NCBI GenBank assembly: GCA_014762625.1 | Contig: JABURQ010000121.1 | Span: forward strand, 1 to 39,955 | Direction of reading: 5' to 3' | Source of the DNA: Planctomycetaceae bacterium | GTDB lineage: Bacteria > Planctomycetota > Planctomycetia > Planctomycetales > Planctomycetaceae | DNA length: 39,955 nt | Position numbers and translations under genes: made by a program | The notes under the pieces: generated by a model | What the model was told of the DNA's origin: nothing | The model's database searches: none | The model's input: the letters and a program-made list of their open reading frames with translations, nothing else | Shown here: positions 1 to 39,955 of the stretch, piece after piece | Layout of the letters: each line of letters begins with the position of its first letter | How positions within the stretch are numbered: position 1 is the stretch's first letter

Positions 1-127
1 CAAATTGTCAAAGATCGATCTCTCTCTACCTAACGGCAGTTTGTTGTCAGACAGCTGAGCAGACAGTGCGAGAATATTCTGACCGCGGATGACGCGGATT
101 GCGCTGATGAATTCCCGACGACACGAG

Positions 128-304
128 GAAAAGAAAAGAAGACTCGCGCAGAGGCGCAGTGACGCAGCGAAAAGGATCAACATTCGGCGCCCACTGTAGG
201 CCGACGTGAAGGAAACGCTTCTTCTCGCGCCCTCGGCCTTACTCCGAGCTAATCGCTCGGCGGCCTGCGGTTACGCAAGTCGGCATGAGCGATGTTGAAT
301 GTTT
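128..304 (+). repeat. Dispersed structured repeat, copy A
   Basis: This is the fullest copy of a family found four times in the window. It starts with a purine-rich lead and a GCGCAGAGGCGCAG-type segment. A core follows that is bounded by the short inverted pair AACATTC (179-185) and GAATGTT (297-303). Inside are nested hairpins: CCGAGC-TAATC-GCTCGG near 244-260 within a GGCC/GGCC stem, and GTAGGCCG pairing with CGGCCTGC. It resembles a small non-coding mobile or REP-type element; no protein is encoded. Confidence 0.75.
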
Positions 305-460
305 AGAGAGGCATTTTTGAAACAAACCATGAGTGCCAATCGGGTGGCTTGAGCACAACAGCTCAAGCACCGTTCCAAAATCAGAAATCAAAAACCCCAA
401 ATTGAAAGACCGCCGATAACGCCGATCGAAACGGATATCAGCAGATTGGAAAAGATTCTG

Positions 461-484
461 TCGCAAAGTCGCAAAGTCGCAAAG
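461..484. repeat. Tandem 8-bp repeat, three units
   Basis: TCGCAAAG is repeated three times head to tail, followed by purine-rich sequence. It lies in the gene-free stretch between repeat copies A and B. No function is apparent. Confidence 0.8.
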
Positions 485-712
485 AGACAGAGAAACGCCA
501 AGAAAAAAGAGACCACGAATCAAACAAATGACACGAATGGAACAAGTTGCCGCGAATACGAATCAATCATTTGAGGAACCGCGGATGACGCGGATTTCTC
601 GGATAGAAATTGAAGTATCACCGACCACCATTCAGCGACGAGCAGACTGTGGAGATCACGCGAAGGGAAGCAGTAAGAACACGGATGAATCGGGAGAAAA
701 CAGAGACCCACC

Positions 713-856
713 GAAAAGAAAAGAAGACTCGCGCTGAGGCGCGGCGGCGCAGAGAAAAGGATCAACATTCGGCGCCTGCCGTAGGCCGACGTGAAGGAAA
801 CGCTTCTTCTCGCGCCCTCGGCCTTACTCCGAGCTAATCGCTCCGCGGCCTGCGTC
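713..856 (+). repeat. Dispersed structured repeat, copy B (right end missing)
   Basis: It matches copy A closely from the AAAAGAAAAGAAGACTCGCGC lead through the CCGAGC hairpin and the GGCCTGCG segment. It then stops where the methyltransferase gene ends: the reverse stop codon is at 859-861, and the right terminal segment with GAATGTT is absent. The copy therefore abuts the 3' end of a minus-strand gene and would supply a stem-loop at the end of its transcript. Confidence 0.7.
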
Positions 857-858
857 TG

Positions 859-1542
859 TTATTGCTTCCGGAAGCGGACGAAGTATGATTCGTCCAACAG
901 GTCCAGCTTCTCATCGATTTGGACAAAGCCGCTATCGAGAATCTCTTTGGTGAAGACTTCCTGTCCCGCGCGAACGTGTCCCAGAATCCATTCGTCGCTC
1001 ACGCCTTCGATCCGCTGGAAGTCGATCAGTACCACTTCCCCGCCCGGCTTGAGGGCTCGGTGGATCGAACGCATCGTTTTATAGGGATACTCGAAATGGT
1101 GGTAGGTATCGCAGATGAAGACCAGATCGACCGAGTTTGGCGGCAACTCGACGGAGTCAGGTTTGCAGACGACCGTTTGAATATTCGTCAAACCCTGCTC
1201 TTTGGCGGTCTTCTTGATGTGGGAAGTGAACTCTTCCGAGATATCGACCGCATACACTTTGCCGCACGGACCGACCCGCGGAGAAAACTGCCGGGTGAAC
1301 AATCCCGTCCCGGCTCCAACATCGGCGACCTTCATCCCCGGTTTGAGGGCCAGCGCGGCGAGAATTTCTTTCTGATGATCGAAGACATCCCGGCCTTCCC
1401 GTTCGAAACGTTCGATAAATTTAGGGACGTCGGGAGACTCAAAGCTCTTGTTGATCCCCGGCTTGACGCTCTTTTCCTGAGCGAGAAGCGGCGCGGTCGT
1501 GAGCGTGATTAAAGTCAGCAATAACGCGGTAAATCGAAACAT
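859..1542 (-). CDS. Exported SAM-dependent class I methyltransferase
   Basis: The 227-residue protein has a clear N-terminal signal peptide (MFRFTALLLTLITLTTAP, cleavage after LLA-Q), followed by a class I methyltransferase fold. Motif I is VADVGAGTGLFT, the acidic end of strand beta-2 is VYAVDIS, and a Methyltransf_11-like region contains CDTYHHF and LKPGGEVVLIDF. The start at 1542 is chosen because the signal peptide begins there and an AAAGG ribosome site precedes it; an upstream in-frame ATG at 1683 adds a non-conserved stretch. Export of a SAM-dependent enzyme is odd, because SAM is cytoplasmic, but secreted-looking members are common in planctomycetes. The substrate is unknown. Repeat copy B lies directly downstream. 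Confidence 0.85.
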   Translation of the reverse strand: MFRFTALLLTLITLTTAPLLAQEKSVKPGINKSFESPDVPKFIERFEREGRDVFDHQKEILAALALKPGMKVADVGAGTGLFTRQFSPRVGPCGKVYAVDISEEFTSHIKKTAKEQGLTNIQTVVCKPDSVELPPNSVDLVFICDTYHHFEYPYKTMRSIHRALKPGGEVVLIDFQRIEGVSDEWILGHVRAGQEVFTKEILDSGFVQIDEKLDLLDESYFVRFRKQ

Positions 1543-1643
1543 CGAATGACCTTTGATGTAGGCAATGGAATAAATGTCTGCGACACATCTCTGATTGTGG
1601 AGCGACGGATTGAAAGAGTCAAGATGCTGGGAGCGAATGTGTT

Positions 1644-2107
1644 TCAACGCCAAACAGTGTAGAGGCAGTGAAGGTAGGTGCATAAAGAACCTCTCACTTC
1701 TCCAATTTCGATCTGTTCAAGTGACGCATCCGTCTCATGCACCAGCAGGTTTCGCAGTTTCCTGACATCTTGAACCTGTAACAGAGTGTCATCAGGGACA
1801 TGAGCTTTTGCAGCGACGCTGTCTATCAAAACTTCCGCCGGAGTTTGCTTCTTATGCTCCTCGGGACGGTTGCGATTCCAGTATTTTCTGAGTCCGGTTT
1901 CAAATTCTGCGAAGATACGAACAATGTAGGTACCTTCAAAAGATTTGCATCCGCTTGATGCACATCCAGGACCCGAACAATGTTCCCCAGAACGGTCGGA
2001 TCGTGATCGATCGTGACGTTCATTCGATCGATGGCGAGACGAGAAGCCTGATACTCTCGCTCCACATCTTTGACACGTTTCATCCAAAGCTGAGGTTTAA
2101 GAGCCAT
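1644..2107 (-). pseudogene. HEPN-like protein, broken by a frameshift
   Basis: Two overlapping reading frames make one protein. Residues from 2107 read MALKPQLWMKRVKDVEREY through VHQADANL, then a -1 shift at the T-run near 1938-1941 is needed to continue with FEGTYIVRIFAEFETGLRKYW to the stop at 1644. The second part holds RNLLVHE, the Rx4H signature of HEPN ribonuclease-type domains, after a helical region. The combined length would be about 154 residues. Its start overlaps the stop of the upstream partner (2097-2525) by 11 bases, so the two were co-translated. The break is best explained by loss of one T in a homopolymer. The HEPN assignment rests on the motif and helical pattern only. Confidence 0.6.
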
Positions 2108-2525
2108 TCCTGCTCATCTCTTTCAAGATGTTTGACAAGGTCTCTTTGGTAAGTGGTTTCGCTGTCGCTTCTCTGATCTTCTGCACCGTGGGCGAATTCG
2201 GAGACATGTAATGAGTCATCCAACCATCGTCGGAGTGATAGAACGAAGCAATATCGTCCAGACCGGGCATGAGATACAAATCGACGACACCATCCGCACC
2301 GGGAGCGGAATGTGTGATCGGTTCCAGAAGTACCTTGACTGTTTCCTTTTGCATCACGAGTGCAGGAGCGGAGTATTGGCCAATCGATGGACTCTTCAAG
2401 CGAGTTTCAATGCGTTTGGTGGACCAGTCTTCTTCTTGAGCCCACTCAGCGACCTGATTCACCAGGCCATCCAGTCGGTCCAACCATTCTGATTTCAGCT
2501 TTTCCGAGTTGGTCGTGGTGGACAT
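2097..2525 (-). CDS. Conserved hypothetical protein, partner of HEPN-like gene
   Basis: The 142-residue protein has no signal peptide or membrane segment. It opens with an acidic helical segment (SEKLKSEWLDRLDGLVNQV). A mixed alpha/beta middle part follows with SAPALVMQKETVKVLLEPI and GADGVVDLYLMPGLDDIASFY, and it ends with PLTKETLSNILKEM. I recall this pattern as a recurring hypothetical family but know no function. The start at 2525 has a GGAGAG ribosome site. It overlaps the HEPN-like gene by 11 bases, which suggests a two-gene unit, possibly toxin-antitoxin or defence-like with this protein as the neutralising or sensing partner. That role is inference. Confidence 0.6.
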   Translation of the reverse strand: MSTTTNSEKLKSEWLDRLDGLVNQVAEWAQEEDWSTKRIETRLKSPSIGQYSAPALVMQKETVKVLLEPITHSAPGADGVVDLYLMPGLDDIASFYHSDDGWMTHYMSPNSPTVQKIREATAKPLTKETLSNILKEMSRNGS

Positions 2526-2606
2526 TCTGAAATCTCTCTCCCAAAAATCGAGCCTTCCTACAGCATACCCTATGATGTAAGTATGTCAACATTCTGTTGT
2601 TGACTC

Positions 2607-3440
2607 TCACATACTCGCCGGCAGCCCTTCCGTAATCGAAGGATAACTCGGCTGGAAGCCCAAACGGGCTTTCGCTTTCGCGTTGTTGCATTTCTTCCCG
2701 AGGTTGTCGCCATTGTCCTCCGCGAAGACTGGTTCCGGCGTGCCGAACTGTTGCGCGAGTTGGCTGTAATATTCTCTGCGGAGAATGGGGCGATCGTCCG
2801 AAATCAGAAACAGCTCGTTGATCGCGTCGGGGGAAGCTTCGCACTTCAGAACCGCCTGCACGGCGTCTTCGACGTGGATCAGGTTGAGATAGCCGTCGGG
2901 ATTGCCGCGCATCGGTTCGCGATTTTCAAGTTTCTCTTTACGGGCGAGTAAGCGATCGGGGCCGTAAATGCCTGAGAGGCGGAGGATGTTCCAGTCGCAT
3001 TTAGCTTGCGCGCGGATCAGGCTTTCCGCGTCCAGACAAACCTGGCCGTTATCCCGTTCCGGTTCGGTCTGAGATGTCTCATCAACCGGCCCGCCGTCCG
3101 TCTGGCCGTAAACGCTCGTGCTCGAAATATAAATGAGACGTTGAGGAGTGAAGGACTCTGCCTGAAGGACATTCTTCAGTCCTTCGACATAGACTTCACG
3201 TTGCGAGAAGCCGGCGGAGCGATCGAGCCCGACGGCATACAGGCAGGTCGCGATGTCCTCGGGGAAAGTGAGCGTCTCCGGTTGCATGACATCACCCACA
3301 AGAGGATGCAGGCCTTCTTGTCGGAATTGTTCGGCGGTTTTTTCGGAGCGAGTCAGTGCGTAGATAGTCTCACCAGCTTCGAGCCATTTGCGAGCCACGC
3401 GATGTCCGAGATAGCCGCAACCGATAATGAGTTTGTTCAT
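2607..3440 (-). CDS. NAD(P)-dependent epimerase/dehydratase-like SDR (YeeZ type)
   Basis: The 277-residue protein starts with MNKLIIGCGYLGHRVARKWL, a Rossmann dinucleotide-binding motif of the GxGYLG form typical of YeeZ-like atypical extended SDRs. YISSTSVYGQ follows near residues 104-113, with a substrate-side region GIYGPDRLL and a late NLIHVEDAVQAVL. The length suits the family. The exact reaction is unknown; these proteins are usually annotated as nucleoside-diphosphate-sugar epimerase-like. The gene lies about 80 bases upstream of the two-gene HEPN cassette on the same strand. The ribosome site before ATG 3440 is weak. Confidence 0.8.
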   Translation of the reverse strand: MNKLIIGCGYLGHRVARKWLEAGETIYALTRSEKTAEQFRQEGLHPLVGDVMQPETLTFPEDIATCLYAVGLDRSAGFSQREVYVEGLKNVLQAESFTPQRLIYISSTSVYGQTDGGPVDETSQTEPERDNGQVCLDAESLIRAQAKCDWNILRLSGIYGPDRLLARKEKLENREPMRGNPDGYLNLIHVEDAVQAVLKCEASPDAINELFLISDDRPILRREYYSQLAQQFGTPEPVFAEDNGDNLGKKCNNAKAKARLGFQPSYPSITEGLPASM

Positions 3441-3476
3441 AGGTTCGAATTTCCGATACGAATCCGATCAAAAATT

Positions 3477-3558
3477 TCTCCCCCTTGGCAAGGGGGAGAT
3501 CAAGAGGGGGTGACTCTGTTTCTTAAAAAACCCCTATAGTCCCCCTTGGTAAGGGGGA
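3477..3558. repeat. Pair of C/G-rich palindromes
   Basis: A perfect palindrome TCTCCCCCTTG-G-CAAGGGGGAGA occupies 3477-3499, and a second, TCCCCCTTGGTAAGGGGGA, occupies 3540-3558. A G-rich half-site (CAAGAGGGGG) lies between them. Paired palindromes of this composition in a gap between minus-strand genes look like a small non-autonomous element. Confidence 0.65.
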
Positions 3559-3586
3559 CAGAATTATGAAACTATCCCAAACAGAC

Positions 3587-3619
3587 AAAAAAACCTTCGA
3601 GCCCGAAGACTCGAAGGTT
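3587..3619 (-). terminator. Rho-independent terminator of ahcY
   Basis: On the minus strand the sequence forms AACCTTCGAG, an 8-base loop, then CTCGAAGGTT, followed directly by a run of T (A7 at 3586-3592 on the plus strand). The perfect 10-bp stem begins 28 bases after the ahcY stop codon. Confidence 0.92.
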
Positions 3620-3646
3620 GAGGTTGTCATCAGGCACAATGCCGAA

Positions 3647-4975
3647 TCAGTAACGGTAGTGTTCCGGCTTGTAAGGTCCTTCCACCGGCACGCCGATGTA
3701 GTCGGCCTGATCTTCGGTGAGGACTTCCAGTTTGATGCCGATCTTTTCGAGGTGGAGTCGGGCGACTTCTTCGTCCAGCTGTTTCGGCAGGACGTAGAGA
3801 TCGTTCTCGTAGTTGCTGTGGTTTTCCCACAATTCGATCTGAGCCATCACCTGGTTGGTGAAACTGTTAGACATCACGAACGACGGGTGACCGGTCGCAC
3901 AACCGAGGTTCACCAGACGACCTTCCGCCAGCAGGATCACTGCTTTGCCGTCCGGGAAGGTGTACTTGTCGACGGGACCACCTTCGTCGGCTTCGGTTTT
4001 AATACGGTCTTTTTCGATGCCGTCGGTATTGTTGAGATACGCAACGTCGATTTCGGTATCGAAGTGACCGATGTTGCAAACGATGGCATTATGCTTCATC
4101 GCCTGGAAGTGCTCGGGACGAATGATGTCTTTGTTACCGGTGGTGGTGACGAAGATATCTCCGATGGAGGCCGCTTCCGACATATTGGTGACTTGATAGC
4201 CTTCCATCGAAGCCTGCAAGGCACAGATCGGATCGATCTCTGTCACGACGACGCGGGCTCCAAGTCCGTCCATCGCATCGGCACAACCTTTACCAACGTC
4301 ACCGTAGCCGGCCACGACGACCACTTTACCGGCGACCATTACGTCGGTGGCTCGTTTGATGCCGTCGGCCAATGACTCACGACAGCCGTAGAGGTTGTCA
4401 AACTTACTCTTGGTGACCGAATCGTTGACGTTGATCGCAGGCACACCCAACTTGCCGTCTTTAATCAACTTGCGGAGCGTCTTGATTCCGGTGGTGGTTT
4501 CTTCGGAGAGTCCCCGAATTTCTTCGAGCATCTCAGGGTGTTTACGATGCACGAGATCGGTCAGGTCGCCGCCGTCATCGAGAATCATGTTCAGGGTCTG
4601 GCCGTCGGGCCAGTAAAGTGTTTGTTCGATGGCCCACCAGAATTCGTCTTCCGACATCCCTTTCCAGGCGAAGACCGGGATGCCTGCGGCGGCGATGGCG
4701 GCAGCGGCGTGATTTTGCGTCGAGAAGATGTTACAGCTCGACCAGCGAACTTCGGCACCGAGTTCGACGAGCGTTTCGATCAGGACTGCTGTCTGAATAG
4801 TCATGTGCAGACAGCCGGCAATGCGAGCTCCTTTGAGCGGTTTTTCGGCTCCGTATTTTTCACGAAGAGCCATCAGGCCGGGCATTTCAACCTCGGCGAG
4901 CTCGATCTCTTTTCGTCCGAGTTCGGCGAGCTCGATGTCTTTGACTTTGTACGGGAGAGGTGTCGTTGTCGACAT
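3647..4975 (-). CDS. ahcY: Adenosylhomocysteinase (S-adenosyl-L-homocysteine hydrolase)
   Basis: The 442-residue cytoplasmic enzyme splits S-adenosylhomocysteine into homocysteine and adenosine, using bound NAD. Family hallmarks are plain: [30 protein letters not shown], the NAD-binding GYGDVGKG at residues 223-230, [11 protein letters not shown], and the C-terminal signature ending KPEHYRY with the lysine and tyrosine that reach the neighbouring subunit. The start at 4975 is preceded by GAAGGAA and matches the family N terminus; the open frame continues 75 codons upstream without similarity. The gene diverges from metF-metH, which use its product homocysteine, so this locus rebuilds methionine from SAH. 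A strong terminator follows. Confidence 0.97.
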
Positions 4976-5292
4976 ACAATTTCCTTCTGTTGGTCTTGAC
5001 CAAAAAGTGAATTTTCCAGTGCGGTTGCAATTCGAACCGCGATCTCTAGGCTCAAGTAACCTGATTTTAGCGACTACAAACGGAGTTGTAGCAATTATTC
5101 TAGAGTCGAACGGCTGTCGTCGGCCTGTGCGGCCTGTGTTAGCAACGTTGGATTGACTAACATAGAGTATTTGGCGGTAACTCTCAACGTACCCGTTCAT
5201 GTCCGCCGCTGTGGTGACAGTAAATCTTTGTAAGTCTCACTAGAACCACGATTAACGTTTAATCATCAACTGTTTTGAAAGCCTGGAAATCC
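4976..5292. promoter_or_regulatory. Divergent control region between ahcY and metF-metH
   Basis: This 317-base gap must hold the promoters of both transcripts. On the ahcY leader side there are two short hairpins: GCGGTT/AACCGC at about 5021-5040 and a near-perfect TTGGTC-TT-GACCAA at 4990-5003, just upstream of the ahcY ribosome site. I looked for the conserved cores of SAM and SAH riboswitches and did not find them. An AT-rich TTAACGTTTAATCA segment lies near 5252-5265, ahead of metF. Confidence 0.5.
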
Positions 5293-6177
5293 ATGCAACT
5301 GAACGACATTTTCAGTTCCGGCCAGTTTGGCCTCTCGATTGAGATCTTCCCTCCCAAGACTGAAAAGGGAGAGGATGCGCTCGCCAAAAATCTGACCCGT
5401 CTGGTTCGTTACCAGCCGGCTTTTATCTCATGTACATATGGTGCAGGGGGGACAACGCAAGACAAAACGCTCGATTGGTGCGACCGTCTGCAAGGGGAAT
5501 TCAAGCAACACGCGACCGCTCATTTCACCTGTGTGGGATCGACACGGGAGCAGTTAATCGATTGGCTGAACCGGGCGAAAGATCGCGGTGTCCAGAACAT
5601 CATGGCTCTCCGCGGAGACGCTCCCGAAGGCCAGGATTCTTTCCAGGCCGTGGAAGGAGGACTCTCCTATGCGAACGAACTGGTGACTTTGATTCGCGAT
5701 GAATTCGGAGACCAGTTCGGGATTGGGGTCGCCGGTTATCCCGAGAAACATCAGGAAGCACCGGATGAAGAGACCGATCTAGCCAATTTGAAACGCAAGG
5801 TCGATAGCGGGGCCGATGCGGTGTTCACTCAATTGTTTTTTAATAACGAGAACTTTTTCCGTTTTCGCGACCGTTATCAGCAGGCGGGAATCACAGTGCC
5901 TCTGATTCCGGGCATCATGCCGATCACAGGTTTTGCTCGCATCAAACGCATCACGGCGATGTGCGGTGCCGTTTTTCCGGAGGAACTTTACCAGAAGCTG
6001 GAAGCCGTTCAGGAGGATGATGAAGCGCAGCTTGAAATCGGCGTCGAGCATGCGATCAATCAATGTCGCGAGTTGATGGAACAGGGAGCACCGGGAATTC
6101 ATTTCTACGTGCTCAACAAATCGGAAGCCTGCGAACGGATTCTCGACGCGCTCGACATTCAGCCTGCCGGAGTCTGA
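5293..6177 (+). CDS. metF: Methylenetetrahydrofolate reductase
   Basis: The 294-residue flavoprotein reduces 5,10-methylenetetrahydrofolate to 5-methyltetrahydrofolate, the methyl donor for the MetH encoded next to it. The MetF (beta/alpha)8 pattern is clear: [14 protein letters not shown] near the N terminus with the catalytic glutamate, [54 protein letters not shown], and the C-terminal [15 protein letters not shown] 5293 is preferred over the TTG at 5275 because it fits the family N terminus, though its ribosome site is poor. metH begins 71 bases downstream with no terminator between, so they form an operon. Confidence 0.95.
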
Positions 6178-6248
6178 ACAGCTTCGTCGTTACTCCGGTT
6201 TTCTCTTTTCATAGATCTTACTCAGACACAGAATCTCCCTAAAAATTT

Positions 6249-9200
6249 ATGCCCACACTGCCTAAGTCTCCCACACAAAAACAACTGGAAGAAATCCTCG
6301 ACGATCGCATTCTGCTCCTCGACGGTGCGATGGGATCGCTCATCTTTGCCGAAAAGTTGACGGAAGAAGATTATCGCGGCGAGAAATTTGCCGACCATCC
6401 CTGCGACCTGCGCAACAGCAACGACACTCTCGTGCTGACCCAGCCGCAGATTATCGAGAAGATTCATCGCCAGTATCTCGATGCCGGTTCGGACATCATC
6501 GAAACCAATACGTTCAACGCCAACACGATTTCGCTCGGCGAATATCAACTGCAGGATTACACGCGGGAGATCAACAAAACCGCCGTCGAACTTGCCAGAA
6601 AAGCGGCGAAAGAATACAGCGACAAAAATCCCGACAAGCCGCGTTTTATCGCCGGCAGTATCGGGCCGATGAACGTTTCGCTGACGCAGACGATCGACGA
6701 CAACGATCCGTCCTTGCGCGGGGCGACCTGGGATCAAGTGGTCGCCGGGTATACCGAGCAAATCTACGGCCTGTTGGAAGGTGGCGTTGATCTGCTGCTG
6801 CCGGAGACTTCTTTCGATACCGCCAACATGAAGGCTTGTCTGTTTGCGATTCAAAATGTCTTCGACAAAGAGGGAATCACGCTTCCGGTGATGGTTTCGG
6901 GAACGGTCTTCGAAGGCGGTCGGACGTTGCAGGCGCAAACGCTGGAATCGTTCGTCAACTCCATTTGTCACTTTCCGATGATGAGCGTTGGTCTGAACTG
7001 CGGCCTCGGACCGCAAAAGATGCGACCGTTTATCGAAGATGTCGCCAACCGCACCGATCGTTACGTCAGTTGCTATCCGAATGCCGGGCTGCCCAACGAA
7101 ATGGGAGAGTTCGACATGCAGCCAACCGAGATGGCCGATCATCTGCGGGACTTCGCCGAACAGGGGTGGCTGAACTTTGTCGGTGGATGTTGCGGCAGCA
7201 CACCGGCGCATCTCAAAGCAATCGGTGAGGCGGTGGAAGGGATCGCCCCGCATCGGAAATCCAAACCGTCCACTTTCGCTCGCTACAGTGGCCTCGAAAC
7301 CGTCACGATCCGCCCCGAATCGACGTTCATCATGGTCGGCGAGCGGACCAACGTTACCGGCTCGAAACGGTTCGCCCGTTTGATCAAGGAAGAAAAATAC
7401 GAAGAAGCCCTCTCGGTCGCCCGCGATCAGGTCGAAAACGGGGCCAACATCATCGACGTGAATATGGATGAGGGGTTGATCGATAGCGCGGCGGCGATGG
7501 CAAAATTCCTGAACCTCATCGCCTCCGAACCCGATATCGCCACCGTCCCCGTGATGATCGATTCGTCCAAATGGGACGTCATCGAAGCGGGGCTGAAGTG
7601 TGTGCAGGGGAAACCGGTCGTCAACTCCATCAGTATGAAAGAAGGAGAGGAGGAGTTTCTCCGGCAAGCGCGACTCGCCCATCAGTACGGAGCCGCGGTG
7701 GTCGTGATGGCGTTCGACGAAGAAGGTCAGGCCGTCGAAGCGGATCACAAAGTCGAGATCTGCAAACGAGCCTACAAGTTACTGACGGAAGAAGCCGACT
7801 TCGTGCCGCAGGACATCATCTTCGATCCGAACATTCTGACCGTCGGCACGGGGATGGACGAACATGCCAACTACGCGGTCGAGTTCTTCGAAGCCGTCAA
7901 ACGGATCAAGCAGGAATGCCCCGGTGCTCTCACCTCGGGCGGAGTGAGTAACGTCTCGTTCTCGTTCCGTGGAAACAATGTGGTCCGGGAGGCGATGAAC
8001 GCCGCCTTCCTGTATCACGCGATTCAAGCCGGCCTCGACATGGGGATCGTCAACGCGGGACAACTCGAGGTCTACGAAGAGATCGATCCTGAACTGCTCG
8101 TTTATATCGAGGACGTGCTCCTCAATCGTCGCGAGGACGCGACCGAACGGCTGATCGAATTTGCCGAAACGGTCAAAGAAAAAGAGACCGACGACGATTC
8201 CGACAAGGCTTCCTGGCGGGACGGCACCGTCGAGGAACGCCTGAAGCACGCCTTGCTTAAAGGGATTCTCGACCACATCGACGAAGACACCGAAGAAGCC
8301 CGGCAAAAGTACGGCCGTCCTCTGGAAGTCATCCAGGGACCGCTCATGGACGGCATGGACGTCGTCGGAAAATTGTTCGGCGAAGGGAAAATGTTCCTGC
8401 CGCAGGTGGTCAAAAGCGCCCGCGTCATGAAGAAGTCGGTCGCCTGGTTAACTCCCTACATGGAAGCCGAAAAAGCGGAACTGGGCGACGAATCGACCGA
8501 CCGCGGCAAGGTGCTCATCGCGACTGTGAAAGGGGACGTCCACGATATCGGCAAAAACATTGTCGGGGTCGTGCTGCGTTGTAACAGTTTCGACGTGATC
8601 GATCTCGGCGTGATGCAGCCGTGCGAAACCATTCTCGATAAAGCTGAAGAAGAAGGAGCCCAGATCATCGGACTCTCCGGTTTGATCACACCGTCTCTCG
8701 ACGAAATGGTGATCGTGGCTCGCGAGATGAAACGTCGGGGCATGACTCAGCCGCTGCTTATCGGCGGAGCCACCACCAGTAGCAAGCATACGTCCGTAAA
8801 AATTGCCACGGAATACGATCACCCGGTCGTCCACGTCCGCGATGCCTCGACCAGCGTCCCGATCGTCGAGAAGCTGATCGACCAAGAGGGACTCGACGCT
8901 TTCGTGGCTGAAAATCTCAAAAAACAGGAGCAGGAACGGGAAGCGTATTCGTCTCGCAAAGACAAAAAACTGGTCCCGTATTCCGACGCCCTGGAACGTC
9001 GTTTTACCACCGACTGGTCGTCCATCGACATTCCCGAACCGGCATTTACCGGGTCGAAAGTGCTCGACGATTTTCCGCTCGAAAAACTGGTCGATTACAT
9101 CGACTGGTCGCCGTTCTTTATGGCCTGGGAGTTGAAAGGGAAGTATCCGAAAATCTTTGAAGACGAACACGTGGGCCATGAAGCGAAGAAACTGTTCGAC

Positions 9201-9947
9201 GACGCGCAGGCGATGTTGAAAAAAATTCTCGACGAGAAACTACTCACGGCGCGGGGCGTTTACGGTTTCTGGCCGGCGAACTCCGAGGGTGACGACATTA
9301 TTCTCTACAAGCCCGGCACCACGGAAGAACTGTACCGCTTCCCGATGTTACGACAACAATGGGAACGCAAAGGTCAATCCGACTTCCGCTCGCTCGCCGA
9401 TTACATCGCGCCCAAGGACTCCGGTCGTGTCGATTACCTGGGAGCGTTCGCGGTCTCGACCGGATTCGGCACCGAGGAACTGGTCCAGAAGTTCGAAGCC
9501 GATCACGACGATTACTCGGCCATCATGGCGAAAGCGCTCGCCGACCGTTGTGCGGAAGCGTTCGCGGAATGCCTGCACGCCCAAGCCCGCAAAGACTGGG
9601 GGTACGGCAACGACGAGAACCTCGAAAACGACGATTTGATCGCCGAGAAGTATCGAGGCATTCGTCCCGCGTTCGGATACCCCGCCTGCCCGGATCACAC
9701 GCCGAAGAAACAGCTTTGGGAATTGCTGGATGCGGAAAACGCGACCGGTATCACGCTCACCGAGCATATGGCGATGTACCCGATGGCGTCCGTCAGCGGA
9801 CTTTATTTCGCACATCCCGAAAGCCGGTATTTTTCCGTCGATCGCGTCACCCGCGATCAGGTGGAAAGTTACGCGAAGCGAACCGGCATGAGCTTACGGG
9901 AGACGGAACGCTGGCTGTCGCCGAATCTCGGCTACGATCCGGATTGA
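6249..9947 (+). CDS. metH: Cobalamin-dependent methionine synthase
   Basis: The 1232-residue protein moves the methyl group from 5-methyltetrahydrofolate to homocysteine via cobalamin. All four modules are present. The homocysteine-binding domain has zinc ligands at Cys251 (GLNCGLGP) and Cys314/Cys315 ([10 protein letters not shown]). The pterin-binding domain starts near residue 355 ([15 protein letters not shown]). The cobalamin module has lower axial ligand His765 in DVHDIGKN. The C-terminal SAM-dependent reactivation domain has [13 protein letters not shown] near 1139 and [11 protein letters not shown]. The length matches the E. coli enzyme, so it is the full-length reactivatable type. 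The ribosome site before ATG 6249 is weak. It lies downstream of metF and opposite ahcY. Confidence 0.98.
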
Positions 9948-10040
9948 TTCCTCGTCCTGTTTTCGCTGATTGGAATGTCCGTTGTCAGTGGCATCAGAAG
10001 CAATTGGAAACTGGCCATTCGCAGGTTCGCTTTTCCGAAC

Positions 10041-10145
10041 AACATTTGACGCACACTGTAGACCGACGTGAAGGAAATGCTTCTTTTCGCGTCCTTGGTC
10101 TTACTCCGAGCTCATCGCTCGGCGACCTGTGGTTACGCACTGACG
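10041..10145 (+). repeat. Dispersed structured repeat, copy C (diverged)
   Basis: It starts with AACATTTGACGC and carries GACCGACGTGAAGGAAATGC and CTCCGAGCTCATCGCTCGG, matching copies A, B and D with scattered changes, mostly C to T or G to A. It lacks the purine-rich lead. It sits between the converging ends of metH and the ThuA-like gene, where its CCGAGC-TCATC-GCTCGG hairpin could help end both transcripts. The rest of this 231-base gap shows nothing else. Confidence 0.7.
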
Positions 10146-10178
10146 GCCTATAGTGGACGTCATACGAGGCTCATAACC

Positions 10179-11180
10179 CTACTGATGATCTTTCACGAAC
10201 ACACCCTTTTTGAACTTGTTGAAGCCGAAGAAGGTCGGATTATAGTCGCCGACCGGTTTGACGTTCAGGTCGGCGGTGATCTGATCGGTTAAGCCGGTCG
10301 CCCAGTAAGTTCCATTGACGACGAGGCGGCGCTGGTCTTCGTTGAGGAAATCGACGGCGGCCCCCATCGTGGTGGTGAGAATTTTGCTCTTGCCGCCGGG
10401 AGTGGGATACTCGCGGGTCCAGACCAGCGGCATCATTTTCTTTTCCTCATTAGGAGGATCGTTGGGTTTCATCCCAGACAGCACTTGCCCGTACATCAGG
10501 ACGGTCGCATCGTCCGGGAGATGCGTCACGCCGTAGACGTCGGTCGGGCCCCAGACATCATCGACTCCTTTGAGAATCGGATGGTCGGCGTGTTTTTTGT
10601 TGATGACGCCGCGGGTGCTTTCCCGTCCGTGGTGTCCGTGATGACTAACCCAGGTTTCTCCGAGGACTGCCTGGCCGAAGCCGCCTTTCCAAGGCTCTTT
10701 CGCCCGCCAATCGTACTTGGCGTAGGGGCTGTCGGGATGGCGGCTGTAGTTGAAGGCGTGGGTGGAAGTTCGGAGTGCGATGAACGGTTTCCCGGCTTTG
10801 AAATACTCGTCGAAGTATTTCATCTCTTTATCGGGGAGTTCGCGGAAGCGAAGACCGAGAATGACAAGGTCGGCGTTTTCCAGATGCTGCATGCCGGGGA
10901 TATTGGTTTGATTGTTGGGATCGATCTCGGTCGTTTCCGGATCCTGCGAGAACAATACCGTACAGGTAAATCCATGACGTTCGGCCAGGAGCTTGCCGAG
11001 CATCGGGAAGGCTTCTTCGGAGCGGTATTCCTCATCTCCCGAGATCAGGACGACCTGCTTGCCGTGACCGGGGCCGTTTTGTCCTTCGTAGGTGACCCAG
11101 CGGACTTTTTCTTCGGCGCGAGCGGAAATTGAGATCGTCATGACGGCGACAGCCAACGCGATGGAGAACTTCAGATTCAT
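10179..11180 (-). CDS. Exported ThuA-like domain protein
   Basis: The 333-residue protein has a signal peptide (MNLKFSIALAVAVMTISISARA-EE) and a ThuA-like, class-I-glutamine-amidotransferase-type fold. Visible features are KQVVLISGDEEYRSEE, LFSQDPETTEIDP, the strand-turn NADLVILGLRFRELP, GKPFIALRTSTHAF, and WVSHHGHHGRES near the middle. ThuA was linked to trehalose use in rhizobia, but the planctomycete exported forms have no proven substrate; many occur in sugar-degrading loci. The start at 11180 is chosen for the signal peptide and an AAGGACC ribosome site. A strong minus-strand terminator lies 225 bases upstream, with a structured transcript before it, so expression might involve attenuation. 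Confidence 0.85.
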   Translation of the reverse strand: MNLKFSIALAVAVMTISISARAEEKVRWVTYEGQNGPGHGKQVVLISGDEEYRSEEAFPMLGKLLAERHGFTCTVLFSQDPETTEIDPNNQTNIPGMQHLENADLVILGLRFRELPDKEMKYFDEYFKAGKPFIALRTSTHAFNYSRHPDSPYAKYDWRAKEPWKGGFGQAVLGETWVSHHGHHGRESTRGVINKKHADHPILKGVDDVWGPTDVYGVTHLPDDATVLMYGQVLSGMKPNDPPNEEKKMMPLVWTREYPTPGGKSKILTTTMGAAVDFLNEDQRRLVVNGTYWATGLTDQITADLNVKPVGDYNPTFFGFNKFKKGVFVKDHQ

Positions 11181-11405
11181 GATCGGGGTCCTTGTGGGGC
11201 AATCAGTGTGGATCGTTCTTTTGTAGCAGGGAGCGATAGGTAATGCACGCAGAATTGTTGATTCAAAAGATTGATTGATCAGCGATAAAAAGTATGACAT
11301 GGGACGACCTCCTCACCCCGTCCTACTTGAAGGCGGAATTGTTGGTCGAGGTACGGCCCCCATCATGGAACGAATCTTCGAGGTGTGTGAGTTGGATTCG
11401 GGCGC

Positions 11406-11440
11406 AAAAAAAACAGGCTCCGGCAAAATACCGGAGCCTG
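11406..11440 (-). terminator. Strong rho-independent terminator upstream of the ThuA-like gene
   Basis: On the minus strand CAGGCTCCGG, a 7-base loop and CCGGAGCCTG form a perfect 10-bp stem, followed directly by eight T. No annotated gene lies before it on this strand, so it ends an unannotated short transcript. It could also act as an attenuator 225 bases ahead of the ThuA-like gene. Confidence 0.92.
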
Positions 11441-11710
11441 CTGCTTGTCAGGCGTTCTGAGAGTTCATCATAGGAGTAGATAGCCTCCGACCGCGAACTC
11501 TCGGAGATGGTGGCTGAGTCAACAGCCCGCCGACTGTCTAGGTCAGACCACCTCGACATTGGCTGGAACTACAAAAAGATGATTCCACAAGACCACCTCC
11601 TTTCTCTGTTGTATCAGTCATCGCGACCTCCGCGAAGTTCTGAAACCATCCTGCCTTGCCATGAGCCACATGACAGAGGGCAGGCGTTTGTCCTGTCGAG
11701 CTGCGTTAGC
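11441..11710 (-). ncRNA. Candidate structured transcript (small RNA or leader)
   Basis: The minus strand between about 11710 and the terminator shows a perfect 8-bp stem GAGAGTTC/GAACTCTC (11459-11466 with 11496-11503 on the plus strand) enclosing a GGAG/CTCC stem. It also has an unusually strong Shine-Dalgarno sequence AAAGGAGGTGG (11593-11603) followed by a very short open frame, and it ends at the terminator at 11406. A weak promoter candidate is TACAAT near 11730. It may be an independent small RNA, a mini-gene, or the leader of the ThuA-like gene. The family is not recognised. Confidence 0.5.
11543..11590 (-). CDS. Candidate micro-ORF with strong ribosome site
   Basis: The ribosome site AAAGGAGG lies five bases before a TTG that opens a 15-residue frame, MWNHLFVVPANVEVV if TTG is the start. 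A GTG overlapping it by one base opens another frame of 16 residues, MESSFCSSSQCRGGLT, which stops at 11538. I cannot tell which, if either, is translated. The quality of the ribosome site, far better than at most genes here, is the main evidence. It may be a leader peptide for the downstream terminator. Confidence 0.35.
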   Translation of the reverse strand: MWNHLFVVPANVEVV

Positions 11711-11932
11711 TTCGACCTTTGTAGGCGAAATTGTACGCCAACATTCTTTTAAGTCGAGATCAGATTTCCAGATCTCGATGAAAGATTGATGAAATTCCGC
11801 AATCACTGCCCTCTCAAGGAACTCGGGCGTCTGCTTGACGCCGTGAAACGGACAAATTACCAATCTCGGCAAGAGATCTGTCTGCAAAAGACGACTTTTC
11901 TGATAGACATATGGGAGAGAGGAAAGGTTCTC

Positions 11933-14900
11933 ATGTCCGCCGAAAATTTATCCCCGGAATCGACGTCCGATTCGGCAAATTCTGCCGATTCCTCGAAACG
12001 AACTCGAACAGCGCGTCGAAAACGTCGCCGATTCCTGAAATTTATGATTTATTTCGCCCTGCTGCTGGCGGCGGCGATCGCCGCTGCGCCCGAAATCATC
12101 GCTCGCACCTCGCTACGGAACACGTTGATCCATCGCTTCTCGCCGGAGTACGAAGGGCGTGTGGTTCTCGGAGCGACCTCTCTCGGCTGGCTGAAGCCGA
12201 TTTCCCTCCAGCAGCTCAAATTGCGTCATCTCGACGGCGAGACCTGGGCGGTGTTCAATGATCTGAAGAGTGAATACACCCTGCTCGATTTGATTCTGGA
12301 ACCGTCTCAGCTCGGTCACTGGTCCGCTTCGCAGTGTGATGTGACTGTCCATTGCGAACCGGGGATGACGGATGTCGAACGCTGGCTACTTGAAGTCTCC
12401 CAAGAACAACAGGCCGATCGACCGTCGAATGTCTCCTTCTCCGCCGACTCGATGCTGTTGACCCTCAAATCAACCGCGCAGGAATCCCGATTCCAGATCG
12501 CCGATTTCGAGTATCGACAGACAGAGACGCGCGAAGTCGGTATCGCCGGTGAGGCGAGCGTGCTGACGGAGATCGCCGACTCGGCTCCCGGCTCTCTCGA
12601 TCTCAAACTTGATGTCACCGATCAATCCGAGGCGGTCCTGACCACCTCGGCATTTCCACTGGAATCACTCGGACCGCTCTACGTGCGGCTCGGTCTGCTG
12701 AAGCCGGTCTCTGGAACGCTGGAGGGTTCCTGGAAACTGACCGGTGGCTCGCAAGGAATGTTTGCCTTGGATGGGCGAGGCACCGCTCGAGACTTCAGCA
12801 TCGGAAAACCGGACGCTCCTCAGTTTTCGGTGGAGTCGTTGAATCTCGATCTCGCCGCCGATCAAAGCGAATCCGGCTGGACTGTTTCGCGACTTCAGGG
12901 ACAAACCGATTTCGGTGAAATGACGCTGGACGGGACCGTTTCTCTTCCCTCCTCGTGGAAACAGGAAGCGGCTTTGGAGACGTTGCTCGATCAATCGTTC
13001 GCGGTGACGGGAAATGTTTCGTTGAAGTCTCTGGCCGAGCACTTTCCGGGATTGATCACCCTGCAACAAGAGGTCGAACTTCAACAGGGAAGCAGTTCGT
13101 TTCGGGTCGAATCCCGGCCTGAAGCCGAAACTCCTCGTTTGACGGCGCAGCTGAATGTCAGCAATATCGTCGCGAAAACTCCCGAGCGCGCCATCTCCTG
13201 GAGCACGCCGCTGACCGCCCAGGCCACACTTCTGCGCCCCGATCAGCAATGGACCATCGAACAACTGGACGTCGAATCGAAAGCGGTCCGACTGACCGGA
13301 CGCGGGAACTGGAACTCCGCCGAAATCACCGCCGATGTGAACCTCGCCGAGTTCCTGGAAGAGTGGAGCCGCATTTTCGATTTCGGCGATCTGCAACTCG
13401 CCGGGCATCTGACCGGCAAAGCGACCTGCGAAACGACCTCTGCGGGGCCGATTACGTTGTCGGGAGATTTGCAGTGTGAATCTCTGGTGCTGGGTTGGAC
13501 CGGTGGGAAACCGTGGAACTTTGAGGAACTCGCGGCAAACTTCTCCGGCACAGGGGAACTCGACGACCGTCGAAACCTCAATCTGACGGCCTTCACAACG
13601 ACTCTTACCTCCGATCGGGATACGTTGACTCTCACACAACAGGAATCGGATCATGGAGCGACGGTCTGGCAGGTTGAGGGGAACGGCAGCCTGTCCGGAT
13701 TGTTGGGACAAGTGCTGGCGACGCGGATCGAGGGGCGACTCTCGGGTAAGTACACGCTGACTTCCCAGCTCCATCGCGATCCGACAACCGACCGACTGCA
13801 AGCCCTGAGCCTGGAGGTGACCGATTTCGGTTACGATTCCTCAGAACTCAGTTTGCGGGAATCGAAACTGAAACTGACCGGTGCACTGAGCCACGACCGG
13901 CACGAAAACATCATCCAGAGCGACGAGCTGATCCTCAATTGCCCGACTCTCGCCGCTCGGCTGAACGAATTGAACCTGCCTCGATCGAATCCCGCCCTGA
14001 CCTCTCTGAAACTCGCCGCGCGAGGACGCATCGAACGGCTCGGGAAGCTAATCGCCTCGACAGAATCCCGGCAGATTCCGACCGGTATGCTGAATCTTCA
14101 ACTTTCAGCGACGGGAATCGAACAAGGCTCGAACCTCGTCTGGAAGGTGACTGCGGACGATCTGCAATGGCCGGAACGCGTCCAGCAACCTGCCACCCGA
14201 CCTGTGTCCGAGTCTTCCTCTCAAACACCGGACTTTTCGTTGGAGTGGAGTGGGAAAGGATTGTACGCCTCGGCGGATGATGTTCTCACGATCGCGGGTA
14301 GTCGGCTGACGGCAGACGGTCTCGACTGTCGGGTCTCGGGAGAAATCAGTGAGCTCTCGACGTCTCCTTTCATCAGCCTGAGCGGCGAGCTCGACTACGA
14401 ATGGGCGGTGCTGCGGAAGCTGTACCCGGAACTTACCGGTCCCGATCTCGTCCTGTATGGAAAACACAAAACTCCCGTGCGTTTGAATTATCCCTTGTCG
14501 TCGCCAGCTTCCAGGAAACCGATGTCCGGCTCGCTCGTGGTGGCCTGGGATCGGGGAGACTGGAACAGCCTTCCGATCGGTCCGGCGCAAATCACCGTCA
14601 ACCTGACCCCCGACAAACTGACGATCGAACCAACTCAAGTGACCGTTTCGAGCGGTTCGGCGCGCTTCGGTCCGAGTATCAGTCGTTCTCCGCAAGGAGC
14701 CGTGTTCACGCAACCGGCGGAACGCTTACTCGATCAGGTCCAATTGACCGACGAAATCTGCCATCAGTGGCTGAAGTACGTCTCTCCAATGACGGCGGAC
14801 GCGGCCCGCGTGAGTGGAACTTTTTCGGTCGATAACTCGAAGCCGCTCCGCATTCCTCTCGATCATCTGGAACAGACCACTTCCGAAGGACTGGTGATGA

Positions 14901-15385
14901 TCCACGCCGCCAAAATGACACCGGGACCGCTGGCGATGCAGTTCATCACACTCGGCAAACAGATCGACGCCCTGCGACGCGGTACTCCTTTCGATCCGGG
15001 AACCGTCGATCCTCAGAAACCACTCATGAGCATCACGCGGCAAACGATTCCTTACAAGGTGGAAAAAGGTCGCGTCTATCACCAAGACCTCACGATGCAG
15101 ATCAGTAACCTGAAAGTCACCAGCTCCGGATCGGTCGGTTTCGACGACACGCTCGATATCGTCGCCGTCATCGAAATCCCCGACCAATGGACCATTCGCG
15201 GGAAGCAGGTTCGGGCGATCTGGGGACCGGCGATTCAGATTCCGATTAAAGGCTCTTTCGCGCGGCCGCAAATGGACGGTCGAGTGATCAAATCGTTGTT
15301 GGACAAATTGGTTCGAGGAACTGTGACTAACTTCCTCGAGCAGGAACTCAACAAGCAGTTGAACAATCTATTCAAACCGAAGTGA
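11933..15385 (+). CDS. AsmA/TamB-like envelope protein
   Basis: The 1150-residue protein has a basic cytoplasmic start (KRTRTARRKRRRFLK), one membrane segment at about residues 37-57 (IYFALLLAAAIAAAPEIIA), and a very long beta-rich periplasmic part of repeated amphipathic strands. The C terminus, with DTLDIVAVIEIPDQW, IPIKGSFARPQ and a final amphipathic helix, fits the AsmA-like C-terminal region. Such proteins form hydrophobic grooves that carry lipids between inner and outer membranes; this role is inferred from the family. The start at 11933 is chosen because GAGAGAGGAAAGG precedes it; the open frame extends 49 codons further upstream. A bidirectional terminator follows. It is likely a single-gene transcript. 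Confidence 0.75.
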   Translation: MSAENLSPESTSDSANSADSSKRTRTARRKRRRFLKFMIYFALLLAAAIAAAPEIIARTSLRNTLIHRFSPEYEGRVVLGATSLGWLKPISLQQLKLRHLDGETWAVFNDLKSEYTLLDLILEPSQLGHWSASQCDVTVHCEPGMTDVERWLLEVSQEQQADRPSNVSFSADSMLLTLKSTAQESRFQIADFEYRQTETREVGIAGEASVLTEIADSAPGSLDLKLDVTDQSEAVLTTSAFPLESLGPLYVRLGLLKPVSGTLEGSWKLTGGSQGMFALDGRGTARDFSIGKPDAPQFSVESLNLDLAADQSESGWTVSRLQGQTDFGEMTLDGTVSLPSSWKQEAALETLLDQSFAVTGNVSLKSLAEHFPGLITLQQEVELQQGSSSFRVESRPEAETPRLTAQLNVSNIVAKTPERAISWSTPLTAQATLLRPDQQWTIEQLDVESKAVRLTGRGNWNSAEITADVNLAEFLEEWSRIFDFGDLQLAGHLTGKATCETTSAGPITLSGDLQCESLVLGWTGGKPWNFEELAANFSGTGELDDRRNLNLTAFTTTLTSDRDTLTLTQQESDHGATVWQVEGNGSLSGLLGQVLATRIEGRLSGKYTLTSQLHRDPTTDRLQALSLEVTDFGYDSSELSLRESKLKLTGALSHDRHENIIQSDELILNCPTLAARLNELNLPRSNPALTSLKLAARGRIERLGKLIASTESRQIPTGMLNLQLSATGIEQGSNLVWKVTADDLQWPERVQQPATRPVSESSSQTPDFSLEWSGKGLYASADDVLTIAGSRLTADGLDCRVSGEISELSTSPFISLSGELDYEWAVLRKLYPELTGPDLVLYGKHKTPVRLNYPLSSPASRKPMSGSLVVAWDRGDWNSLPIGPAQITVNLTPDKLTIEPTQVTVSSGSARFGPSISRSPQGAVFTQPAERLLDQVQLTDEICHQWLKYVSPMTADAARVSGTFSVDNSKPLRIPLDHLEQTTSEGLVMIHAAKMTPGPLAMQFITLGKQIDALRRGTPFDPGTVDPQKPLMSITRQTIPYKVEKGRVYHQDLTMQISNLKVTSSGSVGFDDTLDIVAVIEIPDQWTIRGKQVRAIWGPAIQIPIKGSFARPQMDGRVIKSLLDKLVRGTVTNFLEQELNKQLNNLFKPK

Positions 15386-15423
15386 ATGGAGAGCTCTGCT
15401 TTTCCTCGAAGTTTGACGCAGCA

Positions 15424-15459
15424 CAAAAAAGCACCCGCTGATTATCAGCGGGTGCTTTT
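15424..15459. terminator. Bidirectional rho-independent terminator
   Basis: AGCACCCGCTGA-TTA-TCAGCGGGTGCT forms a perfect 12-bp stem with A6 before and T4 after, so it can terminate from both sides. It lies between the converging AsmA-like gene (stop 15385) and the coiled-coil gene (stop 15513). Confidence 0.92.
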
Positions 15460-15512
15460 GAATTCAATAGGACTGGCAAGCACGCTTCACGTGCTCCATC
15501 AATCAACTCGAT

Positions 15513-16997
15513 TTATCGAGGAGATTCGACGTCCCGCTCGCTGCGAGAGAAGGCTCCCGAGGTCTTGCCGCGAGATTCATTGTCCCGTTTCGTTCGGCCT
15601 GCGTCGCGACGAGTGGTCATCACCCAGGGGATGTTCTCACCCGGACGCCAGAGTCGTCGTTGCGGTTTGTAGCCCATGTAGGACAGGAAGTCGTTCATGG
15701 TAATGACGCGGACACCCGACTGTTGAGCTTCTTTCTTGAGATCCTGAGCCAGTGTATGCACACGTTGAATTTGGGCTCGTTTCTGAGGATCGGGCTCTTT
15801 CAGCGGATCGCCGATGTCACCGAGAACCACAAATTTGAATTCGGAAGTGATTTCGTCCCCGAGGCGTTCTCCGCTCGGCAACACCTGATCTCCGACAACG
15901 CCCCCGGCGTTCCGAATTGCGGTGATCAGAATTTCCCGGTCGTCTCGTTCGTCCTGATCGATATCAAATTTGCCGACGAGGGCAAATGTTTCCGTCAGAC
16001 CGGCGCGCCACAACGGGGAGTAAATGGCGTCCCCGCTGGCAATCGGACGCGAGTAATCACCTTCGTATTGGCCTTCGCTGGTAATTTTCGCACGCGACAG
16101 GCTGGGGCCGAGAACCTCGGTCACCTGAATGGAGGCTTTAATATCGGAGGTTCGACCGCCGACATTGGCGAGGTCTTTGTTGTAGACGCTAAACGTCGTT
16201 CCTTCGCGGAGTTTGTGGTCGGTTCCGAGATCGATGTAAACTTCGTTCGTATCGAAAATCACGGAAACGATGTGACCGTCGGGAACATCGAAACTCTCGT
16301 CCCGAAGATTGTTCAATTCAGCCGTCAACTGCTCGTTGGTGTCGGTCAATTTGGAAACCTGATTGTTCAGGTCGTCGACTCGAGCCTGCATATCTTCTTG
16401 AAGCTGCTCGTAATCGATTTGCAGTTGGGTGTTTTTCTGTTGCTCGGCCAGGAGTTCCTTGCGAACGCTGCCGACCGCTTCATCTTTCTCGGAGATCAGT
16501 TCCAGCTTGCTTTGTTCAGCGTCTTTGCGAGCCGTATCGTGAACGTTCTCTTTGTCCTGATAAACCTGGGCGAGATTCTGGTAATCGCTATTGATTTTGG
16601 ATTTTTCGGATTCGAGGTCGGCAATCAGGCGATCCTTGGCGTTCAGTTCTTCTCGCATCCGGGCCAGTGTCTGAACGACGGTCGGCTGAGTATAAGCTCC
16701 GCCGAATTCCTCCATTTTGGCGTTTGTGAATCCGATCACTGTGTTTACTTCCCGATCGTTTTCGACACCCACGTCATCCAGAGTCGCTCCCAGCGTATTT
16801 TTCAACGCCGTGATTTGATCCAGATAGTTGCGGGAATTGCTTTTGGCGGTGGTCGCTTCCGCTTTCGCCGTTTCCAGGTCGGCGGATTGTTCGCTGTAGC
16901 TGCGATACATCATGAACGTCGACACCATGAAGATCAGCATCAACATCGCGCAGATAATCAGTCCGATGTGGACGCCCGTCATTTTTCCCGAGGCCAT
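15513..16997 (-). CDS. Membrane-anchored coiled-coil protein with BRCT-like C-terminal part
   Basis: The 494-residue protein has an N-terminal membrane segment (about residues 9-30, VHIGLIICAMLMLIFMVSTF), then a coiled coil of roughly 200 residues (about 35-235) rich in E, K, Q and D. A beta-rich segment follows (HIVSVIFDTNEVYIDLG, LREGTTFSVYN). Next comes a region resembling a BRCT fold: ALVGKFDIDQDERDD, ILITAIRNAGGVVGDQV, EFKFVVLGDIG. The tail is basic. Planctomycete homologues are usually called hypothetical or SMC-like; no function is known to me. The start at 16997 has a GGGGAAG ribosome site. It stands alone, with a terminator shared with the AsmA-like gene. Confidence 0.7.
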   Translation of the reverse strand: MASGKMTGVHIGLIICAMLMLIFMVSTFMMYRSYSEQSADLETAKAEATTAKSNSRNYLDQITALKNTLGATLDDVGVENDREVNTVIGFTNAKMEEFGGAYTQPTVVQTLARMREELNAKDRLIADLESEKSKINSDYQNLAQVYQDKENVHDTARKDAEQSKLELISEKDEAVGSVRKELLAEQQKNTQLQIDYEQLQEDMQARVDDLNNQVSKLTDTNEQLTAELNNLRDESFDVPDGHIVSVIFDTNEVYIDLGTDHKLREGTTFSVYNKDLANVGGRTSDIKASIQVTEVLGPSLSRAKITSEGQYEGDYSRPIASGDAIYSPLWRAGLTETFALVGKFDIDQDERDDREILITAIRNAGGVVGDQVLPSGERLGDEITSEFKFVVLGDIGDPLKEPDPQKRAQIQRVHTLAQDLKKEAQQSGVRVITMNDFLSYMGYKPQRRLWRPGENIPWVMTTRRDAGRTKRDNESRGKTSGAFSRSERDVESPR

Positions 16998-17477
16998 AGT
17001 ACTTCCCCTGTAAGGTCAGTCAGCAATTGATTGGATTGCAAGGAGTGATTCCGCCAGAAAGCCGGAGTGATTCGATAAGAAATCTCGTTCAGGACCGGTG
17101 TGGACGGATCTGGATAACCATGATCGATCCTTCAATTTCCCGATTCCCGAATCCTTGAGTGGTTCTTATCAGTCTAAAACGTTCGATTCTCAAGTCAAGA
17201 AGTAACCAGACCTTGTGCGGATTCGGAACAAACTCCCTCTCTCGCGCCCCTAAAATCGGTCCCACTGGAGATCTCAGCCGTTTCTGTTCGGAAAAAGACC
17301 TCCCGACCCAGCGTGGCATCGTCACGCCCGAGCCGACATAATGGGAACACACATAACAGTTTCGGCCATCCGGAAGTTCGTCAATAGATGTCGATAAACT
17401 GTTCTGTTTGTGCGGGTTATACAAATCCTTACGACTCTGTCGCATTCATTGTTTGAAGAATCGGAAATCTGTCCGTC
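16998..17477. other. Divergent intergenic region, coiled-coil gene / polA
   Basis: These 480 bases lie between divergent starts and should hold both promoters. A TATACA box near 17418, with only a weak upstream partner, is a possible polA promoter element. I see no RNA gene, repeat or conserved small frame. Confidence 0.4.
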
Positions 17478-20165
17478 ATGGCTGATGAAACCCTCTATCT
17501 CATCGACGTTTACAATCTCATCTTCCAGGTGTTTCACGCCATTCCCCCGATGACCGGACCGAAAGGACAACCGACGAACGCTGTCTTTGGATTTACCCGC
17601 GATTTGATGAAGCTCCTCGACAAGCACCCCAGTCATCTGGTGTGTGCGATGGATATCTCCGGTCCCGGCGTCCGCAACGATATTTACGAGGAATACAAAG
17701 CGAACCGTTCCGAGATGCCGGAAGACCTGCGGCCGCAGATCCCGCTCATCGAAGAAGTGATCGAGGGACTGAACATTCCCGCCGTCTCCTGTTCGGGATG
17801 GGAGGCGGACGATGTTATCGCGACGCTCGCTCGCCGCGCCGTCGAAGCGGGGATGAATGTCTGTATTGTCACCAGCGACAAAGACAACCGACAACTGATC
17901 GGCCCCAAAGTCCGGATGTATAACGCGCGGAAAGATACCTATCTCGACGAGGAAGGGTTAATGAAGGACTGGGGCATCCGCCCCGATCAGGTGATCGACT
18001 ATCAGGCTCTCACCGGCGACTCCGTCGATAATATACCCGGCGTGCCGCTCGTCGGTCCCAAGAAAGCCAAAGCACTCATCGACGAATTCGGCAAGCTCGA
18101 CGAGATTCTCGCCAACGCCGACCAGGTCTCCGGCAAGAAGCTGAAAGAAAATCTCGTCAACTTCGCCGACCAGGCGCGCATCAGCCGCGAGCTGGTGACG
18201 CTCAATCAAGATCTTCCGCTGGACTTCGATCTGGAAACCGCGCGGGTCCACGAACCGAATCGCGAGAAGCTGTTGACGCTGTTCCAGGATTTGGGTTTCC
18301 GACGACTGACCGAACAGATGCAGTCCGAACTGGCGGGTGAGAAACCCCAGGAAAAAATCGAGCGGACGTGGGAGCAAATTGATACCGCCACCAAATTCCA
18401 GAAATTCCTCAAGGAACTCCGGAAACAGAAGAAGTTCTGCGTCGATCTCGAAACCACCAGTCTCGATGCCCGCTCCGCCGAGATTGTCGGCTGGGCGCTC
18501 AGTTGGAAAATCGGGCAAGGGTATTATCTCCCGGTGCAGGGACCGACCGGACAGAAGACACTAGATCCGCAGGAAGTCGCCGACGCGCTCGCTCCGCTTC
18601 TCGCCGACCCCGACATTACGATCGTCAACCAGAACATCAAATACGACATGATCGTGATGAAACGAATCGGTCTCGACGTTCACGGTCTCGGGGTTGATCC
18701 GATGGTGGGGGATTACCTGCTCGATGCGGGGGCCCGCAGCCATTCGCTGAATACGCTCGCCGAAAAGTATCTCGATCATCGCATGATCCCGATCAGCGAT
18801 CTGATCGGGAAAGGCAAAAAACAGAAGCAGATGTTCGAAGTCGATGTTAAAAAAGCGGCCGAGTACGCCGCCGAAGACGCCGATATCTCGTTCGAACTCG
18901 CCGGCATTATCGAACAGAAACTCAAGGACGAAGACCTCTACGATCTCTATTGGGATCTGGAACGACCGTTGATTCATGTCCTCGCCGATATGGAGTTCCT
19001 CGGCATTCGCGTCGATCCCGACGAACTCAAACAGCAGAGCGAGGAACTCGGCGGGCGGCTCGAAGTCTTGATGCACGAGATTTACGAACTGGCCGAGGAA
19101 GAGTTCAACATCGATTCCCCGAAACAGTTGCGGGTGATCCTGTTCGAGAAACTGGGCCTCCCCGTCCAAAAGCGAACCAAGACCGGACCGAGTACCGATC
19201 AGGAAGTGCTCGAAACGCTCGCCGCGATGCACGAACTTCCCGAAAAAATTATCGAGCACCGACAGCTTTCTAAACTGAAGGGGACCTATCTCGACTCACT
19301 ACCCGAGCTGATCAATCCGGAGACCGGTCGCATCCACGCTTCTTTCAATCAGGTCGTCGCGGCCACCGGACGTCTCTCGTCCAGCGATCCCAACCTGCAG
19401 AATATTCCGATCCGCCGCGAGGAAGGACGCCGCATCCGGAAAGCGTTCCTCCCCGGCGAAGACGACTGGCAACTTCTCTGTGCCGATTATTCGCAAATCG
19501 AACTCCGGATGCTGGCCCATTTCAGTGGCGACCCGGAATTGGTCAAGGCGTATCAGGAAGGGCTCGACATTCACACCGCCGTGGCGGCGGAGGTGTTCAA
19601 CGTCGAACCGGAGGAGGTCAATAAAGACGAGCGACGGATCGCGAAGGCGGTCAACTTCGGCGTGATCTACGGACAGTCCCCCTTCGGTCTCGCCAAAGCG
19701 CTCGGCATCCCGCAACAGGACGCCGCCGAATTCATCGACAACTATTTCGCCCAGTTCTCTCGCGTGGAAGAGTTCCTGCTGGAACTGCTCAAAGACTGCG
19801 AACGCAAAGGGTACGCGGAAACGATTCTCGGACGCCGACGCGAAATTCAGGGAATTCGCCAACTCGAAGGACGACAACGCAACATGCCGGAACGAACGGC
19901 GATCAACACCGTCATCCAAGGCTCTGCCGCTGATTTAATCAAGCAGGCGATGCTGAATGTCTCTGCGAAACTGAAAGAGTCGCCCGAACTGGGCAGCATG
20001 TTATTGCAGATTCACGATGAACTGGTCTTCGAGTGCCCCGGCGATCAGGTTGAAACACTGGCGGCTCTCGTCAAAGAGGAGATGGAGTCGGCGATGGAAC
20101 TGGATGTGCCGTTGGTGGTCGATCTCGCCGCCGGCCCGAACTGGTACGATCTGGAGACAGTTTGA
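17478..20165 (+). CDS. polA: DNA polymerase I
   Basis: The 895-residue enzyme for repair and Okazaki-fragment processing has all three domains. The N-terminal 5'-3' nuclease (about 1-290) opens with LYLIDVYNLIFQVFHAI and contains SGWEADDVIATLA and TSDKDNRQLI. The 3'-5' proofreading domain (about 310-490) looks active: DLETTSLD, NQNIKYDM and YAAEDADIS keep the acidic residues and tyrosine. The polymerase domain has motif A DYSQIELRMLAHFSGD from Asp670, motif B RRIAKAVNFGVIYG, and motif C HDE near 846-848. The length is close to the usual 900. The ribosome site before ATG 17478 is poor. It is probably monocistronic. Confidence 0.98.
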   Translation: MADETLYLIDVYNLIFQVFHAIPPMTGPKGQPTNAVFGFTRDLMKLLDKHPSHLVCAMDISGPGVRNDIYEEYKANRSEMPEDLRPQIPLIEEVIEGLNIPAVSCSGWEADDVIATLARRAVEAGMNVCIVTSDKDNRQLIGPKVRMYNARKDTYLDEEGLMKDWGIRPDQVIDYQALTGDSVDNIPGVPLVGPKKAKALIDEFGKLDEILANADQVSGKKLKENLVNFADQARISRELVTLNQDLPLDFDLETARVHEPNREKLLTLFQDLGFRRLTEQMQSELAGEKPQEKIERTWEQIDTATKFQKFLKELRKQKKFCVDLETTSLDARSAEIVGWALSWKIGQGYYLPVQGPTGQKTLDPQEVADALAPLLADPDITIVNQNIKYDMIVMKRIGLDVHGLGVDPMVGDYLLDAGARSHSLNTLAEKYLDHRMIPISDLIGKGKKQKQMFEVDVKKAAEYAAEDADISFELAGIIEQKLKDEDLYDLYWDLERPLIHVLADMEFLGIRVDPDELKQQSEELGGRLEVLMHEIYELAEEEFNIDSPKQLRVILFEKLGLPVQKRTKTGPSTDQEVLETLAAMHELPEKIIEHRQLSKLKGTYLDSLPELINPETGRIHASFNQVVAATGRLSSSDPNLQNIPIRREEGRRIRKAFLPGEDDWQLLCADYSQIELRMLAHFSGDPELVKAYQEGLDIHTAVAAEVFNVEPEEVNKDERRIAKAVNFGVIYGQSPFGLAKALGIPQQDAAEFIDNYFAQFSRVEEFLLELLKDCERKGYAETILGRRREIQGIRQLEGRQRNMPERTAINTVIQGSAADLIKQAMLNVSAKLKESPELGSMLLQIHDELVFECPGDQVETLAALVKEEMESAMELDVPLVVDLAAGPNWYDLETV

Positions 20166-20896
20166 GTGAGTGATCGTGGATCGCCAATAGCCCTGCCGCG
20201 CAAGCGGCGGGGGCCAAGTTGTTTTCGATTTTTGATTGGTGATTTTGGGAAGACAATTTATGTAGGGCTTATGTAGGACATGCTCCCGCATACGTTCCTG
20301 GTAAAAGACTCACGCGGCGACGCCGTGAAAAAAGAAAAGGAACACTCATTTCCGCTAATCATCACTGATCAGAAAGGCGGGGCCGGATTAGGGAATATCA
20401 GCGTCGATCAGTGTTTCTGTTTTTGAACCAGACTGAACACTCAAAACTGAAAACTGTTTCGATGACCGTGGATGACTCGGATTTTCCCAAAGTGTCTCGC
20501 GAAGAGACGCAGCGACGCCGAGAAACAGGAACGGGAAGTCTGGTCTCAACTCGCACCCGCAGGATGAGAAGATTCTTGTGACGAAGTCACAAGACGACTC
20601 ATCATGAACGACCAAACAAGTGAGTCACGTGCCTCAGCAGATTCCGCCCTCAGGATGTCAAACATCTTGTCGCTGTCGCGACCCAGCCGAGTCCGGCTGG
20701 GCCACCCCGCGAATTGAACGGCGAGAAAATACCCGGCATCGAGTTGAAGCTGATCGGTACGCCGTTCGTCTGAATCGGGTCGAGCTACACTGCTTCTTTT
20801 ACACGGATCTCGTCCGGGATTCAGAGTATTGAGCAGTCTTAGCCTGTCGTAATCGAATGGATTTGGTTTGGGCTGATATTTTTGACAGAAATAGTT
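20166..20896. other. Gene-free region with several hairpins
   Basis: No gene is supported in these 731 bases. A GCCGC-GCAA-GCGGC hairpin at 20195-20208 follows polA by 29 bases and could slow or end its transcript, although the T-rich stretch is displaced. Near 20460-20545 the sequence resembles the degenerate CGGATGACTCGGATT and GAGACGCAGCGACGC repeats of positions 1-858. A perfect CCCAGCC/GGCTGGG hairpin (20682-20701) looks like another palindrome family. From about 20850 rightward the composition shifts to AT-rich. Confidence 0.6.
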
Positions 20897-21376
20897 TTAT
20901 ACTCTGCACTCATAGTTTAGCCACTCTGGTCGATTTCCAGTGTCGATAAATTCCTGGCATGCATCCAATACTCGGCTTTTTTGTAAGCATTGCTCTGGAG
21001 AAGCTGGAGAATATTCGTCGATGCCAAGTCGTATTCTAATATCTTCTGAGGCATCACTGATGTAGTTCAATTGATCAAAAGCACGATGTTCATTTGCTTC
21101 AGCATCATAGAACATTAAAACTGCGAAGTCCTCAATCCAACGAATTGTGAAACAATATAATACGCTCCAGTGGTATTCACCAGGGATAAATATTCGACTC
21201 CACCATCGCCTTCGCGTCTTTCCGAAATATTTGAAAACAGCAAGTTCACCATCTTGCTGATGCATAATCTGTTCAACATACTCCTTCAGCTGATCTGAAT
21301 TATCAAAGAATATTGGGTCTGTATCTTCAGTTTCAGTAGCCCATTTGAAGCTATCGTTGGTGATATCTGAATTCAT
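20897..21376 (-). CDS. Probable immunity protein (Imm1-like)
   Basis: The 159-residue acidic protein has no signal peptide. It has alternating strand and helix segments, including GELAVFKYFGKTRRRWWSR, YHWSVLYCFTIRW and DFAVLMFYDAEANEH. It ends with VLDACQEFIDTGNRPEWLNYE, a pattern seen at the end of Imm1-type immunity proteins. It follows the RHS toxin tail by 57 bases on the same strand, the normal toxin-then-immunity order. Its AT-rich codon use differs from the housekeeping genes and suggests transfer. The Imm1 assignment is tentative; the immunity role rests mostly on position. Confidence 0.55.
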   Translation of the reverse strand: MNSDITNDSFKWATETEDTDPIFFDNSDQLKEYVEQIMHQQDGELAVFKYFGKTRRRWWSRIFIPGEYHWSVLYCFTIRWIEDFAVLMFYDAEANEHRAFDQLNYISDASEDIRIRLGIDEYSPASPEQCLQKSRVLDACQEFIDTGNRPEWLNYECRV

Positions 21377-21433
21377 TTATCTATGCTCTGTTGTATAGAG
21401 TTAGGTCTTGGAGCTGTACCCTACTTTCAGAGT

Positions 21434-22150
21434 TCAAGGAGAACTTTCGTCACTATCCTGAATAAGACCTCCAAAAAAAACTGTGATTGGATTTATTATT
21501 CCGCTGAATTGAGTGAGGTAGCCACCACGAAATAACCATTCATAAGGACGACCCCACTTAGCGTACTTGTTCATAATTGTGGAGTTCAAATAACGGCTTG
21601 TAGGGAGATAGTTGAAACCGGCATTGATCAAAGGTCTTAAACTGGGCAAATATTTTTCTAATCTTTGAGGAAATAATGCATGGTGTAAATGCGGCCCGTT
21701 AATTCGAGATTTACCATACCATTTTGTCCAGTTAGGAGAAATTGTGGACTTGAAGTTGCGAGTATCCCAAAAGTATCGTCTTATCCCATTTCTCAGACCA
21801 CCTTGAGATGAAGCCATAATATTGGCTGCACCATTGCCAAATAGCATCAGTAAGCTGTGAATTTCACCAGTCATTTGTCCCCAAAAATATGCATTTGATT
21901 CGTAGTCTACATTATCGTAACCCAAGATTTTGCGAGTATAACTGGTTAATCCGAAGGAAAGCGAGTCTCCCCATCCAGCGAAAAAGTCATTGGATTGCTC
22001 GAAGGTATCTCCACTTGTACCTCCAAACCAGGCAATATAGCTTTCCCATTCCTCGTCGCTTATGTCAGCAAGTACTCCGCCGCCAATCATTGAAATAGCA
22101 ATATTTGAAACCGGGCTGCCTACTCCCATGATGGTCCCGATTTCCTCCAG
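21434..22150 (-). pseudogene. C-terminal tail of an RHS-type polymorphic toxin, 5' end lost
   Basis: The frame is open from the stop at 21434 back into a palindromic element at about 22151-22184, where its first ATG lies inside a hairpin. The earliest native-looking residues are ALEEIGTIMGVGSPVSNIAI. FFAGWGDSLSFGLTSYTRKILG and DYESNAYFWGQMTGEI follow, typical of the spacer between an RHS core and its toxin. The last 90 residues (GPHLHHALFPQRLEKYLP, NYLPTSRYLNS, WGRPYEWLFRG) are probably the toxic domain, with a His-His pair reminiscent of nuclease tips. The RHS core and delivery region are missing, so it is an orphan tail. An immunity-like gene follows. AT-rich composition supports transfer. 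Confidence 0.6.
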
Positions 22151-22160
22151 AGCCGGGTGA

Positions 22161-22184
22161 CATGCTCTCGCTTGCGTGAGCATG
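22161..22184. repeat. Palindrome family 2, left copy
   Basis: CATGCTC, ten bases, then GAGCATG form a 7-bp stem with loop TCGCTTGCGT. Its inverted counterpart with loop ACGCAAGCGA lies at 23268-23291, so the pair brackets the transposase remnant. CCGGGTGA precedes it and marks the left edge of foreign DNA cutting the toxin gene. Confidence 0.75.
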
Positions 22185-22203
22185 CCTGTTGTCGCCTCTT
22201 ATG

Positions 22204-22230
22204 CCGGGTGCCACTGGCATTTTGCCAGTG
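22204..22230. repeat. REP-like palindrome, left copy
   Basis: CCGGGTGC leads into the hairpin CACTGGC-ATTTT-GCCAGTG. The reverse complement of the same arrangement is at 22945-22971. The two copies face each other across the Y1 transposase remnant. Confidence 0.85.
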
Positions 22231-22316
22231 CCGTGCAGAAAGGTCCGAAGAAATGCTTGCTCTCGTGGGGATGACAATCGACAATTGGTGTCAAAATCCT
22301 CCCAAAGCAATGTCTC

Positions 22317-22934
22317 ATGAGACCTCCTCATCAAAAACAAGTCAAGCACTTTCATGACCCAGGTGACCTGCACGAACTCACCTTCTCGACCTATCGTCGG
22401 CAGCCATTTCTGACGAATGATCTATGGCAATCCTGGCTGGCCGAACACATCGATCAAGCTTGTGAGTCTCAACGAAGCCGACTGATTGCCTTTGTCTTCA
22501 TGCCGGAACATGTCCATCTTCTGATTCTTCCGGAGCAACCCGATCCCAAAACGATTTCCCGATTTTTAGCTGGCGTCAAACGTCCGGTTTCCGTCAAAGT
22601 CAAACAGGCATGACAGGAGTCGGAGAGTCCTTTGCTGCAAAAACTCACCCTCCAGGAGAGACCAGGCAAAACCGTGTTTCGTTTTTGGCAGGAGGGTGCT
22701 GGCTACGATCGAAACCTGAACCGGGAGCAGACAGTGATGTCAGTCATCGATTATATTCACGAGAATCCTGTCCGTCGTAAGTTGGTGGAACGAACGTCTG
22801 ACTGGAAGTGGTCGAGTGCCAAATGGCATCAAACGAACGGCCAGATTGTTGATTCTGATCATCCAGAAATCCAACATCTCCCGTCTGAATATTTTGTCCG
22901 TGATAGTCAGAATCGAATCAGATCGGACGGCTGA
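22317..22934 (+). pseudogene. REP-associated tyrosine transposase (RAYT, Y1/HUH), nonsense-interrupted
   Basis: The reading frame spans 205 codons with one internal TGA at 22611-22613. The first half has the HUH metal motif HVH in FMPEHVHLLILPE; the second half has FWQEGAGYDRN and YIHENPVRRKLVERTSDWKWSSA, the catalytic-tyrosine helix and closing motif of RAYT proteins. The TGA lies where relatives tend to have a tryptophan, consistent with TGG to TGA. RAYTs are single-copy domesticated relatives of IS200/IS605 transposases thought to spread REP palindromes. Here inverted REP-like palindromes flank the gene at 22204-22230 and 22945-22971, the normal arrangement. The break suggests the enzyme is dead in this copy. 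Confidence 0.85.
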
Positions 22935-22944
22935 AGAGCACTCA

Positions 22945-22971
22945 CACTGGCGAGACGCCAGTGGCACCCGG
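22945..22971. repeat. REP-like palindrome, right copy
   Basis: The hairpin CACTGGC-GAGAC-GCCAGTG is followed by GCACCCGG, the exact inverse of the left copy's CCGGGTGC lead. It begins 11 bases after the transposase stop codon and is followed directly by dispersed repeat copy D. Confidence 0.85.
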
Positions 22972-23131
22972 CGCAGAGGCGCGGCGGCGCAGAGAGAATA
23001 GGATCAAAATTCGACGCCCGCCGTAAGCCGACGTGAAGGAAACGCTTCTTCTCGCGCCCTCGGCCTTACTCCGAGCTCATCGCTCGGCGGCCTGCAGTTA
23101 CGCAAGTCGGCATGAGCGACGTTGAGTGTTT
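22972..23131 (+). repeat. Dispersed structured repeat, copy D
   Basis: It begins with GCGCAGAGGCGCGGCGGCGC, continues through AAAATTCGACGC, and ends at GACGTTGAGTGTTT, so both ends match copy A. The inner CCGAGC-TCATC-GCTCGG hairpin is intact. It joins directly to the right REP-like palindrome of the transposase remnant. The remaining gene-free bases to 23422 hold the family 2 palindrome (23268-23291) and nothing else recognised. Confidence 0.75.
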
Positions 23132-23262
23132 CTTACGGGACTTTCGCTCGCCGTCTGCCTGGAAGAGTGGTGACGACGAACCCATTTCTATTCAACGTCG
23201 TTCAGTACCTGTGTTGACCAACATGGATGATCGCGTCGCTTCGAGTTTGTTTGATTGAAGAG

Positions 23263-23296
<34 letters not shown>

Positions 23297-23422
23297 AAAA
23301 TTGTTGAATCGGCAGCCGTGTCGCCCGGGCTGCCGTTTCCGTGACAGGTTCTTGAGTAGGAACGCCTTCAGTCTTACACTGAAATTACGACTGACACGAG
23401 ATCTTTTCTGAAGGAAGAACCG

Positions 23423-24886
23423 ATGGCTCAAGCGGCTCGACTGTGGATGATTATCCTTTTTCTACTCCCGTTTGCCTCCTCGGTGACGGAGCTACCGGCG
23501 GCGGAGAAGCCGAACTTTCTGTTTCTCTTCGCCGACGATCAACGGGACGACAGCATCGCCGCCTACGACAACCCGCATATCAAAACCCCCTCGATCGATT
23601 CGATCGTCGAACGGGGATTCAGTTTCAAGCGGGCATATTGCATGGGTTCGATGCATGGAGCGGTCTGTCAGCCGTCGCGGGCGATGTTGATGTCGGGACG
23701 CACTCTGTATCACGTGGACCTGCAGCTCAAAAAGGAACCGTTGATGCCCGAGACTCTGGGGAAGGGGGGCTACGCCACCTTCGGAACCGGGAAATGGCAT
23801 AACGGGCAGGAGTCTTTCAAGCGGGCGTTCGATTACGGCGAGAACGTCTTCTTCGGCGGCATGTCGAATCATACGCAAGTCCCTCTCAAAGATGTGGCCC
23901 GTGACGGCACCGTCACCGACAAAGGAACGGAGAACGGTTTTTCGAGTGAGTTGTTTGCCGACGCGGCGATCAACTTTCTGAACTCGGCTCCCGAGGATAA
24001 ACCCTTTTTCGCCTACGTTTCTTTCACCTCTCCCCACGATCCGCGACAACCGCCGAAAGATTACGCGGAGATGTATTACCAGAACCTGCCTCCGCTCCCC
24101 GGAAACTTTATGCCCCAGCACCCGTTCTTTAACGGCTGGATGACGGGGCGGGATGAGTCGCTCGCCGGGTGGCCCAGAACGCCCGACGTCGTCCAACAGC
24201 AACTCGCCGAATACTACGGCATGATCACACATATGGACGTCCAGATCGGTCGTATCCTCGCCGCACTGGAAGAAACCGGACGCGCCGACAACACCTACAT
24301 CATCTACACCGCCGACCATGGGTTGGCGGTCGGAAGTCACGGTCTGCTGGGGAAACAGTCGGTCTACGAACACAGCATGGGGACGCCGCTGATCATCGCG
24401 GGACCGGGAATCGAAAAGGATTCGAGCGACGCGCTCGTTTATCTGCTCGATCTGTTTCCGACGGTCACGGATCTGGCGGGCGTGGAAACTCCTGAGAGCG
24501 TGGAGGGGAAGAGTCTGGTGCCGATTATTGAAAGTGAGCAGGAGTCTGTCCGCGAGACACTTTATACCACCTACGAGACTTACATGCGGGGACTGACCGA
24601 CGGTCGCTGGAAACTGATTCGCTATCCGCACATTAACTACACGCAGTTATTCGATTTGCAGAACGATCCGCTCGAACTGCACAACCTCGCGGGAAACTTC
24701 GATCAGATCGACCGCGTGAATCGGATGATGGCGGAATTGAAAGAGTGGCAAAAGAAGACGGACGACAAGACGCCGCTCACGTCCGAAAACCCCGTTTCCG
24801 CCGAAATCGACCTGACCGGTCGCAAAAGAAATCCGGACAGGCACCAGCCAAAATGGATTATCGAAAAATACTTCGGCAACGATTGA
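23423..24886 (+). CDS. Exported type I sulfatase
   Basis: The 487-residue protein has a signal peptide (LWMIILFLLPFASSVTELPAA) and the arylsulfatase fold. Metal-binding Asp38-Asp39 (FADDQRDDS) is followed by the formylglycine motif CQPSR with Cys82, then SGRTLYH, GTGKWHNGQ, and YTADHGLAVGSHGLLGK with the second metal-binding pair. The C-terminal part has DGRWKLIRYP and LFDLQNDPLELHNLA. It would release sulfate from a sulfated polysaccharide or small ester in the periplasm after Cys82 conversion to formylglycine by a sulfatase-modifying enzyme encoded elsewhere. The substrate is not evident. GAAGGAAGAACCG precedes the ATG. It is probably a lone gene. Confidence 0.93.
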   Translation: MAQAARLWMIILFLLPFASSVTELPAAEKPNFLFLFADDQRDDSIAAYDNPHIKTPSIDSIVERGFSFKRAYCMGSMHGAVCQPSRAMLMSGRTLYHVDLQLKKEPLMPETLGKGGYATFGTGKWHNGQESFKRAFDYGENVFFGGMSNHTQVPLKDVARDGTVTDKGTENGFSSELFADAAINFLNSAPEDKPFFAYVSFTSPHDPRQPPKDYAEMYYQNLPPLPGNFMPQHPFFNGWMTGRDESLAGWPRTPDVVQQQLAEYYGMITHMDVQIGRILAALEETGRADNTYIIYTADHGLAVGSHGLLGKQSVYEHSMGTPLIIAGPGIEKDSSDALVYLLDLFPTVTDLAGVETPESVEGKSLVPIIESEQESVRETLYTTYETYMRGLTDGRWKLIRYPHINYTQLFDLQNDPLELHNLAGNFDQIDRVNRMMAELKEWQKKTDDKTPLTSENPVSAEIDLTGRKRNPDRHQPKWIIEKYFGND

Positions 24887-24913
24887 GAATGCCGGGAGGC
24901 TTTGGTTCGCTCC

Positions 24914-24986
24914 GTCACTCTCTGAGCAATTATGTTAGCATGAAAGAGTACGGTCCCAATTGTCGTTGGTAATCTGAGAGAGTGAC
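24914..24986. promoter_or_regulatory. Inverted repeat in the leader of the 2TM gene
   Basis: GTCACTCTCT at 24914-24923 and AGAGAGTGAC at 24977-24986 are perfect 10-bp inverted arms separated by 53 bases. The right arm ends six bases before ATG 24993 and covers the purine-rich ribosome site, so a formed stem would mask translation initiation. Alternatively the arms are two halves of a looped operator. Confidence 0.45.
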
Positions 24987-24992
24987 ATCAAT

Positions 24993-25274
24993 ATGAACGA
25001 ATCATCAAACGAACCAGCCACACCACCGGTCAGCCCTCCTCCCGATTCGGCAGAACCGACCGGCAACATGACGGAAGCCCAACGTGGGGAAAAACGACGG
25101 GGATTTTTCATCCACCTGATCGTCTATGTGCTGGTGATCGGTGGACTGGCCTATCTCGATTTTAGTCGATCTCCGGAAGGCAAAGATCATTGGGTGCAGT
25201 GGCCTGCGATGGGTTGGGGGATCGGGATTTTCTTTCACGGGTTGGGCGTTTTTCTCGATTCCCGAAAGAAATAA
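24993..25274 (+). CDS. Small 2TM-domain membrane protein
   Basis: The 93-residue protein has a proline-rich, disordered cytoplasmic start (residues 1-28), a charged linker (TEAQRGEKRRGFF), and two membrane helices, HLIVYVLVIGGLAYLDF and MGWGIGIFFHGLGVFL. This arrangement fits the 2TM domain family, whose function is not established. It ends only nine bases from the convergent stop of murG, with no terminator visible between them, so read-through antisense to murG is possible. Confidence 0.75.
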   Translation: MNESSNEPATPPVSPPPDSAEPTGNMTEAQRGEKRRGFFIHLIVYVLVIGGLAYLDFSRSPEGKDHWVQWPAMGWGIGIFFHGLGVFLDSRKK

Positions 25275-25283
25275 ACGCAACGC

Positions 25284-26378
25284 TCAGCGTGGCTGCTGCA
25301 ATTCGATCAGCAGATCGACGATCTGTCTGGCGGCATCCGGTTTCGCCTGGGAACGCATCGCCTTCCGCATCTCGGAAAGAGGTTCCGTGAGTCGTTTTTC
25401 AATCGCATCAACGAGGGCTAACGTCTCTTCGGTTTCGGAAGTTTGAGAGACGATGCTGGCGGCTCCCGTTTCTGCAAACAGTTGCGCATTTTTCAATTGA
25501 TGGTCGCCCACCGAATTGGGATAGGGAATCAGAATTGCGGGAACTCCAGCGCAGGCCAGCTCGGCGAGGGTCGTCGCTCCCGCACGGGAGATGACCAGGT
25601 CCGCTTGTCGATACAATGTCGGCAACACTTCGAAGAACGGCTCGGCGATGGATGAGAAGCCTCGCTCACGATACTTCTCACGAATCATCTCGCAATCCAA
25701 ATCACCGGTTTGATGAATAATCTGTCGGCTGTTGAGTTCATCGCCGAGAGCCTCGACTGCGGAGAGCCACATCCGATTCACGGCCTGCGCTCCCTGTGAG
25801 CCGCCGAGAATGAGAATCGTCTGGACACCCTCCCTTCTGGTCTCTCGACCGAGGAGGGCTTGTATTTCTTTGCGGACCGGATTGCCGGTCACCTGATGTT
25901 TTTCAGGATTGCCTCCCGTGGGAAGAGATTGCTGAAACGCGTGACAAACTTTGGTCGCCCGTCTTTGGAGCCAGCGATTCGCACGTCCCATGACGGTATT
26001 CTTTTCGGGAAGGAGGGTCGGAATCTTCAGCCGTTGAGCGGCACGAACGACGGGCACGCTGGCGAATCCTCCGAGTCCGATGACGACTTCCGGTTGAGTT
26101 GTGAGAAGAATCTTTTTTGCCGCCTGGCGGGCTTTTTCATAGCTCCATAAAAAAGAGATCGGAGCACGTTTCAAATCGGCGGAGGAGCGAACGGGGAGTG
26201 ACTCGTGACGGATGCCGGCTTCCCGGAGGATTCGTTTTTCGAGACCTCGTTCGGAACCGACGAATAAGGGTGTCAAATCCGGGAAGCGCCTTTTTAATTC
26301 CTCAACCAGCGCCAGACCGGGGAAAAGATGTCCTCCCGTGCCGCCTCCCGTGAAGAGAATTCGCTTTAAGTCCGCCAC
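25284..26378 (-). CDS. murG: UDP-GlcNAc:lipid I N-acetylglucosaminyltransferase
   Basis: The 364-residue peripheral membrane enzyme makes lipid II from lipid I on the cytoplasmic face. GT28 hallmarks are RILFTGGGTGGHLFPGLAL at the N terminus with the glycine-rich loop, ILGGSQGAQAVNRM in the middle, and SRAGATTLAELACAGVPAILIPYPNSVGDHQLKNA with the UDP-GlcNAc site. The start codon is GTG at 26378, preceded by AGGAGCAGGAA. It is the last gene of the murE-murF-mraY-murG run, 148 bases after mraY, with a 12-bp hairpin in the gap. Confidence 0.97.
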   Translation of the reverse strand: MADLKRILFTGGGTGGHLFPGLALVEELKRRFPDLTPLFVGSERGLEKRILREAGIRHESLPVRSSADLKRAPISFLWSYEKARQAAKKILLTTQPEVVIGLGGFASVPVVRAAQRLKIPTLLPEKNTVMGRANRWLQRRATKVCHAFQQSLPTGGNPEKHQVTGNPVRKEIQALLGRETRREGVQTILILGGSQGAQAVNRMWLSAVEALGDELNSRQIIHQTGDLDCEMIREKYRERGFSSIAEPFFEVLPTLYRQADLVISRAGATTLAELACAGVPAILIPYPNSVGDHQLKNAQLFAETGAASIVSQTSETEETLALVDAIEKRLTEPLSEMRKAMRSQAKPDAARQIVDLLIELQQPR

Positions 26379-26465
26379 TTCCTGCTCCTGATCTCTGAGA
26401 GCCAGTCTTCAGAATAACGAAACAGAATAACGGAACGCGACGGAAGAAACAGTCTCGGGAAGGGT

Positions 26466-26504
26466 GGGAAGTCGATGCGGACAACACATCCTCATCGACT
26501 TCCC
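26466..26504 (-). promoter_or_regulatory. Stem-loop between mraY and murG
   Basis: GGGAAGTCGATG and CATCGACTTCCC are perfect 12-bp arms around a 15-base loop. No T-run follows on the minus strand, so it is not a classical terminator. It may tune expression of murG relative to mraY through RNA processing or pausing. Confidence 0.6.
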
Positions 26505-26526
26505 GAATCCCTCTCTCCCTAACGCT

Positions 26527-27630
26527 TCATCGTATTTTGAGGCTCGCCATGCCGACGATGGCGAGTAACGCCGCACCGATCCAGAACCGGACGACGATTT
26601 TGATTTCATGATCCCCTTTGAACAGAAAATGATTGTGCAGTGGGCTGCATCGAATCAGTCGGCGTCCCGTCATACGAAACCAGCCGACCTGAAAGATCAC
26701 GCTTAACGTTTCGATGACGAAAATTCCGCCGATCACGACCCACAGGATTTCCTGTCGAGTGACGAGAGCAGAGAAAGCAAGTAGCGCGCCAATCGCTAAA
26801 GAACCGGTATCTCCCATGAAAACTTGCGCCGGATAGCAGTTAAACCACAAAAAGCCCAGCATGGCCCCCACCAGTGCTCCCAGCAAAATTGCAATTTCTC
26901 CACTGCCGGGAATGTAAGTAATACTCAAATAGGACGAGAGTACTTTATGACCGGCAAGATAGGCAATCGCGGCAAAGGCAGCTCCCGACATCAAAGAACA
27001 TCCCGTCGCCAAGCCATCCAGACCATCGGTCAGATTGACGGCGTTCGAGGATCCCACCAGCACCAGGAGAGCCCAGAGGATAAAACCCACTCCCAGGTAT
27101 AAGCCGTTATTTCCCAACGGCCAGATCAACTCGAGCCCGCGAGGAACCGACGAAAGTTCGAAGTACAGGAATCCCGAAATGATGGCAGCGAGCAGCGCCT
27201 GGACGGCGAGCTTCTGTCTGGCTCGGAGTCCGTTGCGGGTGGTGCTCAACTTGGTCCAGTCGTCAATGGCTCCCAGCGTGGCGAAGCTGATCACGGTGAA
27301 GAGCCCCAACAGCGTGAAATGATTCGATAAGTCTCCCCACAAGAGGATCGCGATGACCAGCGAAGCGACAATGAAGAGACCTCCCATCGTCGGGGTCTGG
27401 TCTTTATCGGCCTGGAGTTCGTTCAGGTGCTCCGAGTCGCTGGCGATCCGTTCTTTGCAGCGGCGTTTCAACCAGCGAATGGCGAAAGGACCGAGGAGCA
27501 ACGACATCAGAAACGCCGTGACGCTCGCCAAGGCGATACGTACAGTCAGAAAGACGCGCGAGTCGCCGGTCGAATAGAATTCCAGTTGCTCCAGGAGTGG
27601 AGCAAAGTGATCCAGTAACCAGAGGAGCAT
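26527..27630 (-). CDS. mraY: Phospho-N-acetylmuramoyl-pentapeptide transferase
   Basis: The 367-residue integral membrane enzyme joins UDP-MurNAc-pentapeptide to undecaprenyl phosphate, giving lipid I. About ten membrane helices are visible. The catalytic signatures are present: TPTMGGLFI, the aspartate pair in [31 protein letters not shown], and the C-terminal histidine motif, here PLHNHF where the common form is HHH. The start at 27630 matches the normal family length; the open frame reaches 63 codons further upstream. There is no good ribosome site. It lies 274 bases after murF and before murG. Confidence 0.95.
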
Positions 27631-27694
27631 TGCGGGAGGCCCAAAGGTTGATAAGGGAGACTTCTCGAGGAGGGGAGACGGACGGGGGTGTATC

Positions 27695-27729
27695 ATCGCC
27701 TGCCGAGACGTCTTGTCCCGGCAGGCGAT
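27695..27729 (-). promoter_or_regulatory. Stem-loop between murF and mraY
   Basis: ATCGCCTGCCG and CGGCAGGCGAT form a perfect 11-bp stem with a 13-base loop in the 274-base murF-mraY gap. No T-run follows. With the mraY-murG hairpin, this is the second strong intercistronic stem-loop of the cluster. Confidence 0.6.
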
Positions 27730-27904
27730 CGTTATGATTTCGTCGCCAAGCCACATCTGGAGTGATCGACCCAAATAATCACTTGATCCACATGCTATGA
27801 AGGCTCCTGTTTCATCCATGAAACATCGCGTCGGATCCCCGCAAACCCAAAACGCAGGGCAACGAAATCACGATTGATTTGTTTGTAGTCTTCTTCTCCT
27901 TGAG

Positions 27905-29317
27905 TCAGGCGGCTTTTCGGGCCGTCCGGTTTGATTGATTGTTTTGTAACTCGGCAAGTTCGGTCAGGATGTCGAGCGTCCGCTCCATCTTCATCGCTCG
28001 CGAACCTTTCGCGAGGAGGACGTCTCCCGGCTGCAACCAGCAATCCAGGAGGACTTCCATGATCTCGAAAGAAGGGCAGACCGCGATCTGATGACCGGGC
28101 ATTCCCGCGTGACTCGCGGCGGCGGCAACCGTCTTCGCAAAGTCTCCGTGGGCGATCAGAAAATCAATGTCCGACTCCGCGATCGTGTGGCCGAGATGTC
28201 GATGATAGGCAACCGCCGACTCCCCCAACTCCAACATGTCGCCGACGACCAGAATTCTGCTCGCTGACGAATCGGGCCATTCCGATAACAACCGGCAAGC
28301 GGCGTGCATCGATCGGGGTGAGGCGTTGTAGGTGTCGTCGATCACGGTCCAGGGACCGATTTCTGTGGCCGCACATCGCCCGGAGCCCGGCGTGAAGCTG
28401 GAAAACCCGCTTTGAACCTCTTCCACTTCCATACCCAGCTCTGAGGCAATGGCGACTGCGATGGCCGCCGCGTTGAGGAAGTGACGACCGCAGACGGGAA
28501 GGTGTAATTGTTGTCCGTTGATTTGAAAATTCATCCCGTCGGCAGTCATCTCGACCGCTTCGATCCGGAAGTGGTTTTGAGGACCGAATCCACACAGGTA
28601 AAACGGTTTCTCGAGCGTCTCGGAATATTCCAGCAGCCGAGGATCGTCGCCGTTCAGCACGACAAATCCACTCTCGCTTAAGGTGTCGATCAACTCACAC
28701 TTCGATTCGAGAGTCCTCTCCAAAGACCCGAAGCCGGAAAGATGAGCTTCCGCGATCGACGTGATGACGGCCACTTCATGTTCGGCGATTTTCCCCAGTT
28801 GGGCGACTTCGCCGGGAGCGGAGGCACCAACTTCAATAACGGCGAACTCGTCCTCCTCACTCATCGAGAGCAGGCTGAGAGGGACGCCGAACTGATTGTT
28901 AAAGTTTTGCGGGCTTTGAACACCGCGGTAATGTCCCGAGAGGACGGTATGGATCATGTTCCGCGTCGTCGTTTTCCCCACAGATCCGGTCACGCCGATC
29001 ACCAGCCCTGATTGACGACGACGATACCAGTTTCCAAATGCTCCAAGTGCCGTGATGGTGTCGTCGACGATGATTTGAGGGAGCGATTGTTGTAGGGGTT
29101 GGCTGACGACCGCCGCGACGGCTCCTCGCTGGAAAGCATCCGCAATAAAATGATGTCCGTCCTCATTCTCTCCGCGCACCGCCCAGAAAAGATCGCCCTC
29201 GCGACATTTCCGAGAATCGAGTTGTACGGAATGGAAGGTCACGTTCGGACATTCTCCATGAGGATGTTGTCGTCCATCGACGGCGGAAACAAGTTGTGCG
29301 AAGGAAAGAGGGGTCAT
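27905..29317 (-). CDS. murF: UDP-MurNAc-tripeptide:D-Ala-D-Ala ligase
   Basis: The 470-residue ATP-dependent ligase completes the pentapeptide precursor. Mur-ligase features are SVQLDSRKCREGDLFWAVRGE, the ATP loop GVTGSVGKTTTRNMI, FNNQFGVPLSLL, EVGASAPGEV, and the C-terminal DDTYNASPRSM and LVVGDMLELG that characterise MurF. ATG 29317 is chosen because it overlaps the murE stop as TGATG, the classic form of coupled translation; the frame continues 19 codons upstream. It is followed by a 274-base gap with a stem-loop, then mraY. Confidence 0.96.
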   Translation of the reverse strand: MTPLSFAQLVSAVDGRQHPHGECPNVTFHSVQLDSRKCREGDLFWAVRGENEDGHHFIADAFQRGAVAAVVSQPLQQSLPQIIVDDTITALGAFGNWYRRRQSGLVIGVTGSVGKTTTRNMIHTVLSGHYRGVQSPQNFNNQFGVPLSLLSMSEEDEFAVIEVGASAPGEVAQLGKIAEHEVAVITSIAEAHLSGFGSLERTLESKCELIDTLSESGFVVLNGDDPRLLEYSETLEKPFYLCGFGPQNHFRIEAVEMTADGMNFQINGQQLHLPVCGRHFLNAAAIAVAIASELGMEVEEVQSGFSSFTPGSGRCAATEIGPWTVIDDTYNASPRSMHAACRLLSEWPDSSASRILVVGDMLELGESAVAYHRHLGHTIAESDIDFLIAHGDFAKTVAAAASHAGMPGHQIAVCPSFEIMEVLLDCWLQPGDVLLAKGSRAMKMERTLDILTELAELQNNQSNRTARKAA

Positions 29318-30855
29318 CAGAGGTGCGACGATGCTGCGGAGGGGAGGGAAGGGGAGGAGGTACGTTCGAGACAATCACGAATCACCTGACAGTCATCGAA
29401 AGGAATCACTTCAGCTCCGATGTGTTGTTCTTTTTCATGACCTTTACCGGCGACGAGAACCACGTCCCCGGCGGAGGCGAGGCGAACGGCTCGATCGATG
29501 GCTTTCCGCCGATCGACTTCGCAGTGAACGTTCTGGGAGGAGTCGGTCAGCCCCTCTTGGATGTCGGCGATGATGGCGTGAGGATCTTCCGAGCGAGGAT
29601 TGTCGCTGGTGATGATCGTGACATCGGCCTGACGGGAGGCCTGACCCATCAACGGGCGTTTGGCTCGATCGCGGTCTCCACCCGCTCCAAAGACCAGAAT
29701 AATGCGTCCGGAGCTCAGACGACGGAGGTGGGCGATACTTTGTTCGAGAGCGTCGGCGGTATGGGCATAATCCACGAAACAGGAAACGCTGCGCTGATGA
29801 TCGACCAGTTGGAGTCGTCCCGGAATGCACCGCAACCGCGACAGTCCGCGCTGGATGGCTTCCGGTGATATTTCCCATCGCAGTGCGATGGCGATCGCCG
29901 CCAGGCAGTTGGAGACCTGATGACGTCCAATGAGTGGCGTCGAAAAGAGGAGTTCTTCCTGTTGCCACGTGACCGAGAATCGGCTCCCGCGTAGCGATTC
30001 TTCCAGGATCACGCCTTTGATCTCCGCCGCTAAATGGAGACCGTACGTTATGATGTGAGGGTGTGACACGAAACCCGCGGCTTCCTGTGCTCCTGGGTCG
30101 TCGGCGTTCATCAACATCATTCCGCTTTCCCGCAGATAGCGAGAGAGCGAAGCTTTGGTTTTCACATACGAATCCCGATCCTTGTGGTAATCGAGGTGGT
30201 CGTGGGTCACATTGGTGATGACCGCCGCGTCGAGTTCACACCCCGCGAGTCGTTGCTGGTGGAGTGCGTGGCTGGAAGCTTCGAGCACCGCGTAACGACT
30301 TCCACTTTGTCTGGTTTGTCGCAGCAAAGTCTGGATGACATCCGCGGGCGGAGTCGTCAGTGTCGCCGGGAGGATATTGAGGCTGTCGTCGTACTCAATG
30401 GTCCCCAGCATGCCGCAACCACCCAGGGAGGATTGGACGATCGACCGCAGAATCCAGCTCACGCTTGTCTTGCCGTTCGTTCCGGTGACGGCGGCTACTT
30501 TCAGGGAACGGCTGGGGTTTCCAGCCAAAGCGGATTGAATTTTCCCGTACGCTTCCCGCGCACAGGGAACGATGACTTGCGGCAAACCTTGTGAGTGGAC
30601 CGGTTTCTCGGTGATCAACACCGCTGCCCCACGCCCAATGGCGTCCGGAATGAAGTCGGCTCCATCCTGGTGGTTGCCGGGAATGGCGACAAATGCCGCG
30701 CCGCGTTCGATGGTCTGGGAATCGCAGGCGCAGGAAATGACTTTGACGTCGGCGCAACCGCTGTAACTGGCGAGGGGAAACAGCGTTTTTAATCTGACGG
30801 GGCGCACGCCGGGCGAGGTTCCCAGAGAATCACCAGTAACGGGGTACTCGCTCAT
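29317..30855 (-). CDS. murE: UDP-MurNAc-tripeptide synthetase, meso-DAP type
   Basis: The 512-residue cytoplasmic ligase adds the third residue of the stem peptide. The ATP loop is AVTGTNGKTSVSW (about 123-133), followed by TTPP near 167-170, EASSHALHQ, NVTHDHLDYH, and DNPRSEDP at 418-425; the DNPR tetrad is the recognised marker of meso-diaminopimelate specificity. ATG 30855 is the likely start, though without a clear ribosome site; 83 further upstream codons are non-conserved and run into integrase debris. It is the first gene of the peptidoglycan run and overlaps murF by one base. The DAP motif supports a conventional Gram-negative peptidoglycan in this organism. Confidence 0.95.
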   Translation of the reverse strand: MSEYPVTGDSLGTSPGVRPVRLKTLFPLASYSGCADVKVISCACDSQTIERGAAFVAIPGNHQDGADFIPDAIGRGAAVLITEKPVHSQGLPQVIVPCAREAYGKIQSALAGNPSRSLKVAAVTGTNGKTSVSWILRSIVQSSLGGCGMLGTIEYDDSLNILPATLTTPPADVIQTLLRQTRQSGSRYAVLEASSHALHQQRLAGCELDAAVITNVTHDHLDYHKDRDSYVKTKASLSRYLRESGMMLMNADDPGAQEAAGFVSHPHIITYGLHLAAEIKGVILEESLRGSRFSVTWQQEELLFSTPLIGRHQVSNCLAAIAIALRWEISPEAIQRGLSRLRCIPGRLQLVDHQRSVSCFVDYAHTADALEQSIAHLRRLSSGRIILVFGAGGDRDRAKRPLMGQASRQADVTIITSDNPRSEDPHAIIADIQEGLTDSSQNVHCEVDRRKAIDRAVRLASAGDVVLVAGKGHEKEQHIGAEVIPFDDCQVIRDCLERTSSPSLPSAASSHL

Positions 30856-31147
30856 GGTGTGGTCGCATGTCAGAGGAGTGAAAAGTGGATCGAGCGCATC
30901 CGGGGAAAGGAAATTGGAAGGCTCGGAAGGACTCCCGAACGGGAGGTGTGGGAATTCTGTCGATTTGCTCGATCCGGTCAAGCACGGTTCCTTAGCAATT
31001 GACGCCGATTTGTAAGTGTTACATCGATTGGTCCGTGGTTTGTTGTCAGTTGTTTGTGGAGAAACTGGGAAATAGAGAATAGAAGCTCGCCGGGGCAAGT
31101 TCACACCAAGCCAGAGGAACGTGAGCGATTATTGAAGTTCGGCCAGG
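30856..31147. other. Presumed promoter region of the mur cluster
   Basis: These 292 bases upstream of murE must contain the promoter of the minus-strand mur genes, but no convincing -35/-10 pair stands out. The right side passes into integrase debris. No gene or hairpin of note is seen. Confidence 0.4.
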
Positions 31148-31490
31148 TCATCGGTCCTGCGATCGAGGATGACCGATCCCAAACGTCAACCGGCTCCGAA
31201 CGTGTTGAATCAGGATTTCACAGCGACGGCTCTCAATCAGAAATAGGTGGCCGACATCACCTACCTGCCGACCCGTTGCTGGGAAGTCGGCACATTCTTC
31301 GGCGGCTGTCTGAAACGAATGTCGCAATGTATAGAATCCGCGACGCGCATTGATTCCCAATGTCTTCAACAGACCGCAGAAGCTGGGGGACGAAGGCTGG
31401 GTTGCCTATCCGCATCCCCAGGTCATCTTTCAATATTAAGACGGCCACACGGGCGAACTCGACGACGCGGAAGCAATCTCGCTCGATCAC
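31148..31490 (-). pseudogene. Tyrosine recombinase (integrase) C-terminal remnant, minus strand
   Basis: On the minus strand the phrase KTLGINARRGFYTLRHSFQTAAEECADFP carries the RHxxxT-type catalytic box (LRHSF) seen in planctomycete phage-type integrases. Upstream, FVPQLLRSV lies in a different frame, so at least one shift has occurred. Downstream the frame degenerates before HVRSRL, which looks like the family's C-terminal HVRxWL. No complete gene remains. It faces another integrase fragment on the plus strand. Confidence 0.6.
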
Positions 31491-31497
31491 AGAGTGA

Positions 31498-31810
31498 GTG
31501 TCAGGAAGTCACACGGTACTCGATCAAGAATGCCGGCTTGCCGGTGATCCCTCAGAAGAATCTTCGACACACAGTCGCTACGATCCTACTCGGGCGAAAG
31601 TGGCCGCTAAAGACCGTTTCCAATCTGCTGGGGCACTCGAACATCCAGACGACAGCCAACTTCTACGGCCAATTCACTGATGGGATTCATTCCGAGGCAG
31701 TGGCTGATTGGAACTCCGCAATCACGCCTAAAGGCTGCGCAATGGCTGCGCCGGAACGAAAAAGCGACTCCCCGGAATCTTCCGAGAAGTCGCAAGGTGT
31801 TACTGAGTAA
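31498..31810 (+). pseudogene. Tyrosine recombinase C-terminal remnant, plus strand
   Basis: The frame reads YSIKNAGLPVIPQKNLRHTVATILL, then VSNLLGHSNIQTTANFYGQF, containing the RHxxA box, the GHS histidine box and the catalytic tyrosine of a phage-type integrase. The N-terminal and core-binding domains are missing; upstream in-frame sequence is not integrase-like. The last residues (AAPERKSDSPESSEKSQGVTE) run into the 236-bp direct repeat, and a tRNA 3'-end fragment follows the stop at once, the usual position of an attachment site. Confidence 0.7.
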
Positions 31811-31971
31811 CACAATGGGGCTGACAGGAATCGAACGGGATTCCGTAACTGACTGTGACAGCATCGACTTACAATAATTGACCGAATCGGGCGCTGCAAT
31901 ATCCGGTGCAGTTGGTCCTGATTCGTGCCAGTATGACAGCCGATTGCAACGCATCATCGATGCCTGGCCGA
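31736..31971 (+). repeat. 236-bp direct repeat, copy 1, with attachment-site core
   Basis: It is nearly identical to 34529-34764; differences are confined to a few bases at the left. It contains a GCGACT/AGTCGC stem, the perfect palindrome GTGTTAC-TGA-GTAACAC (31797-31813) and, at 31816-31836, a segment equal to the reverse complement of a tRNA T-arm and acceptor end (GTTCGATTCCTGTCAGCCCC on the minus strand). The last part is the start of a short frame with the motif IIDAWP. The two copies bracket 2557 bases of cargo. Confidence 0.85.
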
Positions 31972-32051
31972 CACTCTCTGAAACAGTCCGGGATGATCTG
32001 TATCGACTGGCCAGCGAAGCCAATCAACCGCCTGTACCGAGGAAGGGGTGA
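31878..32051 (+). CDS. Short ORF with DAWPxLS motif, copy 1
   Basis: From a TTG directly after an in-frame stop, the 57-residue frame reads LTESGAAISGAVGPDSC, then LQRIIDAWPTLSETVRDDLYRLASEA, ending PPVPRKG. The first 31 residues lie in the direct repeat, but the similarity of pattern to the second copy (LQRIIDAWPRLSGEIRAKIMGLI) continues past the repeat boundary, which suggests a real helical domain. I believe similar tails occur beside planctomycete integration sites. The start codon is uncertain, and it may be a fragment of a longer gene. Confidence 0.4.
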   Translation: MTESGAAISGAVGPDSCQYDSRLQRIIDAWPTLSETVRDDLYRLASEANQPPVPRKG

Positions 32052-32055
32052 GCAT

Positions 32056-32253
32056 ATGGCGGACGATCTGCAACCGGTTCTCGGTGCGATTGAAAGAGAG
32101 GATCGGGAAAGATCCCGGATGATTCAGGAACTGATCGACGATCCCGACGCGGAACTCAGGGAGGTCATCGACGAAATCGAGAGGCAGGACCGGGCAATCA
32201 ATCAAATGATCGGGGAACTATTAGCGGAAGATTCGCCCGGACAGATTGAATGA
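32056..32253 (+). CDS. Small acidic helical protein, unknown
   Basis: The 65-residue protein MADDLQPVLGAIEREDRER is entirely charged helix, with two related halves: AIEREDRERSRMIQELIDDP and EIERQDRAINQMIGELLAED align over about 20 residues, so it looks like a duplicated helical hairpin. AGGAAGGGG lies 9-16 bases before the ATG, which starts four bases after the preceding short frame stops. It may bind another protein or act as a small cargo regulator; no family is recognised. Confidence 0.55.
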   Translation: MADDLQPVLGAIEREDRERSRMIQELIDDPDAELREVIDEIERQDRAINQMIGELLAEDSPGQIE

Positions 32254-32366
32254 ACATGCTTCCGCAGCTTCTCATGTACTGCACAAAATAGACAATAAAC
32301 AGTTGAATCGGTGATCGGTTTCCTTTACGGATCTATGGGTGAGTTTCAGCTAAAGGAGATCTTGCC

Positions 32367-33407
32367 ATGAAGCATATCTTGTTCACAATTCCTTTGTGCC
32401 TGTTTGTTTTTGTAGGATATGGATTTGGTTTTGTAAAACCATCGCCGCCGGAAGGTGACGAACTGAAAAATGCGGTTAAATCAGTCGATCGTACCTACGG
32501 CTCGAAAATCAAACGTGCGAGAAAACTAACTGAAATCAGCGAGTTGGCGGAACGGCTCAAAAGCGAAGCTGACGAAGAGAACAATTCGGCACGGCAGTAT
32601 GCTTTGATGATCGCAAGCCGAGATCTGTATATGAAGGCGGGGAATTTTCAAGAAGCCCTGCGATTGGTAGAGCAATTAGGTTCAACTTTTGAACTCAACT
32701 CTACATCGATCAGGGATGAGGTACTGGCAGAAGCCGCCCGGTTTAGATCGGTTGATCCCATCTCACGCTGGATGCTTTCATTCACTTTCCACAATGCAAT
32801 CCGTGAAGCTCTTCTGGGTGAAGATGATCGAAAAGCAAATGAACTCGCAGAACTGGCTGAGAAATCGGCCAGCATGTCGGGGAACAGAAAACTAGTGGAG
32901 TTTGCAAGGGATGATTTGGAGACGGTCGAATCGCTTGTGGATAACGACGCAGAGAAGGAAAAGATCGATCAAGCGTTTCCCGAGTTGAACTCCAAGCTTG
33001 AAGTGAGAGGCACGGAAGGATTCCCTGATTTGAAACGGGCAAAGGAGGTCGGACGGGATCCGCATAAAGGGATCAGTGGGGCAGACGACGCTCTGAATGT
33101 GTATTTTCTGAAGCTACAAACTCCAGTGAATATCAATGATCTCTTTTTGATGATCAATGGCCAGATGACGCATTTAGGTAGGGGGACAAGCTTGGGGAAG
33201 ATTTCAGCCAGCCTCGATGGAGAACAATGGTTTCCGGTCGGAGAGTGGGATACGGAATCCTGTCTACTGGCTGCAAAGCGAAAAAACCTCTGGGGGATCA
33301 AGCTGAGCGGTCCCGAAATGCTGGAGATTAAGAAAATTGCGGTCAAATTTGATTACACCAAAGGATCCGACCGATTCGAGGTCTTCCAAGTGACCGCCGT
33401 TCGATAA
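32367..33407 (+). CDS. Exported planctomycete protein, helical N-terminal part and beta-rich C-terminal part
   Basis: The 346-residue protein has a signal peptide (MKHILFTIPLCLFVFVGYGFG). A long helical region at about 30-215 is TPR-like, with RQYALMIASRDLYMKAGNFQEALRLVEQL, a pattern widespread in exported planctomycete proteins. The C-terminal part is beta-rich (DALNVYFLKLQ, GKISASLDGEQWFPVGEW, IKKIAVKFDY) and recalls discoidin-like sugar-binding domains; this is tentative. The ribosome site AAAGGAGATC is strong. It is the largest gene in the 2.6-kb cargo between the two direct repeats. No function is known. Confidence 0.7.
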   Translation: MKHILFTIPLCLFVFVGYGFGFVKPSPPEGDELKNAVKSVDRTYGSKIKRARKLTEISELAERLKSEADEENNSARQYALMIASRDLYMKAGNFQEALRLVEQLGSTFELNSTSIRDEVLAEAARFRSVDPISRWMLSFTFHNAIREALLGEDDRKANELAELAEKSASMSGNRKLVEFARDDLETVESLVDNDAEKEKIDQAFPELNSKLEVRGTEGFPDLKRAKEVGRDPHKGISGADDALNVYFLKLQTPVNINDLFLMINGQMTHLGRGTSLGKISASLDGEQWFPVGEWDTESCLLAAKRKNLWGIKLSGPEMLEIKKIAVKFDYTKGSDRFEVFQVTAVR

Positions 33408-33456
33408 CAACGCTTAATCGATTCACTTGAGACCACAGCTTGAGGAGTGATCTGTA

Positions 33457-33795
33457 ATGGCTTCAGACCCTGACGATTTTTATGCAAACATGCCAGACAA
33501 TCGGAAGTTTAAGGATACGGAGCGAATGATTGAAGAGGGAGCGAAAATCAAAAGTGGAGGCCAGAGTCTTCACAAGAAGAGTTCCCAGCCAGAGAAGGGC
33601 GGATCATTTAATGGGGCGGCAGCGGCAATGAGTTTCATTATGCCTGGACTCGGGCAGGTCTACAAAGGCCAAGTTTGGTCCGGTCTGGCTTTCTTTTTCG
33701 GTTCCATCATCGGGTTCTATTTATTGGTTGTTCCCGGATTCATTGCGTGGATCGTAGGTGTCTTTCACGCTGGCATGAGTGGGAATAGCGAATAA
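33457..33795 (+). CDS. TM2-like small membrane protein
   Basis: The 112-residue protein has a charged, soluble N-terminal half (residues 1-50) and two membrane helices. The segment AAAAMSFIMPGLGQVYKGQVWSGL followed by FFFGSIIGFYLLVVPG matches the TM2-type pattern, in which a PGLGQxYxGxxxxG turn lies between helices. Function of such proteins is unclear. It follows the exported protein by 49 bases with GAGGAGTGATCT before the ATG, so the two are probably co-transcribed. Confidence 0.7.
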   Translation: MASDPDDFYANMPDNRKFKDTERMIEEGAKIKSGGQSLHKKSSQPEKGGSFNGAAAAMSFIMPGLGQVYKGQVWSGLAFFFGSIIGFYLLVVPGFIAWIVGVFHAGMSGNSE

Positions 33796-33888
33796 ACTAT
33801 TACAGGAGCGGAATAGGGTAGCTCCCGAAAACCCGCATCACCACCGGCTTCCCGCCTTCTATTCTCGGTGATCGCGAAAGGTGATCGC

Positions 33889-34308
33889 ATGTCTGACCAA
33901 TTTGATCGTATCCGCAAACAAAGGCGAGCACCGCGCAAGTCGCACAAGAAATCATCTGACAATGGAATACTGAAAGCCTGGCTTTTCATGGGGGGAATCA
34001 TGATTGTGGCCCTGCTTGTAGTCACGCAAATCGAACACAGCCCACCGGGACCACCAAGCCGCGAAGAGAAAATCGAAGATTCATTCAGTACTTACGACGG
34101 ATCGCACCGCGAACTGGTGAAGATGATCAAAGACCGTATGAATGATCCCGACTCATTCGAGCACGTAGAGACTAAATACTGGGACAAAGGTGATCACCTG
34201 CTGATTTATATGAAATTCCGCGGTCGAAATAGTTTCAACGCTGTGATTACCGATGAGATCCTGGCCAAAGCCGACACTGAGGGCAATGTGTTCGAGATCA
34301 TCGAATAG
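33889..34308 (+). CDS. Single-pass membrane protein, unknown
   Basis: The 139-residue protein has a basic cytoplasmic start (FDRIRKQRRAPRKSHKKSSDN), one membrane helix at about 27-46 (AWLFMGGIMIVALLVVTQI), then an outward domain with HRELVKMIKDRMNDPDSFEHVETKYW and an alternating beta tail. The DPDSFEHVET segment is a recurring feature in small lipoprotein-like or membrane proteins of unknown role. ATG 33889 is preferred because AAAGGTG precedes it. It is the last gene of the cargo; about 220 bases after it, before the second direct repeat, hold nothing recognised. Confidence 0.65.
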   Translation: MSDQFDRIRKQRRAPRKSHKKSSDNGILKAWLFMGGIMIVALLVVTQIEHSPPGPPSREEKIEDSFSTYDGSHRELVKMIKDRMNDPDSFEHVETKYWDKGDHLLIYMKFRGRNSFNAVITDEILAKADTEGNVFEIIE

Positions 34309-34528
34309 GCCACTGCTGTGAATCTGCCGGCAATATTGAAACCCACTCCCATTTGGGAAAAGGCACTTCGGTCGTGCTCTCCACTTGTGCATTAAGAAAT
34401 GACATTCCGTGGTAAAGGCAAATCAGGGAAAAGTATTCGTTCTTTGGCTCAAGAAACGGATTCGCAGAAACCGTGAAGTGCCTGTCGTGATCAAGAATTG
34501 TTGAGCCGTCCATCAGATTTCCAATTGT

Positions 34529-34764
34529 TGCGCAATGGCTGCGCCAGACGAAAAAAGCGACTCCCCGGAATTTTCCGAGAAGTCGCAAGGTGTTACTGAG
34601 TAACACAATGGGGCTGACAGGAATCGAACGGGATTCCGTAACTGACTGTGACAGCATCGACTTACAATAATTGACCGAATCGGGCGCTGCAATATCCGGT
34701 GCAGTTGGTCCTGATTCGTGCCAGTATGACAGCCGATTGCAACGCATCATCGATGCCTGGCCGA
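34529..34764 (+). repeat. 236-bp direct repeat, copy 2, with attachment-site core
   Basis: It repeats 31736-31971 almost base for base, including the palindrome GTGTTAC-TGA-GTAACAC and the tRNA 3'-end fragment (34609-34629). Unlike copy 1, no integrase fragment precedes it: only the last 24 codons of that reading frame are present. This suggests that copy 2 arose when a DNA segment integrated or duplicated at the attachment site. Confidence 0.85.
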
Positions 34765-34808
34765 GGCTGTCGGGAGAGATTCGAGCGAAGATCATGGGGC
34801 TAATTTGA
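34671..34808 (+). CDS. Short ORF with DAWPxLS motif, copy 2
   Basis: The 45-residue frame starts at TTG like copy 1 and ends LQRIIDAWPRLSGEIRAKIMGLI. After the repeat boundary the sequence differs from copy 1 but keeps the spacing of hydrophobic residues. It may be a genuine small protein or the end of a lost gene. Confidence 0.35.
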   Translation: MTESGAAISGAVGPDSCQYDSRLQRIIDAWPRLSGEIRAKIMGLI

Positions 34809-34847
34809 TCTCTCACCTATGAAATGATCGTTTTGGTTCTTCTTAGA

Positions 34848-35366
34848 CTAGTTAAGCCCTAATTCTCTTATCGTCTTTATTGGCAAATACAAATGATTCT
34901 CATCGTCCATCAGGGAGCAGAAACCATATTTGAGATAGAAGCTTTTTGCTGACTCATCGATTGCATCAAGTACGACTGCCCGGATTCCAATTTTTTCAGA
35001 CAATTTATGGACCTGCCTGAGCGCATCCATCAACAAGAGTTCTCCTAGATGCTGCCCTTGGTGATTCTTGTCAATTGCCAGTTTACCAATGAGTATCACA
35101 GGGATACTCATTCTAGGTGGCAATCCTTTGGCAAGGTCCTCCGGGAGCGTCTCATACTCTATTGAATGGCTAGATAGTGTGTAGAAGCCGCATACCTTTG
35201 GACTACCCTCTGAAATCAATACAAACAGTCGGGCAAGATCTCTTTTCAGGAACTGGGATGCCTGCTTTTTGAGCCAATTATCTAAAGAATCACGACCGCA
35301 ACTGAAATCCTTGCGGTCGTGATCGGGTTTAGCGAATGGCACTATTTCCCATTTTTTATCCGCCAT
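34848..35366 (-). CDS. GNAT acetyltransferase toxin (TacT/AtaT-type)
   Basis: The 172-residue GNAT protein belongs, by pattern, to toxins that acetylate aminoacyl-tRNA and block translation. It has FSCGRDSLDNWLKKQASQFLKRDLARLFVL, then VCGFYTLSSHSIEY, the acetyl-CoA loop region LAIDKNHQGQHLGELLLMDAL, and the tyrosine helix AKSFYLKYGFCSL. Its start follows the stop of the DUF1778 antitoxin by one base, so the two are translated together. The target tRNA is unknown. AT-rich composition and position within integration debris point to transfer. Confidence 0.9.
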   Translation of the reverse strand: MADKKWEIVPFAKPDHDRKDFSCGRDSLDNWLKKQASQFLKRDLARLFVLISEGSPKVCGFYTLSSHSIEYETLPEDLAKGLPPRMSIPVILIGKLAIDKNHQGQHLGELLLMDALRQVHKLSEKIGIRAVVLDAIDESAKSFYLKYGFCSLMDDENHLYLPIKTIRELGLN

Positions 35367-35367
35367 T

Positions 35368-35646
35368 TTATTTCATGAAACTCTTGTAACGTTCTGCAGC
35401 TGAGATCAAGGTTTCATTGGGCTCAATGTTATTCTCATCAATTGCTGCGAGGAATAAATCTCGATCTCGATTAGACAACTGAGTCGTTCGCGCTTCATGA
35501 AGGACCTGACGTGCTTCACGTACCAAGCATGAGGTTGTAAAGTCACTAACAGTCTGACCTAAAGCTGTAGCTGCATCCTCGATGATAGCCTTGATATCTT
35601 TCTGCATACGCACACTGATTCGGGTTTCGTTTTTCAATGCAGCCAT
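35368..35646 (-). CDS. DUF1778 ribbon-helix-helix antitoxin (TacA-type)
   Basis: The 92-residue protein begins MAALKNETRISVRMQKDIKAIIEDAATALGQTVSDF: a ribbon strand then two helices, the N-terminal RHH DNA-binding fold of DUF1778 antitoxins. The C-terminal arm (about 50-92, RQVLHEARTTQLSNRDRDLF) would wrap the toxin. ATG 35646 has AAGGAGGGG upstream; an in-frame ATG 19 codons earlier is not favoured. It lies directly before the GNAT toxin. Two TGTGTG palindromes upstream are its likely operators, so the pair probably represses itself. Confidence 0.88.
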   Translation of the reverse strand: MAALKNETRISVRMQKDIKAIIEDAATALGQTVSDFTTSCLVREARQVLHEARTTQLSNRDRDLFLAAIDENNIEPNETLISAAERYKSFMK

Positions 35647-35738
35647 TTTACACCCCTCCTTATCACAATATTCCGATTGATATGAATACCATCCGGTTAT
35701 CATTTCTCACCATCCTGCCACATTACTCAATAGGATTC

Positions 35739-35797
35739 TGTGTGGCAATCTGACACCCATTATTGCTTATCGGTTCTGTGTGTCAATATGCCACACA
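35739..35797. promoter_or_regulatory. Twin palindromic operator candidates of the toxin-antitoxin pair
   Basis: TGTGTG-TCAATATGC-CACACA at 35777-35797 is a perfect interrupted palindrome. TGTGTG-GCAATCTGA-CACCCA at 35739-35759 is a close second copy in the same orientation, 38 bases apart. They lie 93-151 bases upstream of the antitoxin start, as expected for RHH autoregulation. The rest of the gap to about 36143 shows nothing recognised. Confidence 0.55.
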
Positions 35798-36143
35798 TAA
35801 AATTGCAATTCGGAGTAAGTTGTCCAAAGGTGTAAGGTGTTTTCTCTAAGGAAGATGCATCGATTATGCGTATTGAAAAAACTTGGAACCAAACACAAAG
35901 TGATATAGTGATCAGTTCGAGCCGCACCCCTGTACCCCCAAATTTTGACGGCAGGTTTTTGCGGCTGCGGGAGTGGTGATTGTGACACAGTTGTAAAGTA
36001 TGCTCCCACCCCAACTGTATACACGCTGAAATCGACGTAAGCTCCTATGAAATCAGGGGCTAGAGAGTTATGCCGGTCGTCCGATATGTACACAATCGGG
36101 GCTGGTTTGCTTGACACATTGGCTACAGAAACAGGGGGGGTAA

Positions 36144-36953
36144 CTGGATCGAATCACGGTCCACAGTCCGAAAACCGAACATCACGAAGGGGGCGAAAGC
36201 CGAGTGATTCCGATCTTCCCTGAGATCAGACCGTATCTGGATGAGGTTTGGGAACAGGCAGAAGATGAGGCGGAGTACGTCATCACACGCTATCGTGAGC
36301 GGAATTCCAACTTGCGGACACAATTGAAACGGATCATAAAAAAAGCCGGCCTGAAACCCTGGCCGAAGTTGTTTCACAATCTCCGCAGCACACGGGAAAC
36401 CGAACTCGCAGAACAATTCCCGATGCACACCGTTTGCAGTTGGATCGGAAACTCTCAATTGATTGCCGCGAAGCATTACCTGCAAGTGACCGAAGATCAC
36501 TTTCAAGAAGCGCTGCAGAATCCGGTGCAGCAACCCCGCGTAGGAGTTCGCAAGTGGGGGAAGTCGTCACCCGAAGCCGATCAGAAACCCCGTAAAAAAC
36601 AAGAGGCTGCAACAAAGTGCAGCCCCTTGCAAAATCAAAATGTGGGGCTGACAGGAATCGAACCTGCACTCCCGAAGGAACGGGATCCTAAATGTGGCAC
36701 ATGCGTTTCCGCTGTTGTCCAGATGCATCCAAAGTTTCGGCAAAAAGAGAGTAGAACGTCTCTCTGTTTCTTTCGGTGTCCAGACGAATCCAGCCGTTTT
36801 CCTACCGCGTTGTTGCGCAACTGTTGCGCGTCCCTGTCTGGGGACGAAATCGCATGGCATCGCTCGCGAACGTCGAAGCGAGATCGTGGAAGCTGGGGCG
36901 GAGCGGTTCGCGATGTTGGACCGAAAAAAATTTGCGGACTTCCAGAAAACTGA
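36144..36953 (+). pseudogene. Tyrosine recombinase C-terminal remnant with tRNA-derived tail
   Basis: Directly after an in-frame stop at 36141 the frame reads [28 protein letters not shown], then [22 protein letters not shown] and [24 protein letters not shown]. This has the HxLRxTR box, the W-for-H box and the catalytic tyrosine of a planctomycete integrase family. The N-terminal half is missing. The end of the protein, [11 protein letters not shown], is encoded by the reverse complement of a tRNA 3' end, a known result of integration into tRNA genes. Beyond about 36690 the frame stays open but is not integrase-like. Confidence 0.75.
36643..36694 (-). other. tRNA 3'-half fragment (probably tRNA-Leu UAG), attachment-site remnant
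   Basis: Read on the minus strand, the segment runs TTTAGGATCCCG, TTCCTTCGGGAGTG, CAGGTTCGATTCCTG, TCAGCCCCA. This fits an anticodon loop with UAG, a class II long variable arm, a T-arm and an acceptor 3' strand. No matching GGGGCTG 5' acceptor strand lies upstream, so it is not a complete gene. The T-arm and acceptor part is the same sequence that appears in both 236-bp repeats, which makes it the third attachment-site copy in this region. Confidence 0.55.
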
Positions 36954-36994
36954 CGGATTGATCTGGATTTGCTCTTCCTAATCGCTATAGTGGA

Positions 36995-37172
36995 TGCCCT
37001 TAGGGGATATGAATTTCGAGAAGGTTTTTTGCACGAACCTTCTCAAACATCACCAGAAAGAGGCTAACGAACAGCCGAGCACCACACTTGGCAATATTAA
37101 AAAACTTGAACGGATTGGATACCCGTACTTCACTCGCAGCGATCGCTGCGAGGAAAGTGCGGGTTTTTTTTT
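36995..37172 (+). ncRNA. Candidate small RNA with intrinsic terminator
   Basis: About 180 bases with no convincing gene hold a CCC-TTA-GGG mini-hairpin, a perfect 9-bp stem GAGAAGGTT/AACCTTCTC (37018-37044), a single-stranded AT-rich middle and a very strong terminator. A TATAGT box at about 36985 is a possible promoter element but has no good -35 partner. It lies directly upstream of an excisionase-like gene and a replication-type ATPase, so a copy-control or attenuation RNA is possible. This is inference from structure only. Confidence 0.45.
37121..37172 (+). terminator. Very strong rho-independent terminator
   Basis: A two-part hairpin, ACCCGTACTT pairing with AAGTGCGGGT and, inside it, the perfect palindrome CTCGCAGCGATCGCTGCGAG, is followed directly by nine T. 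It ends 24 bases before the GTG start of the excisionase-like gene, so that gene is shielded from upstream transcription or controlled by attenuation. Confidence 0.92.
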
Positions 37173-37195
37173 GGACTAGCGAGAAGGGGTGAAAA

Positions 37196-37387
37196 GTGAG
37201 TACGTCAGAAAAAACTGTCGGATCGGCAACTATTAGTGTTCGCGAAGCGGCTCGTTATATCGGAATCAGCCGGTCGAAACTCTACGAAATGATCAGGGAT
37301 CGAGAAATCAAATCGATCCGAATCGGCGCGTCGCGTCGCTTCCGAGTCCGCGATTTGGATGAATTCCTGGAAGCGTGTTACTCGTGA
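37196..37387 (+). CDS. Excisionase-like HTH DNA-binding protein
   Basis: The 63-residue protein is one winged-helix unit of the HTH_17/excisionase type: SVREAARYIGISRSKLYEMIRDREIKS is the helix-turn-helix, and IRIGASRRFRVRDLDEFL the wing and last helix. Such proteins bend DNA at attachment sites to direct excision, or act as small regulators. The GTG start at 37196 has GAGAAGGGG before it. It lies between the candidate small RNA and the DnaB-N/RepA ATPase, a typical order for a planctomycete integrative element. Confidence 0.85.
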   Translation: MSTSEKTVGSATISVREAARYIGISRSKLYEMIRDREIKSIRIGASRRFRVRDLDEFLEACYS

Positions 37388-37420
37388 AGTTCGATTTTTG
37401 AATTCTGAAACCCAAGACGC

Positions 37421-37458
37421 AAAAAAACCGCCGGACGAGTGGAGTCGTTATCCGGCGG
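37421..37458 (-). terminator. Minus-strand terminator-like hairpin
   Basis: CCGCCGGA and TCCGGCGG are perfect 8-bp arms with a 15-base loop. On the minus strand seven T follow, as in an intrinsic terminator. No minus-strand gene is seen upstream of it, so it may block antisense transcription coming from the ATPase gene, or end an unannotated antisense RNA. Confidence 0.6.
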
Positions 37459-37535
37459 CTAAGAGAAGGTGCTATGAGCAGCATAAGGCATGAGGCCTGC
37501 CCGTCAAGTTCACTTCTGCGAGGGGAGGTGCGGCG

Positions 37536-39347
37536 ATGACGGCAACAATGAATAACGGACGCGCGATACGTCAAACCGGCGCGACGCCCCCACATGATGC
37601 AGACGTCGAACGGGTAATCCTCGGTTCAATTCTCGTCGACCCCGAACGGTCGCTTGCAGACTGCAGCGCGCTGACACCGAGCGATTTCTATATTCATCAA
37701 AATCGCAAATTCTTTCAGGCGATTCAGCATCTTCACAGCGAACATGATGAAATCAACCCGCTCACGGTTGCGGAGGCGCTGGAGAGGTCCAGGCAACTCG
37801 AAAAGGATGAAGACGTTCCGGCTCTGGCAGACCTGATGGAACACGCCGACCCGCATATGGTGAAGCGAATGTGCGGCAGGGTGCGCGAGCTGCGAGAACG
37901 CCGTGATGCGATTCGCAAAGCTCGCGAGCTGGAGCGCATGGCGTGCGATCCATCAGTCGCGCTCGATGACCTGAAAGCCGAAGCGCTGGAACTTTCCAGG
38001 GGTGACACAGGACAAAAAGAGCGGTTCCCGTCGCTTTCGGCAGCCGAACTCGATGCCGGTGATTTCGCGCTCGAATACCTCATTCCCGGCATGCTGGCAA
38101 AAGGGCAGCCGACGATTTGGGCGGCCCCGAAAAAATGCCTGAAAACAAACATTGGGATTGATCTCTGTTTGAGCCTCGCGAGTGGCTTCAAGTTCTTGAA
38201 CGAGTTCCACGTGAGCGGTCGGCATCAAGTCGCGTTCATCTCGGGGGAATCGGGCCGCGCCACAATCCAGGAAACAGCCCGCCGGGTCGCACGATCCAAG
38301 CGGCAACCGCTCCGCAACTTTGACGGCGTCCATTTCGTGTTCAACCTTCCGAGCCTGACCAGTGCGGAGGACGTGCGGCATCTTCGCCACTTCGTCGAAC
38401 AGCACGGTATTGAGGTCTTGTTTATCGATCCGCTCTACCTCTGCCTGGATGGGATCGGGGACGCGGCTGGCAATCTGTTTGAGGTCGGACCGATCCTGCG
38501 GAAGCTCTCGGAGTTGATGCAGGAACTCGGGGTGACATTGATTCTGTGCCATCACACACGCAAGGGCCAAGCCAACCCGTTCGAGTGCCCGGAATTGGAG
38601 GACATCGCGTGGGCTGGATTCCAGGAATTCGCCAGACAATGGATTCTCATCGGTCGACGGGAGAAGTACGACCCGGAATCGGATGGTGAGCATCGTTTGT
38701 GGCTCAATTGCGGCGGCTCGGCTGGTCACTCATCACTGTGGGGCGTGGACGTCACGGAAGGTCGATACGACGACGACGGGGGACGTCGATGGGAAGTGGA
38801 GATCGTTAAAGCATCGCAGGCCCGCGCGCGAGCTGCTGAAGAGGCGGAGGAACGTCAAGAGGCCGTGCAGAGCGAAAAGCAATTAAGAAAACACAATCGA
38901 CGCCGGGAGAAGGTCCTGGAAGCCGTGAGGGGATTTGAGGGCGGAGAGACAAAAACCCAGATTCGCGCAGCAGCGAAGATGGACGCCAAAACATTCAACC
39001 CGATATTCGATGAACTCATTGATGAACAGCTCATCGAACAGGTCGAGATCGAGAAAAACGGACGCCCTGAAAGGGGTTTTATTGCCGGTCGGATTCGGTC
39101 GGATAGCGGTCGGATTATCCCACCAAATCCGGGCGTTGGACGGTCGGTAGGATTCTCCCCCCTTAAGGGGGGAATCCCACCGTCCGACCGACCGACCCAC
39201 CAAACGACCACCGGTCGGGAGTTCCAAGAATCATCCGACCGTGAAGAGATCGAAGACCCGTTCCCCCCTCCAAGCGAATTAAGGGGATCGAACGGGCTCC
39301 CACCATTGCCGAGCGATCTCCCGATCCCGAAGGAGGAATGCGAATGA
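37536..39347 (+). CDS. DnaB-N / RepA-like ATPase, probable element replication protein
   Basis: The 603-residue protein combines a DnaB-type N-terminal domain (about 18-125, HDADVERVILGSILVDPERS and FYIHQNRKFFQAI) with a RecA-fold ATPase of the RepA/AAA_25 kind (about 175-430). Its nucleotide loop is unusual, AAPKKCLKTN at 196-205, lacking the classic GxxxxGKT glycines but keeping Lys-Thr. The Walker B-like strand VLFIDP (294-299) and LILCHHTRKG follow. A winged-helix-like segment lies near 455-510, then a disordered tail. It is probably the replication initiator or helicase of an integrated element. GGGGAGG precedes the ATG. The stop overlaps the next start as ATGA. The 3' end contains repeat and palindrome structure. 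Confidence 0.85.
   Translation: MTATMNNGRAIRQTGATPPHDADVERVILGSILVDPERSLADCSALTPSDFYIHQNRKFFQAIQHLHSEHDEINPLTVAEALERSRQLEKDEDVPALADLMEHADPHMVKRMCGRVRELRERRDAIRKARELERMACDPSVALDDLKAEALELSRGDTGQKERFPSLSAAELDAGDFALEYLIPGMLAKGQPTIWAAPKKCLKTNIGIDLCLSLASGFKFLNEFHVSGRHQVAFISGESGRATIQETARRVARSKRQPLRNFDGVHFVFNLPSLTSAEDVRHLRHFVEQHGIEVLFIDPLYLCLDGIGDAAGNLFEVGPILRKLSELMQELGVTLILCHHTRKGQANPFECPELEDIAWAGFQEFARQWILIGRREKYDPESDGEHRLWLNCGGSAGHSSLWGVDVTEGRYDDDGGRRWEVEIVKASQARARAAEEAEERQEAVQSEKQLRKHNRRREKVLEAVRGFEGGETKTQIRAAAKMDAKTFNPIFDELIDEQLIEQVEIEKNGRPERGFIAGRIRSDSGRIIPPNPGVGRSVGFSPLKGGIPPSDRPTHQTTTGREFQESSDREEIEDPFPPPSELRGSNGLPPLPSDLPIPKEECE
39086..39241. repeat. Iteron-like repeats and long palindrome inside the ATPase gene
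   Basis: CGGTCGGAT occurs three times in direct order at 39086-39094, 39096-39104 and 39107-39115, and once inverted (ATCCGACCG) at 39233-39241. Between them lies a long interrupted palindrome at 39138-39185: arms GGACGGT...ACCGTCC and GGATT...AATCC around the perfect centre CCCCCCTTAAGGGGGG. The protein encoded here is a low-complexity linker, so the DNA structure may be what is selected. It looks like a replication origin or attachment-related site. Confidence 0.6.
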
Positions 39348-39544
39348 CCCCGATTCAATGCCCGGCATGTCGGTCACACGAGCATCACCAGGAAGGCGAG
39401 AACCGTTTTCAGTGCGCTCGGTGCCTCTGGCGATTCCGGATCGATCAGAGCGGCAAACCTCGCGATCTGTTTGATTGGATGGCCGCAGGACGCAAACGAA
39501 AATCCAAACCTCGAAGGAGACCTCGACAATGCAGAACACGTTGA
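39344..39544 (+). CDS. Small zinc-ribbon protein
   Basis: The 66-residue protein starts MTPIQCPACRSHEHHQEGE and continues FQCARCLWRF: two CxxC knuckles 17 residues apart make a zinc ribbon. The tail is strongly basic (GRKRKSKPRRRPRQCRTR), which suggests nucleic-acid binding. ATG 39344 is chosen over the ATG at 39338 because AGGAGGA ends six bases before it. Its start overlaps the ATPase stop as ATGA, so translation is coupled. No specific role is known. Confidence 0.75.
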   Translation: MTPIQCPACRSHEHHQEGENRFQCARCLWRFRIDQSGKPRDLFDWMAAGRKRKSKPRRRPRQCRTR

Positions 39545-39783
39545 CCGAAACACCAACGCGAACCGACGCCGATTTCCGCGAGGAATTGAAGCGACGCATC
39601 GCGCTCTGGAACGAGATCATCACGGCGGAGATTCACATCGATCAGGCGGCTTGGCAAGAACTCGACGCGCTCGAAGCGGAGTTTTTGGAGGCTCGTCACG
39701 GCGGCGATTGGGAAACGTTCCTCTCGTGGCTGAATCGATATGAGCATCGATTGCAGTCCATCGCGGGGGAGCGTGTCCGATGA
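39529..39783 (+). CDS. Small acidic helical protein, unknown
   Basis: The 84-residue protein MQNTLTETPTRTDADFREEL is mostly helix with many acidic residues (AAWQELDALEAEFLEARHGGDWETFLSWL). No family is recognised. ATG 39529 has AAGGAGA upstream, and the gene overlaps the zinc-ribbon gene by 16 bases and the next gene by an ATGA. Dense overlaps of small genes downstream of a replication-type ATPase resemble phage or plasmid operons. Confidence 0.65.
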   Translation: MQNTLTETPTRTDADFREELKRRIALWNEIITAEIHIDQAAWQELDALEAEFLEARHGGDWETFLSWLNRYEHRLQSIAGERVR

Positions 39784-39955
39784 ACAAAATCGAACTGAAA
39801 CCGCGAGACGCGCTGAAGTGGCAAATCTTTAGTTTGATCCAAGATCAGCGCGATTTGGAGCAGGCGCACATCGAAGCGAAAGGCGAAAAAGCTTTCGGTA
39901 GCGGGCCGGACGACTCGCGCCAGTTTTGCCACGCATTCCTGCAGGCGGACCGTAA
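39780..39955 (+). CDS. Start of a small unknown protein, cut by the window edge
   Basis: The ATG at 39780 overlaps the preceding stop as ATGA. The visible part reads MNKIELKPRDALKWQIFSLI, then QDQRDLEQAHIEAKGEKAF, and ends in LQADR at the window edge with no stop. It looks helical and soluble. It continues the overlapping series of element genes. Confidence 0.6.
   Translation, partial: MNKIELKPRDALKWQIFSLIQDQRDLEQAHIEAKGEKAFGSGPDDSRQFCHAFLQADR

Follow-up and report, generated by a model that had tools for sequence, protein, structure and literature searches.

The window, i.e. the whole stretch of DNA analysed here, is an entire contig of 39,955 bases from a 6.23 Mb genome, and the element that it carries is cut by the contig end. 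A 51-bp copy of the 3' half of tRNA-Leu(tag) at 36643..36693, 100% identical to the gene on contig C30, is the probable left attachment site. It is followed on the forward strand by genes for an excisionase-like HTH protein of 63 aa (37196..37387; phrog_66 'excisionase and transcriptional regulator', 2.3e-9), a putative initiator-helicase of 603 aa (37536..39347) and a 66-aa protein (39344..39544) that overlaps the initiator stop codon (ATGA). This last ORF contains a CxxC...CxxC arrangement, zinc-ribbon-like by eye, for which Pfam gave a sub-threshold match only; a similar ORF (12348-12524) also follows the second copy of the initiator gene in this genome, locus L004. A tmRNA candidate at 36616-36667, which stays below the gathering score, could be dismissed: the tmRNA locus of the genome, on contig C25, has no blastn match to the window, and 36643-36693 is the tRNA-Leu(tag) 3' half.

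Two further stretches, 31736-31836 and 34520-34629, match the tRNA-Leu(tag) gene end with its flank at 91%. Two of the three tRNA-end copies fall in a 243-bp repeat of 97% identity, and an integrase fragment is present at 36204-36953. Judged from the sequence, the three copies look as if elements had inserted in tandem at a single tRNA gene. Between two of them, on the reverse strand (34848-35703), a GNAT acetyltransferase (172 aa) is encoded next to a TacA1-like antitoxin (111 aa, 4.6e-17), a pair that likely constitutes a TacAT-type toxin-antitoxin system. The second gene copy, L004 on contig C11, resides in an island of about 19.5 kb that contains an integrase and is bounded by a copy of a tRNA-Val end with 2 mismatches in 22. 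Its cargo at 650-8342, as identified by PADLOC, includes a Septu-like PtuA ATPase, HNH proteins, a large methyltransferase and a type I specificity-like protein. Among nine loci, none showed an exact 13-mer attachment repeat, and a search allowing mismatches, tried at three loci, gave one at L004 alone. A terminase gene is located near the relative L042.

The original prediction had assigned the host gene to a DnaB-N/RepA-like ATPase, and Pfam, an AlphaFold2 model and a structural match all bear this out. The protein comprises a DnaB_N domain (aa 18-105; PF00772, 8.8e-18), an AAA_25/RepA-like ATPase (aa 162-345; 1.2e-23), a predicted C-terminal winged helix-turn-helix (wHTH) domain at aa ~446-520, with a weak HTH match in Pfam, and a predicted disordered tail (aa 525-603). 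DnaB_C is absent at the curated cutoff (17.1 bits against 27), and AAA_25 and the wHTH are found instead. The AlphaFold2 model, based on 21 sequences and with a mean pLDDT of 72, is confident for the ATPase; block means are 88-96 for the wHTH up to residue 500 and 76-79 for residues 501-520, and drop below 50 for the tail. Because the N-terminal domain is modelled at low confidence, the DnaB_N assignment rests on Pfam. The best PDB match of the ATPase part is RSF1010 RepA (1g8y; Z 22.6, rmsd 3.0, 227 aligned residues), followed by the next non-RepA match at Z 20.6, with Twinkle, T7 gp4 and DnaB at about 20-21; this Z ranking is a second look at the ranking by Foldseek. K203 and D298 are invariant across 47 sequences. 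The ATPase part thus has the RecA fold of RSF1010 RepA, and the modelled fold suggests an RSF1010-RepA-like hexameric helicase with putative helicase activity. In the available part of PMC8965321, the RepA-family phage protein F13 GP46 is described as a 5'-3' helicase.

The 3' end of this gene contains a putative origin module at 39086..39241, supported by a recoding test and by comparison of homologues. Its first repeats start at nt 39086, in codon 517, within the last predicted strand of the wHTH (510-520), and the module continues into the tail. Three direct iterons, CGGTCGGAT(T/A), occupy 39086..39116 on the forward strand with start spacings of 10 and 11. They are followed by an interrupted palindrome at 39141..39186, whose left arm opens with CGGTCGG and whose core, CCCCCCTTAAGGGGGG, lies at 39157-39172. 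The core is GC-rich around a TTAA centre, which is the only A/T stretch seen in the window that would bear on an A/T-rich unwinding region. To the right of the core, two inverted CGGTCGG words overlap each other (39184..39194, reverse strand), and the outer iterons at 39212..39241 consist of a forward CGGTCGG at 39212 and the inverted ATCCGACCG at 39233-39241. The three direct (39086, 39096 and 39107) and one inverted copies of CGGTCGGAT that had been predicted are indeed present and lie around the palindrome, which is found where it had been placed. Its core, as TCCCCCCTTAAGGGGGGA at 39156-39173, was also correctly recognised, whereas the predicted length of 48 bases has to be corrected to 46 bases with mismatches. 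The module contains more repeats than had been listed: CGGTCGG occurs eight times within 156 nt on both strands (39086, 39096, 39107, 39141 and 39212 forward; 39184, 39188 and 39235 reverse), so that several short repeats lie inside an initiator gene, as in iteron origins. The whole window contains 26 copies, including these eight, versus 10.9 expected, and CCCCCCTTAAGGGGGG occurs only once in the 6.23 Mb genome.

The repeats do lie in a coding tail, as predicted, and the tail that they encode is predicted to be disordered. Low-complexity coding sequence or chance repeats devoid of a function at the DNA level would fit such a tail, and in some homologues (seen in L058 and L064) 15-nt repeats also repeat the peptide. 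For the window, codons 516-585 were randomly recoded for the same peptide with the codon use of the first 510 codons of the gene. The 75 repeated 7-mers observed were reached by none of 2000 recodings (mean 9.7, maximum 38), and the palindrome score by none of 500; none of 60 shuffles matched the score of the 46-base palindrome either. The repeat density corresponds to a z of 7.2 in the tail versus 0.7 in the gene body. Since the CGGTCGG copies occupy all three codon phases and the recodings never match the observed values, repeats and palindrome exist at the DNA level and are not forced by the peptide. Many modules in related genes, moreover, lie past the stop codon, and a low-complexity coding tail or chance repeats without DNA-level function are hardly credible as an account of this region.

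The persistence of the module was analysed in a set of 50 homologous genes, from which L021 (same place as L075), L041 (a distant DnaB match) and L008 and L060 (genes that run off the contig) had been removed; the chromosomal dnaB loci L025-L034 were not among the controls. The protein alignment included 47 of 52 sequences, the window's among them. The five homologues with named genome records are from planctomycetes, DnaB_N is found in 10/47 and Prim-Pol in 3/47 homologues, and tblastn searches with the window protein yielded only partial matches below 60% identity in 18 plasmid and 25 phage records. Across the 50 genes, repeats are sparse along the gene and most dense from about -240 to +160 nt relative to the stop codon. 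A z of at least 5 is reached by 32/50 tails versus 1/50 gene bodies, and imperfect palindromes that beat all 60 shuffles are present in 13/50 tails and 0/50 bodies. Two multi-copy genomes contribute 23 of the 50 genes; elsewhere, by hand count, 16/27 tails reach a z of at least 5. Eight tails (L035, L039, L040, L047, L072, L079, L080 and L024) stay below a z of 3, which counts against an origin. Of the 37 genes with a tail z of at least 4, 16 have the repeat peak inside the ORF, 11 across the stop codon and 10 past it. The repeat words differ from element to element among the tails inspected. Had homologues conserved the peptide and not the repeats, the original prediction would have failed; the opposite is observed, as 3'-end repeats persist in most homologues while peptide and repeat words change.

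A C-run, an A/T centre and a G-run, the pattern of the window core, are found in only 13/50 tails (three of them with CCCCTTTGGGG only), a low share that counts against an origin, versus 2/50 tails for a G-first core; each orientation occurs in 1/50 bodies and 1/47 downstream stretches. In L042 and L053, which belong to one genome, the longest identical run of 65 nt consists of the palindrome and its iterons, and the region from -280 to +220 of the stop codon is otherwise about 63-87% identical; the next longest identical runs are 51, 49 and 46 nt. The two related genomes G064 and G087 contain 13 and 11 matches to the initiator protein (L047, L058, L059, L061-L074 and L076-L081), several of which have GGTCC-type repeats at the 3' end. 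At or past the stop codons of L066 and L071, in the same genome, there are very long near-perfect hairpins of related sequence with arms of 32 and 34, which may represent a palindromic repeat dispersed in the genome and not a component of the module.

The location of the module in an initiator gene would also suit an autoregulatory or incompatibility site, i.e. an iteron control locus by which the initiator limits its own expression or copy number, and iterons commonly act both as start site and as control locus. Such a site is nevertheless unlikely to be the explanation here, as the module occupies the 3' end, a long way from the promoter, and a search of 38800-39600 revealed no sigma-70-type promoter-like site. 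In addition, repression would presumably not require inverted arrays that enclose a GC palindrome with an A/T centre.

The core palindrome was also searched in IMG/VR independently of any protein. The TTTA core CCCCCCCTTTAGGGGGGG was found in at least 120 stretches versus 4 for a control of the same composition, and the TTAA core CCCCCCTTAAGGGGGG in 83 versus 12. After removal of duplicates, 93 (TTTA) and 63 (TTAA) distinct loci remained, 156 in total, of which 154 have an ORF of 120 aa or more no further than 700 nt away. The protein alignments took in 91/91 and 62/63 of the ORFs near the core and 80/127 distant ones. AAA_25 is present in the largest ORF within 700 nt of the core in 47/91 (TTTA) and 21/62 (TTAA) cases, in total 68/153, versus 3/80 ORFs more than 2.5 kb away (Fisher p 3e-12); the 85/153 near-core ORFs without AAA_25 count against an origin. 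A profile (HMM) of the planctomycete family matches 61/153 near and 3/127 distant ORFs. For 56 of these 61 near ORFs, the core is located 25-485 nt downstream of the stop codon; the other 5 have it inside the ORF, in three cases more than 1.2 kb from the ORF end. Among the near ORFs of the TTTA set, Prim-Pol was found in 15, Toprim_3 in 13 and DnaB_N in 1.

The viral cores are frequently embedded in inverted repeats. Among the loci with 120 nt on both sides (86/93 and 57/63), two or more inverted 8-mers are common to both flanks in 51/86 and 31/57 cases, versus 5.9% and 4.7% for flanks from different loci, 7.6% of 656 random positions, and 0/4 and 0/11 control palindromes. Of the control palindromes, the G-first one is the most frequent, with 46 stretches at 38 distinct sites, and it is the control for which gene neighbours were scanned. 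Only 2/38 of its sites match the family HMM, 5/38 share at least two inverted words and 0/38 at least four; the G-first palindrome thus behaves as a control. A separate repeat, GGGGGGTTAACCCCCC, occurs up to seven times per fetched stretch on contigs of 60-300 kb (L340, L341, L342 and L346) and is a dispersed repeat of another kind.

GC palindromes close to stop codons are reminiscent of transcription terminators or RNA structures at gene ends, and the 156 nt fold well as a single strand (z -4.9; none of 200 shuffles equally good). Yet a T-run next to the core is rare among the viral loci (3/93 and 4/63), in contrast to 6/12 AATT controls, and in the window the core at 39157-39172 is followed by AATCCCACC instead of a T-run and ends about 170 nt ahead of the stop codon. 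A terminator scan was blank at the core, and no Rfam family was found at the site up to E 1. As iterons and C-first preference would also be left unexplained, a role in termination or as RNA structure is very improbable. An equally small chance is given to another DNA site of the element, such as an origin of transfer, a partition or a recombination site, for which inverted repeats are typical. Partial scans of 28 distinct neighbouring ORFs at eight loci revealed no relaxase or ParA/ParB gene, the sole exception being a ParB_N domain on the L042 methylase, and the viral cores track a helicase gene, which argues against transfer or partition.

Recognition of the repeats by the C-terminal domain would be consistent with the way in which both diverge. 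Window protein and L004 are 73% identical in DnaB_N and 70% in the ATPase, versus 33% in the wHTH and 28% in the alignable tail. For pairs with an ATPase identity of 0.45-0.9 and at least three repeat words each, which are non-independent, the ratio of wHTH to ATPase similarity is 0.91 (n 41) when repeat words are shared and 0.73 (n 149) when they are not. Some pairs with nearly the same wHTH, for instance L066/L068 (wHTH 97%) and L069/L080 (87%), are exceptions that share no repeat word and speak against an origin.

Based on sequence and on analogy to known systems, 39086-39241 is probably the replication origin of an integrated mobile element, located within the 3' end of its own initiator-helicase gene. 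An origin inside the initiator gene had been proposed in the original prediction and gains support here, because the 3'-end repeats persist across homologues with changing peptide and because precedents exist. In the proposed mechanism, the C-terminal wHTH would bind the CGGTCGG iterons on either side of the palindrome, and RepA-like hexamers would assemble as rings on both sides. The A/T centre between the C and G runs may then open, or the palindrome may extrude, allowing the helicase to load. Host DnaG primase would be recruited by the DnaB-type N-terminal domain, while homologues with fused Toprim or Prim-Pol domains could prime for themselves. The disordered tail would tolerate the DNA code, enabling the origin to sit in coding sequence. 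What the sequences show directly is the anatomy of the module, its persistence at gene 3' ends, repeats at the level of DNA and not of the peptide, and a statistical association of the core palindrome with this helicase family; binding, melting, recruitment of primase and replication are inferred.

It is conceivable, although we lean slightly against it, that phages, satellites and integrative elements have one widespread origin class in common, in which the C-first core constitutes a shared melting or priming site, and iterons and wHTH diverge jointly, such that each element fires its own origin only. For uncultured phages and integrative elements, the replication origin is seldom known, and a short palindrome that can be found by DNA alone tends to sit just past a recognisable helicase gene. 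Together with the frequent element-specific flanking repeats, the core would offer a direct and testable way to locate origins; if there is indeed one origin class, the core alone would locate them in uncultured phage genomes. Possible uses include vectors for planctomycetes and other hosts and the study of how origin specificity evolves, and the window itself provides a case of a putative origin overprinted on a protein tail.

In cultured phages, the picture is mixed. The core pattern is unmatched in the five phage relatives Serbin, PMBT14, MinS1, Lebethron and Dulem virus 35, and MinS1 and Dulem virus 35 have repeats past the stop codon by eye. Inspection by eye of nine further phages revealed repeats and a core-like palindrome after the helicase gene in CRP-831, 16-3 and RHph_Y3_1, repeats or a palindrome with no clear core in WO, Hayley, Lonelysoil and EFC-1, hairpins without repeat arrays in ctyzp037, and neither in Minerva. 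GC skew, which the original prediction had suggested as a check, was uninformative, as it marks the core neither in the L004 element nor in two circular phages, CRP-831 and RHph_Y3_1. The core pattern is also absent from the fetched stretches around N15 repA, the gene in which the N15 origin is located, and around BPP-1 bbp29, a difference from the window.

Within the open-licence literature searched, neither the conserved C-first core and its breadth nor a DnaB_N, RepA-like and wHTH protein with an origin in its tail was found; the core as four 12-mers matched three papers whose titles concern E. coli gene regulation. Among the closest known arrangements are those of TP901-1 ORF13 and Tuc2009 ORF16, replisome organizers that bind direct repeats in their own genes, which constitute the origin (excerpts of PMC8965321). 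Like the window, these phages and lambda O have an iteron origin inside the initiator gene, but the available excerpts describe their initiators neither as DnaB-N/RepA-like helicases with a C-terminal wHTH nor in connection with a C-first palindrome core. In SaPI and SCCmec, the origin lies directly downstream of the initiator-helicase gene, and the C-terminal domain of the helicase binds short iterons (excerpts of PMC7581432); in contrast to the window, the helicases are different ones (SaPI Rep and Cch2) and the origin is outside the gene. According to the available part of PMC4234260, replication of pRN1 needs a large stem-loop directly downstream of the gene for a wHTH-bearing primase-helicase, of which the structure is kept and the sequence varies, and which its authors regard as an origin without iteron structure; a stem-loop has also been proposed there for phage BIP-1/BPP-1. 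The pRN1 protein, an SF3 helicase with prim-pol, differs from the window protein, and the window palindrome lies inside the gene, not directly downstream; in many relatives the module does lie downstream.

The 302-bp origin of Streptococcus phage Sfi21 is annotated at the end of the primase gene and overlaps its coding end by 29 nt. With inverted GTTACT-rich arms around an A/T-rich centre it is akin to the window layout, although it is otherwise annotated as non-coding and a GC palindrome core is not seen; the region acts both as origin and as phage inhibitor (excerpts of PMC6356513). RSF1010 RepA has the same ATPase fold as the window protein. In RSF1010, three separate proteins provide iteron binding (RepC), helicase (RepA) and primase (RepB') functions (excerpts of PMC4234260), whereas the window protein would unite a putative binding domain, a helicase and a DnaB-N domain in one chain. 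A C-terminal winged helix has already been proposed as origin reader in PolpTN2, a related primase, and RepA-type fusions that join primase and WH domains have been described (excerpts of PMC5862659). Each part of the proposed arrangement in the window has a precedent in TP901-1, Tuc2009, SaPI, SCCmec, pRN1 or Sfi21.
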